Of a stretch of DNA of 64,000 bases, positions 1 to 64,000 are shown piece by piece. The notes under the pieces are model-generated. The model saw nothing but the letters and a program-made list of their open reading frames with translations, searched no databases and was not told where the DNA came from. Source of the stretch: Christiangramia gaetbulicola (GTDB lineage: Bacteria > Bacteroidota > Bacteroidia > Flavobacteriales > Flavobacteriaceae); assembly GCF_003054225.1 (NCBI RefSeq), contig NZ_QBKQ01000001.1:310001-374000 (forward strand), written 5' to 3'. The translations under genes and the position numbers were made by a program. Each line of letters starts with the position of its first letter. Within the stretch, counting starts at the first letter, position 1.

Positions 1-19
1 TAAAATGACGTTAAATCCA

Positions 20-49
20 TTTGCCATGATATGAATTTTTATACATTTG
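20..49 (+). promoter_or_regulatory. Bacteroidota-type promoter of metK
   Basis: TTTG at 20-23 (-33 element), an 18-base spacer, then TACATTTG at 42-49, matching the Bacteroidota consensus TTTG/N17-23/TAnnTTTG. Transcription should start near base 56, just before the riboswitch, so the whole aptamer would be in the leader. Both boxes are seen directly; activity is inferred. Confidence 0.72.
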
Positions 50-63
50 TACCCAACATATTG

Positions 64-133
64 AAAGGGATAGATTTGACTGATTGCAACCCTATGATAC
101 TTTGAAAAAAGTATTTGAAAATGCTAAAGCAGA
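64..133 (+). promoter_or_regulatory. SAM-II riboswitch in the metK leader
   Basis: The RNA has the compact SAM-II pseudoknot layout. The P1 arms are AGGG (66-69) and CCCU (90-93). They enclose a loop containing GAUUUGACUGAUUGCAA (73-89), the hallmark SAM-II loop. The downstream strand AUGCUAAAGCAG (121-132) carries the conserved GCUAAA element, and its CAG (130-132) can pair with CUG (80-82) to close the pseudoknot. Between the halves sits an additional 6-bp hairpin (97-102 with 109-114). SAM-II aptamers bind S-adenosylmethionine and usually act on translation. Placement before SAM synthetase makes end-product feedback the obvious role. About 70 bases separate aptamer and start codon. Confidence 0.8.
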
Positions 134-203
134 ATGTTTACTACACTCCACTTAGCCCTTCACGTCAAATTTTTCCATTCTTATAAATTAAAAAAGGAAT
201 TGA

Positions 204-1463
204 ATGGCTTATTTATTTACTTCGGAAAGTGTTTCTGAAGGGCACCCGGATAAAATTGCAGATCAGATTAGTGATACTTTATTAGATAATTTCCTTGCCT
301 TCGACGAGGAGTCTAAAGTTGCCTGCGAAACCCTGGTAACTACAGGGCAGGTTGTGCTTGCAGGTGAAGTAAGAAGTAATACATATTTAGATGTACAGAA
401 TATCGCCAGGGATGTTATCAATGATATTGGTTATACCAAAGGCGCTTATAAATTCAGTGGTGATTCCTGTGGGGTGATCTCTTTGATCCATGAACAATCT
501 CAGGACATCTACCAGGGAGTAGACCGCGGAAATAAAGAAGAACAAGGCGCCGGTGACCAGGGAATGATGTTTGGTTACGCAACCAATGAGACTGAAAATT
601 ATATGCCGCTGGCCCTGGATATTTCGCACAAGATCCTGATCGAATTGGCGAAGCTTAGACGTGAAGGAAAAGAAATCGAATACCTGAGACCTGATTCTAA
701 AAGCCAGGTGACCATAGAATACAGCGACGAAAACGTGCCGCAGCGAATTGTTGCTATTGTAGTTTCTACCCAGCATGATGATTTTGATGCCGATGATGAA
801 AAAATGCTGGCCAAGATCAAGAAAGATATTATCGATATCCTGATCCCAAGGGTAAAGGAACAGCTGCCGGAATATGTTCAGAAATTGTTCAATGACGATA
901 TCGTTTACCATATCAACCCAACCGGGAAATTCGTGATCGGTGGGCCACATGGTGATGCCGGGCTAACCGGAAGAAAGATCATCGTAGATACTTATGGTGG
1001 AAAAGGTGCTCATGGTGGTGGTGCATTTTCAGGGAAAGATCCTTCGAAAGTAGACCGTTCTGCAGCATATGCCTCAAGACACATCGCAAAAAATTTAGTA
1101 GCCGCAGGCGTGGCTCCTGAAATTCTTGTCCAGGTATCTTACGCGATTGGAGTGGTTGAACCAACTTCGATCTCGGTATATACTTACGGAAAGAAAAATG
1201 TAGAGCTTAGTGACGGGCAAATTGCTGAAAAGGTAAAAGCGATCTTCGACATGCGACCTTCAGCGATTGAAAACCGATTGAAACTTAGAAATCCTATTTA
1301 TAGAGAAACTGCTGCTTACGGGCATATGGGGAAAGAACCAAGAACGGTTACCAAAATTTTCAACAGTCCGTACAAAGGTAAGATCACCAAAGAGGTGGAA
1401 TTATTTACCTGGGAGAAACTGGATTTTGTAGATAAAGTGAAAGAGGAGTTTGGGTTGAATTAA
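204..1463 (+). CDS. metK: S-adenosylmethionine synthetase
   Basis: Makes S-adenosylmethionine from methionine and ATP in the cytoplasm, supplying methyl groups to the cell. The 419-residue protein has the full three-domain MetK length. Visible signatures are GHPDK near residues 13-17 (ATP/metal site), GAGDQG at 115-120 (PPi/substrate loop), and the glycine-rich [14 protein letters not shown] stretch near 270-284. The start ATG follows an A-rich leader typical of Bacteroidota. It is transcribed alone: it has its own promoter and SAM-II riboswitch upstream and a strong terminator downstream. Confidence 0.98.
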
Positions 1464-1515
1464 TTCTCAAACAGACCTTTTTCGAGTAACAGAAAAAGTA
1501 CATCCTATATATTAT

Positions 1516-1550
1516 AAAAAAAGCCGCTTTTTAAGCGGCTTTTTTATTTT
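1516..1550 (+). terminator. Intrinsic terminator after metK
   Basis: A 12-bp stem (1518-1529 with 1533-1544, core AGCCGCTT/AAGCGGCT), a 3-base loop and a T-rich tail. Confidence 0.9.
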
Positions 1551-1646
1551 CCAGAGGCAAGCCCAGTTTTATCATTTCTTCGGAAAACCTTAACAGCAGC
1601 GAGCTCTAATAATTCCTACTTTTAAGATTCACCAAGAGATTTTCCT

Positions 1647-3011
1647 ATGTCTTTATTTAAAAAAGTAAGAAACACGATCAACCTGCTAAAGTCGGTTGAC
1701 ATGGATCAGTTAGCCAAGATCAATCAAAAGATCGATCTGGCAGATGCAATGAAAACTTTAGGAAAATTAGACGACCGTCAATTGGCCGGATTGATGAAAA
1801 TGTTAAAAACAAAACGCAAAAAAGGCCAGCATGACCTCCCTCCCATCGATGGTGATTTTTATAATCTGGATCTCAAATTAACCGAAAAGCAAAGGGAAAT
1901 TCAGTTAAAAGTGCGCAATTTCATGGAGAATGAAATTAAGCCTTTAGTAAATGAATACTGGAAAAAAGACCAGTTCCCATTTGAGGTTATTGAGAAATTC
2001 CGGGATCTGAATATCGTTGGGGTTCCTTATGAAGGTTACGGCTGCCCGAATCTTCCTTTTTTGATGGAGGGTATCATCGCGCAGGAAATAGCAAGAGTAG
2101 ACGTTTCCATTTCCACGTTTTTTGGAGTACATAGTGGATTGGCCATGGGATCGATTTATTTATGCGGAAGCGAGGAACAGAAACAAGAGTGGCTTCCCCA
2201 GATGCAGAAAATGGAAAAGATAGGTGCCTTTGGCCTTACCGAACCTAATGTAGGATCTGGAGTTGCCGGCGGATTAGAAACTACCTGTAAGTTTGATGGT
2301 GAGAACTGGATTCTGAACGGTCAGAAAAAATGGATCGGGAACGCCACATTTTCAGATGTTACTATCATCTGGGCCAGAGATCTTGATTCCAACCAGGTGA
2401 AGGGGTTTTTAGTTAGAAAAGAAAATCCTGGTTTTAAAACCGAAAAGATAAAGGATAAGATGGCGCTAAGAATCGTACAAAACGCCATTATCACCCTTAC
2501 CGATTGTAAAATTCCCGAAAGCGACAGGCTTCAAAACGCAAATTCCTTTAAAGACACTGCCAATGTTCTAAGAATGACCAGGGCCGGAGTGGCCTGGCAG
2601 GCGGTTGGATGTGCCAGAGGAGCCTATGAAAGCGCGTTGAAATACACCAAAAAGAGAGAACAATTTGGAAGACCTATTGCTTCTTTCCAGTTGATCCAGA
2701 ATCACCTCGTAGAAATGCTTTCCAATCTCACCTCCATGCAAACATTGTGTTTCAGACTTTCTGAAATGCAGGATCAGGAACTACTAACAGATGAACACGC
2801 CAGCCTGGCTAAAGTTTACTGTAGTATGAGAATGCGGGATGTGGTAAGCCGGGCCAGGGAAGTTCTTGGTGGGAACGGAATTTTACTCGAATATGACGTA
2901 GCCCGTTTCGTGGCAGATGCCGAAGCGATCTATAGTTATGAAGGAACAAAAGAAATTAATTCACTAATTGTTGGGCGCGCCATAACAGGCTATAGCGCTT
3001 TTGTAAGTTAA
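1647..3011 (+). CDS. Acyl-CoA dehydrogenase, ACOX4/glutaryl-CoA dehydrogenase-like
   Basis: FAD-dependent oxidation of an acyl-CoA to its enoyl-CoA. The FAD/substrate motif FGLTEPNVGSG and the catalytic-glutamate motif YEGTKE (Glu about residue 432) are both present. From memory the core resembles plant short-chain acyl-CoA oxidase 4 and glutaryl-CoA dehydrogenases more than the ordinary medium-chain enzymes, so the true substrate is open. The 454 residues exceed the usual ~380-400; the excess is an N-terminal, basic, helical stretch of about 70 residues (leucine- and lysine-rich) of unknown purpose. The next gene follows after 19 bases, suggesting cotranscription. EtfAB, a likely electron acceptor pair, lies about 17 kb away. 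Confidence 0.9.
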   Translation: MSLFKKVRNTINLLKSVDMDQLAKINQKIDLADAMKTLGKLDDRQLAGLMKMLKTKRKKGQHDLPPIDGDFYNLDLKLTEKQREIQLKVRNFMENEIKPLVNEYWKKDQFPFEVIEKFRDLNIVGVPYEGYGCPNLPFLMEGIIAQEIARVDVSISTFFGVHSGLAMGSIYLCGSEEQKQEWLPQMQKMEKIGAFGLTEPNVGSGVAGGLETTCKFDGENWILNGQKKWIGNATFSDVTIIWARDLDSNQVKGFLVRKENPGFKTEKIKDKMALRIVQNAIITLTDCKIPESDRLQNANSFKDTANVLRMTRAGVAWQAVGCARGAYESALKYTKKREQFGRPIASFQLIQNHLVEMLSNLTSMQTLCFRLSEMQDQELLTDEHASLAKVYCSMRMRDVVSRAREVLGGNGILLEYDVARFVADAEAIYSYEGTKEINSLIVGRAITGYSAFVS

Positions 3012-3030
3012 AAAAGAAAAAGAAAGATTT

Positions 3031-3960
3031 ATGTCAGTATTGATTGTATGTCCGGGGAAGGATCCGGAAAATTGGGAAAAAGCATTAAAGAATCAGCACC
3101 CGGGGATGAACGTTTATGTTTATCCCGAAGATCATGATAAGGAAGAAGTCGAGTTTGCGCTCACCTGGAACCACCCACGAGGATTGTTCAAAAACTATCC
3201 TAATCTTAAGGTCATCGCCAGCATGGGAGCAGGAGTAGATCATATTTTAAGCGATGATGCCTTGCCAGAAGGAATCCAGATCACCAAGGTGGTAGATGAT
3301 ACCCTTACCGAAGATATGGGTGATTTCGTACTAAGCCAGGTAATGAATCATATTAGAGGCCTGCACCATTATGTAAAAGCCCAGAAAGAAAAGAAATGGG
3401 AGAAATTTCAATATAAAAGACCTCAGGACACGAAAGTTGGAATTATGGGACTAGGAGTTTTGGGGAATGAAGTAGCAGATAAGCTTCATAAAAACTTTTT
3501 CCAGGTCTATGGATGGTCCAGAACCGAGAAATCCTGTGACCATGTAACCAGTTTTCATGGGAAAGACCAACTCGAAGAATTCCTTAATAATTCAGAAATT
3601 CTGGTTTGTTTATTACCTTTAACTGAAGAAACTGAAAATATCCTGAATGCAGACCTGTTCGATATGCTGCCAGAAGGAGCTTATGTGATCAATGTTGCCC
3701 GGGGAGAACACCTGGTAGAACATGATCTTATGGAAATGATCGATAACGGTCATCTTTCCGGAGCTTCTTTAGATGTTTTCAGAGAAGAACCATTACCGGA
3801 AGAGCACCCGTTTTGGGATCATGAGAAGATCAACATTACCCCCCATATTGCCAGTTTAACCAAACCTGAATCTGTTGCCGGCCAGATCGCCGAAAATTAT
3901 GACAGAATGAAGGATGAGGAACCTCTTAAAAACAAGGTGGAACAGGAGAAAGGTTATTGA
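3031..3960 (+). CDS. GhrA-like D-2-hydroxyacid dehydrogenase (glyoxylate/hydroxypyruvate reductase)
   Basis: NAD(P)H-dependent reduction of 2-oxoacids such as glyoxylate or hydroxypyruvate. The Rossmann motif GLGVLGNEVA lies near residues 140-150. NVARGEHLVE holds the substrate-binding arginine, and DVFREEPLPEEHPFW plus TPHIAS give the Glu/His catalytic pair of the family. Length (309) and the short N-terminal domain fit the GhrA branch. It sits 19 bases after the acyl-CoA dehydrogenase and 18 before a Usp gene, so the three probably form one operon. The exact 2-oxoacid cannot be told from sequence. Confidence 0.88.
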   Translation: MSVLIVCPGKDPENWEKALKNQHPGMNVYVYPEDHDKEEVEFALTWNHPRGLFKNYPNLKVIASMGAGVDHILSDDALPEGIQITKVVDDTLTEDMGDFVLSQVMNHIRGLHHYVKAQKEKKWEKFQYKRPQDTKVGIMGLGVLGNEVADKLHKNFFQVYGWSRTEKSCDHVTSFHGKDQLEEFLNNSEILVCLLPLTEETENILNADLFDMLPEGAYVINVARGEHLVEHDLMEMIDNGHLSGASLDVFREEPLPEEHPFWDHEKINITPHIASLTKPESVAGQIAENYDRMKDEEPLKNKVEQEKGY

Positions 3961-3978
3961 TAATTAAATCTTTTACAG

Positions 3979-4425
3979 ATGGATAATTTAAAGAATATCA
4001 TGGTAGCTGTCGATTTTAATGACAGCATTGGGGAACTGATGGTCTATGCCGACAACCTTGCCGAAAAATTCGGCTCTAAAGTCTGGGTTTTGCACGTTGC
4101 AGATCCAGAGCCCGACTTTGTGGGGTATGAACCCGGGCCACAATATATTCGTGATATAAAAGCAGATGAGTATCGTGAAGAGCATCGAAATCTGCAGGAG
4201 GTCTGCAAAAATTTCCTAAGTGAAGATACTGTAAAAGAAGCATTATTAATCCAGGGGTCTACGGTAGAAACGGTTGTTGAGGAAGCAAAAAAACTGAATA
4301 TAGATCTGCTTATTGTCGGAACTCATAAACATAGTTTTCTCCATAACCTCTTACAGGAAAGTGTATCTATGGAATTGATCAAAAAAGCTGAAATTCCGAT
4401 ACTTACCATTCCTATAGACGAATAA
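3979..4425 (+). CDS. Universal stress protein, single domain
   Basis: A 148-residue Usp-fold protein. It has the N-terminal strand with the conserved acidic residue (MVAVDFND) and the C-terminal LLIVGTHKHSF and PILTIP strands. ATP-binding Usp proteins carry G-x2-G-x9-G-S/T; here the loop reads GTHKHSFLHNLLQESVS, lacking the second glycine, so it may bind nucleotide poorly or be of the non-ATP type. It is last in the presumed operon and is followed by an intrinsic terminator. The physiological partner is unknown. Confidence 0.88.
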   Translation: MDNLKNIMVAVDFNDSIGELMVYADNLAEKFGSKVWVLHVADPEPDFVGYEPGPQYIRDIKADEYREEHRNLQEVCKNFLSEDTVKEALLIQGSTVETVVEEAKKLNIDLLIVGTHKHSFLHNLLQESVSMELIKKAEIPILTIPIDE

Positions 4426-4434
4426 AAGCAAATT

Positions 4435-4466
4435 AATTCCCCGTTCTCACGGGGAATTTTTATTTT
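4435..4466 (+). terminator. Intrinsic terminator after the Usp gene
   Basis: Perfect 10-bp stem (4435-4444 with 4449-4458, core TTCCCCGT/ACGGGGAA), 4-base loop, T-rich tail. It lies only about 20 bases before the next start codon. Confidence 0.88.
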
Positions 4467-4479
4467 CATTCAAAATTAT

Positions 4480-5427
4480 TTGATCTTGAAAACAGGAAAG
4501 GCGCAGCTCGAAAAAGTATCTAAACTAATTCAACCACATATACATCGCACCCCGGTGCTCACCTCTCATTTAATTAATGAGATCGCCGGCGCAGATCTTT
4601 ATTTTAAATGTGAGAATTTTCAAAGAATGGGAGCATTCAAAATGCGTGGAGCTACCAATGCTATCCTAAATCTTTCTGAAGAGCAAAAAGCAAAAGGTGT
4701 AGTAACCCATTCTTCAGGTAATTTTGCCCAGGCACTTTCCCTAGCTGCAAAAAGCCTGGAAGTCCCAGCCTATATCGTCATGCCTGATAGCGCCCCGGAA
4801 GTTAAAAAGGCGGCAGTGCGGACTTACGGTGGTGAAATTACTGAATGTCCCTCTACCCTACCGGATCGTGAAAGAACAGCAGATGAAATTCAGCAAAGAA
4901 CAGGGGCTACTTTTATTCATCCTTCTAACGATCTGGATGTGATCCTGGGACAGGGAACCGCTGCCCTGGAATTACTGGAAGATGAACCAGATCTTGATAT
5001 CATTTTCTGCCCCGTTGGCGGCGGCGGACTCATAGCCGGCACGGCTTTAGCGGTTAAACATTTCGGTAATAACTGCAAATGCATGGGTGGTGAACCGCTT
5101 GAAGCAGACGATGCCTGGCGTTCCCTGCAAAGTGGCAAGATCGAGACCAATGAAACGGCCAATACCGTAGCAGATGGTTTAAAAACTCAGTTGGGAGACA
5201 TCAATTTTCCTATTATCCTGGAACATGTAGATGAAATTGTGCGAGTTTCAGAAGATGAAATAAAAACTGCTTTAAGGCTTATCTGGGAACGCATGAAGAT
5301 CATCGTAGAACCATCGAGTGCCGTTGCACTGGCAGCCGTGATCAAGGAAAAAGAACGCTTCAAAAACAAAAAGATAGGAATTATAATTTCTGGTGGAAAT
5401 GTAGATCTCGCCAAACTTCCATTTTAA
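4480..5427 (+). CDS. Threonine dehydratase / serine racemase family PLP enzyme
   Basis: Fold-type II PLP enzyme, catabolic threonine/serine dehydratase or serine racemase type, cytoplasmic. The PLP lysine is in FQRMGAFKMRGA (Lys about residue 53). SSGNFAQA binds substrate/cofactor, and the phosphate-binding loop is GGGGLIAG. At 315 residues it lacks the C-terminal ACT-like regulatory domain of biosynthetic IlvA. No ATG precedes the conserved N-terminus in frame: the frame opens at a stop (4423), and only TTG codons (4480, 4486) are plausible starts. The family member cannot be settled between dehydratase and racemase by eye. Confidence 0.9.
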   Translation: MILKTGKAQLEKVSKLIQPHIHRTPVLTSHLINEIAGADLYFKCENFQRMGAFKMRGATNAILNLSEEQKAKGVVTHSSGNFAQALSLAAKSLEVPAYIVMPDSAPEVKKAAVRTYGGEITECPSTLPDRERTADEIQQRTGATFIHPSNDLDVILGQGTAALELLEDEPDLDIIFCPVGGGGLIAGTALAVKHFGNNCKCMGGEPLEADDAWRSLQSGKIETNETANTVADGLKTQLGDINFPIILEHVDEIVRVSEDEIKTALRLIWERMKIIVEPSSAVALAAVIKEKERFKNKKIGIIISGGNVDLAKLPF

Positions 5428-5675
5428 ATTGCTCCGGCTTTAACTACCAGAATTGATACAAGCATTTGTCCAATATGCCTTTGAGAATATTCTACGGCAG
5501 GAAACCGAATGCCTATTAATGTAGATTCAATCCTTTTTCTACAAATTTCAACCTTACGCATTATTATCAAGCATTTTTAGTGCATTCTACTGAATTTTAG
5601 TTTTTTATATCATTAAATAAAAGAAATACTATCTTTAAATAAGCCAAAATTTAAAACTAACCAACAGGTTGCTAA

Positions 5676-7481
5676 ATGGAATTGTATCTAACGGTCGCGA
5701 TCATCATAATAGGAATCATCCTGTTCGTGCGCGATTATTTTTCGATAGATACGACCTCCATTATCATCATGGCCTTGTTTATCGTATCTGGGGTCTTAAG
5801 CCCGGAAGAAGGTTTTTCCGGATTCAACCATCCTGCCACCATAACACTTGGCTGTATGTTCGTGGTGAGCGCGGCAGTCTTTAAATCTGGTATTATTGAC
5901 GGCCTCAGTGCGAAATTGATTAAGATCGCCAAGATCAATTATTTTCTCGCTCTCGTATCTTTAAGTACAACCGCAGCAGTTCTTTCGGCATTCATAAATG
6001 ATTCTGCCGTGGTGGCTATCCTGATCCCGGTTGCGCTTCTGGTTTGCCGTGAAGCTAATATTAGTCCGGCGAGGTTACTTATTCCAATTTCATTTTCAGC
6101 CTTATTTGGAGGCACCTGTACGTTGATCGGTACTTCCACCAACATCCTTGTAAGCAGTTATGCTGAAAAGCTTGGTTCTGAAGCCTTCGGAATGTTCGAA
6201 TTTTCTCTGGCGGCTTTATGCCTGCTGAGTATCGGGATGGCCTATATCTTCATCATGGGGCCTATACTTCTACCAAAAAGGGGGCTTCCGGAGGATACAG
6301 GTTTCAAAAAAGAAGCTGAAAAATACATGGCAGAGATCGAGTTGCATAAGGATTATGATGATGTAGACCGGTCTATTTCAGAATCGAAACTGGTAAATGA
6401 TTATAAGGTACAGATCCTGCGCATTAAAAGAAAACATTACCGGGTATATGAAATTAATGGCGAAACGGTCTTAAGGGAAGATGACCTCATCAGGATCCTG
6501 GTTGACCCCGTGAACCTGGCTAAATTAAAAGTAAAAAAAGGGCTCTCTATTAGAGGAGAAAAAGAGAATGTCGGTGATATTAAACCGAATGATAAAATAG
6601 ACCCTAAAAATACTCCTTTAAACGAGGAGAAAAAGATCTACGAAGTGATGATTCCCTATGGCTCTGAAATTGCCGGAAGATCTATCAAACAACTCAACTT
6701 CAGGAGTACTTATTATGCTTCGGTTCTGGCCATAAGACACCGAAAGGAAACCATCACTGAAGACGTCTCTCATGTGGTTTTAAAGGAAGGAGATATGATG
6801 TTGCTCTTTGCTTCTGAAAAAGCCATTTCGCTTTTAACTTCAGAAAAACTGATCGTAACTCTTTCTGAATACCAAGGACGAAGGGTTGATTATAAGAAAG
6901 CGATTCCAGCACTGCTCATCGTGATAGGAGTGGTTGGAGCGGCAGCATTTAACCTGACTTCTATTCTTATTAGCGCCATGATAGGTAGTCTCCTGCTGGT
7001 AACCTTAACCATTTTGAAACCCCAGGAAGCTTATGAGGCCATTGAATGGAAAGTGATCTTTATGATCGCCGGGGTGCTCTCTATGGGTAAAGCCCTGGAA
7101 AAGACCGGTGGTTCAGAGATCATCTCACAATATATTTATGAATCCCTGGGCGGGCTGGATCCCCGGTGGACGCTGAGTTTGATATTCCTGTTTACCTTTT
7201 TATCCACGAACGTACTCTCCAGCAAGGCTGCGGCCGCTTTAATGACCCCTATTGTTATTAGTCTTGCTGCCGCAATGCAGGTAAGCGAAAAGCCTTTTTT
7301 AATTGGAGTAATGTTCGCGTGTTCCCTTACCTTCATGACCCCGGTAAGTTATCCCGTGAACACCATGGTGTATGCGCCGGGAAATTATAGGTTCCGAGAT
7401 TTTTTAAAGTTCGGTACACCCCTTAACTTTATCATCTGGATCGCAGCATCATTTGTGATCCCAATATTTTTTCCTTTTTGA
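5676..7481 (+). CDS. SLC13/DASS-family anion permease with two RCK_C domains
   Basis: Inner-membrane carrier of the divalent-anion/Na+ symporter superfamily. Hydrophobic helices fill residues about 1-210 and 400-601. Between them lies a soluble insert of about 190 residues with two TrkA-C (RCK_C)-like modules, the second containing VMIPYGSEIAGRSIKQLNF. This arrangement is typical of SLC13 permeases annotated as sulfate or dicarboxylate carriers. Helix-hairpin signatures NDSAVVAILIPVAL, TLIGTSTNILV and SSKAAAALMTPI are visible. Substrate (sulfate, dicarboxylate or other anion) is not determinable here. Its stop codon lies directly upstream of the DUF202 gene start, so the two are probably cotranscribed. 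Confidence 0.9.
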   Translation: MELYLTVAIIIIGIILFVRDYFSIDTTSIIIMALFIVSGVLSPEEGFSGFNHPATITLGCMFVVSAAVFKSGIIDGLSAKLIKIAKINYFLALVSLSTTAAVLSAFINDSAVVAILIPVALLVCREANISPARLLIPISFSALFGGTCTLIGTSTNILVSSYAEKLGSEAFGMFEFSLAALCLLSIGMAYIFIMGPILLPKRGLPEDTGFKKEAEKYMAEIELHKDYDDVDRSISESKLVNDYKVQILRIKRKHYRVYEINGETVLREDDLIRILVDPVNLAKLKVKKGLSIRGEKENVGDIKPNDKIDPKNTPLNEEKKIYEVMIPYGSEIAGRSIKQLNFRSTYYASVLAIRHRKETITEDVSHVVLKEGDMMLLFASEKAISLLTSEKLIVTLSEYQGRRVDYKKAIPALLIVIGVVGAAAFNLTSILISAMIGSLLLVTLTILKPQEAYEAIEWKVIFMIAGVLSMGKALEKTGGSEIISQYIYESLGGLDPRWTLSLIFLFTFLSTNVLSSKAAAALMTPIVISLAAAMQVSEKPFLIGVMFACSLTFMTPVSYPVNTMVYAPGNYRFRDFLKFGTPLNFIIWIAASFVIPIFFPF

Positions 7482-7483
7482 AT

Positions 7484-7822
7484 ATGAGACGAGTAAAACT
7501 CCACAATCCGTTTAAGACAAGAATAATTGATGAAAAGCTCGTGCGGGAACATCTGGCGCTGGAAAGGACCAAACTTGCTAACGAAAGAACTTTACTCTCT
7601 TACATCAGGGCTTCGATCTATCTTTTAATTAGCGGGCTGGCATTATTACAGATCAAGGAATACCAGGGAATAAGCCTTATGTGGGTGGGTTACCTCTCTT
7701 TATTAATTTGTGTACTGTTTCTCATCGTTGGATTTTCGAGATATATTGCCCTGGAAAGAAAACTGAATAAATTATTACAGCCCGATGAAGACACCAATGA
7801 GAACCAGGAAAATCACCGATAA
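7484..7822 (+). CDS. DUF202 (YidH-like) small membrane protein
   Basis: A 112-residue protein with the DUF202 signature. A hydrophilic N-terminus (LALERTKLANERTLLSYIRA) is followed by two transmembrane helices (about 46-65 and 70-90) and a charged tail. An upstream TTG at 7478 could add two residues, but the ATG at 7484, two bases after the permease stop, is preferred. The family has no assigned reaction. Tight linkage to the SLC13 permease suggests cotranscription, possibly a shared membrane role (inference). Confidence 0.85.
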   Translation: MRRVKLHNPFKTRIIDEKLVREHLALERTKLANERTLLSYIRASIYLLISGLALLQIKEYQGISLMWVGYLSLLICVLFLIVGFSRYIALERKLNKLLQPDEDTNENQENHR

Positions 7823-7838
7823 AAGAAATTAACCTCTC

Positions 7839-8189
7839 TTGCAGCAAATAGTTCACTATTCCTTACACTTCCTCGCCATCGGCCTGATTGCTTATTTATA
7901 CGATAAGGAAAACTGGCTTAAATACTGGGCCATTCTCGCCGCGACAATGATGGTGGACCTGGACCATTTACTGGCAACTCCCTTGTTTGATCCCGATCGC
8001 TGCAGTATAGGTTGTCATCCTTTGCATTCAGAAATTGCCATTACCGCCTACGTTCTGGGAATGATCTTTATTAAGCATAAAGTGATAAGGTTGATCTGTA
8101 TAGGCTTGTTCTTCCATATGTTCACCGATCTTATAGACTGCATCTGGACCTATGCTAAATGTGCGACCTGCCTGCAGGATGTTTTTTAA
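7839..8189 (+). CDS. DUF6122-type membrane protein (YdjM/DUF457-like motifs)
   Basis: A 116-residue polytopic membrane protein with conserved polar motifs in or near helices: MVDLDHLLA, CHPLHSE and FHMFTDLIDC. The DxDH...HxxHS...HxxxD pattern recalls the YdjM/DUF457 putative metal-dependent membrane hydrolases. From memory it matches the Bacteroidota family DUF6122. The only sensible start is TTG at 7839, 16 bases after the DUF202 stop, suggesting the third gene of the operon. Its stop codon overlaps that of the convergent DUF302 gene. Function is unknown. Confidence 0.8.
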   Translation: MQQIVHYSLHFLAIGLIAYLYDKENWLKYWAILAATMMVDLDHLLATPLFDPDRCSIGCHPLHSEIAITAYVLGMIFIKHKVIRLICIGLFFHMFTDLIDCIWTYAKCATCLQDVF

Positions 8190-9139
8190 TTACCCGCTGC
8201 AGTTCTGGCAATTTTAGCCAATGCTTTGGCCATCTTATCCAGCAATTCCTTTTTATTTTCTACGGAAGGCCTTTTCGCGATATAATATGGATCATTATAG
8301 GATACATAAACTTCTTCTTCGGAATTTTCCCAAACCAGCATTTTCTGCGGAAGATCAAGAGAAATACTTTGCTTTTCCTGCATGAGTGGTGTGCCTAAAT
8401 TGGGATTTCCAAATATTATGATCCTGGTGGGGTTTAATTGCATGCCAACTCTTGCTGCATTCTTTTGATGATCCAGTTCAGCCATTATTCTTATCCGGGG
8501 ATTGGCTTCAATGATATTCTTAAGGCTTGTGTAAGTATCTTCAAAGTTTCTATTACTTTTTTCAGTTATTATGCCCTCTTTAAATCTAGCCTTAGAATTT
8601 TCTACTTGGAGAACTTCACTTTTAGTTGCATCCCTAACCAGGCCTTCCAGGGCATTCGAAATTTTATTTAAAGTCAAAACTCCTTCCAGATCATGACGAG
8701 ATCTCAAATAATCCACGCTGTTATATAGTACCATGTTTTTCTTTTCAGGATCCTCGTAGAACAATATTTTCTGAGGAAGATCTAGACCGGCAAGTTGATT
8801 TTTCTGCATCAAAGGAGTTCCCAGTTTTGGATTTCCGAAGAAGATTATTCGATTAAAATTCAATGCCTCATTTATAGACCGGGCATTCGCTGCGTGATCT
8901 ACTTCAGCAATGATGCTAATGGCAGGATTATTATCCAGCTTTTGCTTTAGATGATCATAAGCTTCAGAAATGTTCACTTTAGAAAATGCATAGTTCACTC
9001 CAATGGGAAGACTTGTCTGTAATTTTTCAGCATATTGATCCATATCCTGTTCCATACTGACCGTTTTATCTTCAATTTGATTTTGAGAAAATGAAACTGA
9101 AAGAAAGATGATTGCCGCTAAGAGAATAATTGCCTTCAT
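8186..9139 (-). CDS. Secreted protein with two tandem DUF302 domains
   Basis: A signal peptide (MKAIILLAAIIFLSVSFSQ) is followed by two copies of DUF302, roughly residues 40-165 and 185-310. Each contains an aspartate/histidine strand (AEVDHAANA / AELDHQKNA) and the near-identical block FGNPKLGTPLMQ / FGNPNLGTPLMQ followed by LDLPQK. The duplication is internal and complete. DUF302 proteins have no firm enzymatic role. An in-frame GTG lies 15 bases upstream, but the ATG at 9139 begins directly with the signal peptide and is preferred. The gene converges with and overlaps the DUF6122 gene by about 3 bases. Confidence 0.86.
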   Translation of the reverse strand: MKAIILLAAIIFLSVSFSQNQIEDKTVSMEQDMDQYAEKLQTSLPIGVNYAFSKVNISEAYDHLKQKLDNNPAISIIAEVDHAANARSINEALNFNRIIFFGNPKLGTPLMQKNQLAGLDLPQKILFYEDPEKKNMVLYNSVDYLRSRHDLEGVLTLNKISNALEGLVRDATKSEVLQVENSKARFKEGIITEKSNRNFEDTYTSLKNIIEANPRIRIMAELDHQKNAARVGMQLNPTRIIIFGNPNLGTPLMQEKQSISLDLPQKMLVWENSEEEVYVSYNDPYYIAKRPSVENKKELLDKMAKALAKIARTAAGN

Positions 9140-9319
9140 ATGTATTAATTGCACTAATAAAGTAAGCTCATAAAAACTTTATTTTCAATTAATTAATATT
9201 TTTTAACTCCCAACCAATATGCCGTCCAAAAAAATATTGACGCAAAAGATGCTATCCCTCCCATTTTAATTCAATTATTTTATCTTTACCATCCTTAATT
9301 CAGCCTAAGAAATCAAATT

Positions 9320-9934
9320 ATGCATGTAGCCATCGCCGGAAATATTGGTGCAGGAAAAACCACGCTTACCAGATTACTCGCAAAACATTATAAATGGGAA
9401 CCACAGTTTGAAGATGTACTCGAGAATCCCTACCTGGAAGACTTCTACAACAAAATGGAGCGTTGGTCGTTTAACCTGCAGATCTATTTTTTAAATAGCA
9501 GGTTCAGGCAAATATTGCAGATTAGGGAAAGCGGTAAAAAGATCATTCAGGATAGAACGATCTATGAAGATGCCTATATTTTTGCGCCAAACCTTCACGC
9601 CATGGGTTTGATGACAAACAGGGATTTTGAGAATTATAAATCACTTTTCGATCTCATGGAAAGTGTGGTACAGGGACCAGATCTTCTTATTTATCTTAGA
9701 AGTAGTATCCCTAACCTGGTGGCTCAAATTCACAGCCGCGGAAGAGATTATGAAAACACGATCTCCATCGATTATTTAAGCCGACTAAATGAGCGTTATG
9801 AAGCCTGGGTGCATAATTATGACAAGGGTAATTTGCTGATAATTGATGTGGATAATATTAACTTTGTAGACAATCCTGAAGACCTCGGAGATATCATTAA
9901 CAGGATCGACGGAGAGCTACACGGACTTTTTTAA
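9320..9934 (+). CDS. Deoxynucleoside kinase (deoxyadenosine/deoxyguanosine kinase type)
   Basis: Phosphorylates deoxynucleosides with ATP in the salvage pathway. The P-loop GNIGAGKTT occupies residues 7-15. The family's D-R-S/T substrate/lid motif appears as QDRTIYEDAYIF near residue 78, and a C-terminal arginine-rich lid segment (HSRGRDYE) follows. Length (204) is standard for bacterial dNKs. The nucleobase preference (dA/dG versus dC/dT) cannot be read with certainty. A gap of 12 bases to the fatty acid hydroxylase gene suggests cotranscription without an obvious functional link. Confidence 0.92.
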   Translation: MHVAIAGNIGAGKTTLTRLLAKHYKWEPQFEDVLENPYLEDFYNKMERWSFNLQIYFLNSRFRQILQIRESGKKIIQDRTIYEDAYIFAPNLHAMGLMTNRDFENYKSLFDLMESVVQGPDLLIYLRSSIPNLVAQIHSRGRDYENTISIDYLSRLNERYEAWVHNYDKGNLLIIDVDNINFVDNPEDLGDIINRIDGELHGLF

Positions 9935-9946
9935 CAGAATTACAAT

Positions 9947-10615
9947 ATGGAATCAACTAAATTAAAAAGACCTAAACATAAGGGTTCACCAAAGTTGTTC
10001 GACAACCCTATTTTAGAGAAATTAACGCATACGCACATATCTATTCCGCTTATTATATTTGGAATAATTGCCACGGCACTAGTCTATTACGGGATCATTG
10101 AAAAAGGATTTGAAGCTCCGGCCATGATCGGGTTATTCCTGGCAGGTCTTTTCTTCTTTACGTTCATTGAATATGTGATGCACAGGTATTTATATCATAT
10201 TCCTGCAACCACGCCTAGAAAACAGAAGTTATCTTATACCATGCATGGGGTACATCACGATTATCCAAAAGATAAATCGAGACTGGCGATGCCTCCGGTT
10301 CTAAGCCTGGTCATCTCTACAGTATTATTTATTATTTACCGTGCAGTGCTTGGTGATTATGTTTTTGGATTCCTTGCCGGCTTCTTAATTGGGTACGCAG
10401 GATATCTTGCGGTACATTATTCTGTACACGCCTTTAAAGTGCCTAATAATATCCTGAAGATCTTATGGCATCACCATAGTATCCACCACTATAGAGAGCC
10501 AGACAGAGCTTTTGGAGTGTCTTCTCCTCTATGGGATGTATTATTTGGAACAATGCCAAGAAAAGCACCTAAGAGTCAGCGTGCTGCGGTTGGAACCAGC
10601 ATCGATCCGAGCTAG
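9947..10615 (+). CDS. Fatty acid hydroxylase superfamily membrane protein (FA2H-like)
   Basis: Integral-membrane di-iron oxygenase of the fatty acid hydroxylase/sterol desaturase superfamily. About four hydrophobic helices surround the histidine clusters HRYLYH, HGVHH, HYSVH and HHHSIHH, which together provide the expected eight-histidine iron site. The pattern and size (222 residues) resemble the catalytic domain of fatty acid 2-hydroxylases. A role in hydroxylating acyl chains of sphingolipids or other lipids is plausible, but the substrate is inferred. It is followed by a bidirectional terminator shared with the convergent App1-like gene. Confidence 0.88.
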   Translation: MESTKLKRPKHKGSPKLFDNPILEKLTHTHISIPLIIFGIIATALVYYGIIEKGFEAPAMIGLFLAGLFFFTFIEYVMHRYLYHIPATTPRKQKLSYTMHGVHHDYPKDKSRLAMPPVLSLVISTVLFIIYRAVLGDYVFGFLAGFLIGYAGYLAVHYSVHAFKVPNNILKILWHHHSIHHYREPDRAFGVSSPLWDVLFGTMPRKAPKSQRAAVGTSIDPS

Positions 10616-10632
10616 TTCAATATATCATATAT

Positions 10633-10672
10633 AAAACAAAAGATCCCGGAAATTCCGGGATCTTTTGTTTTA
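10633..10672. terminator. Bidirectional intrinsic terminator between convergent genes
   Basis: A long palindrome (core AAAAGATCCCGGA/TCCGGGATCTTTT) with A- and T-tracts on its two sides, so it can end transcription from both strands. Confidence 0.88.
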
Positions 10673-10691
10673 AGTAAATCGACATATAATA

Positions 10692-11729
10692 CTACTGAAT
10701 AAATCCATTCTCTCGGGCGTGAATCTCAGCTTCCTTAGAATTATCTGCCATTAAAACCGGTACGCTATCAAAATTATCAACCAAACTCCGTACCCGCTCC
10801 ATCTGCTTTTTGTGTTTTACGCTTCTTAGATAGATCGCCAGGATCCTGTCTGAATACTGAGCGGCAATATCGGTATATATACTCGCATCATGCTCACCAC
10901 TATCCCCAATGAGAATGAACTTCATATCTGGATAGGTCTTTAAAATATTGGTGATCTCCTTCTGCTTATGGGGCTTTTCCGGTTTTAAAGTGCGGTCGAA
11001 GGGAGTTACAAAATCTCTTAATAGAATAGGCCCTTTGGGAAATTCATTATAGTCCAGAAATAATTTTAAATACTCATATAGGTTCCATGGACTATTACTC
11101 AGGTAAAAAATGGGATTTTTGGATTCGCCCGATTTACCTTCATGCATCTTTTTATAAAGACCAGGAGCGCCCTTAAAAGGAATCCTTGCATAGGCGTTCG
11201 TAAGCAGGGAATTTTTGAGTAATCTCAACTTTAGAAAAGAGGTAACACCGGTTTGTAAAATCGTATCATCAATATCACTTATAACTCCGTATTCCGCATC
11301 TACTTGGGGCACCAGGAACTCTCCCTCGGCTGGATCATCTATTAACTCGGTCTTTTGAGAAAGTTCTTCTTTATAAAAGACCTGGTAGTTGAGCCAACCT
11401 TCTTTGTTAGCGTGTTCCGAAAGATTTTCTTCTATGGTCTTATCAAAAAGGAAATAACCTTCGTCATTAGTAGTTCCGGTGAGATCTACCTTATCCCTGA
11501 TCTTCAATTGTACCTTGGCATTAGGAATCTCGAAACTGTCGAATTGCTTCCAGGTATTCTTAATTGTTTTCCAGATGGATTGATCCTTGACGATATGCAA
11601 AGGTTCATTATCCAGGAGCCGGCCTTTTACATATAAATGGGAATAAGTACCATAACTTCTATAGGGCAAAACATAGACCTGATCTAGATTTTTGTACCGG
11701 CCTAAAAATTTCTTGAAACGTTTTCGCAT
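10692..11729 (-). CDS. App1-like phosphatase (DUF2183, HAD-type DxDxT)
   Basis: Similar to the catalytic domain of yeast phosphatidate phosphatase App1. The catalytic motif DIDDTIL lies at about residue 151-157. Other signatures are FYLSNSPWNLY (motif with Ser/Asn) and FILIGDSGEHDASIY (acidic motif near 275). An N-terminal domain of about 130 residues, with a stretch reading like a beta-sandwich transthyretin-type fold (DLTGTTNDEGYF), precedes it. Full length (345) for bacterial members. No signal peptide is seen, so it is presumably cytoplasmic. The lipid substrate is inferred from the family only. Confidence 0.87.
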   Translation of the reverse strand: MRKRFKKFLGRYKNLDQVYVLPYRSYGTYSHLYVKGRLLDNEPLHIVKDQSIWKTIKNTWKQFDSFEIPNAKVQLKIRDKVDLTGTTNDEGYFLFDKTIEENLSEHANKEGWLNYQVFYKEELSQKTELIDDPAEGEFLVPQVDAEYGVISDIDDTILQTGVTSFLKLRLLKNSLLTNAYARIPFKGAPGLYKKMHEGKSGESKNPIFYLSNSPWNLYEYLKLFLDYNEFPKGPILLRDFVTPFDRTLKPEKPHKQKEITNILKTYPDMKFILIGDSGEHDASIYTDIAAQYSDRILAIYLRSVKHKKQMERVRSLVDNFDSVPVLMADNSKEAEIHARENGFIQ

Positions 11730-11822
11730 TAAAACTATTGGTTTGTTCCAATTTAGGTTTTATTCCTAAAAACGTTTATTTCAGGCCCAAGATTTATAAA
11801 AGATTTAGTATCCGTAAGTGAA

Positions 11823-12071
11823 TTAGTGATTTCTAAGGGCCTTTATGAGTTGGTCCTTGGACATTTCACTTCTACCCTCAATACCCAGCTCTTTTGCTTT
11901 CTCGTATAATTCCTCTTTTGTTCTATCCTCGTATTTTTCTGCTTTACCTCCTTTTTCCCCGGAATTAGGGTCATTGGCGATTCTAGCCGCCTTTTCTTTG
12001 CTCATTCCTTGATCCCGTAATTCTTCGTATTGTTCGTCATTTTTAATTTGAGGCCCGTGATCTTCTGCCAT
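11823..12071 (-). CDS. Small SAP/Rho-N-like protein
   Basis: An 82-residue, very hydrophilic protein. Residues 1-45 are charged, with MSKEKAARIANDP and a glycine-rich turn. The C-terminal ~35 residues (KEELYEKAKELGIEGRSEMS...LIKALRNH) read as a helix-extended-helix SAP or Rho N-terminal-like fold, commonly a nucleic-acid-binding module. Similar small proteins are widespread in Bacteroidota and Proteobacteria as stress-associated proteins of unknown role. Nucleic-acid binding is inferred from the motif. Confidence 0.78.
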   Translation of the reverse strand: MAEDHGPQIKNDEQYEELRDQGMSKEKAARIANDPNSGEKGGKAEKYEDRTKEELYEKAKELGIEGRSEMSKDQLIKALRNH

Positions 12072-12393
12072 GGTTGAAATCTTTATTGGTTATATGTTAA
12101 AATTACAATTTCAGTTGAGAACCCAAAAAATCCAGATTCTGATTAACTAGAGTTTAACGCCAAATTTTAACAACCTTAAACATTTTTTAAGAAAATGTGA
12201 AAATTCATCCTCCTCAAAATCCTTGTTTTCCCTCAAGTCTTTAAAACTGGTATCTCTCAAAAATCGCCTTAACTATAAAATTACGTTAAATTGGTTAAAT
12301 GATTGGCTATAAGATCCATCAAAAAGTACATTTACTTAGTAACTAAATTCTATAATTATAAGGATAAATCAATTAGTTAAAGGAGAGAGAGCT
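12072..12393. other. Divergent intergenic region without a gene
   Basis: This 322-base AT-rich stretch lies between the divergent SAP-like gene and the helical protein gene. It must hold both promoters, but I find no full TTTG/TAnnTTTG pair. A weak inverted repeat ACATTTTTTAAGAAAATGT-like (about 12179-12197) is present. No coding frame or RNA gene is recognised. Confidence 0.6.
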
Positions 12394-12861
12394 ATGCACA
12401 GATTGGAGAAGAAAAAGACCATTGAATTACTGGAAAAACAACGTGTATTTAATAAAAAAAGCAGCTATTTATATAAAATAGCGGCAGATAAAGAGAAACG
12501 GCTAGTATTGAGAAACTTTTATTACCAGCTGTATAACCAGAAATTGGAATTTCTGGATGAGATCGAAGAAAAGATCGAGCAGCTGAAAAGAGAGATCTCA
12601 CCTACCAAGGATCCAAAAATGCTTTCATTTTATAAAAGGAAAAAGTGCGAACTATCCAGTCATTTTTTAAAATATAAAATGTTCCAGCGCTATGCCGATA
12701 TCCATGAAAGGGAATCCAAAAGCCTGAATAAGTATGCTAAGTTTCTTTCTAAAACCAGCCACGCCTGTGTACGGGAACTTTTTCTAAAACACAGACATCA
12801 GGTAAAGGAGAACCTGAAAAAGATGAACAATATGACGCTCACTAAATTTCCCATAGCATAA
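12394..12861 (+). CDS. Uncharacterised helical protein, possibly DUF2383/PA2169-like
   Basis: 155 residues, about a quarter Lys/Glu, almost entirely predicted helix with no signal peptide or membrane segment. Two similar ~60-residue helical hairpins can be made out (about 18-66 and 83-145), each with aromatic and basic residues at regular spacing. This recalls the four-helix ferritin-like DUF2383/PA2169 proteins, but the match is too weak for assignment. A purine-rich AAAGGAGAGAG sits just upstream of the ATG, unusually Shine-Dalgarno-like for this genome. A terminator follows immediately. Function unknown. Confidence 0.72.
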   Translation: MHRLEKKKTIELLEKQRVFNKKSSYLYKIAADKEKRLVLRNFYYQLYNQKLEFLDEIEEKIEQLKREISPTKDPKMLSFYKRKKCELSSHFLKYKMFQRYADIHERESKSLNKYAKFLSKTSHACVRELFLKHRHQVKENLKKMNNMTLTKFPIA

Positions 12862-12896
12862 AAAAAAGCCTCCACATTTCTGCGGAGGCTTTTTAT
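12861..12896. terminator. Intrinsic terminator between convergent genes
   Basis: Core stem GCCTCC (12868-12873) with GGAGGC (12884-12889), flanked by seven A and five T, so likely active in both directions for the helical protein gene and for hppA. Confidence 0.85.
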
Positions 12897-12914
12897 ATTG
12901 CAGTGAAACGAAAC

Positions 12915-15329
12915 CTACTTGATCTCGTCTACTTTACTTCTTACTTCTAATTCTGCACCTTCAAATTCGAAGGTTTCAGTTACCTCTTCTCCGTTGTCAG
13001 ATCTTGTTACTACCACATAAGCTGTCACAAAATCATCTTCGGTCTTCTTCTCCATTTTCACTTCTTTAGAGATCAATTTTGAATCTGCACCTTCAGAAAC
13101 CATCACCGTTTCATCCATGTTTGGTATATCTCCCTCAGTATGCCCTCCAAGAATTGGAGCGATCACCAAACCTATAAGACAGGTAAGCTTGATCAAGATG
13201 TTCATAGATGGCCCTGAAGTATCTTTAAAGGGATCTCCAACAGTATCACCGGTAACTGCTGCTTTATGCGCGTCTGACCCCTTATAGGTCATTTCACCGT
13301 TGATCATTACCCCTGCTTCGAAAGACTTCTTGGCATTATCCCAGGCACCACCGGCATTATTTTGAAATATAGCCCATAATACACCACTAACCGTTACACC
13401 GGCCATATAACCTCCAAGCATTTCTGCGATAAGCATATTCTCATAACCAAATATTCTTGGTAAAAAGGCGATCACAATAGGGAATCCAATGGTGATCACT
13501 CCCGGTAAGAGCATTTCTTTAAGCGCAGCTTCCGTGGAAATAGCCACACATTTATCGTATTCAGGTTTCCCGGTCCCTTCCATAATTCCAGGAATTTCCT
13601 TAAACTGTCGTCTTACTTCACGCACCATCTGCATGGCTGCTTTCCCTACCGAGCTCATGGCAAGAGCAGAAAAAACTACCGGCACCATACCTCCTACAAA
13701 AAGCATAGCTAATACCGGCGCTTTGAAAATATTGATACCATCTATTCCCGTAAAGGTCACGTAAGCAGCAAATAAAGCCAGGGAAGTAAGTGCGGCCGAA
13801 GCGATCGCAAAACCTTTACCTGTTGCTGCGGTTGTATTTCCTACGGAATCCAGAATATCTGTACGTTCTCTAACTATTGGTTCCTGCTCGCTCATTTCAG
13901 CAATACCACCTGCGTTATCAGCAATAGGTCCAAAAGCATCGATCGCTAACTGCATAGCGGTTGTCGCCATCATCGCTGAAGCTGCCAGGGCAACTCCATA
14001 AAAACCTGCAAAAGCATAGGATGCCCAGATCGCTACGGCAAATAATAGAATCGAATAAAATGTGGAGATCATACCGGTAGAAAGTCCGGCGATTATATTG
14101 GTCGCCGCCCCGGTGCTGGAGTTCTGCACGATACTCATCACTGGTTTTTTACCCAGACCGGTATAATATTCGGTTACCGCAGAAATTACTCCTCCTACGA
14201 TAATACCCACAAGAGAAGCGTAAAATACGTTTAATGAACTTATGGTTTTCATTTCAAAACCTTCCTCTCCACCCACAAAGAATCCCATTGTCATGGAATT
14301 AGCAGGTAGCATCCAGGTTACCAAAAAGTAACTTGCTACGGCCACCAGGATAATAGATACCCAGTTTCCTATATTCAAGGCCTTCTGTACCTCAGCTTCC
14401 TTGGCGTCGTTAGATTTTATTCTTACCAGTAAGGTTCCTATAATAGAAATTATGATCCCGGCACCGGCGATTGCCATTGGTAAAAGTATAGGTCCTATCC
14501 CACCGAAACCTTCAGAGGTGATATCTCCACCCATATCTTTGATGATATAATTTCCAAGTACCATGGCAGCAAGAACAGTCGCAACGTAACTACCAAAAAG
14601 GTCGGCTCCCATCCCGGCTACATCCCCAACGTTATCTCCCACGTTATCTGCAATGGTGGCAGGGTTTCGAGGATCATCTTCAGGAATACCAGCTTCAACC
14701 TTACCTACAAGATCTGCTCCCACATCGGCAGCTTTGGTATAGATACCTCCACCAACACGGGCAAATAGTGCAATAGATTCAGCACCCAGTGAGAATCCAG
14801 CAAGGGTTTCCAGAACTATGGTCATCTGTTCTGTATTGGTCCATTCTCCTCCCATGAAATAATTGAAGAAAAGAATAAAAAAACCGGTAAGACCTAAAAC
14901 AGCCAGACCGGCAACACCAAGACCCATAACGGTTCCTCCTCCAAAAGAAACATTCAATGCTTTTGGCAGACTGGTTCTGGCAGCCTGGGTGGTTCTTACG
15001 TTGGTCTGGGTAGCGATCTTCATTCCCATATTCCCGGCAAGGGCAGAGAAAAATGCTCCAAAAATAAATGCTACGATAATTAAATAATGGGTAGTGGGTA
15101 CAAAGTAAGCGATGGCAGCCAAAGCGACACTGGCACCGATCACGAAAAGAGTCAATAATTTATATTCTGCTTTTAAAAAGGCGAGAGCACCTTCATAGAT
15201 GTGATCTGAAATCTCTTTCATTTTACCGTCACCGGCGTCCTGTTTCATCACCCAGGATCTTTTGACCCACATATAAATGAGTCCGATTATTGCCAGCGCA
15301 GCAGGCATATAAATCATTATTGCTTCCAT
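12915..15329 (-). CDS. hppA: Membrane-bound ion-translocating pyrophosphatase
   Basis: Polytopic inner-membrane enzyme (about 16 helices) coupling PPi hydrolysis to H+ and/or Na+ export. The PPi/Mg site is visible in [12 protein letters not shown] and [18 protein letters not shown]. Further acidic clusters are [12 protein letters not shown] and [19 protein letters not shown]. The segment [12 protein letters not shown] carries alanine where K+-independent enzymes have lysine (GNTTKA), so it belongs to the K+-dependent class, which includes Na+ and dual Na+/H+ pumps. After the last helix ([10 protein letters not shown]) there is an unusual acidic tail of about 75 residues. The soluble pyrophosphatase gene lies upstream on the same strand, separated by a terminator. 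Confidence 0.95.
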
Positions 15330-15396
15330 ATTTTAGCTAGGTTAATTTGTTAATTATTTATTAATGCCAGCTAATGTAGTAAATTCAGCAATAATT

Positions 15397-15432
15397 AAAA
15401 AAGCAATAACTTTTTAAGGTTATTGCTTTTAA
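15397..15432 (-). terminator. Intrinsic terminator between ppa and hppA
   Basis: Stem AAAAGCAATAAC / GTTATTGCTTTT with a short loop; on the minus strand it ends in T-rich sequence and so would end the ppa transcript before hppA. Confidence 0.8.
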
Positions 15433-15462
15433 TATGTCAATATTTCTTAGAAATATTTAGGA

Positions 15463-15975
15463 TTATATACCGAAGCGGGATTTATCACCTTCATAATTCT
15501 CAAATCTTTCTACACATTGTCTAATGATCTCTCTTGCTTCATTAGCATCTCCAAAATCACCAGTATCAACCTTTTTCTTCTCAAGATCCTTATAAACTTT
15601 AAAGAAATGCTCGATCTCCTTGATCATATGACCGTTCAGTTCTTTAAGATCGTTAAGTCTGTTCCAGATAGGATCTGAAACTGGTACACAGATGATCTTC
15701 TCATCCGGTCCTTTTTCATCGGCCATATGGAAAACACCAATTGGTTTCACTTCCATAACAATTCCCGGGAACGTAGGCTCTGTAACTAATACAAGCACAT
15801 CTAGCGGATCTTCATCCAGGGCTAAAGTATTGGGAATAAACCCATAATCTGCAGGATACATCATCGAAGAGAAGATCATCCTGTCGTAACGAACTTTTTT
15901 CAGTTCAAAATCATATTCATATTTGTTTCTACTCCCTTTTGGGATCTCGATCAATACATCAAAAGTATCAGACAT
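15463..15975 (-). CDS. ppa: Soluble inorganic pyrophosphatase, family I
   Basis: Hydrolyses cytoplasmic PPi to phosphate. The 170-residue protein shows family I signatures: IEIPKGSRNKYEYD (substrate lysines/arginines), YPADYGFIPNT, and the metal motif DEDPLDVLV with its three aspartates. The C-terminal KVYKDLEKKKV basic helix is also typical. It precedes hppA on the same strand, placing the two alternative PPi-consuming enzymes together, though a terminator between them argues for separate transcripts. A TATATTTG box lies about 35 bases upstream. Confidence 0.96.
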   Translation of the reverse strand: MSDTFDVLIEIPKGSRNKYEYDFELKKVRYDRMIFSSMMYPADYGFIPNTLALDEDPLDVLVLVTEPTFPGIVMEVKPIGVFHMADEKGPDEKIICVPVSDPIWNRLNDLKELNGHMIKEIEHFFKVYKDLEKKKVDTGDFGDANEAREIIRQCVERFENYEGDKSRFGI

Positions 15976-16009
15976 TTTTCTTTGTTTTCTTCATTAAAAT
16001 TAAGGGCTG

Positions 16010-16017
16010 CAAATATA
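16010..16017 (-). promoter_or_regulatory. Candidate -7 element for ppa
   Basis: Minus-strand TATATTTG fits TAnnTTTG; no convincing -33 TTG was found at the usual distance. Confidence 0.45.
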
Positions 16018-16043
16018 GTTATTTCTGATATCTAAATCATTAA

Positions 16044-18536
16044 CTAAAAGTGAAATCCGAAGTCAATTGTAAAAGCCATGGATCTGGCATCGGGATTATC
16101 GAAATAATTACCTCTAAAATGCACATCAAAACGCAGGACCTTAAAGATATTTCCTATCCCGAAACTATATTCATAGAAAGGATCGGAGTCTGGAGCGATA
16201 AGCGGTAAACCGGAAGCATCTATCCTTTTACTTTCTTCTGAAATATTACCATAAACCGCTCTGAATCCTACTAATTCCCTCAGATTCAATTCCCGCAGAA
16301 GCGGAATCCTCGAAAAGATCCTACCGTTAAAATTATGGTCCAGATGAACGGCCGCATAACCATCGGTCACAAATTCATAAAAATCGAGGGTTGGGAAAGT
16401 ATTATATAATGCAAAATAGGTCTGGTTACCGGGCACCACACTTAGGAGTCCAAGTGGTACGGCGCCAAAGGTCTTACCGGCTTCAACACTTACATTAGAT
16501 CTCCCCAAGCCACCTACCAGCAATGGCTGGTTATAGAAAAACTGCAGCTTCTTATAATCAAAATCACTATTAAATATATCCTTAACCCCTAGACTATAGT
16601 TTAGGAATAAAGTAGGGAAATCCTCTTCGTTCACCACGTTCCTTTCCACTCCATAACCCGAAACCTTTCTTCCCGGCATCCAGGTAAGTATGGTTGAAAA
16701 CTCGGTTTGGTTGATCTCTGAATCTATGATCGTCCTTTCCTCATCTACATAATAATCCAGGCTGAATTGTGGTGAAGCAGGTTTCAATTCCCTGTAATTT
16801 GCACCAACCCTTACGGTGAAGTTTTTTAACGGTTCCATCTCAATAGCGAAAACGCTGAGGTTTATGGAACTTAATTTATCATTATCTCCAACATTCAGAA
16901 GCGCAGATGAAGCAAGACTTCTTCCCAGAACATCTGTAGAATTGGTAAGACTCGTACCCAACTGTTCAACATCGCGCCTGTTACCACCTCCAATGATCAA
17001 TCTTGATTTGGGATTCAGCAGAACCTTTCCAGCAATCCCATATTTGAATTTATTATCTCTAAAACCATAGGCTCCATAGGCTTCTATTCTCCAGGGATCA
17101 TTCTGGCCAAAATAGGTTCTGCCTCCAAATCTTGTTCTAATACCTTCCACCTCGTTGAAACCAAAAGTTGAATAAACCGGACCATAATCCCAACCATCAA
17201 ATTCAACATACCCCGATTGAATTACAGTTGCTACATCATAAAGCCTTTTAAAAGCCCTGGTTTTGGTAAGGCTATCCAGCATTACATAAACTCCCTCTTC
17301 ATCTTTATTCAGCTCTTCCAGTCGATTCTCAGACCAGAATTCCTCGCTTCGGTTATAGGCTACAGATTGCGGATTATATACCGGCTGCTGGTAAAACGAA
17401 TTAGGTTTCTCATTATTGAACTCGTATTCATCATATAGAAGTGTTCTCTTTGCATAGATCCCCCGGGAACTTTTCTTTTTATTCAACCCGAAATCGGCCA
17501 TAAAGAAATCCTTGGTGATCAAAAAGATAGAATCATTCAAAACCTTAAAATCCTGTTCTATATACACCTGTTTGATCCAGTTGATATTTACATCTTTTGT
17601 GGTCTCAAGGTTAATATTCTTAACTGCCCAGGTAGTATCATTCACCCAGAAATCACCTTTAAAGGTCAACTCGTTTTCTCGTCTTGGGTAGTAGACAATA
17701 TTGTAGCACCATTTATTATCGATATAGGCACTGTCTGACAATACATAATTATAGGTATCGATCCCGGTCGTTGAAATTGGGCTCACAAAACTCTTATCGA
17801 AGAATTTGATGTAGTTCTTATAAATGTCATAATCGTCATAAATATCCTTTACATAATCTATAAGATTTCTGTTCTGGCTGAAACCGGAGTTCTTATTCCC
17901 CAACAAGACCTCCTTTTTCTCATTTATGACATTATCTCCATAAACCTCGCTCACAGATTCGTTGATGAACATTGGCAGGTAGGTCTTTCCGGTTACCTTA
18001 TTAGTATCGGCATAATCGAAAATGAATTCCATACCATTAAAGACCCTACTTTTTATAAGTGAGCTATCTATGGTATTAATATCGAATTCCAGTTTTTCAT
18101 ATTCCTTATATGAATATTGATCAAAAGCTCGCACCCCATTACTTCTTCTGTTTGCCCATACCTTCTTAAGTATATCTATTGCAGGGTTATTCTTCTTAGA
18201 GGTTTTGCCCCGGTAGATCACTACTTCATCCAGGCTGGCAGCCTCCTCCTCTAAAGTGATCTTCATGTTTAAATTCACCGCAGATTTAAGGGGAACCTTT
18301 AAGGTCTTGTAGCCAATAAAAGAAACCACAATAGTATCAAAGTTCTCATCGGTTTGAAGATAGAACTCTCCATCTTCATTGGTAGTGGTACCGCTACTAG
18401 AATTCGCAAAGACCACATTGGCAAAGGGCACTGTTTTTCCAGAGTTATCGTTCACCACACCACCAACTTTGGTCTGGGCAAAAGTGAAGTTAAAACTGAA
18501 GAGTATAAATAGAAGTAAGTAAGCTTGTTTGTTCAT
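16044..18536 (-). CDS. DUF5686 outer-membrane protein with CarboxypepD_reg-like domain
   Basis: An 830-residue secreted protein of a Bacteroidota family. A signal peptide (MNKQAYLLLFILFSF...FAQ) is followed by a carboxypeptidase-regulatory-like beta-sandwich (about 22-105; VPFANVVFANSSSGTTTNEDG, FIGYKTLKVPL). The DUF5686 region then ends in a series of amphipathic strands finishing with the aromatic terminal residues GFHF, consistent with an outer-membrane barrel. The ATG at 18536 was chosen because it begins the signal peptide; a TTG 42 bases upstream would add charged residues. A terminator hairpin for pdhB ends only about 9 bases before this ATG. Role in the cell envelope is unknown. Confidence 0.87.
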   Translation of the reverse strand: MNKQAYLLLFILFSFNFTFAQTKVGGVVNDNSGKTVPFANVVFANSSSGTTTNEDGEFYLQTDENFDTIVVSFIGYKTLKVPLKSAVNLNMKITLEEEAASLDEVVIYRGKTSKKNNPAIDILKKVWANRRSNGVRAFDQYSYKEYEKLEFDINTIDSSLIKSRVFNGMEFIFDYADTNKVTGKTYLPMFINESVSEVYGDNVINEKKEVLLGNKNSGFSQNRNLIDYVKDIYDDYDIYKNYIKFFDKSFVSPISTTGIDTYNYVLSDSAYIDNKWCYNIVYYPRRENELTFKGDFWVNDTTWAVKNINLETTKDVNINWIKQVYIEQDFKVLNDSIFLITKDFFMADFGLNKKKSSRGIYAKRTLLYDEYEFNNEKPNSFYQQPVYNPQSVAYNRSEEFWSENRLEELNKDEEGVYVMLDSLTKTRAFKRLYDVATVIQSGYVEFDGWDYGPVYSTFGFNEVEGIRTRFGGRTYFGQNDPWRIEAYGAYGFRDNKFKYGIAGKVLLNPKSRLIIGGGNRRDVEQLGTSLTNSTDVLGRSLASSALLNVGDNDKLSSINLSVFAIEMEPLKNFTVRVGANYRELKPASPQFSLDYYVDEERTIIDSEINQTEFSTILTWMPGRKVSGYGVERNVVNEEDFPTLFLNYSLGVKDIFNSDFDYKKLQFFYNQPLLVGGLGRSNVSVEAGKTFGAVPLGLLSVVPGNQTYFALYNTFPTLDFYEFVTDGYAAVHLDHNFNGRIFSRIPLLRELNLRELVGFRAVYGNISEESKRIDASGLPLIAPDSDPFYEYSFGIGNIFKVLRFDVHFRGNYFDNPDARSMAFTIDFGFHF

Positions 18537-18544
18537 TATCGGGT

Positions 18545-18575
18545 AAAAAAAAACTCCATCCTGCGGATGAAGTTT
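18545..18575 (-). terminator. Intrinsic terminator after pdhB, abutting the next start codon
   Basis: Minus-strand stem AAACT.CATCC/GGATG.AGTTT (18551-18575) followed by nine T. The T-tract ends about 8 bases before the DUF5686 ATG. Confidence 0.8.
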
Positions 18576-18595
18576 CAAATATAGGTTGATTAAGG

Positions 18596-19573
18596 TTACT
18601 TATACATTACCTTTTTCACAGCTTTAACAACATCGTCGCTGTTAGGCAACCATTCCTGTAAAAGACCTGGTGAATAAGGAGCCGGTGTATCGGCAGTATT
18701 AAGTTTTACAATCGGAGCATCTAAATAATCAAATGCTTTCGACTGCACCTGGTAAGTAATTTCTGTAGCAACGTTTCCAAATGGCCATGCTTCTTCAAGG
18801 ATCACCAAACGATTGGTTTTCTTAACAGACTCAAGAATGGTATCGTGATCCATAGGACGAACTGTTCTAAGGTCGATGATCTCGCAGGAGATATCTTCTT
18901 TTTCAAGTTCTTCAGCTGCTTTGTAAGCTTCTTTGATGATCTTTCCGAAAGAAACGATAGTCACATCTGTACCTTCTCGCTTAATATCGGCTTTACCAAT
19001 CTCGATAACGTATTCCTCTTCCGGCACTTCTCCTTTGTCCCCATACATCTGCTCACTTTCCATAAAGATCACTGGATCGTCATCGCGAATAGCAGCTTTA
19101 AGAAGTCCTTTAGCATCATAAGGGTTAGAAGGGACAATAACCTTTAGCCCGGGAGTATTTGCATACCAGCTTTCGAAAGCCTGGGAGTGAGTTGCTCCCA
19201 ACTGACCTGCAGAACCCGTTGGCCCACGAAATACGATTGGTATATTAAACTGTCCACCGCTCATCTGTCTCATTTTAGCGGCGTTATTAATGATCTGGTC
19301 AATTCCAACAAGAGAAAAGTTGAAGGTCATGAATTCAATGATAGGCCTGTTACCATTCATCGCCGATCCTACTCCAATTCCTGCAAAACCAAGCTCTGCA
19401 ATAGGAGTATCTATTACTCTATCAGGACCAAATTCGTCTAGCATTCCTTTAGAAGCTTTATAAGCTCCATTATATTCAGCAACTTCCTCTCCCATTAAAT
19501 AGATGCTGTCGTCCAGACGCATTTCCTCGCTCATCGCCTCGGCAACGGCTTCTCTAAATTGAATTGTCCTCAT
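18596..19573 (-). CDS. pdhB: Pyruvate dehydrogenase E1 component beta subunit
   Basis: Beta subunit of the thiamine-diphosphate-dependent E1, part of the pyruvate dehydrogenase complex. Signatures are MGEEVAEYNGAYKASKG with the catalytic glutamate, GIGVGSAMNGNRPIIEFMTFNF, and the C-terminal transketolase domain (EIIDLRTVRPMD). The 325-residue size is standard. E1 alpha, E2 and E3 are not in the window, so the complex is encoded at more than one locus here. A branched-chain E1 beta is a less likely alternative. Downstream is a terminator; upstream is an intergenic region divergent from etfB. Confidence 0.94.
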   Translation of the reverse strand: MRTIQFREAVAEAMSEEMRLDDSIYLMGEEVAEYNGAYKASKGMLDEFGPDRVIDTPIAELGFAGIGVGSAMNGNRPIIEFMTFNFSLVGIDQIINNAAKMRQMSGGQFNIPIVFRGPTGSAGQLGATHSQAFESWYANTPGLKVIVPSNPYDAKGLLKAAIRDDDPVIFMESEQMYGDKGEVPEEEYVIEIGKADIKREGTDVTIVSFGKIIKEAYKAAEELEKEDISCEIIDLRTVRPMDHDTILESVKKTNRLVILEEAWPFGNVATEITYQVQSKAFDYLDAPIVKLNTADTPAPYSPGLLQEWLPNSDDVVKAVKKVMYK

Positions 19574-19880
19574 TATATAAAATCTTATTTTTTATTCCTG
19601 CACAGCAAAAATAGTAATTCATTAAGGTATATACCATATTTGAAGATTAAAATTTTACCATCTGCCCCATTATTGAAAGTTCCAGAAACGGCATTAACAA
19701 TATTCTCAGTTTTTGATAGGTAATTATGAACGATAGCAGATAATATGTCCAAAACTTTAAATATTACTTAAAATTCAACCCAATTTTTTAACCAAATTTA
19801 TTATGCATGCATAGCAATTTTTGGATAAAAATACTTACCTTCGTCTCCGAAAACGTTTTATTAAAAAAATAAACTTATAT
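19574..19880. other. Divergent pdhB/etfB intergenic region
   Basis: A 307-base AT-rich region with no gene. On the minus strand TATTTTTG (19606-19613) is a candidate -7 box for pdhB. A perfect palindrome ATGCATGCAT lies at about 19803-19812, and a TACCTTCG box with the wrong spacing precedes etfB. An in-frame ATG-less extension of etfB into this region is not supported. Confidence 0.55.
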
Positions 19881-20627
19881 ATGAAAATCTTAGTATGTAT
19901 TAGTCACGTGCCTGACACTACATCAAAAATCAATTTCACTGAAGGAGATACTAAATTTGACACCAACGGTGTTCAATTCGTTATTAACCCTAATGATGAA
20001 TTTGGTCTAACGAGGGCAATGTGGTTTAAAGAAAAGCAAGGCGCAAGCGTAGATGTTGTGAATGTTGGAGGAGCTGAAACCGAGCCTACTCTAAGAAAAG
20101 CCCTGGCTATTGGTGCAGATAGCGCAATTCGCGTGAATACTCCAGCTACAGACGGTTACCAGGTGGCTAAAGAATTAGCTAAAGTGGTAAAAGATGGTGA
20201 ATATGACTTAGTGATCGCTGGAAGAGAATCTATCGATTATAACGGAGGAATGGTACCAGGAATGTTAGCTCAATTGATAAAAGCTAATTTCGTGAATAAC
20301 TGTATCAGTCTTGAAGTTGATGGTGATAAAGCTAAAGCCATTCGTGAAATAGATGGTGGTAAAGAAACTTTAACCGCTTCCCTACCACTTGTAATTGGTG
20401 GCCAGAAAGGTCTTGTAGAAGAAAGTGATCTACGTATACCTAATATGAGAGGGATCATGCAGGCTCGTAAAAAACCATTGAACGTGGTTGAACCAGCTGA
20501 AACCGCTACCAAGACCGAGGCTGTAAAATTTGAAAAACCTGCTCCTAAGGGAGATGTAAAACTTATTGATCCGGAAAATCTTGATGAATTGATCGATCTG
20601 CTTCACAACGAAGCTAAAGCGATCTAA
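19881..20627 (+). CDS. etfB: Electron transfer flavoprotein beta subunit
   Basis: Small subunit of ETF, which collects electrons from acyl-CoA and other flavin dehydrogenases and passes them to ETF:quinone oxidoreductase. The 248-residue sequence starts with the classic MKILVCISHVPDT and contains the signature VIAGRESIDYNGGMVPGMLA and the loop PLVIGGQKGLVEESDLRIPN. An upstream in-frame TTG-initiated extension of 20 basic residues is not conserved in the family, so the ATG at 19881 is chosen. etfA follows after 51 bases in the usual order. The acyl-CoA dehydrogenase at 1647 is a possible client. Confidence 0.96.
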   Translation: MKILVCISHVPDTTSKINFTEGDTKFDTNGVQFVINPNDEFGLTRAMWFKEKQGASVDVVNVGGAETEPTLRKALAIGADSAIRVNTPATDGYQVAKELAKVVKDGEYDLVIAGRESIDYNGGMVPGMLAQLIKANFVNNCISLEVDGDKAKAIREIDGGKETLTASLPLVIGGQKGLVEESDLRIPNMRGIMQARKKPLNVVEPAETATKTEAVKFEKPAPKGDVKLIDPENLDELIDLLHNEAKAI

Positions 20628-20678
20628 TTTCAGGACAGAAAAGGTCAAAAAGAATTTCAAAATTTAAAAAAGAAGAAA

Positions 20679-21647
20679 ATGTCAGTTTTAGTATATATAG
20701 AATCAGAAGAAGGAAAATTTAAAAAAGCTTCGTTCGAGGTTGCTTCTTATGCCAAGGAAGTTGCGGGAATGATGGGAACATCTGTTACTGCAATTACTTT
20801 TAACGCTGAAGACGTTTCAGAACTTGGCACCTATGGTGTAGACAAGGTCCTGAAAGTAAGCAACGATAAATTAAAGAATTTCAATGCCGAAGCTTATTCT
20901 GATGCCATTAAACAGGCAGCAGAAAAAGAAGGAAGCAAGGTTGTGGTATTAAGCCAGAGCGCGAACAGTAAATATCTTGCTCCATTATTGGCAGTACAAT
21001 TAGAGGCAGGTTATGCATCTAATGTTGTTGCTGTACCAGAAAGTACAGATCCTTTTACAGTTAAAAGAACTGCTTTCACTAACAAGGCTTTCAATTTTAC
21101 TAAGATCGAGACCGAGGTTAAGGTATTAGGACTTTCTAAGAACGCTTTCGGAATTAAAGAAGCTCAGGGAGATGCTGCTGCTGAAGATTTCAGCCCAAGC
21201 CTTTCTGAAGAAGATTTTTCAGTAAATGTAGAATCTGTAGATAAAGCAACCAATAAGGTAACTATCGCCGATGCCGAAGTAGTGGTATCTGGAGGTCGTG
21301 GTCTTAAAGGACCAGAGAACTGGGGTATGATCGAAGAGATGGCAGACATCCTTGGTGCAGCTACAGCATGCTCTAAGCCTGTAAGTGATATGGGATGGAG
21401 ACCACACAGTGAACACGTGGGACAAACTGGTAAGCCGGTTGCATCTAATCTTTATATCGCTGTTGGTATCTCTGGAGCCATTCAGCATTTAGCCGGAATT
21501 AACGCTGCGAAAACTAAAGTGGTGATCAACAATGATCCGGAAGCACCATTTTTCAAGGCTGCAGACTACGGAATTGTTGGTGATGCCTTCGAAGTAGTAC
21601 CAAAGCTAAATGAAAAATTGAAGGAATTTAAAGAGAAAAACGCATAA
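20679..21647 (+). CDS. etfA: Electron transfer flavoprotein alpha subunit
   Basis: Large ETF subunit carrying the redox-active FAD. The N-terminal alpha/beta domain (1-190) is followed by the FAD domain with VSGGRGLKGPENW, GWRPHSEHVGQTGK, YIAVGISGAIQHLAG and VINNDPEAPFFKAADYGIVGD, all canonical for ETF alpha. Length 322 is standard. It is cotranscribed with etfB and followed by a strong terminator. Confidence 0.96.
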   Translation: MSVLVYIESEEGKFKKASFEVASYAKEVAGMMGTSVTAITFNAEDVSELGTYGVDKVLKVSNDKLKNFNAEAYSDAIKQAAEKEGSKVVVLSQSANSKYLAPLLAVQLEAGYASNVVAVPESTDPFTVKRTAFTNKAFNFTKIETEVKVLGLSKNAFGIKEAQGDAAAEDFSPSLSEEDFSVNVESVDKATNKVTIADAEVVVSGGRGLKGPENWGMIEEMADILGAATACSKPVSDMGWRPHSEHVGQTGKPVASNLYIAVGISGAIQHLAGINAAKTKVVINNDPEAPFFKAADYGIVGDAFEVVPKLNEKLKEFKEKNA

Positions 21648-21671
21648 TTTTCATAAATTGCGACCCATAAA

Positions 21672-21720
21672 GGGGCTGTCTAAATATGGTAAATGTCCTT
21701 ATTTTAGACAGCCTTTTTAA
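21672..21720 (+). terminator. Intrinsic terminator after etfA
   Basis: Stem GGCTGTCTAAA (21674-21684) with TTTAGACAGCC (21703-21713), 18-base loop, then T5. It ends 12 bases before the next ATG. Confidence 0.85.
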
Positions 21721-21731
21721 TTTACTTAAGT

Positions 21732-22355
21732 ATGAGTTTAGTGCGACTGAATATTAAGGGAATATCTTATAGTCAAACACAAAACGGAGCTTACGCATTG
21801 ATCCTCAATGAAGTTGGGGGCGAGCGTAAATTGCCTATTGTGATAGGGGCATTTGAGGCACAATCAATTGCCATAGCTCTTGAAAAAGAAATAAAACCTC
21901 CCAGACCTCTTACCCACGACCTTTTCAAGAACTTTTCAGATAGATTTGGAATTGTGGTAAAACAGGTCATCATTCATAAACTGGTAGATGGTGTTTTTTA
22001 CTCCAGTCTCATCTGCGAGCGAGACGGTATCGAAGAGATCATAGACGCGCGTACCAGTGATGCGATCGCCCTGGCTTTAAGATTCGACGCGCCAATATTC
22101 ACCTATAAAAATATTCTTGACAAGGCCGGTATTTATTTGAAGGCCGATGAGAAGCAGCGTGAAAAAGAAGAGAAAGAAGAAGAGATCATTGAAGAAGAAC
22201 TTCTTAACGAAGAGATAGAATTGCCGTCTGAAGACACTTCAGATTATAAGAAAATGTCTTTGGAAGAACTCAATGAATTACTTTCTCAAGCTGTAAATCA
22301 AGAAGATTACGAAAAAGCGGCCCGCATCAGGGACGAAATTTCCAAAAGAAAATAA
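21732..22355 (+). CDS. Bifunctional nuclease family protein (DUF151) with C-terminal UVR motif
   Basis: A DUF151 domain occupies residues about 1-140 (LPIVIGAFEAQSIA, ARTSDAIALALRFDAPIF), as in plant bifunctional nucleases and many bacterial proteins. An acidic linker of about 40 residues follows. The C-terminus is a UvrB/UvrC-type helical hairpin (LNELLSQAVNQEDYEKAARI). This domain pair is common in Bacteroidota. Nuclease activity is reported for plant homologues; for bacterial proteins it is inferred. The nucleoside transporter gene begins 6 bases downstream, so the two are almost certainly cotranscribed. Confidence 0.9.
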   Translation: MSLVRLNIKGISYSQTQNGAYALILNEVGGERKLPIVIGAFEAQSIAIALEKEIKPPRPLTHDLFKNFSDRFGIVVKQVIIHKLVDGVFYSSLICERDGIEEIIDARTSDAIALALRFDAPIFTYKNILDKAGIYLKADEKQREKEEKEEEIIEEELLNEEIELPSEDTSDYKKMSLEELNELLSQAVNQEDYEKAARIRDEISKRK

Positions 22356-22361
22356 CCTGAA

Positions 22362-24068
22362 ATGAACAAAATCTGGTGTTGCCTGCTCCTGATTGTATTT
22401 TCCATTACGTCAGCTACCGCTCAAACTATTTCCAAAAACTGGCAACTAGACTCAGCTCAGGATGTTTCATCTCAGAAACAAACCTTTGGAGAAGCTACAG
22501 AATTAAATTTTAAGGAAGGAAGGTTCGAATTTTTAGATGCCTCTGGTAAAGACACTCTTGCTTCCGGTGATTATCTATACCAGAACAAGCTTCTCGTTTT
22601 ATTCTATAACACTCCTAAAGACACGATACAAAATCTCAGGGTTTCAGCACTTACAGATTCTACCATGGCCATTACATCCAATGGCTCTGTATTTAATCTG
22701 AAAGCTAAAAATCAAACAGCCAAAGAGGTAATTCCGGCAAAAACCGCCAAGGAAATGATCCCAAGTCAGGGAATCAGCACTTCCAGCCTAATCCGCGGTA
22801 TCATAGGAATGCTAACGCTGATCATCATAGCCTTTCTTTTCAGCAGTAACAGGAAAGCGGTGAACTGGAAAACAGTAGGTCTTGGCCTGGCTGCACAATT
22901 GATCCTTGCCATTGGAGTTTTAAAGATCACCATCGTACAGAAGGTATTCGAATTTGTAGGGAATATATTTGTACTTATTCTTGATTTTACCGCTGCAGGT
23001 AGTGAATTCCTGCTTGGTGGAATGATGGATGTAGATAGCTTTGGTTTTATCTTCCTATTCCAGGTATTACCAACGATCATATTCTTTTCAGCCTTAACCT
23101 CGGTTCTTTTCTATTTAGGAGTGATCCAGATCGTGGTTAAAGGAATGGCCTGGATACTAACAAAATTACTGGGTATCTCGGGACCTGAAAGTTTAAGTGT
23201 TGCAGGAAATATCTTTTTAGGGCAAACAGAAGCTCCGCTAATGATCAAGGCCTACCTGGAAAGGATGACCAGGTCTGAAATTCTGCTAGTAATGGTTGGA
23301 GGTATGGCTACCGTAGCCGGTGGTGTACTTGCCGCTTATATCGGCTTTCTTGGAGGAGATGATCCAGAACTAAGACTGCAATTTGCGAAACACCTTCTGG
23401 CAGCCTCTGTAATGGCAGCTCCGGGAGCGATCGTCATTTCAAAAATATTATACCCACAGCAGGAAGCAGTAAACACAGATGTGGAAGTATCTTCAGAAAA
23501 AATAGGTTCTAACATCCTTGATGCTATTGCAAATGGGACCACTGAAGGTTTAAAACTAGCGGCCAATGTGGCGGCAATGCTTCTGGTATTTATCGCTTTT
23601 ATCGCCATGATCAACTATATCCTGGGATATATTGGTGGACTCACTACTTTAAACAGTGTAATGGCAGAGTATACGCCTTACTCAAAATTCTCTCTTGAAT
23701 CTATTCTTGGGATCATTTTCGCGCCTTTAATGTGGGTTATTGGAGTAGCCAAAGAAGACATGATGCTTATGGGACAGTTACTGGGAATTAAACTCGCAGC
23801 GAGTGAATTCGTAGGTTATGTTCAATTGGCAGACCTTAAAAACCCTGCGAACGCTCTTAGCCTTAATTACGAGAAATCGGTTATTATGGCCACTTACATG
23901 CTTTGCGGATTTGCAAATTTTGCCTCGATCGGTATTCAGATCGGTGGGATTGGATCCCTGGCTCCGGGCCAGAGAAAGACCTTGTCTGAATTTGGTATGA
24001 AAGCGCTAATTGGTGGTACTTTGGCCTCGTTACTTTCGGCTACTATCGCCGGAATGATCATTGGATAA
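22362..24068 (+). CDS. Concentrative nucleoside transporter (NupC/CNT) with extra secreted N-terminal domain
   Basis: Residues about 140-568 form a CNT-family symporter that imports nucleosides with Na+ or H+. Motifs are SVAGNIFLGQTEAPLMIKAY, VGGMATVAGGVLAAYIGFLG and CGFANFASIGIQIGGIGSLAP. Unlike E. coli NupC, the protein begins with a signal peptide (MNKIWCCLLLIVFSITSATAQ) and a ~100-residue beta-rich domain that should lie in the periplasm before the first helix. Such N-terminal domains occur in Bacteroidota CNTs, role unknown. It sits directly after the bifunctional nuclease gene, which makes a coupled nucleic-acid degradation and uptake route conceivable. Confidence 0.92.
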   Translation: MNKIWCCLLLIVFSITSATAQTISKNWQLDSAQDVSSQKQTFGEATELNFKEGRFEFLDASGKDTLASGDYLYQNKLLVLFYNTPKDTIQNLRVSALTDSTMAITSNGSVFNLKAKNQTAKEVIPAKTAKEMIPSQGISTSSLIRGIIGMLTLIIIAFLFSSNRKAVNWKTVGLGLAAQLILAIGVLKITIVQKVFEFVGNIFVLILDFTAAGSEFLLGGMMDVDSFGFIFLFQVLPTIIFFSALTSVLFYLGVIQIVVKGMAWILTKLLGISGPESLSVAGNIFLGQTEAPLMIKAYLERMTRSEILLVMVGGMATVAGGVLAAYIGFLGGDDPELRLQFAKHLLAASVMAAPGAIVISKILYPQQEAVNTDVEVSSEKIGSNILDAIANGTTEGLKLAANVAAMLLVFIAFIAMINYILGYIGGLTTLNSVMAEYTPYSKFSLESILGIIFAPLMWVIGVAKEDMMLMGQLLGIKLAASEFVGYVQLADLKNPANALSLNYEKSVIMATYMLCGFANFASIGIQIGGIGSLAPGQRKTLSEFGMKALIGGTLASLLSATIAGMIIG

Positions 24069-24205
24069 TACCCTTTGCAAACTCAAGTTTTTAGAAAACT
24101 TTCTAATTTGATCTTCTTTAAGATAGCAGATAAACTCTAAATTGCTAATTGGCTTTTTTCAATTTGAAAAAGGTTCAGCATACCTGAAGTTTTGATTTCT
24201 TAAAG

Positions 24206-25180
24206 ATGACCAACAAAAATAAAAAGTCTGTTTACCGTGGCGAAGAAGCTCAATGGCCTCATCATATCCCCTTAAAAGGCTGGATAGATATAGGCAAACG
24301 AGTATGGCATGAAATGAAAATAGATCATGTCCAGATCGTATCGGCCGGGGTAGGCTTTTATTTTTTCCTATCAATTTTTCCAACCATCGTCGCGGCCATT
24401 TCTATTTACAGCCTTGTTTTAGAACCCTCCCAGATCCAGGAACAGATTTCAAGACTAAATATTATAATGCCAGACCAGGCTTTTGGGATGATCACAGATT
24501 TTTTAAAACCAATCCTGGAGCAATCAAGAAAAGAAATAGGTTGGGGACTGGTTATAAGTATACTGGTTAGTATCTGGAGTGCCAACAAGGGTACAAGTGC
24601 TCTTTTTCAAGGCATCAACATAGCTTATGATGAGGTCGACAATCGAGGATTCTTTAAAAAAAATGTGTTAACGCTTATTTTTACTCTGGCAGGGCTGGTA
24701 ATTGGACTATTAAGCCTACTAATTGTAATATTTTTTCCCATCATAATAGATGACATTGGCCTTCCTGCACAGTTAGAAAAAATGTTGACCTGGTTACGTT
24801 GGGTGATATTAGGATTCATTCTAATATTCAGCCTGAGTGTGGTGTATAAGATCGCGCCAAACCGAAGAAGCCCCCGTTTTAGGTGGGTTAGCTGGGGAGC
24901 GATCCTGGGAACCATATTGTGGCTGGGCGGCTCCATGCTTTTCTCCTGGTATGTTAGCAATTTTGGGAGCTATGCAGACCTTTATGGTAGTTTTGCCGCT
25001 GTTGCGATATTATTACTATGGCTTTTCCTAACGGCATTTATCATCCTCATAGGTGCCGAAATAAATTCTGAAATGGAACATCAAACCAGGTATGACACGA
25101 CCATAGGAGTAGAAAGACCCATGGGCGAACGTAATGCCTGGCATGCAGATCATTGCGCAATAGATGAGGACAAGGATTAG
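24206..25180 (+). CDS. YihY/BrkB family inner-membrane protein
   Basis: A 324-residue polytopic protein with six hydrophobic segments and the family features: SAGVGFYFFLSIFPTIVA in helix 1, the GWGLVISILVSIWSANKGTSAL loop region (quoted in part), YKIAPNRRSPRFRW, and GSYADLYGSFAAVAILLLW. It was once annotated as ribonuclease BN by mistake; the family has no proven transport activity. Monocistronic by spacing (137 bases upstream, 119 downstream). Confidence 0.9.
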   Translation: MTNKNKKSVYRGEEAQWPHHIPLKGWIDIGKRVWHEMKIDHVQIVSAGVGFYFFLSIFPTIVAAISIYSLVLEPSQIQEQISRLNIIMPDQAFGMITDFLKPILEQSRKEIGWGLVISILVSIWSANKGTSALFQGINIAYDEVDNRGFFKKNVLTLIFTLAGLVIGLLSLLIVIFFPIIIDDIGLPAQLEKMLTWLRWVILGFILIFSLSVVYKIAPNRRSPRFRWVSWGAILGTILWLGGSMLFSWYVSNFGSYADLYGSFAAVAILLLWLFLTAFIILIGAEINSEMEHQTRYDTTIGVERPMGERNAWHADHCAIDEDKD

Positions 25181-25299
25181 TTGATACAAAGTTGATAACT
25201 ATTCCCGATTCCATTCAAAATTAGACCTCAGGTTTTAGCTGTTTTGTTATTTTTATTGGAATTAAAAATGAAGCTATCCCAGAATAAAAGTTCCCAGAA

Positions 25300-26124
25300 A
25301 TGAAACAGTATCACGACCTTCTTAAACATGTATTAGAGAACGGAGCTCAAAAAGGCGACCGTACCGGAACCGGCACTAAGAGTGTCTTTGGCTACCAGAT
25401 GCGTTTTGACCTGAGTGAAGGTTTCCCTATGGTGACCACCAAAAAATTACATTTAAAATCCATTATTTATGAACTGTTGTGGTTTCTAAAAGGTGATACC
25501 AACATAGAATACCTTAAAGAAAATGGTGTACGTATCTGGAATGAATGGGCAGATGAAAATGGAGATCTGGGACCGGTCTACGGCCATCAATGGAGAAACT
25601 GGAATAGTGAAGAAATAGACCAGATAAAAGAGATCGTGGAAACTTTGAAGACCAATCCGAATAGCCGACGAATGCTCGTTTCTGCCTGGAATCCTTCAGT
25701 TTTACCAGACACTTCGGTTTCATTTTCAGAAAATGTAGCGAATGGCAAGGCTGCTTTGCCTCCATGTCACGCATTTTTTCAATTCTATGTAGCCGATGGT
25801 AAATTATCCTGCCAGCTATACCAGAGAAGTGCCGATATCTTTTTAGGAGTGCCCTTCAATATCGCTTCTTACGCTTTGCTTACCATGATGATGGCACAGG
25901 TTTGTGGATATGAAGCAGGAGACTTCGTGCATACCTTTGGAGATGCCCATATTTACAGCAACCATATGGAGCAGGTAGAACTGCAGTTGAGCAGGGAACC
26001 AAGGTCATTACCAACCATGAAATTGAATCCTGAGATCAAAGATATTTTTGATTTTAAGTTTGAAGATTTTATTTTAGAGGATTACAATCCGTACCCTGGA
26101 ATAAAAGCCAAGGTGGCGGTTTAA
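25300..26124 (+). CDS. thyA: Thymidylate synthase
   Basis: Methylates dUMP to dTMP with 5,10-methylene-THF. It begins with [14 protein letters not shown], has the folate/dUMP-binding [12 protein letters not shown], the active-site cysteine in [10 protein letters not shown] and the dUMP-binding [20 protein letters not shown]. The 274 residues include a short extra segment ([13 protein letters not shown], about 146-158) just before the catalytic loop. dTMP synthesis yields dihydrofolate, recycled by the FolA encoded 6 kb downstream. It is followed after 22 bases by a TonB-C protein gene. Confidence 0.97.
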
Positions 26125-26146
26125 CCTTAAAACAACATTTATCACT

Positions 26147-26557
26147 ATGAAAAAATTATTGATTATTGCGTTAATGCTTACCGGAATGAGCAGTTTTGCC
26201 CAGGAAGATGTAAGCGTAAAAGGCAACAAAGTAACAATGAAAGAAACCGCTCCTGTATGGAAAGGTTGTGAAGATAGCAGCGATAAAAAAGCTTGTTTTA
26301 ATAAAATGCTATCGCAGCACATTAAAGAAAATATCAAGTATTCCAAGAACGACAAAGGCGAGTACATTAGAGGAAAAGCTACCGTTTCTATGGAAGTAAA
26401 TGAAGAAGGAAAAGTGGTGGTTAACGAGGTAAAAGGGAAATCTCCGGTTCTTAACAAGGAAGCTAAAAGATTGATGGAATCCATCCCGCCTATGACCCCG
26501 GGAAAACTTGGAGGAAAACCGAGAGCAATTAAATATACTATACCGCTTACCTTCTAA
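26147..26557 (+). CDS. Secreted TonB C-terminal-domain protein
   Basis: A signal peptide (MKKLLIIALMLTGMSSFAQ) is followed by about 115 residues ending in a TonB C-terminal fold (GKATVSMEVNEEGKVVV, PPMTPGKLGGKPRAIKYTIP). Two cysteines (WKGCEDSSDKKACF) could form a disulfide. There is no transmembrane anchor or proline-rich linker beyond the signal sequence, so it cannot be a classical energy-transducing TonB; such stand-alone domains are common in Bacteroidota and of unknown role. Probably read through from thyA. Confidence 0.82.
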   Translation: MKKLLIIALMLTGMSSFAQEDVSVKGNKVTMKETAPVWKGCEDSSDKKACFNKMLSQHIKENIKYSKNDKGEYIRGKATVSMEVNEEGKVVVNEVKGKSPVLNKEAKRLMESIPPMTPGKLGGKPRAIKYTIPLTF

Positions 26558-26615
26558 CAGCGGATATTTAACTCCACCTTAACGACTGATAATCCAAGTC
26601 GTTTTCAAAAAATTG

Positions 26616-26623
26616 TAAATTTG
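26616..26623 (+). promoter_or_regulatory. Candidate -7 element for egtBD
   Basis: TAAATTTG fits TAnnTTTG. No clear -33 TTG is seen. Its predicted start site (about 26629) falls inside the terminator-like hairpin described next. Confidence 0.5.
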
Positions 26624-26653
26624 AGTGATACCCAAAAGTGTCACTCTTTTTTT
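26623..26653 (+). terminator. Terminator-like hairpin directly before the egtB ATG
   Basis: GAGTGATA (26623-26630) pairs with TGTCACTC (26639-26646, one G-U pair), followed by T7 that ends exactly at the ATG. It most simply ends the thyA/TonB-C transcript. Confidence 0.65.
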
Positions 26654-27817
26654 ATGCTTTCACAAGACCATTTACTACAACTTTTTAAGGAAACCAGGGC
26701 AGATTCAGAAATGATCTGTTCCTTTTTAGAAACTGAAGATTATGTGGTTCAGCCCATAGTAGATGTTTCACCACCAAAATGGCATTTAGGCCACACTACC
26801 TGGTTCTTTGAAGAGTTTGTTCTAAAGGAGTATTCTAAAGATCATAAATTGTTCGACCAGAATACGGCTTATGTTTTTAATAGCTATTATGAAAGCGTAG
26901 GCGACAAAGTAATACGCACCAATCGCGGAAACCTGTCCAGGCCAACCGTAGCCTGGATCTATGAGTTCAGGAGGTATGTAACCAATAAGATCATAGACCT
27001 TCTCACCAACGAAAAGCTGAGCAACAAAGCGCTGGAAGTAGTTGAAATTGGCTGTCACCATGAAAAACAGCACCAGGAACTGCTTTATACAGATATTAAA
27101 TATATCCTGGGGAACAATCCATTATTCCCGAAATACAATAATGAATTCGAAGAAAATCCGGTTCAGGATTTCGAGAGAAAATGGATAGATATTACTGAAG
27201 GGATCTATGAAATTGGGCATAAATCTGATGACTTCTGCTATGACAATGAAAAGGGAGTACACAAAACTTATCTGTGTGATTTCAGCATTTCCAATAAACT
27301 GGTTACCAATAAAGAGTATATAGAGTTTATAAACGCAGGAGGTTATGAAGATGTGCTTTTATGGCATGCCGAAGCCTGGGACTGGGTGAATGAAAATAAA
27401 ATTGACAAACCTAGCTACTGGCATAAAATAGATGGTGAATGGTATCAATATACCCTTCAAGGATTGGTGAAGTTAGACCCTGAAGCTCCTGTAACCCATA
27501 TTTCATATTACGAAGCTTTCGCCTATGCCCAATGGAAGGGAATGAGACTACCCACTGAAGAAGAATGGGAAACCGCCCAGGATAAATTTGAATGGGGAAG
27601 TCGCTGGGAATGGACAGAAAGTGCTTATTCCCCCTACCCTAACTACCATAAACCCGATGGCGCATTAGGAGAATACAATGGTAAGTTCATGGTGAATCAA
27701 AAGGTTCTTAGAGGGGCTTCCGTAGCCACATCCCGTGATCATACCAGACCAACATATAGAAATTTCTTTCATCCACAGCTCAGATGGCAATTCACCGGCT
27801 TCAGACTGGTAAAATAA
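26654..27817 (+). CDS. egtB: Ergothioneine biosynthesis sulfoxide synthase EgtB
   Basis: Iron-dependent enzyme joining a thiol (cysteine or gamma-glutamylcysteine) to hercynine with O2. The N-terminal DinB-like domain supplies the three-histidine iron site: HLGHTTWFFEEF (His44/47) and HHEKQHQE (His136, His140). The C-terminal formylglycine-enzyme/DUF323 domain contains GMRLPTEEEWETA and LRGASVATSRDHTRPTYRNF. The ATG at 26654 gives 387 residues; a TTG 33 bases upstream overlaps a promoter box and is rejected. egtD follows after 13 bases. No EgtA or EgtC gene is nearby, so cysteine itself may be the thiol donor (inference). Confidence 0.93.
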   Translation: MLSQDHLLQLFKETRADSEMICSFLETEDYVVQPIVDVSPPKWHLGHTTWFFEEFVLKEYSKDHKLFDQNTAYVFNSYYESVGDKVIRTNRGNLSRPTVAWIYEFRRYVTNKIIDLLTNEKLSNKALEVVEIGCHHEKQHQELLYTDIKYILGNNPLFPKYNNEFEENPVQDFERKWIDITEGIYEIGHKSDDFCYDNEKGVHKTYLCDFSISNKLVTNKEYIEFINAGGYEDVLLWHAEAWDWVNENKIDKPSYWHKIDGEWYQYTLQGLVKLDPEAPVTHISYYEAFAYAQWKGMRLPTEEEWETAQDKFEWGSRWEWTESAYSPYPNYHKPDGALGEYNGKFMVNQKVLRGASVATSRDHTRPTYRNFFHPQLRWQFTGFRLVK

Positions 27818-27830
27818 TTAGTAGATTTAA

Positions 27831-28799
27831 ATGAAAAATCAACCGGAAATCATGTTTGAATCGGCCTTTGCTGAGGACACCTTTAAAGGGTTAACCAGCA
27901 ACCCTAAATATCTCCTGTCTAAATATATCTATGATAAGAATGGCGATAAGCTTTTCCAGCAGATCATGGATATGCCAGAATATTACTTAACCAGCAGTGA
28001 ATTCAATATACTGGAATTAAATGCTGAAGATATTGTAGTTTCATTTACCAGCAGCAACGGTATAGACCTGATAGAGCTTGGTGCAGGCGATGGTAAAAAG
28101 ACCAAGATCCTCCTTAAAAAACTAGTTGAAAAAGGACATACCTTCGATTACTTACCTATAGACATCAGTCAGAATGTGCTCGATGAACTGAAGCTATCTC
28201 TTGAGAAGGAAATTCCAGAGGCTAAGGTCAGGGTGCAGCAGGGAACTTATTTTAAAACACTGGAAAAACTTTCAGAATATAATTCCAGAAAAAAAGTGAT
28301 CCTGGTCCTGGGCAGTAATATCGGTAACCTCTCCCATAAAGAAGCGGTAGATTTTCTGGAACATATCGCCCGAGCAATGAGTAAGGAAGATATGTTGTTC
28401 ATGGGATTCGATCAAAAGAAACATCCCCAGAAAATTCTGGACGCTTATAACGATCCGGCGGGGATCACCGAAAAATTCAATAAGAATCTTCTGGTAAGAA
28501 TAAATTCTGAACTACAGGGTAATTTTGATCCCAATAAATTTCTGCACTGGGAAACCTATGATCCTGAAACCGGCACAGCTAAAAGCTTCCTGGTAAGCAA
28601 AGAGGAACAAAAGGTAAATATCGAAAAACTAGACCTGAAAATATCTTTTGAAGCCTGGGAAACGATACATACAGAGATCTCTCAGAAATATGATGATTCG
28701 GTAGTGGAATGGCTTGCCGATGAAGCCGGTCTAATTGTGGAGAAGTCTTTCGCAGACAAGGAAAACTCCTATAAAAATTATATATTTAGAAGAAAGTAA
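27831..28799 (+). CDS. egtD: L-histidine N-alpha-methyltransferase EgtD
   Basis: Trimethylates histidine to hercynine using three SAM, the first step of ergothioneine synthesis. The SAM motif LIELGAGDGKKTKIL lies near residues 81-95, DYLPIDIS follows, and the family-specific segment DAYNDPAGITEKFNKNLL is intact. The 322-residue length is standard. The order egtB-egtD with 13 bases between indicates one operon, so both pathway-defining steps are present. SAM supply comes from metK elsewhere in the window. Confidence 0.95.
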   Translation: MKNQPEIMFESAFAEDTFKGLTSNPKYLLSKYIYDKNGDKLFQQIMDMPEYYLTSSEFNILELNAEDIVVSFTSSNGIDLIELGAGDGKKTKILLKKLVEKGHTFDYLPIDISQNVLDELKLSLEKEIPEAKVRVQQGTYFKTLEKLSEYNSRKKVILVLGSNIGNLSHKEAVDFLEHIARAMSKEDMLFMGFDQKKHPQKILDAYNDPAGITEKFNKNLLVRINSELQGNFDPNKFLHWETYDPETGTAKSFLVSKEEQKVNIEKLDLKISFEAWETIHTEISQKYDDSVVEWLADEAGLIVEKSFADKENSYKNYIFRRK

Positions 28800-28817
28800 C
28801 TTCTAAATAAAAATTGC

Positions 28818-29099
28818 ATGAAAGCTATCTGGAAAGATAAAATTATCGCTGAAAGTTCCAACACCAAGGTGGTTGAGAACAATCATTATTTCCCGCGCGA
28901 AGACATAAAAGAAGAATTCTTTAAACCCAGTGACTCACATACCCGTTGCCCCTGGAAAGGCAAGGCTTCGTATTTTCATATCGAAGTTGATGGAGAGCTC
29001 AATAAGGATGCGGCCTGGTATTACCCGGAAGCAAGCCATGCTGCAAAGCCCATAGAAAATCACGTTGCCTTCTGGAATGGCGTGAAAGTCACTGAGTAA
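28818..29099 (+). CDS. DUF427 domain protein
   Basis: A compact 93-residue cytoplasmic protein with the DUF427 core: VVENNHYFPRED, CPWKGKASYFHIEVDG, AAWYYPEASHAA and VAFWNGVKV. The family has no established reaction, though the fold is a small beta-barrel with conserved Cys/Trp/Tyr. It begins 18 bases after egtD, so it is very likely in the ergothioneine operon. Whether it contributes to that pathway is unknown. Confidence 0.85.
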   Translation: MKAIWKDKIIAESSNTKVVENNHYFPREDIKEEFFKPSDSHTRCPWKGKASYFHIEVDGELNKDAAWYYPEASHAAKPIENHVAFWNGVKVTE

Positions 29100-29138
29100 A
29101 TTCTATTCTAATATAATTTTAGCTAGACTGAAGTAGAA

Positions 29139-29429
29139 TTATACTTCCAGGACGCTGTTCTCTGCGGCTGCGAAATCATTCCACTGGTATCCGTCTGCTT
29201 CAACTTCATTTTCCCACTTCCCGTCAATAATATATTTGAACTCGTATTTATGGTCTACAGGCAGATTTAACTGAGCCTTGAAATTACCGTTCTTATATTT
29301 TTTCAATGCTTCTGAATTCCAATCATTAAAATCACCGGCAACTTCAACTTTGCTGGCATCTTTTGCAGGTACACAGAATGTGATCTTACATTCCGGTTTA
29401 GATTTTAGGTACTGTTTTGTAATTGGCAT
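29139..29429 (-). CDS. Small CBM48/isoamylase early-set domain protein
   Basis: A single-domain protein of 96 residues resembling the glycogen-binding module of AMPK beta and the E-set of branching enzymes. KITFCVPAKDASKVEVAGDFNDW, quoted here only by its key residues F, V-A-G-D-F-N-D-W, is followed by YEFKYIIDGKWENE. Carbohydrate binding is suggested by the conserved tryptophans. It has no catalytic domain and no secretion signal, so it could be a glycogen or maltodextrin sensor/adaptor in the cytoplasm. Convergent with the egt operon. Confidence 0.87.
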   Translation of the reverse strand: MPITKQYLKSKPECKITFCVPAKDASKVEVAGDFNDWNSEALKKYKNGNFKAQLNLPVDHKYEFKYIIDGKWENEVEADGYQWNDFAAAENSVLEV

Positions 29430-29631
29430 GACTACTATTTTTTTAATAATTCATGCTTCAAATTAAAATAATAAAACCCTATAAAACAATAACAATCAGA
29501 ATGTTATGCTTATTTTTTCGAATATCAAAAGGATAAGATGGTTTCTTAGATAAATTGAAAATACGAAAACGATTTTCTAAATATTATTAGTATTTTTATA
29601 AGAGGAATTACCTTTCAAAAAGCTGCTACAT

Positions 29632-30708
29632 TTAGATATTCAGTGCTTTAAAAAGCCTGTTAAGATCCTTTTCGGTATTAAAATAATGCATGCTTACCCT
29701 GATTCCTTCACCGCGAAGTGAGGTAATGATACCTTCACCTTTTAATCTATTGAAGAGTTTTTCATCTCCTTTAATATTGAATAAAGATGCATAATCTTCA
29801 CGTTCCAGGGTCCAGTCCTCCAGTAAGCCGGCACTGGCAAATCTTTTCCTGGCTATGCTTTTAAGCGTATTTATTCTTTCAGAAATAACATCGATCCCTA
29901 TTTGCTGAATGAGATCTATAGCAACCTTCAAACTGCCAAAGTTGAGCGTATCATAATGCCCCGGTTCGAATTTCCCAATGAAGTTACCTTCATGCGCTTT
30001 GTATTTACCCTGTAAGGATCCAAATCCAACATTCTTAGGAGATATCTTTCCCTGTACACTTTCATTAAAAAGAATAAAGCCATTACCGTAACCTGCATTC
30101 ATCCACTTATAACAACTGCTTACCGCGATGTCTATTCCCGATGCATCAAAATCGAAAGCTTCGGTTCCAAAATACTGCGTCCCGTCGGCAATTAGAATAA
30201 GCTCAGGAAATTTCTCCTTGAGCTTTTTCAGGAATTCTACATTTATTTTCACTCCGTTGATCCACTGCACCAGGCTGAAAGCAAAAAAATGCGGCTGCTC
30301 CTTTTCGATCTGGGCAATAATATTCTCTTCCAGGTTTTCATCTATAGTAGCAAAGACCACATTAAAATCCCTGGATTCCACGGCCCAGTTTATAGATGGA
30401 TAATCATTTTCCAGTAGCAGAACCTTACTGGGCTTATCTATGCTTTCAAGTACATTATTAAAGCCATAGGAGAAATTAGGTACCAGGGCCACGCGGTTAG
30501 GCGCACAATGAAAGAAGTTCCCTATGCTTTCCCTAACCCCGGTTAACATGTCTCCCATTTTTTCCTTTAGAACACTGGCCTTTAGAAAGAAATCGAGATC
30601 ATGATCCTGCCGGAATTCCCATACTTTTTCTGGTAATAAGCCAGAAGCTGCGGTATTCAAATAGGTATATTGTTCCAGTACGGGAAAGCCTTTTCTTAAA
30701 TTATCCAT
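29632..30708 (-). CDS. Class V aminotransferase / cysteine desulfurase-like PLP enzyme (EgtE candidate)
   Basis: 358 residues, fold-type I PLP enzyme of the NifS/class V superfamily. The PLP lysine is in AVSSCYKWMNAGYGNGF, and the cofactor aspartate is in LILIADGTQYFG. NTAASGLLPEKV opens the fold and PGHYDTLNFGSL binds phosphate. The ATG at 30708 is chosen; a longer reading would overlap the divergent gene promoter. Substrate is unknown. Because it lies near egtB-egtD, the C-S lyase EgtE, which is also a class V-type PLP enzyme, is an attractive but unproven identity. Cysteine desulfurase and kynureninase-like activities remain alternatives. Confidence 0.88.
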   Translation of the reverse strand: MDNLRKGFPVLEQYTYLNTAASGLLPEKVWEFRQDHDLDFFLKASVLKEKMGDMLTGVRESIGNFFHCAPNRVALVPNFSYGFNNVLESIDKPSKVLLLENDYPSINWAVESRDFNVVFATIDENLEENIIAQIEKEQPHFFAFSLVQWINGVKINVEFLKKLKEKFPELILIADGTQYFGTEAFDFDASGIDIAVSSCYKWMNAGYGNGFILFNESVQGKISPKNVGFGSLQGKYKAHEGNFIGKFEPGHYDTLNFGSLKVAIDLIQQIGIDVISERINTLKSIARKRFASAGLLEDWTLEREDYASLFNIKGDEKLFNRLKGEGIITSLRGEGIRVSMHYFNTEKDLNRLFKALNI

Positions 30709-30713
30709 AAGCG

Positions 30714-30746
30714 TTGGGGAGTTCTTTTGATAAAAATGTAAATTTG
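30714..30746 (+). promoter_or_regulatory. Promoter of the 2TM/folA operon
   Basis: TTG at 30714-30716, 22-base spacer and TAAATTTG at 30739-30746, about 25 bases before the ATG at 30772. Confidence 0.6.
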
Positions 30747-30771
30747 ATACTACACTAATGTAATTGTTATT

Positions 30772-31230
30772 ATGTTTTCTAAAAAGAAAAACACTTCTAA
30801 AATAGATTACGAACAACGTGAATTATACGAAAACGCAAGGAAAAGGGCTAAGCAGAAAAAGAGGCTTTTTCAGCATTTCGTTTTTTTCCTGATCGGCGCC
30901 GTACTGCTCATAATCTTGAATGTAGTTATTGGTTATAAGGTCGAGTTCAAGCCTTTTGGCCAGAACTGGTTTGTCTGGGCCGTACTTTTATGGGGAACTA
31001 TATTCCTTATTCATTTCTTAAATGTTATGGTCGTAGACAGCTTTATGGGTAAGGACTGGGAGGCCAAACAGGTTGACCGGCTTGTAAAAAAACAAAAAGA
31101 AAAGATCGCGCGTTTGCAGGAAAAAATCGAAAAAGAGCATCCTGCTCCAAGGGAAAATGAATACATAGAACCTGATCACCCGCCAAAAAGGATCAGCCCT
31201 GAAAATCCTGATGAACCTATAAATAGTTAA
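30772..31230 (+). CDS. 2TM-domain protein
   Basis: 152 residues: a basic N-terminus, two transmembrane helices (about 34-55 and 65-85) separated by a short loop containing FGQNWFVWAV, then a charged coiled-coil-like tail (about 95-130) and a proline/glutamate-rich end. This matches the 2TM domain found alone or fused to LytTR-type regulators and histidine kinases in Bacteroidota. No catalytic residues are seen. It is first in an operon with folA (6 bases apart). Confidence 0.82.
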   Translation: MFSKKKNTSKIDYEQRELYENARKRAKQKKRLFQHFVFFLIGAVLLIILNVVIGYKVEFKPFGQNWFVWAVLLWGTIFLIHFLNVMVVDSFMGKDWEAKQVDRLVKKQKEKIARLQEKIEKEHPAPRENEYIEPDHPPKRISPENPDEPINS

Positions 31231-31236
31231 TATTTC

Positions 31237-31719
31237 ATGATTACAATGATTGCTGCCGCGGCAGAAAATAATGCCCTGGGAAAAGATAATGACCTTGTCT
31301 GGCACCTGCCAGATGATTTTAAAAGATTTAAAAGGCTTACCTCAGGACATCATATTATCATGGGTCGCAAGACTTTTGAGTCTTTTCCGAAATTATTACC
31401 AGACCGCACCCACGTTATCATAACCCGCAAGGACGATTATAATCCTAAGGGAACCATCGTGGTAAATTCCCTGGAAGAGGCCATAAGAGTATCTAAGCTG
31501 GATGAACAGCCTTTTATCATAGGAGGTGGTGAGATCTATAAAATGGGTATGGATAAGGCTGAAAGAATTGAGCTTACCCGTGTTCATGGCGAATTTGATG
31601 CCGATACCTACTTCCCCGAGATTAACGAGGAAGAATGGAAGCTGGTTGACGAGAAGTTTCATGATAAAGACGAAAAACACGATTACTCCTTCACCTATTT
31701 AACCTATGAGCGCAGGTAG
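31237..31719 (+). CDS. folA: Dihydrofolate reductase
   Basis: Reduces dihydrofolate to tetrahydrofolate with NADPH. Signatures: ITMIAAAAENNALGKDNDLVWHLP (substrate Asp/Trp region; quoted by its ends ITMIAAAAEN and LVWHLPDD), HHIIMGRKTFESFP, and FIIGGGEIYKMG for NADPH. Length 160 is typical. Together with ThyA it completes the thymidylate cycle. Its 3' end overlaps the next gene by 14 bases, indicating translational coupling. Confidence 0.97.
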   Translation: MITMIAAAAENNALGKDNDLVWHLPDDFKRFKRLTSGHHIIMGRKTFESFPKLLPDRTHVIITRKDDYNPKGTIVVNSLEEAIRVSKLDEQPFIIGGGEIYKMGMDKAERIELTRVHGEFDADTYFPEINEEEWKLVDEKFHDKDEKHDYSFTYLTYERR

Positions 31720-32566
31720 GTTTCAAAGTATAATTGAAAATATTTCAGAAGACTTTGGAATAAATCTTACCGAAGCCTCTCCGCTTAGCGGTGGAGATAT
31801 TAACGAGGTTTTTCTTTTAGAGACAGCAACCGAAAAGTTCGTATTGAAACTTAATAATACGAGTAGATTTCCGGGAATGTTCGATGCTGAAAAACTTGCA
31901 CTGGAGAAATTAATTGATCCGGGGGTTATAGATGTACCCAAACCTATAAAGACAGGAACCGAAGATCAATATTCCTACCTAATCCTGGAACACAAGGAGC
32001 CGGCATCAAAAACACCGGACTTCTGGGAGATATTCGGGGAGCAGTTAGCAAAATTACACCGGGAAACCAGGGATACGTTCGGCCTTGAGAAAGACAATTA
32101 TATAGGCAGCCTTCCGCAGTATAATGAAAAACGCGACTCGGCTGCAGAGTTTTATATTGAAATGCGCCTGCAACCACAGCTCGAAATTGCTTCAGATAAA
32201 GGATTTCAACTAAACGTGACAGATAATTTCTTTAAAAACTGTGAGGCTCTCATCCCAAATGAACCACCGGCACTGGTACATGGTGACCTTTGGAACGGCA
32301 ATTACATAGTGAACGAAAAAGGTAAACCCTGTCTAATAGATCCCGCGGTTGCTTTTGCACCGCGCGAAATGGACCTGGGAATGATGAAATTATTTGGAGG
32401 TTTCAATGAAAAGCTTTTCAGCATTTATGATCATACCTTTCCGCTTGAAGAAGGCTGGAAAGAAAGAATAGAATTGTGGCAGTTATATTATTTGCTGGTT
32501 CATCTAAATATTTTTGGTGCCGGATACAAATCGCAGGTGACCAATATAATTCGCAAGTACAGCTGA
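31706..32566 (+). CDS. Fructosamine-kinase family protein
   Basis: 286 residues of the fructosamine/ketosamine 3-kinase family, kinase-like fold. An N-terminal glycine loop (LSGGDINEVFLL) and the invariant lysine (EKFVLKLNN) are followed by the catalytic loop LVHGDLWNGNYIV (Asp/Asn) and the metal aspartate in CLIDPAVAF. In eukaryotes the family phosphorylates glycated protein lysines to trigger deglycation; bacterial members act mainly on ribulosamines or erythrulosamines. It overlaps folA by 14 bases, so it is in the same operon though not obviously related in function. Confidence 0.9.
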   Translation: MSAGRFQSIIENISEDFGINLTEASPLSGGDINEVFLLETATEKFVLKLNNTSRFPGMFDAEKLALEKLIDPGVIDVPKPIKTGTEDQYSYLILEHKEPASKTPDFWEIFGEQLAKLHRETRDTFGLEKDNYIGSLPQYNEKRDSAAEFYIEMRLQPQLEIASDKGFQLNVTDNFFKNCEALIPNEPPALVHGDLWNGNYIVNEKGKPCLIDPAVAFAPREMDLGMMKLFGGFNEKLFSIYDHTFPLEEGWKERIELWQLYYLLVHLNIFGAGYKSQVTNIIRKYS

Positions 32567-32663
32567 TTTTACACTTCTTAACATCGGCATTTCTTTTTTT
32601 AGCAGTTCCTTAGCGCAATAGCCATCTCATCTAAAGTATCTTCATATCAAATAAAAAATAACT

Positions 32664-33164
32664 ATGAGTACTAAAAATTTATATGACGATAAGGCTAGAG
32701 AAAAGATCAAAGAACTTGCAGAAGATATCGATTTTTGCATGCTGGTAACCAACATGGACCAGAAGCCTTTAAGCGCGATTCCAATGTCTACAAAACAGGT
32801 GGACGAACACGGTGCCGTTTGGTTCTTAAGTAAGAGTACCAGCGAGCACAATAAGAATATTGAGAAAGACAGCGATGTACAATTACTTTATAGTGGAACT
32901 TCAGATATGGAATTCCTAAGTATCTATGGTGAAGCATTCATTGAAACTAACCGTGAAGTGATTCATGAGCTATATTCTAAAGCCGATAATGCCTGGTTCG
33001 ATGGGAAAGACGACCCAAGCATTACCGCTATAAAGGTAAACCCGAAAGAAGCATATTACTGGGACAATAAAGACAATAAGCTAGTCACCCTTTTTAAACT
33101 TGGAATGGCTGCCGTAAGTGGCGAAAACCAGGATATTGGAGAAAAAGGAAAATTAGAGTTATAA
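32664..33164 (+). CDS. Pyridoxamine-5'-phosphate-oxidase-like protein (general stress protein 26 type)
   Basis: A 166-residue split-barrel flavin-binding protein. MLVTNMDQKPLSAIPMS and GAVWFLSKSTSEHNKN form the flavin site region, and IKVNPKEAYYWD is typical of the GSP26/YzzA group. Such proteins bind FMN or FAD and are linked to stress responses; none is a true PNP oxidase. Single gene with its own terminator downstream. Confidence 0.87.
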   Translation: MSTKNLYDDKAREKIKELAEDIDFCMLVTNMDQKPLSAIPMSTKQVDEHGAVWFLSKSTSEHNKNIEKDSDVQLLYSGTSDMEFLSIYGEAFIETNREVIHELYSKADNAWFDGKDDPSITAIKVNPKEAYYWDNKDNKLVTLFKLGMAAVSGENQDIGEKGKLEL

Positions 33165-33184
33165 AGACTTGTATTTGTCGGAAG

Positions 33185-33222
33185 AGACCTCATAGCAGCT
33201 CATTTGTTATGAGGTCTTTTAT
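33185..33222 (+). terminator. Intrinsic terminator after the PNPOx-like gene
   Basis: Stem AGACCTCATA / TATGAGGTCT with a T-rich tail. Confidence 0.87.
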
Positions 33223-33238
33223 TTTATGCCTAATTTTG
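33203..33238 (+). promoter_or_regulatory. Candidate fabD promoter
   Basis: TAATTTTG at 33231-33238 fits the -7 consensus; TTTG at 33203-33206 is a possible -33 box at a long spacing of 24 bases and lies inside the upstream terminator hairpin. Confidence 0.45.
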
Positions 33239-33259
33239 CGAAGCTAAAAATTAGAATTT

Positions 33260-34144
33260 ATGAAAGCATATATATTTCCGGGTCAGGGAGCACAGTTCAC
33301 AGGAATGGGACTTGACCTTTACGAAAAATCGGCTGAGGCCAAAGAACTTTTTCACAAGGCAAATGATATTCTTGGATTTTCTATAACCGATATCATGTTC
33401 GAAGGATCGGCTGAAGACCTGAAACAAACCAAGGTTACCCAACCCGCAATTTTTCTTCATTCGGTAATTTTAAGCAAAGTGCTTGGGGATGATTTTAAAC
33501 CAGATATGGTTGCTGGCCACTCTCTTGGAGAATTCTCGGCCCTGGTCGCGAACAACACCCTTAGTTTTGAGGACGGTTTAAAACTTGTATCTCAAAGAGC
33601 ACAGGCGATGCAGAAGGCATGTGAATTAGAACCTTCTACTATGGCCGCAGTTCTGGGACTGGAAGATGAAATGGTGGAAGCCGTTTGTGCTGAAACCGAA
33701 GGTATCGTGGTAGCTGCGAATTATAACTGCCCAGGACAGCTCGTAATTTCAGGAGCTTATGAGGCAGTAGAGAGAGCTTGTGAAAACCTGAAAGAAAAAG
33801 GAGCAAGAAGAGCAATGATCCTTCCTGTAGGTGGAGCCTTCCATTCTCCCCTTATGGAACCGGCAAGAAAAGACCTGGCAGCTGCTATCGAGAACACAAC
33901 TTTCAGCAATCCTTCCTGCCCGGTATACCAAAACGTTAGTACGTTTGCGGTAACCGATAAAGAAGAGATCAAGAAAAATTTAGTATTCCAGTTGACCGCT
34001 CCGGTTAAATGGACGCAGTCTGTACAAAATATGATCAAGGATGGTGCTTCAGAATTTATTGAAGTAGGTCCTGGAAAAGTATTACAGGGACTGGTTAAGA
34101 AAATAGACAGAAGCGCGGAGACCGCTTCAGCAGTGATCCAATAA
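33260..34144 (+). CDS. fabD: Malonyl-CoA:ACP transacylase
   Basis: Loads malonyl groups onto acyl carrier protein for fatty acid synthesis. FPGQGAQFTGMG opens the protein, the nucleophile serine is in GHSLGEFSAL, the substrate arginine in SQRAQAMQKA, and the catalytic histidine in GGAFHSPLMEPA. The 294-residue length is normal. No other fab genes adjoin it; it is monocistronic, bounded by terminators on both sides. Confidence 0.96.
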   Translation: MKAYIFPGQGAQFTGMGLDLYEKSAEAKELFHKANDILGFSITDIMFEGSAEDLKQTKVTQPAIFLHSVILSKVLGDDFKPDMVAGHSLGEFSALVANNTLSFEDGLKLVSQRAQAMQKACELEPSTMAAVLGLEDEMVEAVCAETEGIVVAANYNCPGQLVISGAYEAVERACENLKEKGARRAMILPVGGAFHSPLMEPARKDLAAAIENTTFSNPSCPVYQNVSTFAVTDKEEIKKNLVFQLTAPVKWTQSVQNMIKDGASEFIEVGPGKVLQGLVKKIDRSAETASAVIQ

Positions 34145-34165
34145 CATTTACTTCCCTTATAAGAG

Positions 34166-34196
34166 AAGCCCGGTCCTACGACCGGGCTTTTTTATT
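34166..34196 (+). terminator. Intrinsic terminator after fabD
   Basis: Stem AAGCCCGGT / ACCGGGCTT followed by T-tract. The same core sequence recurs in the terminator at 36717. Confidence 0.9.
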
Positions 34197-34360
34197 TATA
34201 GTTTATTCCCAGCCTGAATTCTCTTAAAACGACAATTAAATTTCTCCTTTATTAATCATTTATATATCTTTCTACCTTCAGGTAAATTTATTGCCAGTTT
34301 AATAACAGTGATCATTCTGCCCTACCTATAGGTCACTGAAATCTTAACCATATCATTCTT

Positions 34361-36712
34361 ATGCTCAAAATTACCCCATTAATTTTGCTAATATTATTTA
34401 GCTTTTCCGTAAAAACATCTGCTCAGGAAGAACAGGATGTAAAGCTTCAGGAGGATTATACCAATTACTTTTCTAACCAGGATAAGTCGGTATATCTGCA
34501 TCTGAATAAAACCACCTTTTTACCCAAAGAAGAACTCTGGTTTGCAGCTTATACCTATCAACCTTTTTCGAATATACCCGATCTAAAAACTACCAATCTC
34601 CAGGTGGCTTTGTTCGATGAAAGGAATAGAAAGATCATTTCCAAGGTAATCCTCGCCAATGGAGGAAAAGGCACAGGTTTCCTGAATCTTAAAAAGCTGA
34701 GACCGGGCACCTATAACCTGGTAGCCAGCCAGGATGGAAATACAAGCAACTTTTTTCAGCAACCAATTAGAATAATATCAGGAAAATCGAAAAGTACCGG
34801 ACCACGAAATTTTGATCTGCAGCTTTTACCCGAAGGAGGTCACCTGCTTGCTGATACCGAAAATTCGGTTGGATTTAAAGTTCTCGACTCCAATGGAGAG
34901 GCCAAAGAAATAGAAGGTTTTTTACTTGACGAAGCTGGAGATACTTTAAAGGCGATCAATTCAAATCAATTTGGAATGGGTAAATTCCAAATCGTTCCAA
35001 AATCAGGAAAAAGCTATCGGGTCGTTACCATGATAGACTCTATCCAAATTTCGACCATGTTACCTGATGCTAAAACTACAGGGATCAATCTTTCTATAGA
35101 AAGACTCGGGAACGATTATATGGCTCGCCTTAACACCAATAAGCAAAGCCTGGACAAGATCGATGATGAAAATTTTAAGATGGTCATACATAATGGTTCT
35201 GAAATAAAAAAGCTTGCTTTCAAATTTGAAAAAGATGAGCTTAGAAAGATCCTTCCTCTAAAGAATGAGATCCTCTTTAACGGGATCAATATAGTAACTG
35301 TTTTTGATGAAGATTTTAATCCTCTAGTTGAAAGGATGATCTATAAGGATATAGCAGACCAAAGGGTTCCTGTTTCTGCTAATTTCGTAAAAAGCCAAAA
35401 TGACAGCCTGGTTCTAAACGTGAGTACAACCCTAGATTCTCTTGCTGCCAATAGTTTGAGCATCTCGGTATTACCGGCTGAAAATAAGTCTTACCACCCA
35501 AAACATAACCTCATTTCACATTTTGAATTGAAACCCTATGTAAAGGGCAATATCGAACATCCGGAATATTATTTCGCCAGCGAGGTCAACCTAAGGCGAA
35601 GGCTTTATGATCTTGATCTTTTATTGCTAAATCAAGGCTGGAGCAAATATGAATGGCCTGAAATTTTTGAGGCAGATAAAACAAGTTCATCTTTAAAAAA
35701 TGGATTTACATTACAGGGAACCGTTAATAACGATAGAACAGAGCCTGGAGATAAAGTCTTCCTTAAATCTGACGAAATTGGATTGTTCGAGATCGTTGAC
35801 CTGGATGAGAATAAAAGCTTCGAATTATCAAGGTTATTTATCCTGGACAGTACTAACATTAGTATTGGGGTCACCCAGGGAAAGAAGCAAAAGATCATAA
35901 AACCAAAATTATACGTTAAAGTCCTTCCGCCAAATGATCATTTCAGTAATCTCAGGCTCTCAGAAGAAGATAAACAGGCAATTTTCGACAATGATAGAGC
36001 AACATATCAACTTGGGGATTACAGAAACTTTATACGCACCGGGGAGTCTTTAGATACTATTACCGTGACTGCGTCCAGGAAAAAAGAGATGGGTATAGAA
36101 AATAATGGTTTCGGGGATAAAGTTGAGATGAATGAAGAGACTAAAAAACAATACTTATTTGTCACCAGCTATATTTCAATGAATGGTTTTAAAGTTAGAA
36201 GAGATAATATGAATGGGCAGGTTTATATTTACAACAGGCGTTTTGGCCGATTGTTCGAACCGGTGATCCAACTGGATGGTGTAACCCTAGTTGATTATTC
36301 CATTCTTTATAATCTTCAAACATCAGACGTAGAGTCGATTTACATCAATCAAAATGGTGGGGCCGTAATGGGAAAGACCAGCTTTGGAGGTATTATTAGA
36401 ATCAATACTCTATCAGGACAAAAGAGAGCAAACAATAGCGGAGACTACTCTCCCAATACCTATGAATTTCTCTCGAATACCGGTTTTGCAAGGGATAAAG
36501 AATTCTATACCCCACAATATCGTTCGTATACCGATGATCTTTTTAATAATTATGGCGTTATAGACTGGAAAAATAATATCAGTCTTAACGAAGATGGAAA
36601 ATCAAGTTTTAAGATCCTGAATACGCTTCAGAATAAAGTAGATCTTTTCATTGAAGGTATGACGGTCGACGGTAAATTAATTTCCGAAAAAATCACCCTC
36701 GAATTAAATTAA
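34361..36712 (+). CDS. Secreted MG2/TonB-plug domain protein
   Basis: 783 residues: signal peptide (LILLILFSFSVKTSA), then beta-sandwich domains of the macroglobulin MG2 type (DKSVYLHLNKTTFLPKEELW; RPGTYNLVASQDG) over about 30-380. A C-terminal TonB-receptor plug-like segment occupies about 560-690 (IQLDGVTLVDYSILYNLQTS, DVESIYINQNGGAVMG). There is no following 22-strand barrel, so it is not a complete TonB-dependent transporter. Such proteins are common in Flavobacteria at the cell surface; function is unknown. Bounded by near-identical terminators upstream and downstream. Confidence 0.84.
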   Translation: MLKITPLILLILFSFSVKTSAQEEQDVKLQEDYTNYFSNQDKSVYLHLNKTTFLPKEELWFAAYTYQPFSNIPDLKTTNLQVALFDERNRKIISKVILANGGKGTGFLNLKKLRPGTYNLVASQDGNTSNFFQQPIRIISGKSKSTGPRNFDLQLLPEGGHLLADTENSVGFKVLDSNGEAKEIEGFLLDEAGDTLKAINSNQFGMGKFQIVPKSGKSYRVVTMIDSIQISTMLPDAKTTGINLSIERLGNDYMARLNTNKQSLDKIDDENFKMVIHNGSEIKKLAFKFEKDELRKILPLKNEILFNGINIVTVFDEDFNPLVERMIYKDIADQRVPVSANFVKSQNDSLVLNVSTTLDSLAANSLSISVLPAENKSYHPKHNLISHFELKPYVKGNIEHPEYYFASEVNLRRRLYDLDLLLLNQGWSKYEWPEIFEADKTSSSLKNGFTLQGTVNNDRTEPGDKVFLKSDEIGLFEIVDLDENKSFELSRLFILDSTNISIGVTQGKKQKIIKPKLYVKVLPPNDHFSNLRLSEEDKQAIFDNDRATYQLGDYRNFIRTGESLDTITVTASRKKEMGIENNGFGDKVEMNEETKKQYLFVTSYISMNGFKVRRDNMNGQVYIYNRRFGRLFEPVIQLDGVTLVDYSILYNLQTSDVESIYINQNGGAVMGKTSFGGIIRINTLSGQKRANNSGDYSPNTYEFLSNTGFARDKEFYTPQYRSYTDDLFNNYGVIDWKNNISLNEDGKSSFKILNTLQNKVDLFIEGMTVDGKLISEKITLELN

Positions 36713-36716
36713 CATT

Positions 36717-36752
36717 GAAAAAGCCCGGTCAAACGACCGGGCTTTTTTTTAT
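36717..36752 (+). terminator. Intrinsic terminator after the MG2/plug gene
   Basis: Stem AAGCCCGGTC / GACCGGGCTT with a 4-base loop and T8. Confidence 0.92.
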
Positions 36753-36845
36753 TATTCTTTCGGATCTATCTGAACCTGGTTAAATTCTCTATATGAGACC
36801 CTGAAATCAATTCAGGATTACACCATGGATCTTAGAAGATCGATT

Positions 36846-38129
36846 CTATTTATTTTTATAAACGACTCCTTCTTTCATTACGAACTTTACGTCTTCAAGA
36901 GTTTTGATATTTTTAGTTGGATCTTCATCCACGGCAATGATATCTGCATAGAATCCTTTGGCCAGCTGACCACTTTCGTTTTCGACCTTTAGAATTTTAG
37001 CTGGCACTATGGTAGCAACCTGTATCGCTTCCATTGCAGGCATTCCCGCTTCTACCATATAACCAAATTCCCTGGCATTCTCTCCATGTTTGAACACTCC
37101 GGCATCGGTTCCAAAAACGATCGGCACTCCCCTTTTATAAGCTTTTGAAAACGTATTCTGAATCTGCGGACCAATTTCCCTGGCTTTTGGAACTACCAGC
37201 TCCGGGTAATAATTTTCGATCTCCGCTTTTTCAGTTACTTCCTTACCGGCTGTGATCGTAGGCACGAGGTAAGAATTATATTCCTTCATAAGGTCCATGG
37301 TCTCTTCGCTCATCAGAGTTCCATGCTCTATGGTCTTTACCCCAGCTTTCACAGCTCTCTGCATTCCTTCATCACCGTGTGCGTGCGCAGCCACATGAAA
37401 TCCATAATCATTGGCAGTTTTTACGATCTCCTCGATCTCTTCCTCAAAGAACTGTGGATTCGAACTACTTTTTGCCACACTCAAAACTCCCCCGGTAGCA
37501 GTGATCTTGATAAGGTCTGCCCCATTCTTATAGCGCTGTCTTACAGCTTTCCTGGCATCTTCCACGCTGTTAACCACCCCATCTTTAGGCCCCGGATCTC
37601 CAACCATGTCCCTCTTCATTCCGTTCGTTGGGTCGGCATGTCCTCCTGTGGTAGCTAATGATTTACCTGCGGTAAAAATTCTTGGCCCGGCAACTTTACC
37701 TTTATTGATAGCATCTCTCAACGCGATGTTCACCCCGGTTCCTCCCAGGTCTCTAACGGTTGTAAAACCAGCCATTAACGTCTCTTCAGCAAAGCCTACA
37801 GAATTAAAGGCATCATCTGCCGGGTTGTTGGTAAATCGCTGTAAATATTTACTGGGATTGGTTTCATTCTCAATATGCACGTGCATATCGGTTAATCCCG
37901 GCAACAAAGTTTTATTTTTTAGATCTATAACCTGATTTTCTGAAGAATCTGGATCTATATAACCTTTTTCAATACTTTTTATCCTGTCTCCAGATACAAT
38001 AATCGTTTGTTCATTTAGAACCTTCCCGTTCTTAGTATCGACTAATTTTCCCGCATGGATGTAAGTATCCTGCGCCATTAAATTTGAGGAAATAAAAATG
38101 GCGGCTAAAATTGTGATCAGTTTTTTCAT
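36846..38129 (-). CDS. Secreted metal-dependent amidohydrolase
   Basis: 427 residues with a signal peptide (MKKLITILAAIFISSNLMAQ). Amidohydrolase motifs: DMHVHIE (first metal pair), DLIKITATGG (lysine/metal ligand region), HAHGDEGMQRA and IEHGT (metal histidines) and FGTDAG (catalytic aspartate). The arrangement resembles Xaa-Pro dipeptidase/imidazolonepropionase-like members that hydrolyse N-acyl amino acids or dipeptides. Export to the periplasm is clear; the substrate is not. Confidence 0.88.
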   Translation of the reverse strand: MKKLITILAAIFISSNLMAQDTYIHAGKLVDTKNGKVLNEQTIIVSGDRIKSIEKGYIDPDSSENQVIDLKNKTLLPGLTDMHVHIENETNPSKYLQRFTNNPADDAFNSVGFAEETLMAGFTTVRDLGGTGVNIALRDAINKGKVAGPRIFTAGKSLATTGGHADPTNGMKRDMVGDPGPKDGVVNSVEDARKAVRQRYKNGADLIKITATGGVLSVAKSSSNPQFFEEEIEEIVKTANDYGFHVAAHAHGDEGMQRAVKAGVKTIEHGTLMSEETMDLMKEYNSYLVPTITAGKEVTEKAEIENYYPELVVPKAREIGPQIQNTFSKAYKRGVPIVFGTDAGVFKHGENAREFGYMVEAGMPAMEAIQVATIVPAKILKVENESGQLAKGFYADIIAVDEDPTKNIKTLEDVKFVMKEGVVYKNK

Positions 38130-38206
38130 ATGAAATTAGGTTTAGTTCTAAATGAGGCTTATTCCAGATCCTTTCAAAAAATTCAGTATTGCTTACAAGC
38201 AAACTT

Positions 38207-39337
38207 TTATTGATCCAGAAAATCTATAATGGTTTTAGTGATATGATGTATTTGCTCGTCCTCCAGTTCGGTATGCATAGGGAGAGAAATTACTTCCTCG
38301 ACCAGTTTATTGGTCACGGTAAAATCTTTTTCATTGTACCTTTCGTCTACATAAGCTTTCTGGCGGTGCAATGGTATTGGATAATAAACACCAAAAGGAA
38401 TCCCTTTTTCCTGCAAATGCTTCGCTAGAGCATCTCTTTTCCCATTCCTGATCTTCAAAGTATATTGATGGTATACATGTGTATCACAATCTCCGGATCT
38501 CACCGGAGTGACAATATCCTTATGGTCCTGTAGTGCTTCGGTATATTTAATTGCAGCCTCTTTTCGGGCTTCATTATAAAGATCAAGATTTTTCAACTTA
38601 GCTCTTAGTACCGCCGCCTGGAAACTGTCCAGCCTGGAGTTCACTCCCACCACATCGTGATGATAACGTTCGTACATCCCGTGATTCACGATACCTCGAA
38701 TGGTATGCGCCAGCTCATCATTATTGGTAAAGATCGCTCCACCGTCCCCATAACATCCCAGGTTTTTAGATGGGAAGAAAGAAGTTGCCGCAATATCGCC
38801 AATGGTTCCAGCCTTACTGGTTCCATTCTTTGAGTGATAATTAGACCCTATGGCCTGGGCATTATCCTCGATCACATAAAGATCATGTTCCTTTGCGATC
38901 TCCATGATCGCATCCATATCTGCGGTTTGCCCGAAAAGATGCACAGGAACTATCGCTTTTGTTTTTGGGGTGATCGCTTTTTTGATCTCTTCCGGATCTA
39001 TATTAAAAGTTTCCGGGTCTACATCTACCAATACCGGGGTAAGTTGAAGCAAGGCGATCACTTCTACCGTAGCAGCAAAAGTAAAATCGGCTGTGATCAC
39101 TTCATCACCAGGTTTTAGCCCCAGTCCCATCATGGCGATCTGTAAAGCATCTGTCCCGTTAGCACAAGGGATTACGTGTTTTACACCGAGATATTCTTCA
39201 AGTTCTTTTTGGAATCCATGTACGTGAGGCCCGTTGATAAAGGAAGTTTCTTCCAGAATTTCCTGTATCCCCTGATTCACCTCGTTCTTTATACCTTCAT
39301 ATTGACCCTTTAGGTCAACCATTTGAATCTTTTTCAT
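38207..39337 (-). CDS. DegT/DnrJ/EryC1/StrS-family sugar aminotransferase
   Basis: PLP-dependent transamination of a nucleotide keto-sugar. ANGTDALQIAMMGLG is the cofactor region, the PLP lysine is in SFFPSKNLGCYGDGG, and the GxxRLDxxxAA-type segment is VNSRLDSFQAAVLRAKL. ATG at 39337 is preferred to an upstream TTG; 376 residues. There are no other nucleotide-sugar genes beside it, but the divergent neighbour is the LPS enzyme WaaA, so a surface-polysaccharide role is likely. Exact sugar unknown. Confidence 0.9.
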   Translation of the reverse strand: MKKIQMVDLKGQYEGIKNEVNQGIQEILEETSFINGPHVHGFQKELEEYLGVKHVIPCANGTDALQIAMMGLGLKPGDEVITADFTFAATVEVIALLQLTPVLVDVDPETFNIDPEEIKKAITPKTKAIVPVHLFGQTADMDAIMEIAKEHDLYVIEDNAQAIGSNYHSKNGTSKAGTIGDIAATSFFPSKNLGCYGDGGAIFTNNDELAHTIRGIVNHGMYERYHHDVVGVNSRLDSFQAAVLRAKLKNLDLYNEARKEAAIKYTEALQDHKDIVTPVRSGDCDTHVYHQYTLKIRNGKRDALAKHLQEKGIPFGVYYPIPLHRQKAYVDERYNEKDFTVTNKLVEEVISLPMHTELEDEQIHHITKTIIDFLDQ

Positions 39338-39435
39338 TTGCAAAATTTTTCAGCGATACGAAAATACGAAATATAGGCCCTTCTGGCAATCCATTTATTG
39401 GGAAAGGCCTATTTTAGCAGTCTTAAGTTTTTAGT

Positions 39436-40659
39436 GTGCAGAGAATTTACAACGTATTGGTAAAACTAAGCGGAGTCGTTCTTAAATCGGCCGGAAAATT
39501 TAGTCCCAAACTCAAGGATTTTACCGAAGGCAGGAAAGACCTTTTTTCAAAACTGGAGCAAAACATCGATCCAGAAGCAGAGCATATCTGGATACATGCT
39601 GCTTCCCTGGGAGAATTCGAAATGGCAGTCCCGGTTTTAATGATGCTGAAAGAAAAATATCCCAGGACAAAAACGCTAGTTAGCTTCTTCTCCCCTTCTG
39701 GATATAACAATAAAAAGAAACATCCGCTGGTAGATCACTTTACTTATCTGCCATTGGACACAAAGGAAAATGCGCAAAAATTCCTGGAGATCATTCAGCC
39801 GAAAATGGCCTTCTTTATAAAATATGATTTCTGGCCTAATTTTCTAAATGAATTGAAGGAGAGACAAATTAGGACTTTCCTTGTTTCAGGAGTTTTCAGA
39901 AAAGACCAGGCCTTTTTTAAACCTTACGGTAAGTGGATGAAAAAGTCCCTGCAGGCTTTTGAACATTTCTTTGTTCAGAATGAAGAGTCCAGGTATCTTT
40001 TGAATTCCATCGGCTTTGATAATGTGACCGTAAGCGGTGATACCAGATTTGATCGCGTAGCCGCGCAACTGGAAGCCGATAACCGTATAGACTTTATCGA
40101 TGATTTCAAACAGGATAAATTACTGATAGTTTGCGGCAGTACCTGGCCTGAAGATGAGGATCTCATGGTGAAATTCATCAATAGTTCGGTAAATATAAAA
40201 TTCATCATTGCTCCCCATGAGATTAAGACTGAAAAAGTCGAGAAACTCAGGTCTAAACTTAAGATACCCACAGTTAATTACTCTGAAAAAGAGGGTGTAG
40301 ATCTTAAAGACTATTCGGTACTTATCCTGGATACTATAGGATTACTGGGCCGGGCCTATAGCTATGCCGATATCGCTTATGTAGGTGGAGCGGCGGGAAC
40401 TACCGGACTACACAATATCCTGGAACCGGCAACCTTCGGGATACCTATCGTAATTGGCGAGAACTTCAGCAAGTTCCCGGAAGCAGAAAAATTACGGCAG
40501 CTTGCCGGTCTGTATTCTGTTAAAAATTCAGATGAATTTTCAGCCATCATGACCAAGTTTTATACAAATTCAGAATTCAGGCAAAAAACAGGAATGATAG
40601 CCGGGCACTTCATTAACAGCAATACCGGCGCTATCAGGATGCTGCAGGAGTATTTATAA
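39436..40659 (+). CDS. waaA: 3-deoxy-D-manno-octulosonic acid (Kdo) transferase
   Basis: Inner-membrane-associated GT30 glycosyltransferase that adds Kdo to lipid A. Key motifs: IHAASLGEFEMA with the catalytic glutamate, FFSPSGYNNKKK, KYDFWPNFL, VSGDTRFDR, CGSTWPEDE, and the donor-binding GGAAGTTGLHNILEPATFG. Size 407 is normal for the family. The start codon is GTG at 39436; no ATG gives the conserved N-terminus. Divergent from the DegT aminotransferase, and separated by about 100 bases with promoters for both. Confidence 0.95.
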   Translation: MQRIYNVLVKLSGVVLKSAGKFSPKLKDFTEGRKDLFSKLEQNIDPEAEHIWIHAASLGEFEMAVPVLMMLKEKYPRTKTLVSFFSPSGYNNKKKHPLVDHFTYLPLDTKENAQKFLEIIQPKMAFFIKYDFWPNFLNELKERQIRTFLVSGVFRKDQAFFKPYGKWMKKSLQAFEHFFVQNEESRYLLNSIGFDNVTVSGDTRFDRVAAQLEADNRIDFIDDFKQDKLLIVCGSTWPEDEDLMVKFINSSVNIKFIIAPHEIKTEKVEKLRSKLKIPTVNYSEKEGVDLKDYSVLILDTIGLLGRAYSYADIAYVGGAAGTTGLHNILEPATFGIPIVIGENFSKFPEAEKLRQLAGLYSVKNSDEFSAIMTKFYTNSEFRQKTGMIAGHFINSNTGAIRMLQEYL

Positions 40660-40732
40660 ATACAATTCCGTGGTATTTTAACATTCTTTGCTAAAAAAGT
40701 TTAAAAATAGATCATTGAACAGCTTTTAGTTG

Positions 40733-40740
40733 TAATTTCG
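40733..40740 (+). promoter_or_regulatory. Candidate -7 element for the small lipoprotein gene
   Basis: TAATTTCG (TAnnTTYG variant) 29 bases before the ATG at 40769; a TTG 15 bases upstream is closer than usual. Confidence 0.4.
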
Positions 40741-40768
40741 ATGAACTTAACCTTTAAACTATTTAAAA

Positions 40769-41002
40769 ATGAAACGTTTATCAATTCTTGCCAGTGCTCT
40801 GCTATTGACCTCGGCAGTTTTAACTTCATGTAGAGATACTTCTGAAAAAGAAGTTATTGTAAGAGAGGTTGAAGTGGAGAAAAAAGTTGAAGCTCCTGAA
40901 GAGGAAAAAGAAGGTATTCTTGAAAGAACCGCTAAAAAAGTAGATAAAGAAGTAAACAAGGAGATCGATGAAGAGATCGAAAAAATAGGAGATGATAATT
41001 AA
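40769..41002 (+). CDS. Small acidic lipoprotein
   Basis: 77 residues with a lipoprotein signal ending in LTSC; after the lipid-modified cysteine (about residue 21) comes RDTSEKE and a Lys/Glu/Val-rich helical chain with a low-complexity middle. No domain is recognised. The gene is followed 74 bases later by a second lipoprotein gene with the same leader pattern (MKR...TSCRDT), so the two look like diverged duplicates. Probably membrane-anchored and stress-related; the role is not known. Confidence 0.78.
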   Translation: MKRLSILASALLLTSAVLTSCRDTSEKEVIVREVEVEKKVEAPEEEKEGILERTAKKVDKEVNKEIDEEIEKIGDDN

Positions 41003-41075
41003 AAAGTTAAGATAAAGCTTTAAATTATGGTCGGCTTAAAGTCACTTATTGTACTAACTCCAAAAAACTAAAAAA

Positions 41076-41507
41076 ATGAAAAGACCAATTTTAGTAGTTG
41101 CATTAATGCTCTCCATGGGGATCGTCTTTACCTCATGCCGGGACACCGCAAAGGAAAAAGAATCTGAGGAGATGGAAATGTCTGATGACATGGAAGATGC
41201 CATGGATGATGTGGAAGACGAAATGGAAGACATGGAAGATGAAATGGATGACGTTAATGACAACAACAATACGGTTAGAGACGACCTGGATCAGGCTGCT
41301 AGCGATGTAGAAGATGCAGTGAACGAAGCTGCTCGTGAAACCAGCTCCGGAGCAAAGAAAGCTGCTAATGAAGCCGAAGAAGGCATCAAAAAAGCAGCAG
41401 ATGAAGCAAAATCTGGTGTAAACCAGGCCGCTAAAGAAACCGGAGATGCTTTAAAAAAGGCTGGTGATGAGATAAAAGGAGAGTTTAAAAAGTCTGACGA
41501 TAATTAA
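41076..41507 (+). CDS. Acidic, repeat-containing lipoprotein
   Basis: 143 residues. Lipoprotein signal ending FTSC at about residue 21. Then an extremely acidic Met/Asp/Glu block (about 31-65) and alanine-rich amphipathic helical repeats (AANEAEEGIKKAADEAKSGV, then similar copies) resembling apolipoprotein/LEA-type 11-residue repeats. Such sequences are often unstructured until dried or membrane-bound, and are linked to stress tolerance in other organisms; that is inference. It shares its signal/lipobox pattern with the preceding gene and is followed by a terminator. Confidence 0.8.
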   Translation: MKRPILVVALMLSMGIVFTSCRDTAKEKESEEMEMSDDMEDAMDDVEDEMEDMEDEMDDVNDNNNTVRDDLDQAASDVEDAVNEAARETSSGAKKAANEAEEGIKKAADEAKSGVNQAAKETGDALKKAGDEIKGEFKKSDDN

Positions 41508-41528
41508 TTGCAGATCATAACTAAAATC

Positions 41529-41562
41529 AAAAGCCTTTTCCAATGGAAAAGGCTTTTTTCTG
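41529..41562 (+). terminator. Intrinsic terminator after the lipoprotein pair
   Basis: Stem AAAAGCCTTTTCC / GGAAAAGGCTTTT, 3-base loop, T-rich. Confidence 0.9.
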
Positions 41563-41628
41563 TTTCAATTTGACCTCTTATAACCGGAAGATCAAAAAAT
41601 TCCTGCGAGGTCCTGAATTATTATATTG

Positions 41629-42396
41629 TTAGCTTTTGAATGATTTCAGTTCCCTTTTTAACTCCTCCATGGATTGCTGAAGTTCCTGAAAAAGACCACT
41701 ATTCGATGGGTTATCCAGGTTGAAGGTAAGTTTGGAATTTACCTGCCATATTTCCTGAATATCATGTACATTAATTTCTAAAGGCAGATATTCTTCATTC
41801 AAAGAAATAAGTAAGACCTTGGAAGGATCGGGCATTTTCTGGAGCTTTTTCACCAATACCGAATCATACATTACAATAACATATACCCTGTTATTGCTGG
41901 CTTCCTCAATACTGGAAACAGCCTTTCCCATCACCCACTCACCCGGACGGTAATCTGGCAACATACTATCTCCTTCGATCTGGAAACCACGGTAAGTAGC
42001 ATTTCTGAATTCTGGCAAGGGAATATCGAATGCAGGTAACTGGCTATACCACTCCACATCCTGTACATTATGGGGATATCCGGCAGCGGCTTTTTGGTTT
42101 ACAAGTACGATATTCTCATTATCGGCATTGTCTACCGTAACTACTTTCGGGCTTACATCTCCTTTAGAGATCTTCAGGTATTTTTGCCCACTTGCGCCGA
42201 ACAGCCAAAGAGGGTTAATTGCAAATTGCCTAAGCAACTCGGCAACGATCTTTCCAGAAAGTTTGGTACGGCCCCGCTCTATATCTGCTGTGGAATTCTT
42301 AATGCCCAGAAGGGCTGCAAATTCTGTTTGCGTATAATTATTCTCTTCACGCACTTCCTTAAAGTGCTTGATTTCAATAGATCCAGGTGTACCCAT
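41629..42396 (-). CDS. XRE-type regulator with LexA-like S24 domain
   Basis: 255 residues. N-terminal helix-turn-helix (about 12-55, YTQTEFAALLGIKNSTADIE) is followed by an S24/LexA-type protease domain. It holds an Ala-Gly cleavage-site candidate (A105-G106 in QKAAAGYPHN), the serine in EGDSMLPDYRPGEW (S144) and a lysine in VLVKKL (K183/184), so self-cleavage is possible. A C-terminal coiled tail follows. Regulators of this build control SOS-like or phage-type responses, but no phage genes are around. DNA target unknown. Confidence 0.86.
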   Translation of the reverse strand: MGTPGSIEIKHFKEVREENNYTQTEFAALLGIKNSTADIERGRTKLSGKIVAELLRQFAINPLWLFGASGQKYLKISKGDVSPKVVTVDNADNENIVLVNQKAAAGYPHNVQDVEWYSQLPAFDIPLPEFRNATYRGFQIEGDSMLPDYRPGEWVMGKAVSSIEEASNNRVYVIVMYDSVLVKKLQKMPDPSKVLLISLNEEYLPLEINVHDIQEIWQVNSKLTFNLDNPSNSGLFQELQQSMEELKRELKSFKS

Positions 42397-42478
42397 AATT
42401 TAATAGATTAGGAATATTTCCAAAATTTACTCAAAAATATTGGATTTAATCCTATTTAACTAAAAAAGCTGAGAAAAT

Positions 42479-44467
42479 TTATACAGAACTATATTTATCC
42501 TTGAATCCTAATAATCTTAAAGCATTTAATACAACCACAATGGTAGAGCCTTCATGGAAGACCACCGCGATACCGATATTGGCCCAACCAAAGATGGTTG
42601 CCGGCAGCAACAGGGCGACCACTCCCAGGCTTATCCATAAATTCTGTTTTACGATCTGTTGTGCTTTCCGGCTTAAGGCAATAGCAAAGGGTAGTATCTC
42701 TAATTTATCGGCCATCAGGGCAATATCTGCCGTTTCTAAAGCTACATCGCTACCGGCCGCACCCATGGCGATACCCACGGTACTGTTAGCCATAGCCGGA
42801 GCATCATTTACCCCATCCCCTATCATGGCGATCTTATGTTCTTCCTTTTCCAGTTGCTTGATACGTTCTACCTTTTCTTCAGGTAATAAACTTCCATAAG
42901 CGTCGGTAAGCCCTATTTCTGCAGCCACCGCATCTGCAACCTCCTGGTTATCCCCGGTAAGCATGATCATTTTCCTGATCCCAATTTTCTTCAATTTGGC
43001 CAGGGTAGATTTGGCAGCTTTCCTGGGAGTATCCATTAAGCCAAGTATTCCGCTGAATTCCTCATTATTCCTTACCAGCATCACGGTCTTACCTTCCCGC
43101 TCAAGCTTTTTTACTTTCTCCTTTACCTCTACAGGCACTCCGCCAGATTCCTCATAAAGTTCAAGGTTCCCGATTCTCACTAAATCTCCATCAACTTTTC
43201 CTTTGATACCTTTTCCCTGAATAGCTTCAGAATTCATAGCTTCAGGAATTCCATTTAACTGGTTCATTCGCTTTTTACCATCACGGACTACCGCTTTAGC
43301 CAGAGGGTGATTACTGGAACTTTCCAGGGCAATAACTTTCAGCAGAAATTCATCATTAGAAAGTCCGTTAAGCAAGACGATATCGGTAAGTTCGGGTTTG
43401 CCTTCGGTAAGGGTACCAGTCTTATCAAAAGCCAGGGCACGCAGGGTTCCCAGGTCTTCCAGGGGTTTACCTCCTTTAATGAGCACTCCTCCCTTGGCTG
43501 CACGGGCGATTCCGCTTAAAACTGCTGAAGGAGTTGAGATCGCCAGCGCACATGGACTTGCCGCCACCAGCGCCGCCATGGAGCGGTAAAAACTATCCTG
43601 CCAGCTTTCATCCACCACCAGGAAAGCGAAATTCAAAATTATAATAAGTATGAGTACCGCCGGGACGTAATACTTTTCGAATTTATCTGCCAGCAACTGG
43701 GTTGGTGATTTCTTTTCCTGGGCTTCCTGCACCATAGTGATCAACCGGTTAAGCGTAGAATCCTGAGATTCTTTTATAACCTTCACTTCTATACTGCTGT
43801 CGCCATTGATGGTACCTGCATAGACCCTGTTCCTTGCCGGGATATCTGCTACCGAATTATATTTTTTATCGGGATCTCCTACAGGTTCTTTATCTACAGG
43901 AATACTTTCACCCGTTATAGGCGCCTGGTTAATACTCGTTTTCCCGCTAATAAGTAAGCCATCGGCACTCACCGCCGAGTTAGGCTTTATCCTGATAATA
44001 TCCCCTACTTTAAGATCCTCTATCCTTACTTCTACGAAATCGCCATTCTGCTTGCGCAAAGCGATCTTGGGAGATAATTTAGTAAGTGATTCAATAGATT
44101 TCGTAGCCTTATCCATAGCCAGGTGTTCCAGAGCATGTCCCAGACTAAAAAGAAATAACAATAAAGCACCTTCAGCCCATTTATCGAGCAGGGCAGCACC
44201 AATAGCGGCCACGAGCATTAAAAAATCTATTTGAAAACGAGCATGGGAGATCTCTTCAATAGCTTCTTTCAAGGTATAATAGCCTCCAAAACCATAAGAA
44301 ATAAGATATGGTATCACGATATAGATAAAGGAAAGATCACTGAAGGTATCCAGCAGGAATCCGGTTAAAAGGAAAACACCACTTAAGACAGCGAATATAA
44401 GCTCTGTTCTTTCACCAAAAATACCGTCATTATGAGCCTTGCAACAGCCATGATTATTACCAGACAT
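42479..44467 (-). CDS. P1B-4-type metal-transporting ATPase (Co/Fe/Zn exporter type)
   Basis: Metal-efflux P-type ATPase of 662 residues. Standard motifs: TGES (GITGES-type), the membrane metal motif SPCALA (about 306), the phosphorylation site DKTGTLTEG (about 346) and the hinge GDGVNDAPAMA. The HEGST motif in a C-terminal helix together with SPC defines the P1B-4 group, whose known members export Co2+ or Fe2+. There is no N-terminal ferredoxin-like HMA domain, only a short His/Cys patch (HGCCKAH). The Fur-family regulator gene lies 88 bases upstream on the same strand, pointing to metal-controlled expression. Confidence 0.93.
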   Translation of the reverse strand: MSGNNHGCCKAHNDGIFGERTELIFAVLSGVFLLTGFLLDTFSDLSFIYIVIPYLISYGFGGYYTLKEAIEEISHARFQIDFLMLVAAIGAALLDKWAEGALLLFLFSLGHALEHLAMDKATKSIESLTKLSPKIALRKQNGDFVEVRIEDLKVGDIIRIKPNSAVSADGLLISGKTSINQAPITGESIPVDKEPVGDPDKKYNSVADIPARNRVYAGTINGDSSIEVKVIKESQDSTLNRLITMVQEAQEKKSPTQLLADKFEKYYVPAVLILIIILNFAFLVVDESWQDSFYRSMAALVAASPCALAISTPSAVLSGIARAAKGGVLIKGGKPLEDLGTLRALAFDKTGTLTEGKPELTDIVLLNGLSNDEFLLKVIALESSSNHPLAKAVVRDGKKRMNQLNGIPEAMNSEAIQGKGIKGKVDGDLVRIGNLELYEESGGVPVEVKEKVKKLEREGKTVMLVRNNEEFSGILGLMDTPRKAAKSTLAKLKKIGIRKMIMLTGDNQEVADAVAAEIGLTDAYGSLLPEEKVERIKQLEKEEHKIAMIGDGVNDAPAMANSTVGIAMGAAGSDVALETADIALMADKLEILPFAIALSRKAQQIVKQNLWISLGVVALLLPATIFGWANIGIAVVFHEGSTIVVVLNALRLLGFKDKYSSV

Positions 44468-44495
44468 TGAATATCAAATTTTTAAATTAAGAAAG

Positions 44496-44513
44496 GATCA
44501 TATCTCTATGATC
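44496..44513. promoter_or_regulatory. Perfect inverted repeat between fur-like gene and the metal ATPase gene
   Basis: GATCATA-TCTC-TATGATC, 7-bp arms with a 4-base centre, in the 88-base gap upstream of the ATPase ATG. It could be a regulator operator or a short RNA hairpin; it is not a canonical Fur box. Confidence 0.4.
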
Positions 44514-44555
44514 TCAAGGACTAAGATAGGCCGAAAAACATGCAACTTAAGTGCA

Positions 44556-44975
44556 TTATTTCTTTTCACTGCATTTATCACAAATTCCCTTGATCACCAG
44601 GTTCATGTCCTTACTCACAAAGCCTTTAGGTAAACTTATGTGCGGGATCTTATGATCTGTTAGGCAGATCGTTTCATTACATTTCTCACAATGAAAATGC
44701 AAATGCAGATCCTGTGACTGGTTCTCCCCTGTACCCTTTTCATCCAGGGCATATTTGGCGATACCAGTGCCATCGTCTATTTGATGAACGAGTCCCTTTT
44801 TCTCAAAGGTCTTTATGGTTCTATACAGTGTGGTACGTTCAGACTTATCAAAACCCGACTCAATATCATTCAAGGTAACGGCAATATCCCGTTCACTTAA
44901 GAACTTATACATTAAAAGTCTTATTGCGGTAGGCCTTATATGATGTTCTTTAAGAACTAACTCTATATCTCCCAT
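44556..44975 (-). CDS. Fur-family metalloregulator
   Basis: 139 residues. Winged-helix domain (about 1-85: IRPTAIRLLMYKFL, SERTTLYRTIKTFEKKGLVH). The dimerisation domain carries HLHFHCEKCNETICL and a C-terminal CDKCSE pair, giving the structural CxxC zinc site. The HLHFH stretch would supply the regulatory metal site. Without structure, Fur, Zur, PerR and Mur cannot be separated. Being upstream of a P1B-4 ATPase suggests it responds to iron or zinc and controls efflux (inference). Upstream is a small Cys-rich protein gene and a terminator. Confidence 0.9.
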   Translation of the reverse strand: MGDIELVLKEHHIRPTAIRLLMYKFLSERDIAVTLNDIESGFDKSERTTLYRTIKTFEKKGLVHQIDDGTGIAKYALDEKGTGENQSQDLHLHFHCEKCNETICLTDHKIPHISLPKGFVSKDMNLVIKGICDKCSEKK

Positions 44976-45013
44976 AAGTAAAAGAAGTTAAGCAAAGTTA
45001 GTATGAAATGCTG

Positions 45014-45052
45014 AAAAAAAAGAAAACCGTCACTAAGAAAGTAACGGTCTCG
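45014..45052 (-). terminator. Intrinsic terminator upstream of the fur-like gene
   Basis: Minus-strand stem ACCGTtACT/AGTgACGGT (45026-45048) followed by a T-rich run; ends the small gene at 45084-45299. Confidence 0.8.
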
Positions 45053-45083
45053 AAACAAGTTCTAACAATTATAAACTTAGAAA

Positions 45084-45299
45084 TTATTCTTTGCAGCACG
45101 CACAGATCCTGACTTTTGTTAGCTGCAATTTCTCCTTTGCAGAGCTTATAGCCAGATTCGCATTTGGGAATATACCCAGATATATTCTTTCCAGAACTAC
45201 CGGGAGATCTTTGCATCGATCTGCATGAACCTGAATTACACCTCTTGCATCCGGGTTCTTACGGGTATAATAATATTGCATGCGGCAATTTATAGCCAT
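45084..45299 (-). CDS. Small Cys-containing protein (HADxCxxLP family)
   Basis: 71 residues with the pattern IQVHADRCKDLPVVLERIYL followed by a C-terminal ICACCKE. From memory, Bacteroidota carry short proteins of this style with His-Cys and a terminal Cys pair, so a structural metal site is plausible. The open frame overlaps a competing one (44998-45216, minus), but this one has the family-like Cys/His arrangement. The function is unknown. Terminator downstream. Confidence 0.68.
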   Translation of the reverse strand: MAINCRMQYYYTRKNPDARGVIQVHADRCKDLPVVLERIYLGIFPNANLAISSAKEKLQLTKVRICACCKE

Positions 45300-45416
45300 C
45301 TGTAAAAATGCAATATTCTAAAAAAATATTTTTTTAATGTTTTTAGTGATAGATCATTAATTCAAAACTGAATTTCTTCCTAAAAACAGAAAATTAAAAA
45401 GCAATCAGATAATATT

Positions 45417-45758
45417 CTAAAATCCTTTTAACTGAAGTACCCAGAATCCTATGATTAAAACCAGTGAAACAAACATTCCTCCGAAGATCATGAATAAACC
45501 GCGGTTTTCAACACGCACATTTTGCAGCTCTTCTTCAAGAAATTGTTTTTCGGCCGTTTCCAGTCTTAAGTAATTCTTCACTCCAAGTTTAGAAGCTATT
45601 CTACCTTTTTCGGTGAGACGTATCTGGCCTGCATTGGTGATCCTGATTAATTCGTTCTCGCGTAGGGTATTAATAAATCCTATGGAAGTCATTTCTCTTA
45701 AGTCTGACACCATCATTCCTTCTGAAAATTGAGCAGTCGCTCTTTCTAGTGTTTCCAT
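45417..45758 (-). CDS. Uncharacterised winged-helix-like membrane protein
   Basis: 113 residues: an N-terminal part (about 1-65) reads as a short winged-helix/MarR-like fold (LRENELIRITNAGQIRLTEK), followed by a coiled segment (about 65-85) and a single C-terminal transmembrane helix (about 88-110). Likely tail-anchored. No function can be assigned. Confidence 0.65.
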   Translation of the reverse strand: METLERATAQFSEGMMVSDLREMTSIGFINTLRENELIRITNAGQIRLTEKGRIASKLGVKNYLRLETAEKQFLEEELQNVRVENRGLFMIFGGMFVSLVLIIGFWVLQLKGF

Positions 45759-45894
45759 ATTAACATTTAATTAACTTTGAACTAACTCTAATTAACAAAA
45801 TATTTTGAATTAATTTTAGTTAAATTTTAAATGTAATATCAACATTTTATCAACCGTTGTTAATAAAATGCAGAATCCCAGATCTTAAGGCCAA

Positions 45895-46350
45895 TTATTC
45901 AAGCACTCTTTTAAATATATAACGAGTAATAAAAATTCCATTTTCGTCCTCACTCCCGCTATAACTCTCCACACCGCTATTCACAAAGGCCAGTTCCCAG
46001 CCTTCGGCGGCAAGCGAATTGATCTTAGAAGTCACTACGGCATCATTGGCCGCAATGTTCTGGAAGCGTATTCCGCCAACATTAAAGAAGTTCAATAATT
46101 TGGTCTCGTCAAAGTTTTTTACCCTGATCTCCCCACGGTCAGATTTATTTCTTTCATTATCCTGCTCGGTTCTTCTCGTGGTAAATTCTTTAAAATCACG
46201 ATCTTCTTCGGCACTAATCATCCTGGACCTTCCAATCCCGCTTGGGATTATAGATTCAATGACCGTAACCGTTTTATACTCCCAGGTTTGTCCCATCACA
46301 GTACTTCCACAGATCACAAGAAATACTAAGGTAAGTATGAATTTATTCAT
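45895..46350 (-). CDS. Secreted DUF4177-like protein
   Basis: 151 residues after choosing the ATG at 46350 that starts the signal peptide (MNKFILTLVFLVICGSTVMG). The mature part contains WEYKTVTVIE and, near the end, INSLAAEGWELAFVNSGVE, the hallmark of DUF4177-like proteins (a tryptophan in a GWEL block). Middle region is charged and likely flexible. No enzymatic role is known. Confidence 0.75.
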   Translation of the reverse strand: MNKFILTLVFLVICGSTVMGQTWEYKTVTVIESIIPSGIGRSRMISAEEDRDFKEFTTRRTEQDNERNKSDRGEIRVKNFDETKLLNFFNVGGIRFQNIAANDAVVTSKINSLAAEGWELAFVNSGVESYSGSEDENGIFITRYIFKRVLE

Positions 46351-46479
46351 GATTAGATGTTTAAAAATGTAGATCAAAATAAGCTAAAAACTAAATTCAT
46401 AATATTTTTATTATGAAATAATTAACCAATAGAATCCTAGGTATATGGATGATGTGGACCTGGTGCAGTTTATATAGGC

Positions 46480-46513
46480 AAAAAAAAGAGCTCCCTGGGG
46501 AAGCTCCTTTTTT
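46480..46513 (-). terminator. Intrinsic terminator of the metalloprotease gene
   Basis: Hairpin with GAGCT/AGCTC arms and CCC/GGG core, A-tract on the plus strand, giving a U-tract in the minus-strand RNA. Confidence 0.7.
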
Positions 46514-46531
46514 GTCTGTTTATAGTTGTAA

Positions 46532-48970
46532 TTATGCCTCGTTCAAAATGGCGTCATCTATCCTGGCAATAAGGTCATCCCAGTGATATCTGGTAAGATC
46601 GTGATTTGTTCTGTTCTTACGTCTGCTAATATCAGATTTCAGCTTTATCAATTCACCACGCATCAAAGCCATAATATCAGATTTAAGGATCTCGTCGTTC
46701 TCCCTTTCATCCAGTTCTTTCACGTAAGACGCCGCAAGATCAACATAGGATCTTTGCAGGTTCCTTTTATAGCTATTGGTTTTAGCTGAATTATATAATT
46801 CGCTGAAAATCCCTTTTCTAAGATCGTTCATCATCTCGATAACCGAATACGCTTTAATCCCTTCAGTTTCTTCAGCGGCGATCATTCGCACCAACCTGTC
46901 TTTTTCCAGTAAATTTTCGAGTGCCCTGGTTTGTAAAGATTGAATTCTATCTACCGCTTTCGTAGATTCTATTCTGCTTAAAAGATCCTGGTCCAGCATC
47001 CATTGCGGAGTGGTGAAGGCTTCTTTATTCAGAAACTCAACGGCTTCTTCCTGGATTTTTGCAGGAACAGGTTCGTAGATAGCTCCAGATTGATCTGATG
47101 TCTTACGGGTCTCATATACACCACCAACGTTGGTCACCACATGAGAAATATAACCTCTCCACATATAACTCAGTTCACGGTATACCTCATCAAGGTCTTC
47201 ATAACCTTCCCCCTCTTTAGAGGTCCACGCCACTAAATTAGGCACCACCTTCTTTAAATTTGCTATACCATATGCACTGGCCTTTACCTGATCATCGCCC
47301 AGGCTTTCCCTTTGAGATTGCGGGTCGGCACCGCTATAACCGTTACCGAATTCGTAGATCGGGTCACCGGCCTTAGCCAGGATCCACTCATCCAGCGTCT
47401 CTTTTTCATCCTGAGCAGAATTCGCTTCAGGCAGATACCTGTATCCCCAGTTGATAGCATACAGATCGTAAGGCCCCATCATCCTGATGTATCTTACATC
47501 CTCGTCACCAGGTTGAGCTACATAATTTACCCGGGCATAATCCATGATAGAAGGAGTAAGCCCATATTTCTTAGTGAATTCTGCAGACCTCAGCGAATCT
47601 GTAGGATAAGCGGAACTTGCTTTCATATTATGCGGTAAACCCAAAGCATGTCCCACCTCATGGGCGATGACCATGCGCATCATTTCCCCAATTTCTTCTT
47701 CAGGAGTATTCAAAGTTCTTGCCTTAGGATTTTGTGCCCCGGCTTCTATCATAAACCTGTTTCGATAAGATCTAAGGTGGTTATGATACCAGATAATATC
47801 GCTTTCTATAATCTCCCCGGTACGAGGATCGGTCACAGAAGGCCCCACGGCATTACGAGTAGTGCTTGCAACATATCGAACTACCGAGTAGCGTACATCT
47901 TCCGGACTGAATTCCGGATCCTCTTCTTTAGACGGCGGATCTTTAGCGATGATCGCGTTCTTGAATCCCGCTTCCTCGAAAGCCACATTCCAGTCTTCTA
48001 TACCCTGCTTAAAATAAGGCCTCCATTTTTCAGGAGTAGCCGGGTCCAGGTAATAAACAATTGGATCTACCGGTTCTACCAGTTCTCCCCTTTTATATGC
48101 TTCGATATCTTTAGGTACCAGTTTCCAGCGACGAATGATCTCATAATCATCGGCTTTAAGCTCTTCCGAATTATAATCATACTTATCTATAGTAAACCAA
48201 CCCACGCGATAATCGGCAAGGCGGGGCTGCATTTTATTTTCTGGTAACAGGATCATGGATTGATTAAGAAGCATGGAAATAGTACCGGCCTGGTCTCTCT
48301 CTGGTGGTTCTTCTGCCTCGTAGGTCATCACATGTTTTACCTCGATATTTTTAGGATAGGAATGGGCAGACTCAATATACGACCTGCTTTTATCCAGCTT
48401 TTTCACTTTATACCTTTTCCTAAGTCTTGAAGAAATCCCGTTAATGGCATCCACTTCATTTTCGAACAGGCCGCTGGCATCTATAACCACGCTGGTAGAA
48501 TCTGCATTCATCGCTTCAATCTTCGCGCTAAAAAGGATCGGGAAAAAGTTATTCGCCTGCACCGACTTATAGATCGGGGATTCTTCTTCGCTCTGGTTTT
48601 CGAAACTGATGACCTTCATATCCACATTTCCGTTCCTTTTCACCCATCTCACCACCTGCTCATTCACCTTGGAACCTGCATTTACATAGCCTCCGCCAAA
48701 TCCTGATGGCACGCCGGCGATGCGGCTTACCAACAGCATATCCTTTTCAAAAAGAGATACCGGGATCTCGAAATAGAGTTTATCGTCAACAAAATGCGTA
48801 GTAAAAAGACCTTCGTCACTTTTAGCATCAGAGGTGATCACCTCGTCATAATTCTTGAGATCTGATTTCTTTTTTGGTTTTTCCGGAGCTGCTTCGGCAA
48901 CCGGCTGGGAAGTCTTGCAACCAACACTTAGAACTGCCAGCGAACCGAATAGTAATATTTTTTTGATCAT
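46532..48970 (-). CDS. Secreted zinc metalloprotease, DUF5117/DUF4953 type
   Basis: 812 residues with a lipoprotein signal (FGSLAVLSVGC). The active site is IAHEVGHALGLPHNMKASSAY (HExxHxxGLxHN, metzincin-like, from about residue 410). Bacteroidota members carry DUF5118/DUF5117/DUF4953 domains and this one has the same length. Preceding the active site, ETPxxW-type stretches (DPATPEKWRPYFKQGIEDWN) are visible. It is anchored outside the cytoplasm, and may process proteins at the cell surface; the substrate is unknown. ATG 48970 chosen for the signal peptide; an upstream in-frame start would add 12 residues. Confidence 0.91.
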   Translation of the reverse strand: MIKKILLFGSLAVLSVGCKTSQPVAEAAPEKPKKKSDLKNYDEVITSDAKSDEGLFTTHFVDDKLYFEIPVSLFEKDMLLVSRIAGVPSGFGGGYVNAGSKVNEQVVRWVKRNGNVDMKVISFENQSEEESPIYKSVQANNFFPILFSAKIEAMNADSTSVVIDASGLFENEVDAINGISSRLRKRYKVKKLDKSRSYIESAHSYPKNIEVKHVMTYEAEEPPERDQAGTISMLLNQSMILLPENKMQPRLADYRVGWFTIDKYDYNSEELKADDYEIIRRWKLVPKDIEAYKRGELVEPVDPIVYYLDPATPEKWRPYFKQGIEDWNVAFEEAGFKNAIIAKDPPSKEEDPEFSPEDVRYSVVRYVASTTRNAVGPSVTDPRTGEIIESDIIWYHNHLRSYRNRFMIEAGAQNPKARTLNTPEEEIGEMMRMVIAHEVGHALGLPHNMKASSAYPTDSLRSAEFTKKYGLTPSIMDYARVNYVAQPGDEDVRYIRMMGPYDLYAINWGYRYLPEANSAQDEKETLDEWILAKAGDPIYEFGNGYSGADPQSQRESLGDDQVKASAYGIANLKKVVPNLVAWTSKEGEGYEDLDEVYRELSYMWRGYISHVVTNVGGVYETRKTSDQSGAIYEPVPAKIQEEAVEFLNKEAFTTPQWMLDQDLLSRIESTKAVDRIQSLQTRALENLLEKDRLVRMIAAEETEGIKAYSVIEMMNDLRKGIFSELYNSAKTNSYKRNLQRSYVDLAASYVKELDERENDEILKSDIMALMRGELIKLKSDISRRKNRTNHDLTRYHWDDLIARIDDAILNEA

Positions 48971-49116
48971 TGAAATTAATTTTGCTTCCGAAGATAATGA
49001 AAGCAAGGCAAAAGCTAAAAACCAAATCCCTGATCAAAACTGCCTTACAGAAAACATGACTTTTCAATTTGTATGGTTACATGATATACATCATTTTTTT
49101 GAAGCGAAACACCCGC

Positions 49117-49124
49117 TAATTTTG
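49117..49124 (+). promoter_or_regulatory. Candidate -7 element for the tandem Usp gene
   Basis: TAATTTTG, 54 bases before the ATG at 49179; a T-rich TTTG at 49098-49101 is 15 bases upstream, shorter than usual spacing. Confidence 0.45.
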
Positions 49125-49178
49125 TAGTTGAATTATTAGATCATTGAAGGGTATTAATTCTTTTTAAGCTATAAAATC

Positions 49179-50027
49179 ATGAAAAATATCTTAATAGCAA
49201 CCGATTTTTCCAAAGAGGCCTATTGTGCTCTTTATTACGCGACCCGCCTGTTTCAGGAGGAGAACACGACCTTCTATATCGCGAATTTCTTTGGAGAAAA
49301 AATACATGCTTCAGTTTACAGTTTAGTTAACGAGGAACAATTCAGTAAAATTCCCAGGCTTAAACAGGATTCAGAAATAGCCTGCCATGAAATCTTTCAT
49401 CATATTGTAAGGGATACAGGCCTTAAAGGTGATAAGTTTCAGCTAATAAGTTCTGAACAGAAATTAGTAGATGGTTTACAGGACGTTATTGATAGCAAGG
49501 ATATCGATGTGGTGGTAATGGGAACCAAAGATCATAAGGGAACTTTAAGCAGTATAGCCGGAACCAATACCACCAGGGTTATTAACAAAGCTCTGAATGT
49601 ACCCGTATTGATCGTTCCTAGAGAGCTTGAATTTATTCCTCCTAAACATATTGCCTTCGCCAGTGAACTCATCTTCGAATTTAATTTCGAGGCAATGAAT
49701 ATTCTTAAAAAAATAGCGCAAAGTTTTAGGTCTGAAATTACAGTGATCCATGACGGGGAGGAAACCCAGACCACAAAGAGACAGTGGCATAATTATAATG
49801 CCTTTAAGGAATATATGGACGGGGTTCCTGTCTCACTGGAATTTTCTTCCAGCCATATCGAGGTTTCCAGGTCTATAGCTGAATTTATTAAGCATAATAA
49901 GATCGATATGCTATGTATGGAATACTTCAAACATTCAGCGCCAGGAAAAATATTCCGGGAACCGGTAGTTGAAAAAATAGACCGGCATTTATCATTCCCA
50001 TTCCTTATACTTCCGGCAAAATCCTGA
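49179..50027 (+). CDS. Tandem universal stress protein
   Basis: Two Usp domains in 282 residues. The first has MKNILIATDFSKEA and VVMGTKDHKGTLSS followed by NVPVLIVP. The second (about 150-282) has a reduced first strand (PPKHIAFASEL) and ends FPFLILPAKS without the nucleotide glycine motif. Domain 1 keeps G-x2-x-x-G-like spacing only in part (GTKDHKGTLSSIAGTNT). Cytoplasmic stress-related role is inferred. Single gene with its own terminator. Confidence 0.88.
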   Translation: MKNILIATDFSKEAYCALYYATRLFQEENTTFYIANFFGEKIHASVYSLVNEEQFSKIPRLKQDSEIACHEIFHHIVRDTGLKGDKFQLISSEQKLVDGLQDVIDSKDIDVVVMGTKDHKGTLSSIAGTNTTRVINKALNVPVLIVPRELEFIPPKHIAFASELIFEFNFEAMNILKKIAQSFRSEITVIHDGEETQTTKRQWHNYNAFKEYMDGVPVSLEFSSSHIEVSRSIAEFIKHNKIDMLCMEYFKHSAPGKIFREPVVEKIDRHLSFPFLILPAKS

Positions 50028-50049
50028 TAGGCCAAAAAGCCGGAATTAT

Positions 50050-50092
50050 TCAAATCTTCCCGAAACCAATTCGGGAAGATTTTTTTCTTTTA
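50050..50092 (+). terminator. Intrinsic terminator after the tandem Usp gene
   Basis: Stem AAATCTTCCCGAA / TTCGGGAAGATTT with loop of 5 and T-rich tail. Confidence 0.92.
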
Positions 50093-50164
50093 CAGAAACC
50101 TGGTCTATTTTAAAATAAGGATATTGTGAAATGAAATTTTAAAATCTGGAAAACCGAAGTGTGA

Positions 50165-50878
50165 ATGAAATATTTAGGAGTAGATGGTTGTAAAGGAGGC
50201 TGGATCTCTGCATGCTATGGATCTGGAGAGATTTTAATTTTCAGGAACATAGAGGAACTGGTTTCTCATTACCAGGATGAGTTCTTAATGTTCGTAGATA
50301 TCCCAATTGGCCTGGCGAGTGCAAAAAATAAAAAACGCAATTGCGAAAAAGAAGCCAGGAAATTACTTTCAGCCAAAAGAAAGTCCAGCATATTTCCCGT
50401 ACCCTGTTGGGAAAGCCTGGAAGGGCAGAATTATGAAGACGCTAAAGGCATCAACCGAAAAGTTCTTGGTTGCGGGATCTCCAAACAAACATGGTTCATC
50501 ATGCCTAAGATCAAAGAGGTAAACAGTTTATTGATCGATAATAGATCGCTGCAGTCGGTAATAAAGGAGTCCCACCCGGAGATCTCTTTTAAGTATTTAA
50601 ATTTGGGTATTCCTTTGGGGCATTCTAAAAAGACAGAGAAAGGAATTATAGAAAGGTTAGAAATCCTGACGAAGTATAAACAAAGCTCTCCGGCTATATT
50701 TCATAAGGCACTGCAAACCTATAGAAAAAAAGAGGTAGCGAAAGACGATATCCTGGATGCACTTTGCCTTTCTGTTACTGCTGAACTTTCTGAAAAATAT
50801 GGTCGTAGCGTTCCCCTTCGCCCTATGACCGACGAATTCGGAATTGAGATGGCTATAAATTATGCTACCGGGTTGTAA
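50165..50878 (+). CDS. DUF429 family protein (RNase-H-like fold)
   Basis: 237 residues. The N-terminal YLGVDGCKGGWISA and the central MFVDIPIGL give two acidic residues of a possible RNase H-like site. ESHPEISFKYLN and DDILDALCLSVTAEL near the C-terminus are typical DUF429 motifs. The family lacks a proven activity; nuclease or nucleotide-binding function is suggested by fold only. Monocistronic; a hairpin terminator lies between it and convergent katG. Confidence 0.82.
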   Translation: MKYLGVDGCKGGWISACYGSGEILIFRNIEELVSHYQDEFLMFVDIPIGLASAKNKKRNCEKEARKLLSAKRKSSIFPVPCWESLEGQNYEDAKGINRKVLGCGISKQTWFIMPKIKEVNSLLIDNRSLQSVIKESHPEISFKYLNLGIPLGHSKKTEKGIIERLEILTKYKQSSPAIFHKALQTYRKKEVAKDDILDALCLSVTAELSEKYGRSVPLRPMTDEFGIEMAINYATGL

Positions 50879-50894
50879 CAGCTTAAAGCGATTA

Positions 50895-50938
50895 CAAAAA
50901 AATACCCGGTATCTTTTTAATGATACCGGGCATTTAAA
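50895..50938. terminator. Bidirectional hairpin between DUF429 gene and katG
   Basis: CCCGGTATC / GATACCGGG with 8-base loop; the T-rich side on the minus strand suits katG. Confidence 0.75.
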
Positions 50939-50958
50939 TTATGGTTAGATGAAGTTAT

Positions 50959-53256
50959 CTACTCGTCTTTAACGTCGTATCTATCCAGCATCATCACTTT
51001 ATCCCATGCTTTCACAAAATCCTTTACAAAACGCTCTTTTCCGTCTTCAGCTCCATACACCTCGGCGATATTGCGCAATTGTGCGTTAGAACCAAAAATA
51101 AGATCACAACGGGTTGCGGTAAATCTTGTATTGCCGGTCTCACGATCTTTAATATTGAAAAGCATTTTTTTGTCATCCTGCGGAACCCACTCATAGTCCA
51201 TACTCAATAGTACTTTAAAGAAATCATTGGTTAAAGTTCCCGGGCGATTGGTGAAAACTCCATGTTTAGAATGATCAAAATTCTGATCCAGTACTCTAAG
51301 ACCACCAGTAAGAACGGTCCATTCTGGCGCACTTAGCGTAAGCAACTGTGCCCGGTCCAGGAAAATTCTTTCGGGAGGTATATGATATCCCACTTTATCA
51401 TTGTGGTAATTCTTAAATCCGTCAGACACTGGTTTCAGCCAGTCAAAGCTTTCCACATCTGTCTGTTCCTGGGTTGCATCTGTACGGCCCGGAGTAAAAG
51501 GCACATTCACGTTGAAACCAGCATCTTTAGCTGCTTTTTCAATCGCGACACAACCTCCAAGAACCACAAGGTCTGCCAGGGAAACTTTTTTGTTACCAGA
51601 TTGTTTTCCGTTGAAATCCTCTTTAATTGTTTTCAGGCTATGCAGAACTTTATTCAGTTCTTCCGGCCGGTTAAGATCCCAGTTATTCTGAGGCTCCAGG
51701 GCGATACGCGCACCATTGGCACCACCACGCTTATCTGAATGACGGTAAATAGCCGCGGAAGACCAGGCTGCGGAAACCAAAGCAGAAACCGAAAGGTCGG
51801 TGTCAAGGATACTTTGTTTCAGGCCAGCGATATCGGCTTCCCCGATAAGCTCACCTTCTCTTTTTGGAACAGGATCCTGCCAGATAAGATCTTCTTCCGG
51901 CACTTCCGGTCCTAAATACCGATCTTTTGGTCCCATATCCCTGTGCGTTAATTTGTACCAGGCTTTAGCAAAGGCATCGGTGAAATAATCGAAATCATTC
52001 AAAAATTTCTCGCATACTTCGCGGTAAGCCGGATCCTGCTTTAAAGCGATATCTGAGGTCATCATCATTAGATCGTTCATCTTTCCTTCCTCGTGAGCAT
52101 CGGGTGTTTTTGGAGCGTTTGGATCTACTGGAGTCCACTGAATTGCGCCAGCAGGACTTTCCGTCTTTTTCCATTCAAATTTGAAAAGGTTGATCAGGTA
52201 ATTATTATCCCAATTTGTAGGATCTGGCGTCCAGGAACCTTCAATACCATTGGTCATGGTATATTTTCCAAAACCTGTTCCTTTGGGATTCTGCCAGCCC
52301 ATGCCCATTGCTTCCAAAGGCGCAGCTTCCGGGGCAGGGCCAATTTCTTCTGCACTTACCATTCCGTGGCTTTTTCCGAAGGCATGTCCACCAGCGATCA
52401 ATGCTACCGTCTCTTCATCGTTCATCGCCATGCGCTTAAAAGATTCGCGTATAGCCTTAGCGGAATCCAGAGGTTCACCATTCCCTCCCGGACCTTCAGG
52501 GTTCACATAGATCAAAGCCTGGTGAGTCGCTGCTAAGGGATTTTCCAGGTCACGGTTGGGATCTGAAGGTTCTCCTTTCCAACGCAGAGTCTGGGTTACC
52601 ATTTCTTCCGGATGACCGTCGTAATATTCTCCAACATTAGATTCTTTAAAAGGCTTACCATTCCAGAATTCCGGTCCCCAGTAAGTACTGCGATCTGGTT
52701 CCCAGGCATCGCGACGCCCGCCACCAAAACCAAAAGTTGGGAAATTCATGATCTCCAGAGCACAATTCCCGGTAAGCACAATAAGGTCTGCCCAGGAAAG
52801 AGAAGCTCCATATTTTTGTTTTATAGGCCAGATAAGTCTTCGGGATTTATCGATATTCCCGTTATCCCACCATGAATTAAGCGGGGCAAAACGCTGCATG
52901 GCCTGTCCTGCACCTCCACGACCATCGGCGATACGGTAAGTACCGGCTGAGTGCCAGGCCATACGAATCATTTGCGGACCGTAATTGTTATAATCTGCCG
53001 GCCACCAGTCTTTAGAATCTACCAGTAATGCCTTTATTTCTTTTTTAAGTTCCTGAAGATCGATCTTATTGAAAGCCTCCTTATAATTTACATCGCTCAA
53101 AGGGTTAGATGCCGGATGTTCCTGATGCAGTAATTCTACCTGTAAACGGTTAGGCCACCAGTCGTCTATTTGCGGTGAAGTTCCAATTGCCCCGCCTACC
53201 CTGGTGCCTCTAAAAGGACACTGGGCCAGGTTTTCTGGATTATCCATGTTTTTCAT
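50959..53256 (-). CDS. katG: Catalase-peroxidase KatG
   Basis: Haem enzyme (765 residues) that removes H2O2 by catalase and peroxidase activity. The distal site [10 protein letters not shown] (Arg-Trp-His) and the Met-Tyr-Trp crosslink residues (Trp in that motif, Tyr in [10 protein letters not shown], Met in RMAMNDEET) are all there. The proximal haem ligand is in [12 protein letters not shown]. The C-terminal non-haem half (about 435-765) is complete. The ATG at 53256 adds three residues before a second possible ATG. No regulator gene adjoins it; oxidative-stress control is expected but not visible. Confidence 0.98.
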
Positions 53257-53563
53257 AATAATAAGATATTGTTGGGTTAAAAAATGAGTTTAATGTTGCC
53301 TGGCTAGTATTTTTCCAGGTTAAAAAATTTCAGAAATAAGTCTGAAAAACCAGCCTGATGATTCCAATATCGAAGAGAAGTATGGATACTTTATTTAACG
53401 GATATTGAAATTAAAGAAGAAAAATATAGTCGTTGGTTAAAAATTAATTTTGAATGCAGAATTTAGGAAGATACTGCTGAATAATCGGTGAACTCTCGTT
53501 AAACTTTCTTTAAAATATGATGAAAGCTCCCTCTCCCATTCGGTTTTTTATGAATTTGAATAT

Positions 53564-53683
53564 TTAAAGCTGGTCGTAAACCAGTTTAATAAAGTAGCCA
53601 TTCAGAAACTACTCGGTATCTATTTTACTTCGCAGGATCACTGCTTTGGCTGAACCTGCAATAAGAATCATCGAAAATGATCC
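53564..53683 (-). pseudogene. Decayed 3' fragment of a second saccharopine-dehydrogenase-like gene
   Basis: Reading the minus strand gives SAKAVILRSKIDTE, then a TAG stop, then FLNGYFIKLVYDQL and TAA. The intact neighbour (55167-56315) ends DSAKGVILQSKIETE, K, FLKGYFIKPVYGDVDL. About two thirds of the 37 aligned positions are identical with no frameshift, and the stop replaces a lysine codon (AAG or AAA to TAG). Upstream of about 53683 homology stops, so only the last ~40 codons survive. It lies in the 554-base gap between katG and the esterase gene and has no start codon context. A chance match of this length is very unlikely. Confidence 0.82.
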
Positions 53684-53721
53684 CGCCTTCAGAATTAAGA
53701 GAACAATACTTCTGCTTTTCC

Positions 53722-53770
53722 AGAAAAAATAAATTGGGTTAATGATTACTGCTAAGCATTAACCCAATCT
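53722..53770 (-). terminator. Intrinsic terminator after the esterase gene
   Basis: Perfect 12-bp stem ATTGGGTTAATG (53733-53744) / CATTAACCCAAT (53757-53768), T-rich run on the minus strand. Confidence 0.85.
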
Positions 53771-53810
53771 ACTTCAGCTTCAAAATTTCAATTCTATTTT
53801 ACCGAATGGC

Positions 53811-54980
53811 TTATTCCATATTATTTGAAAAAAACTCCAGAGCTCTCGCTAATCTTTCAAACATATGAGTGTGATGTCCACCTTCATAAGTTTCAAAAGT
53901 ATAATCTACATTATAATAATCCATTTTTGCCAGTACCGGTTGATGCGCAAGGTTTGTACCTAGTTCATCATAAATACCTACATCCAGGTAAATACCGTCT
54001 AGTGATTTGAAATCTGCATTATAATAGTCTAATAAATTAAACACATCATTCTGGTACCATAGCGCGATAACTTCTGGAACCGGATATAAATTCCCATCTT
54101 CTCCAAACTCTAAAGGCAGATCTACATAAAAAGGCGGATTGTGTAGGTTTGGTGACCAGGCTGCGCTAAAAGCATACAGAGCACTGGTGAAAAATTTAGC
54201 AGGATCAGGTCCATTAAAACCATCCGGATTTTCCTGTTTAATAACATCAGACAGGGAGAACAAAGCATCTACGAATAATAATCCGCTATGGCTGGCCACG
54301 GTTCCAAAGACATCTGGGTGTAACATACCAAACTTAAAAGCGGCGTATCCACCCTGGGAATGACCAATAACGGCACGACCTGATGGGTCTGCTATGGTAT
54401 TGTAATGTGAGTCCATATACTCAACCAGGTCATTAACAATAAAGTCTTCAAAATTTCCATTAAGAGTAGAATTCGAATACATACTAAAACCATATGGCTC
54501 TGTGGCCGCATTAGGCATCACTATGATCATGGGCTCTATAATACCATCGTTAATGAGACCGTCTATCCAAAGCCTGAATCCTTCTTCTGGGAAATCTGGT
54601 ACTTGAGTCCAGAGAGGATGTGGACTTATAAAATCAATGAACAGTTGTTTATCTATGAACGCTTTTTCTGAAAAAGGCTCCCCATGTAACAGGTAGACTA
54701 CAGGATATTGCTGATCTCCATTTTTCGCATATCCCGGAGGAGTATATATCTGCAGCTTTCTTGTAAAGGTATTGCCTATAAAATTACCTTTGAGAGCACC
54801 GCTATTAACTACTTTGTTTTGCAGTTTGCTCTCAACAAATCCTTCACTATCCTCAACTCTATTATAGTTGAGTTCTACAGCTTCCTGGTTGATCCACTCT
54901 TCTTCTACGGGATCCTTTTCACATGCCGTGAAAATCAATAAAAACCAGAAGCTCAACAATACTAATCTTGAAATTTTCAT
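53811..54980 (-). CDS. Esterase-D-like alpha/beta hydrolase lipoprotein
   Basis: 389 residues. Lipoprotein signal ends FTAC (Cys about residue 20). The esterase/D-type fold has VYLLHGEPF (oxyanion), the nucleophile in VIGHSQGGYAAFK, acid DVGIYDELG region and histidine GGHHTHMF. Matches Esterase PF00756-type (feruloyl/acetyl esterases, S-formylglutathione hydrolase relatives). As a surface lipoprotein it may act on plant or algal polysaccharide esters; substrate unknown. It is flanked on one side by the pseudogene fragment and on the other by the related intact dehydrogenase gene. Confidence 0.87.
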   Translation of the reverse strand: MKISRLVLLSFWFLLIFTACEKDPVEEEWINQEAVELNYNRVEDSEGFVESKLQNKVVNSGALKGNFIGNTFTRKLQIYTPPGYAKNGDQQYPVVYLLHGEPFSEKAFIDKQLFIDFISPHPLWTQVPDFPEEGFRLWIDGLINDGIIEPMIIVMPNAATEPYGFSMYSNSTLNGNFEDFIVNDLVEYMDSHYNTIADPSGRAVIGHSQGGYAAFKFGMLHPDVFGTVASHSGLLFVDALFSLSDVIKQENPDGFNGPDPAKFFTSALYAFSAAWSPNLHNPPFYVDLPLEFGEDGNLYPVPEVIALWYQNDVFNLLDYYNADFKSLDGIYLDVGIYDELGTNLAHQPVLAKMDYYNVDYTFETYEGGHHTHMFERLARALEFFSNNME

Positions 54981-55166
54981 TACCTAAAATTTTAATTTAT
55001 AATTTCAGTTAAAAAATTCCGTAGCACCGAGTTAAGCCCTGGCAATTATGATTTAGTAACCTCTAAAAATAATATACACAGGTATCTTTTTCAATGACAT
55101 ATATCATACTCTCAAAGAAAAAATAGTAGAAGATTTTTTATAAATGATACTTAAGTGAGACTATAA

Positions 55167-56315
55167 TTATAAATCCACATCTCCATAGACCGGCTTTATA
55201 AAATAACCTTTTAAGAATTTTTCGGTTTCGATCTTAGATTGCAGGATCACACCTTTAGCTGAATCTTCAAGTAAAATCAGGGCCGATTGCAGCAAGGGAG
55301 CTGCGGTAGTGGTTTGAATAGCGCGAAGCCTGTACTTACCTATCTTTTGCGGCAGTATTCTTTTAGAGACTTCCAGTTTACGCCGGATCCCCTGATGATC
55401 CATACCCTCGGCAGAAGCATATAAGATGATCTGGTCCTCTTCGATATGCGGGATCGTCGCCTCCATTTTTTCCTGTAAGGCGTTTATATTATCGGGAACA
55501 TCGCCAATCACTTTTAATTGCGCATCCACCCAGGCATAGTGTCCCGGAAACCTCAGCGTTTTATAATCCAGCGACCTTACTTTTCCCGTCAAATTTTGGG
55601 GCAGGTCTGCGGCCCCACCAGAAGTGAGATCCTCTTCATAGGTCTTTCCGTTAATGATAATACTCGCTCTTTCTGAAAGGGAAGCCAGGGAAGTTTCCTT
55701 AAAATTCCGGATCACCACGGCATCTTTCAGATATTCTGTAGCTACTCCCACTGGACTCCAGGTGAACCCGTAATAATGTGGAGCCACGGCGTGTTTGGTA
55801 AGCGCACCTACTTTAAGCGCAATAGCATCTACCTTATCCACATTGAATTTTTCACAGAATTTTTGAAAAAGATGATTTCCCAGGACATCGATATAACCGG
55901 GAGCCAAACCAGTTTGTAATAAAAATCCTGTCCCGGCATCTGCCGCCAGTTTCTTTATGGTTTCGGTTTCTGAAACATATTCGGTAAGATTGGCATAATG
56001 CATTTGAAAGTCCTTCGCCAATTGAGCCATTTCTGGCGCCAGGCTTCCCGGAAGACAATCCAGAAGGATATCTCCTTTTTTCAGGGCTTTCTTTAAGTCG
56101 GTTTCGATTTTGTTTTCCGGAAGTTCAAAACACTCGATCTGAATACTTCGGGAAGATCCTTTTTTGATCCATTCTGCCATCTCCCGGGCATTGGCCAGGT
56201 TTCGGTTTAGAATAAAGATCCTGGGAATAACCTCGCTGAATTCTGCCAGCATGAGTGCAGCGGCCCGGGCGATACCCCCGGCGCCAGCAATGAATATATG
56301 ATACTGCCTGTCCAT
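55167..56315 (-). CDS. Saccharopine dehydrogenase NADP-binding-family protein
   Basis: 382 residues. An N-terminal Rossmann fold (IFIAGAGGIARAAALMLAE, residues 8-26) binds NAD(P)H. FILNRNLANAREMAEW and DILLDCLPGSLAPEMAQ continue the fold, and the C-terminal half has the saccharopine-dehydrogenase fold. The family includes lysine catabolism enzymes and carboxynorspermidine-type synthases; the specific reaction cannot be inferred. The first possible TTG start adds 16 residues and is rejected. A decayed copy of its 3' end lies about 1.5 kb downstream. Confidence 0.84.
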   Translation of the reverse strand: MDRQYHIFIAGAGGIARAAALMLAEFSEVIPRIFILNRNLANAREMAEWIKKGSSRSIQIECFELPENKIETDLKKALKKGDILLDCLPGSLAPEMAQLAKDFQMHYANLTEYVSETETIKKLAADAGTGFLLQTGLAPGYIDVLGNHLFQKFCEKFNVDKVDAIALKVGALTKHAVAPHYYGFTWSPVGVATEYLKDAVVIRNFKETSLASLSERASIIINGKTYEEDLTSGGAADLPQNLTGKVRSLDYKTLRFPGHYAWVDAQLKVIGDVPDNINALQEKMEATIPHIEEDQIILYASAEGMDHQGIRRKLEVSKRILPQKIGKYRLRAIQTTTAAPLLQSALILLEDSAKGVILQSKIETEKFLKGYFIKPVYGDVDL

Positions 56316-56431
56316 ATTTAAAGTTAAGTATTTTTCGGGCTGTATTGACTGAGGAAAAAACAAATTAATAAAGGCGCCATTATTTGTCGGACCCTCTTTG
56401 TTTATTTGTTATGAACTTCTAAATTCACAGG

Positions 56432-56917
56432 ATGAACATATTATATCTCCACGGACTCAAAAGCAAACTAAGCCCTGAAAAAAGAAAAGTACTGGAAGAA
56501 TATGGAAAGGTATTTGCGCCAGACATCAATTATGAAAATTCAAATATTCAACCTGTTGAAATTCTAAAGCAACATCGTGACACTCACTTCAATGTTGTAA
56601 TTGGTAGCAGTATGGGGGCTTTAAACGCCTTTATTATTTCTGAAAATATAGGCAGACCTGCCCTGCTATTTAATCCACCCTTGAAAAAATACAGTCAGAT
56701 AAAATTTGCATCTTATCATACTAAAGGCTTACACCCAAAGCATATTTTCCTGGGAGGAAGCGATGACATTGTAGATCCTGCCGATACCTTAAAATTCCTG
56801 GCAACCTATAAAGCTGCAGATCTTAGCATAAACTTAGACCAAAAAAATGGACATCGAATTCCTATCCATATTTTCGAGGAACAGGTTGCCCGTTTCTTTT
56901 CCAGTATTTGTCATTAA
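56432..56917 (+). CDS. YqiA/YcfP-like alpha/beta hydrolase (UPF0227)
   Basis: 161 residues, small esterase-like fold. LYLHGLKSKLS near the start, the nucleophile elbow IGSSMGALNA (Ser about 64), aspartate in GGSDDIVDP, and histidine in NGHRIPIHIF complete a triad. Similar to YqiA, a small esterase of E. coli. Substrate unknown. Divergent from the dehydrogenase gene. Confidence 0.82.
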   Translation: MNILYLHGLKSKLSPEKRKVLEEYGKVFAPDINYENSNIQPVEILKQHRDTHFNVVIGSSMGALNAFIISENIGRPALLFNPPLKKYSQIKFASYHTKGLHPKHIFLGGSDDIVDPADTLKFLATYKAADLSINLDQKNGHRIPIHIFEEQVARFFSSICH

Positions 56918-57067
56918 AACTAAATGATGTCTGTACGCCAAAGTTTAAAACGATCTATAAAAATCAATTCCCTTCCGCTGCAATATTCGATACGATCCTG
57001 ATCCCGTTTTTTTCATAAGCTTTCTGGGATTACAGTCAAAGCAAATATCCCGATGAAGTTTTTATGC

Positions 57068-57075
57068 TAAATTTG
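57068..57075 (+). promoter_or_regulatory. Candidate -7 element for the DUF2914 gene
   Basis: TAAATTTG, 17 bases before the ATG at 57093; no clear -33 box. Confidence 0.45.
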
Positions 57076-57092
57076 GCGCTACTAAATAGAGT

Positions 57093-58208
57093 ATGAAAAG
57101 AACTTTAGTAAGATATAGGAATACAGCATTTGGAAGGTTTGTTTTTCGCCATCAAAAGTACGCTCCCATTCTATTTTTTATGGGTGGTTTCATCTTTGAT
57201 ACCCTGACCTTAGGGCGAATAGATCGTGTTTATGATACAGTGGTACTTTGCTCGCATATGACCTTATTATCCATAACGCTTTATTTATTTAATACCGTGG
57301 ATGAAGACAAGTGGGAGGGTACTTTTATCGAACGTTATTCCGAATATTTACCCCTAGCCATACAGTTCTTCTTTGGCGCACTTTCAAGTGCTTTTGTCAT
57401 CTATTTTTTCAGAAGTGTGTCCATGTCTAAAACCATGTTTTTTTTCATACTGCTGGTGCTGCTCTTATTTGCGAACGAGTTTCTGAAAAAGAAGATCTCC
57501 AACAAATACCTTCAGTTCAGTGTTTATTTTTTTATCAGTTTTACCTTTTTCGCCTTTATTATTCCCACGCTGATCAAGGAAATGAATACCTTTATTTTTA
57601 TCATTTCGGGGCTTATAAGTTTGGGGTTCACGCTAGCTCTCATCATGTTTATTTACAGTTCAAGTCCAGGCACAAGAGCGGAGATAAGTCTGAAAAAACT
57701 GATCGGTCTTATTCTTTCCATCTATATAGCGATCAATGTTTTTTACTATTTCAATCTTATTCCGCCAGTGCCGCTGGCTATGGATACCGGGCTGGTGGCT
57801 CATGATGTGCGAAAAATAAATAACGAATACATCGTTACTTACGAGAAGAATCCATGGTATATATTCTGGCGTAAACATGACACCAATTTTCATCTCCAGG
57901 CAGGTGAAAGGGTTTATGTGTTCACTTCTGTTTTTGCACCAACAGCTTTAAAAAAGTCCATTTTTCACAGGTGGAAATGGTACAATCCTAAAACCAGAAA
58001 ATGGGAAGTTACCGATGACATTGATTTTGAAGTTGCCGGTGGGCGTGATCGTGGTTTCCGCGGGTATACCTTTAAAAATAATCTTAAGGAAGGCCAGTGG
58101 AAAGTTGAAGTAATTACAGAAGAGGAACTAATACTTGGGATTGTGGATTTTGAGATCAAAAACACTGCTGAACCTCATAAAGCAGGAATGGTAAAGAAAA
58201 CATTTTAA
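57093..58208 (+). CDS. DUF2914 membrane protein
   Basis: 371 residues. Seven or so transmembrane helices occupy about 25-230. The C-terminal periplasmic or cytoplasmic domain (about 240-371) is a beta-rich DUF2914 module with HRWKWYNPKTRKW, FEVAGGRDRGFRGYTFKNN and GQWKVEVITEEE. The domain combination is common in Gram-negative bacteria and remains functionally uncharacterised. No partner gene in the neighbourhood; it marks the edge of the AT-rich accessory segment. Confidence 0.86.
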   Translation: MKRTLVRYRNTAFGRFVFRHQKYAPILFFMGGFIFDTLTLGRIDRVYDTVVLCSHMTLLSITLYLFNTVDEDKWEGTFIERYSEYLPLAIQFFFGALSSAFVIYFFRSVSMSKTMFFFILLVLLLFANEFLKKKISNKYLQFSVYFFISFTFFAFIIPTLIKEMNTFIFIISGLISLGFTLALIMFIYSSSPGTRAEISLKKLIGLILSIYIAINVFYYFNLIPPVPLAMDTGLVAHDVRKINNEYIVTYEKNPWYIFWRKHDTNFHLQAGERVYVFTSVFAPTALKKSIFHRWKWYNPKTRKWEVTDDIDFEVAGGRDRGFRGYTFKNNLKEGQWKVEVITEEELILGIVDFEIKNTAEPHKAGMVKKTF

Positions 58209-58292
58209 TGCCAGTTTAAAGCGGGATTTTGTAAGGAGGGGGCAGACATTATTATTTAAATAAGCGATTTCATAAAATTATTATTCGAGCTT

Positions 58293-59147
58293 TTAATAGT
58301 CCTTTTTTTCAGGAATAACTCCTCTAACCCCGCCTCGAGGATTCTTAACATCATTATCATACCGAGGAATTATATGAATATGGCAGTGATCTACCGTTTG
58401 ACCTGCAGATTTATTGATATTTATTCCGACATTAAATCCTGATGGAGAAAGATCAATAACCAAATCTTCTTTGACCAAATTTACCAAATACCAGCAAGCA
58501 GACTGTTCTTGAAAACTCAACTCAAAGTAACTGGAAACCTTTCTTTTAGGAATAATTAGGGTATGACCATTCGAAACCGGAAATTTATCCTCTATGGCAA
58601 AAACCGTGGCTAGTTCCCCTCTTTGTTTTTTATTCTCGTTGTCAGAGAAAAAAGGCGAAATATTTTCATCTCCTATATGTAAAAACACATAATGTTGATA
58701 TTCATAAATCTCTACGAACTCATTTTCAAATAATGATTCAAATGGAAGTATTACATTACACTGGTAGGTTTCCTTTTTGTGAATTTTATGCATTCTAAAG
58801 CCTGGTCGGTCTATATCACGACGTACAGCAAAATACGCTGTGCCTCCAAATTTCAGCAACTTTGAAATGTCATTGATGACTTTAGCTTGATCCTGAGGCA
58901 AAAGGACATTCAGAACGTAAAAGCATATTATAGTGTCAAACTTGCTATTAGGATAGCTGTTGAAATAAAATGGATCGTAGCCTACAATATCTACATTCTG
59001 TTTTTTAAGAACTTCAACATCTTTACCAAAACCACAACCAAAATCTAATACCTGTCCTTTAAAAAGCCCTTTTTCTTTGAGTATTTTTCCTGGAAAAGAG
59101 ATGGTGTCTCTTTCTTTTGCCGTACAATGACTAAAGGAATTTTTCAT
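58293..59147 (-). CDS. Fusion of class I SAM methyltransferase and HIT-family domain
   Basis: 284 residues. Residues 1-150 form a SAM-dependent methyltransferase: VLDFGCGFGKD (33-43, motif I), GYDP (56-59) and YVLNVL (77-82). From memory this pattern resembles the methyltransferases annotated as DNA-phosphorothioation-associated. Residues about 178-284 form a histidine-triad (HIT) domain: NGHTLIIPKR (193-202), GFNVGININKSAGQ (237-250) and the triad HCHIHII (254-260), His256 being the expected nucleophile. HIT enzymes cleave or transfer nucleoside phosphates. The start codon overlaps the HNH gene stop by ATGA, so the two are translationally coupled. Substrates unknown. Confidence 0.88.
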   Translation of the reverse strand: MKNSFSHCTAKERDTISFPGKILKEKGLFKGQVLDFGCGFGKDVEVLKKQNVDIVGYDPFYFNSYPNSKFDTIICFYVLNVLLPQDQAKVINDISKLLKFGGTAYFAVRRDIDRPGFRMHKIHKKETYQCNVILPFESLFENEFVEIYEYQHYVFLHIGDENISPFFSDNENKKQRGELATVFAIEDKFPVSNGHTLIIPKRKVSSYFELSFQEQSACWYLVNLVKEDLVIDLSPSGFNVGININKSAGQTVDHCHIHIIPRYDNDVKNPRGGVRGVIPEKKDY

Positions 59148-60208
59148 TGTTCTAAAAAATCAAAGCCATTATTGTGGGCGGTTGTGACTAATGGTGACAA
59201 TGTGTCGAAAAACCTTTCCTGTGTAAAATCTTCTTCCGTCTTTAATCTGGGAAATATTGTGTGGTATTCCTCTTCAAATTTTTTGTTTGGTTTGAGTCTC
59301 CTAATACTGAAAAAGGCATCCTTTTGATAATCGAAAAAACGTTGAAAATACAATTCGAGATTAGGTAGTTTACTATTTTTTGAAGAATTAAAATTTGGAT
59401 CAACGGGTATTAGATTCCAAATTAAATCATGAGAAACAAATGCATATGGTATAAAATGATCAAGAGAATAATTATCAGGATCAATCAAATTTCCAGTGAA
59501 AATACAGCGCACATCTTTTTTCTGCCTGATATAAATTGTCCAAAAATTATTTCGCTGTCGAGTTAAAGAATTTCGTTTTGCCGGTTTAATTAGCTTGTTT
59601 GGAATATCAGGAACATTTGGATTTCTTACTTGTAAGAATATTGAAAGGTTCCAATAGCAGAAATCCTTTAATAGCTTTGCATGAACTTGAAAATAATCAA
59701 ACCAATCCTCATCTATGATGATTTTATGATCGTATAGTGCATAGGGTGGTTTATTTCTAAATTCCTGAGACGAAAGATAAATTACTTCTTTCTTTTTTTC
59801 TTTATACCATGGACTAAGAAACCAATGTGGAACATTCTTATCGAAATGATATAGCTTTCTTTGAACCTCTTTTGATTGTGAGGTTTTTAATTTTGTTTCT
59901 ATTTCGGTTTTCGAAAATGTTATAGGGAGATTTTCTCTTCTCTGAACGAAATTAATAGTGGACTGAATTTTATCCTGGCTACCAAATGATAATTTGAAAT
60001 AATTCACAGTATACCATGGAATAGAGATCATTTTGGCAAATAGATCAATCTTATCAACTTCACTCTTACCTTTTTCGACACAATCGAGAATTCCTAAAAA
60101 CCAATAAAACTTGTAGGTCGCAGACGTATTATTAAATATCTGGGCCAACTTTTGTATCTCAAGACCTTTATACATTGGTAACGCGTGGAGACCTATTGGC
60201 TTTCTCAT
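59144..60208 (-). CDS. HNH endonuclease domain protein
   Basis: 354 residues. The C-terminal part holds an HNH nuclease core: CIFTGNLIDPDN (235-246), DHFIPYAF (Asp250-His251), DLIWNLIPVDPN (Asn265) and NSSKNSK (Asn274, Lys277), an H-N-N version of the motif. The N-terminal ~220 residues include FNNTSATYKFYWFLGIL (25-41) and several Trp/Tyr-rich segments, an unassigned region likely to bind substrate or partner. No HTH, ATPase or methyltransferase is within it. The ATG at 60208 gives the longest frame; an internal ATG (codon 12) is possible. The methyltransferase-HIT gene follows in an ATGA overlap. The tRNA-Leu gene lies 228 bases upstream. Confidence 0.86.
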   Translation of the reverse strand: MRKPIGLHALPMYKGLEIQKLAQIFNNTSATYKFYWFLGILDCVEKGKSEVDKIDLFAKMISIPWYTVNYFKLSFGSQDKIQSTINFVQRRENLPITFSKTEIETKLKTSQSKEVQRKLYHFDKNVPHWFLSPWYKEKKKEVIYLSSQEFRNKPPYALYDHKIIIDEDWFDYFQVHAKLLKDFCYWNLSIFLQVRNPNVPDIPNKLIKPAKRNSLTRQRNNFWTIYIRQKKDVRCIFTGNLIDPDNYSLDHFIPYAFVSHDLIWNLIPVDPNFNSSKNSKLPNLELYFQRFFDYQKDAFFSIRRLKPNKKFEEEYHTIFPRLKTEEDFTQERFFDTLSPLVTTAHNNGFDFLEQ

Positions 60209-60393
60209 TTAAAATTAAAATTTGGCTGATTAAATGTAGGGAAGAAACAAAATCTTAAGATTTCTAATATAGGAAAATAATTCAAGCTACATAGAAATCC
60301 TTAAAAACTCCTAGGTTTAGAAGTTCGTTGAATTTCAAAATGGGTTGTAAGATTGCATTATTACGAAATGATATATGGATTAAAAATTAAGCA

Positions 60394-60432
60394 TAAAAAA
60401 AGCCTTGAAAATCAACAGATTAACAAGGCTTA
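60394..60432 (-). terminator. Intrinsic terminator after the tRNA pair
   Basis: Stem AAGCCTTG (60400-60407) / CAAGGCTT (60424-60431), T-tract on the minus strand. Confidence 0.85.
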
Positions 60433-60435
60433 AAG

Positions 60436-60520
60436 TACTCGGGACGGGACTTGAACCCGTACGACCATAATGGTCATTGGATTTTAAGTCCAACGTGTCT
60501 ACCAATTCCACCACCCGAGC
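60436..60520 (-). tRNA. tRNA-Leu (UAA anticodon)
   Basis: 85 bases on the minus strand with acceptor GCTCGGG/CCCGAGT, a long variable arm and TpsiC arm GGGTTCAAGTCCC. The anticodon loop CTTAAAA gives UAA. Discriminator A at 60436. No CCA is encoded. Part of a two-tRNA transcript with tRNA-Gly. Confidence 0.95.
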
Positions 60521-60535
60521 GTGGTATTTTATATG

Positions 60536-60608
60536 AGCGAAAAACGGGATTCGAACCCGCGACCTCCACCTTGGCAAGGTGGCGCTCTACCAACTGAGCT
60601 ATTTTCGC
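60536..60608 (-). tRNA. tRNA-Gly (GCC anticodon)
   Basis: 73 bases on the minus strand. Acceptor GCGAAAA/TTTTCGC, D-arm with AGCTCAGTTGGTAGAGC, anticodon loop TTGCCAA (GCC), TpsiC arm GGGTTCGAATCCC. 15 bases separate it from tRNA-Leu, so they are cotranscribed, tRNA-Gly first. Confidence 0.95.
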
Positions 60609-61165
60609 GATTTTTAAGAACATTGCAATACCGGCGATGCCTTTATTGCGGAGGCAAATTTAAGACAAATCTTATAATGGCAAAGAATTTTTTAAGAAAA
60701 AAACACGGCTAAAACTATATACTCTCAGCCTTAAGGTTTTAGTACTACACCTTTCGATTGGGAATAACTTGTTATGGGTTCAGGCTTAAAGAAATATGAA
60801 GGAGAAAGTAGGAACTAAAGAGAAATTTATACTAACGTCTACAGATCATTGACTAGCGACTAAAGTGAGATTGCTTTGCTTCGCTCGCAAAGACAACACA
60901 CCAGAAAAACTCAAAACTCCGAACTACGAACTAGGAACTGCAAACTGAGATAAGATTGCTTCGCTACGCTCGCAAAGACAACACACAAGAAATAACTCAA
61001 AACACCGAACTACAAACTACGAACTACAAACTCAGATAAGATTGCTTCGCTTCACTCGCAATGACAACACTCAAGAAAAACTCAAAACCCCGAACTCAGA
61101 TGAGATTGCTTCGCTTCGCTCGCAAAGACAACAGACTACAATAATCAATAAACAATGAGCAATGA
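60609..61165. other. 557-base noncoding stretch between tRNA-Gly and mutS
   Basis: No convincing gene is present. The right half is filled by the repeat cluster listed separately (60867-61135). The left half is unremarkable AT-rich sequence that should contain the tRNA promoter. Confidence 0.7.
60867..61135. repeat. Four-copy imperfect direct-repeat cluster with palindromic core
   Basis: A ~30-base element (core ATTGCTTCGCTTCGCTCGCA, then AAGACAACA) recurs at about 60870, 60955, 61041 and 61105, separated by 85, 86 and 64 bases. Between copies there are shorter repeats (CTACGAACTA, CAAAACTCC-type). The core can fold on itself (TTGC...GCAA with GCTTCGC/GCGAAGC-like pairs). Not CRISPR: repeats are imperfect and the spacers share sequence. 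Function unknown. Confidence 0.75.
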
Positions 61166-63781
61166 TTACTGTTTATTGTTAATTGCCAACATGCGTTTGA
61201 TCTCGTTTAGCTTCATTAAAGCTTCTACCGGAGTAAGCGTGTCTATATCTATGCCCAGTAATTCCTGTTTAAGATCTTCCAGTAATGGATCATCCAGGTT
61301 AAAGAAACTAAGCTGCATCTCGTCTTCCGCAGATTGTTTTAATACCGCCCCGGAATCTTCCATAGAGTGCGATGCCTCCAGCTTTGCGAGTATCTTGTTG
61401 GCTCTATGCAGCACCATTTGAGGCATTCCGGCCATCTTGGCTACATGTATCCCAAAACTATGCTCACTCCCTCCAGGCACAAGCTTACGCAGGAACAAGA
61501 CATTATCCTTCAACTCCTTTACCGAAACATTAAAATTCTTGATGCGGTCAAAGGTTTCGCACATCTCATTCAGTTCGTGATAATGTGTGGCGAATAAGGT
61601 CTTAGGTTTTGAAGGATGTTCGTGCAAATATTCGCTAATAGCCCAGGCAATGGAGATCCCATCATAGGTACTGGTTCCACGGCCAATTTCATCCAGCAAC
61701 ACCAGGCTGCGGTCTGAAATATTATTCAGGATGCTGGCGGTTTCATTCATCTCTACCATAAAAGTAGATTCACCCATAGAAATATTATCGCTGGCCCCTA
61801 CCCTGGTAAAGATCTTATCTACCAGGCCAATCTCGGCCGATCTCGCCGGAACAAAACTTCCCATTTGCGCCATAAGTACGATGAGGGCGGTCTGTCTTAA
61901 AATAGCCGACTTACCACTCATATTAGGCCCCGTGATCATAATGATCTGCTGCTCTTCCCTGTCCAGGTGCAGGTTATTGGTCACATAAACTTCTCCCGGG
62001 GGTAATTGCTTTTCGATCACCGGATGGCGTCCTTCTTCTATATCCAATCCGTAAGAATCTGTGATCTCGGGTTTGGAATAATTTTCGGCCTGTGCCTGCT
62101 GGGCAAACGAACATAAACAATCCAGTCTGGCTATCAATCTAGCGTTTTGTTGTACTGGATCTATATATTCAGCCATCCAGGAAACAAGTTTCCCGAATAA
62201 TTGCTGCTCCAACTGTAAGATCTTTTCTTCGGCACCAAGAATTTTCGATTCATATTCCTTAAGCTCCTCGGTGATATACCTCTCCGCATTCACCAGGGTT
62301 TGCTTACGTATCCAGGTTTCGGGAACCTTATCCTTATGAGTATTCCGAACTTCTATATAATAACCGTAAACATTATTGCTCCCGATCTTCAGAGAAGAAA
62401 TGCCCGTGGCTTCGGTCTCTCTCTGGATCATATTGTCCAGGTAATCCTTTCCGGAAAATGCGATATCTCTAAGCTCATCCAGCTCTTTGGAAAAACCTCT
62501 GGCGATCACATTTCCTTTCTGCACATTTACCGGTGCCTCCTCGCTTATACTTTCCGTGATCTTTTCCCGAAGCAGGTCGCAGGAATGTAAATTATCCCCA
62601 ATGATCTTCAGGGCTTCGTTATTGCATTTCAAGGCCAGCTCCTTTACCGGAATGATGGAGTTCAGGGAATTCCTAAGCTGATTCACTTCCCGCGGACTAA
62701 TTCTTTGCGTAGCCACTTTGGAGATCAAACGTTCCAGGTCGCTTATCTCACGAATCTGATCCTGGACATCTCCCAGGGTTTCCGGATTTTTGATAAGAAA
62801 ATCAACTACCTGCAGCCTCTTTTCGATCATTTCAGCATCCTTAAGAGGCAGGGCCAGCCAGCGCTTTAAAAGTCGGCCACCCATAGGCGAGATCGTCTTA
62901 TCTATAACATCTAAAAGGGTAACCGCATTGGCTGCTGTAGAATGATATAATTCCAGGTTTCGGATGGTAAACCTGTCCATCCAGACATATTGCTCTTCAG
63001 CGATACGGTTTATAGAACTTATATGCTGAAGCCGGTGATGCCTGGTTTCTGCCAGGTAATACAACACGGCTCCGGAAGCTATGATGCCTTCCTCCAAATG
63101 ATCTATCCCAAATCCTTTAAGCGACTTGGTCTGAAAATGCCCGTTCAGGGTTTCTTCAGCATAATCTATTTTAAAGATCCAGTCGTCCAGGTAAAAACAA
63201 TGCATGTCTTTCCCGAAACTCTCGTTGAATTCTTTCTTGTACTTCTTCTGAACCAGGATCTCACTAGGCCCGAAGTTCTGAAGTAATTTATCTATATATT
63301 CCCTGTTTCCCTGGGCACATAAAAATTCCCCGGTAGAAACATCTAAAAAGGAAACTCCCAGGTTCTTTTTTCCGAAGTGAACGGCACAAAGAAAGTTATT
63401 GGATTTGCTGCTAAGAATATCGTCATTCATCGCCACCCCGGGTGTCACCAGTTCGGTCACCCCACGTTTTACGATGGTCTTGGTCATCTTAGGATCTTCC
63501 AGCTGATCACAGATCGCCACCCGTTGACCTGCTTTTACCAGTTTTGGCAAATATGTGTTCAGCGAATGATGCGGAAAGCCGGCAAGCTCGGTTCTCTCTC
63601 CTCCATTATTTCGATTGGTAAGAACGATATTCAGGATACGGGCGGCCTTAACGGCATCTTCCCCGAAGGTTTCATAAAAATCCCCGACTCTAAACAGTAA
63701 CATGGCATCAGGATATTTAAGCTTGATGCTATTATACTGCTGCATTAACGGGGTTACCTTCTGAGATTTCTTTGCTGCCAA
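61166..63781 (-). CDS. mutS: DNA mismatch repair protein MutS
   Basis: 871 residues, full length. The mismatch-reading Phe-x-Glu motif is RVGDFYETF (F35, E37). The ATPase has Walker [10 protein letters not shown], Walker [17 protein letters not shown] and the ATPase helix-turn-helix C-terminal region. Domain layout is MutS1 type. No mutL is adjacent. The gene is followed by the repeat cluster and tRNA genes; a short membrane protein gene lies upstream on the same strand. Confidence 0.98.
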
Positions 63782-63827
63782 TTTTCCGGGATTTTAGGAT
63801 TGCTAAAGTAAAGATTAGGCGGTTTGC

Positions 63828-64000
63828 TTAAAAATTATAATCCGAAATTTTAAGGATAAGACTCCCTAAAAATAAAATGGACCAGAAGAAGGTGCGCCAC
63901 CAGTTCTTTTTAACCAGGCTGGTGGTGATCTCCTCGCAGGATTCACCGGGATTAATGGAATTGTGCAAGGGAACGAAGATCAAAAAAGTTAGTATCCAGG
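63828..64000 (-). CDS. Partial membrane protein (3' end only)
   Basis: Truncated by the window edge; only the last ~57 residues are visible (reading frame from 63998, stop at 63828-63830). The segment ends KNWWRTFFWSILFLGSLILK followed by ISDYNF, consistent with one terminal transmembrane helix, preceded by NPGESCEE. No family recognised. It lies upstream of mutS on the same strand, with 46 bases between them. Confidence 0.6.
   Translation of the reverse strand, partial: WILTFLIFVPLHNSINPGESCEEITTSLVKKNWWRTFFWSILFLGSLILKISDYNF

Follow-up and report, generated by a model that had tools for sequence, protein, structure and literature searches.

What could be the function of two overlapping, AT-rich genes that stand next to a tRNA-Leu gene, one encoding an HNH nuclease and the other a methyltransferase fused to a histidine-triad (HIT) domain (MT-HIT)? 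The pair occupies positions 58293-60208 on the minus strand of the window, by which we mean the complete stretch of 64,000 nucleotides of Christiangramia gaetbulicola that was analysed. A first-pass annotation had proposed that the two genes form a candidate undescribed module for defence or nucleic-acid processing. We therefore collected the following kinds of information: i) the domains and structural models of both proteins; ii) the distribution of the genes within the genus and beyond; and iii) the genes that share genome context with their relatives.

The two genes and the site they occupy

The stop codon of the nuclease gene (59146-59144) overlaps the start codon of the MT-HIT gene (59147-59145), and a gap of 226 bp separates the start of the nuclease gene from tRNA-Leu. 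The G+C content of the two genes (31.9% and 34.5%) is low compared to that of the whole window (40.0%), and the same holds for the third codon position (0.28 in both genes vs 0.33-0.50 in 11 other window genes). The description of an AT-rich pair that overlaps by ATGA beside tRNA-Leu is thus borne out by reading frames, coordinates and base composition. Neither a terminator-like site nor an informative promoter was found at the locus. The features are collected in Table 1.

Table 1. Features of the two-gene locus and its surroundings (positions are counted from the first letter of the window)
Feature	Position	Strand	Basis or remark
HNH endonuclease gene, lineage HNH-A	59144..60208	-	354 aa ORF
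N-terminal region of HNH protein, residues 1-215, mostly helical, TYKF motif; candidate recognition module	59564..60208	-	AF2 model
HNH_4 core, residues 235-282	59363..59506	-	Pfam 34.6 bits, cut-off 22
Methyltransferase-HIT fusion gene (MT-HIT)	58293..59147	-	284 aa ORF
Class I methyltransferase part, residues 1-158	58674..59147	-	related to TIGR04096 dnd_rel_methyl, below cut-off
HIT domain, residues 178-264	58356..58616	-	Pfam PF01230, 69.6 bits, cut-off 21.5
ATGA stop/start overlap, HNH / MT-HIT	59144..59147	-	read from sequence
tRNA-Leu (taa)	60435..60520	-	
tRNA-Gly	60535-60608	-	
Variable slot, DUF2914 gene to tRNA-Leu	58209..60434	.	
DUF2914 gene, bounding the slot on the left	57093..58208	+	Pfam; carried by 15/24 genomes of the genus

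The nuclease belongs to HNH_4 (PF13395) by profile match as well as by its core histidine (H251, codon 59456-59458), which is kept in all 25 aligned HNH-A rows, and its identity as an HNH endonuclease is therewith confirmed. Its best sequence matches in the PDB are the HNH domains of Cas9. The PADLOC models gave nothing convincing (a weak Cas9 match only, and no match to the SspE models), and Pfam detected no RuvC, SRA, HTH or modified-base reader domain in the protein. An AF2 model was obtained (pLDDT 86.2, pTM 0.59), including the N-terminal region for which a structure prediction had been suggested; it matched no PDB fold and, in a Foldseek search, no viral structure at E 0.001. The N-terminal region itself, of about 220 residues, had been called unique, and this turned out not to be the case: a whole family is defined by this region, and two ResIII-type helicases encoded on viral contigs (L257:3391-7194 and L258:3571-7167) contain a relative within their C-terminal third; Pfam sees no HNH domain in these helicases. 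The occurrence in helicases would fit a part that recognizes nucleic acids. The profile alignment between HNH-A and a second lineage, HNH-B, is limited to the HNH and C-terminal part, and a TYKF motif occurs near the N-terminus in the types A to D (one or two examples per type).

The fusion of a SAM methyltransferase with an intact histidine-triad domain was confirmed by Pfam and by the HxHxH motif. The methyltransferase part is matched by Methyltransf_23 (residues 30-109, 45.6 bits, cut-off 27), and its matches are confined to generic class I methyltransferase models and TIGR04096 (dnd_rel_methyl), to which family it does not belong by score (51.1 bits, cut-off 150). The part of about 158 aa contains no detectable target-recognition domain and lacks the combination of methylase motifs and such a domain that characterizes the DNA methylase of a type II restriction-modification (R-M) system. 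The HIT part satisfies the definition of the PF01230 superfamily by its fold and by its intact triad (H254/H256/H258, with the H256 codon at 58380-58382). The AF2 model of the fusion protein has a pLDDT of 89.4, and a structure search matched the fold of the HIT part to Fhit and Ap4A phosphorylase.

Both genes are distributed patchily, a point that the first-pass annotation had proposed to check. The HNH gene was found in one of the 24 genomes of the genus (two of the others being less than 75% complete) and MT-HIT in none of the 13 congeners tested. Four of the 13 congener stretches span the complete slot from the DUF2914 gene to tRNA-Leu, and its content was: nothing (G008, about 430 bp), a type II R-M system with Vsr and a HEC-06-like gene (G013), an McrB-like gene paired with a DUF2357/PD-(D/E)XK gene (G001, McrB confirmed), or a gene insert of about 6.5 kb (G010). 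Two congeners thus carry restriction genes at the position of the pair. A 30-base piece over the 3' end of tRNA-Leu recurs, with 29/30 bases identical, where the G010 insert ends on the other side. An attachment repeat of this kind was rejected for the window copy (best match 18/30), and an integrase that had been read by eye in the G010 insert was withdrawn for lack of a match to PF00589 or to any PDB chain; the 8 PF00589 matches of G010 all lie outside the slot insert.

Association of the nuclease with the HIT-containing protein

A scan that was seeded with the window MT-HIT protein recovered 52 loci, 49 of which (L005-L053) entered the neighbour counts; the other three (L054-L056) are partial or HIT-only matches. 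In 41 of the 49 loci the reading frame immediately upstream, on the same strand, encodes an HNH protein from a single sequence cluster, so that the pairing is not due to chance, and 32 of these 41 frames overlap MT-HIT if every ORF is given its maximal length. The eight exceptions comprise a locus with a different nuclease type (L008, HNH-C, HNH_4 18.9 bits, below cut-off), one with just a fragment of the HNH-C type beside MT-HIT (L006), one with a divergent HNH gene (L053), one with a truncated MT-HIT and no HNH gene (L043) and four cyanobacterial loci. Since the seed came from the window, an even sample of the phylum was used as well: full-length MT-HIT is present in 17 of 395 sampled Bacteroidota genomes (window genome included), and in each of the 17 it has an HNH-nuclease gene beside it. 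An HNH-A profile match adjoins MT-HIT in 15 of them; the other two carry an HNH_2 nuclease (G337) and a methyltransferase-HNH fusion (G250). The MT-HIT frame has an internal stop in two of the 17 (G245 and G250). The recurrence of the pair in other genomes, which had been proposed as a check, is thus supported by both collections. A class I methyltransferase domain was also seen at the N-terminus of two HNH_4 nucleases (L158:5374-7143 and L160:6663-8327), the latter beside MT-HIT.

The HIT domain is found next to HNH genes in various arrangements. It occurs without a methyltransferase beside HNH genes in nine loci (L002, L061, L063, L064, L065, L164, L166, L168 and L170), beside an HNH_2 nuclease in L163 and fused to HNH in a single protein of 331 aa in L165; among 13 standalone HIT matches with loci (L085-L097) at least six have an HNH partner or fusion. 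We then mapped the nuclease types onto a phylogeny of 89 MT-HIT proteins (built by a quick method, with SH-aLRT as the only support measure). The protein of the window genome (L076), a duplicate of L039 (L182) and rows below 230 aa had been removed from it, and L006 and L008 carry a manually assigned HNH-C label. The label changes between HNH-A and HNH-B nine times, and the starred branches force at least seven changes per label. A clean exchange of the nuclease in place is observed between two Algoriphagus loci (L023 and L024), which match by 85% up to HNH and by 76% from MT-HIT onwards, the HNH DNA being unmatched. Another pair of loci (L022 and L035) matches only from MT-HIT through the Wadjet genes (78%). 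A third pair (L013 and L010) matches in both flanks and differs in HNH type; its reading as an exchange in place is weakened by some 7 kb that L010 has in addition between flank and HNH.

A methylase that protects specific sequences would be expected to change together with its nuclease, in contrast to the constant MT-HIT beside which the nuclease is replaced. The suggestion that the methyltransferase marks self DNA in the manner of an R-M system finds no support in view of this, of the undetected target-recognition domain and of the HIT-only versions. Classical R-M as such is rejected likewise: neither a recognition domain nor a DNA-methylase signature was found, and the methyltransferase is dispensable.

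MT-HIT was also found in cyanobacteria, where 27 of 244 genomes within the phylum carry it. The neighbours at 24 cyanobacterial loci (23 genomes) are varied and gave no match when HNH-A and HNH-B were sought. Three whole cyanobacterial genomes gave no match either, and the match in a fourth stemmed from a non-HNH row (L048) in the alignment used (A2), which was replaced by A3. Occurrence in all relatives amid housekeeping neighbours, which would have spoken against a defence role, is not seen for the pair and is seen in part for MT-HIT alone, at the cyanobacterial loci examined. Among the cyanobacterial MT-HIT genes (L180-L206 and L207-L226), the HIT nucleophile is changed to Ser, Ala, Asn, Thr or Leu at 21 of the 27 loci from L180 to L206, with the methyltransferase being kept. 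MT-HIT probably has a role outside the pair that is exerted via its methyltransferase. Of the HNH-paired rows 55 of 59 have kept the central histidine, vs 8 of 30 unpaired rows (54/58 and 9/31 before L081, labelled 'none' in the tree, was counted as paired on account of its HNH_2 gene), a contrast that corresponds to 5 changes on the tree and 3 independent pairs and is not significant. The histidine is not intact in 4 of the 59 paired rows (one of which is cut before the motif) and replaced in 22 of the 30 unpaired rows; the cyanobacterial changes fall mainly in one clade, so that the contrast is no more than suggestive. The proposal that HIT catalysis is kept only together with HNH is weakened accordingly.

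Defence neighbours and the link with phosphorothioation

It had also been proposed to look for known defence genes near the pair. Such genes were seen beside some relatives (Wadjet, mREase_IV and SSP genes) and not in the window, where no adjoining defence gene was recognised: none of the 48 other ORFs (120-1300 aa) matched PADLOC at 1e-20, Wadjet JetABCD included. Examples among the relatives are JetA1/B1/C1 of Wadjet downstream (L022), mREase_IV (L021) and PDC-S36 (L005). To obtain an overview, 131 of 143 immediate neighbour ORFs were compared with PADLOC at 1e-20, with matches being counted per family and not per distinct protein; the 12 ORFs outside the tally include an SspC gene and the HNH-C partner of L008. 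Among the matches listed (25 of 75 families) were: JetA (3), PbeA (3), JetB (2), mREase_IV (2), PDC-S36 (2) and PDC-S07 (2), and with a single match each AbiEii, SspD, SoFic, HEC-01A, PDC-S41 and PDC-M11A. The neighbours of cyanobacterial MT-HIT, taken as a control (76 ORFs), matched 35 PADLOC families, and each of the 25 families listed (among them GajB, RTasHel, Cas12f, other Cas12, NsnA, Csx1 and PD-T4-2_A) had a single member. In two loci (L046:2199-7632 and L047) a set of three genes, one of which encodes a DUF3584 (SMC-like) protein, is found immediately downstream of HNH and MT-HIT; the set reads as Wadjet-like and has no PADLOC match at 1e-5.

A genomic tie connects the HNH-A nuclease family to the genes for DNA phosphorothioation, as carried by the SSP (SspABCD with SspE or another effector) and Dnd systems. 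In L051 (with two small ORFs in between) and L171 (with a short SspC of 673 aa), the pair is preceded on its upstream side by genes for SspB and SspC. Complete or partial SspB genes were also seen in L027, L031, L033, L036 and L038, and L034 has a relative of SspD. HNH-A was further found without a HIT or MT-HIT profile match in 16 loci (12 plasmid and 4 genome stretches; the 17 plasmid records with HNH-A also include three further pSYSM copies and two partial matches, which were left out). Eight of these 16 contain SSP or Dnd genes (L057, L058, L059, L156, L157, L227, L231 and L233; L227 having no more than a cysteine desulfurase and a relative of the methyltransferase), and the other eight have no SSP or Dnd gene within the stretch examined. 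The window genome differs in this respect, and the pair stands apart there. Phosphorothioation based on SspB or DndC was rejected for this genome, which matched neither the one SspB model used (PDLC02760; 4 of 8 genomes matched) nor the one DndC model (PDLC02662; 1 of 4 genomes matched, G137). A search for DUF4007 was silent in the window genome, as it was in its control genomes.

The comparison with described systems yields partial likenesses in each case. As an HNH_4 protein without a match to SspE, the window nuclease differs from the SSP effector. The methyltransferase part is matched by the N-terminal 82 positions of TIGR04096 (DNA phosphorothioation-associated putative methyltransferase), and a protein annotated as such lies with HNH-A on pSYSM, with a relative on a plasmid of Synechococcus sp. 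NIES-970; the window protein differs by its fusion to HIT and by its length (284 aa vs a model of 478 positions), besides its low score. HNH nucleases in combination with wHTH and SAD/SRA domains have been proposed as alternative restriction components in Dnd neighbourhoods (PMC10853773), which resembles the position of the HNH-A relatives beside phosphorothioation genes; the window protein has no SRA or HTH domain by Pfam, and the terms 'HIT' and 'histidine triad' are absent from the main text of that paper. The likeness to Cas9 is restricted to the HNH_4 core, since the window protein has a different N-terminus, no RuvC match and no full-length fold match at E 0.001.

HIT enzymes form a universal superfamily, and to our knowledge they have no established role in DNA defence. 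The sole printed link that we met is ThsC, a HIT protein that appears as an added gene in the defence locus of the type II Thoeris system of PADLOC (PMC8565338). The MT-HIT protein shares with it the position of an added HIT protein and differs by its ThsC match of 23 bits and by its surroundings: neither a TIR domain (by Pfam) nor the combination of a ThsB TIR protein with ThsA was found in the pair and its three flanking genes. On a Mycolicibacterium plasmid (L066:5636-7143) a ThsB-type TIR protein gene does overlap the gene of a 340-aa HIT-domain protein. A description of the HNH and MT-HIT pair itself was not found among open-licence papers.

A proposed modular cassette and the alternatives to it

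We consider it somewhat better than an even bet (about 0.55) that the pair is a mobile two-gene module directed against invaders, presumably phages, with an HNH effector and a constant HIT partner. Taken together, the locus is most likely a modular cassette, with an apparent role in defence, in which an exchangeable nuclease is coupled to a constant HIT-containing protein. The HNH protein would act as the effector and cut its substrate, presumably DNA, with the HNH core, while the exchangeable N-terminal region probably picks the targets by sequence, modification or structure. The HIT enzyme would be the constant partner, for which we guess a nucleotidyl hydrolase or transferase chemistry; most likely it either makes the nuclease bearable for the host or processes the product or signal of the nuclease. 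The methyltransferase may be an optional part that became fused to HIT, akin to the methyltransferase that is found beside phosphorothioation systems. The initial reading as a defence or nucleic-acid module is in this way supported in part, by the pairing, the patchiness, the slot and the defence neighbours of some relatives, with the exception of an R-M style marker. A bolder version, which we put forward as speculative and on balance doubtful, holds that HNH-HIT forms an undescribed class of defence in which the nucleotidyl chemistry of HIT, and not base methylation or phosphorothioation, sets the tolerance of the host for an exchangeable HNH nuclease; at SSP-linked loci MT-HIT might then replace the sulfur-insertion enzymes, for instance by a sulfur-free change of DNA backbone or ends.

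Several other explanations were weighed against the modular cassette. The HNH protein might cut modified phage DNA in the manner of type IV restriction, with HIT and methyltransferase helping to process modified nucleotides and not protecting the host. The matches of mREase models among the neighbours, the HIT-only versions that lack any methyltransferase and the NUDIX-type genes near the pair in L065 (annotated) and in L016 and L021 (by eye) are in line with this, and we nevertheless regard it as rather unlikely given that Pfam finds no modified-base reader domain in the nuclease and that HNH-A is tied as well to phosphorothioation genes of the host itself. An addiction module, with HNH as a DNA-damaging toxin and MT-HIT or HIT as its enzymatic antidote, would account for the tight overlap of the genes, for the HIT-HNH pairs on plasmids and for the presence of the partner without HNH in cyanobacteria; the 16 HNH-A loci without a HIT neighbour and the several HNH types that are served by one MT-HIT family make it improbable.

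Aprataxin and Fhit remove nucleotidyl adducts, and the pair could similarly belong to nucleotide or DNA-repair metabolism, with HIT removing such adducts, HNH trimming the DNA and the defence neighbours being incidental. The fold match to Fhit and Ap4A phosphorylase and the cyanobacterial MT-HIT without HNH agree with a repair function, to which we give a small chance in view of the patchiness, the exchange of HNH and the defence genes both beside relatives and in the slot. That the nuclease is a selfish element of the homing or mobile type with passenger genes is very improbable: the HNH domain and the repeat of the tRNA-Leu end that bounds the G010 insert would suit it, whereas the repeat is absent at the window copy and the MT-HIT partner is constant. 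Should the modular cassette be correct, a recurring HIT partner shared by several interchangeable HNH types would suggest a novel mode of control over defence nucleases, and it could give a role to the methyltransferase beside phosphorothioation systems. As the pair measures just 1.9 kb, it is directly testable.

The idea of a module that is carried by phages was rejected, as the viral contigs yielded only parts of it: the methyltransferase part at 22 loci and the nuclease N-terminal region in the two helicases. At the former (L235-L256, several of them on contigs of more than 100 kb) the methyltransferase relative stands alone, without any HIT profile match, and it possibly serves the self-protection of the phage. 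A HIT protein was met in the Streptomyces phage phiSASD1 (L067:5036-6363), where gp4, which is 44% identical over 42% of the query, lies beside the AANH-like gp3.
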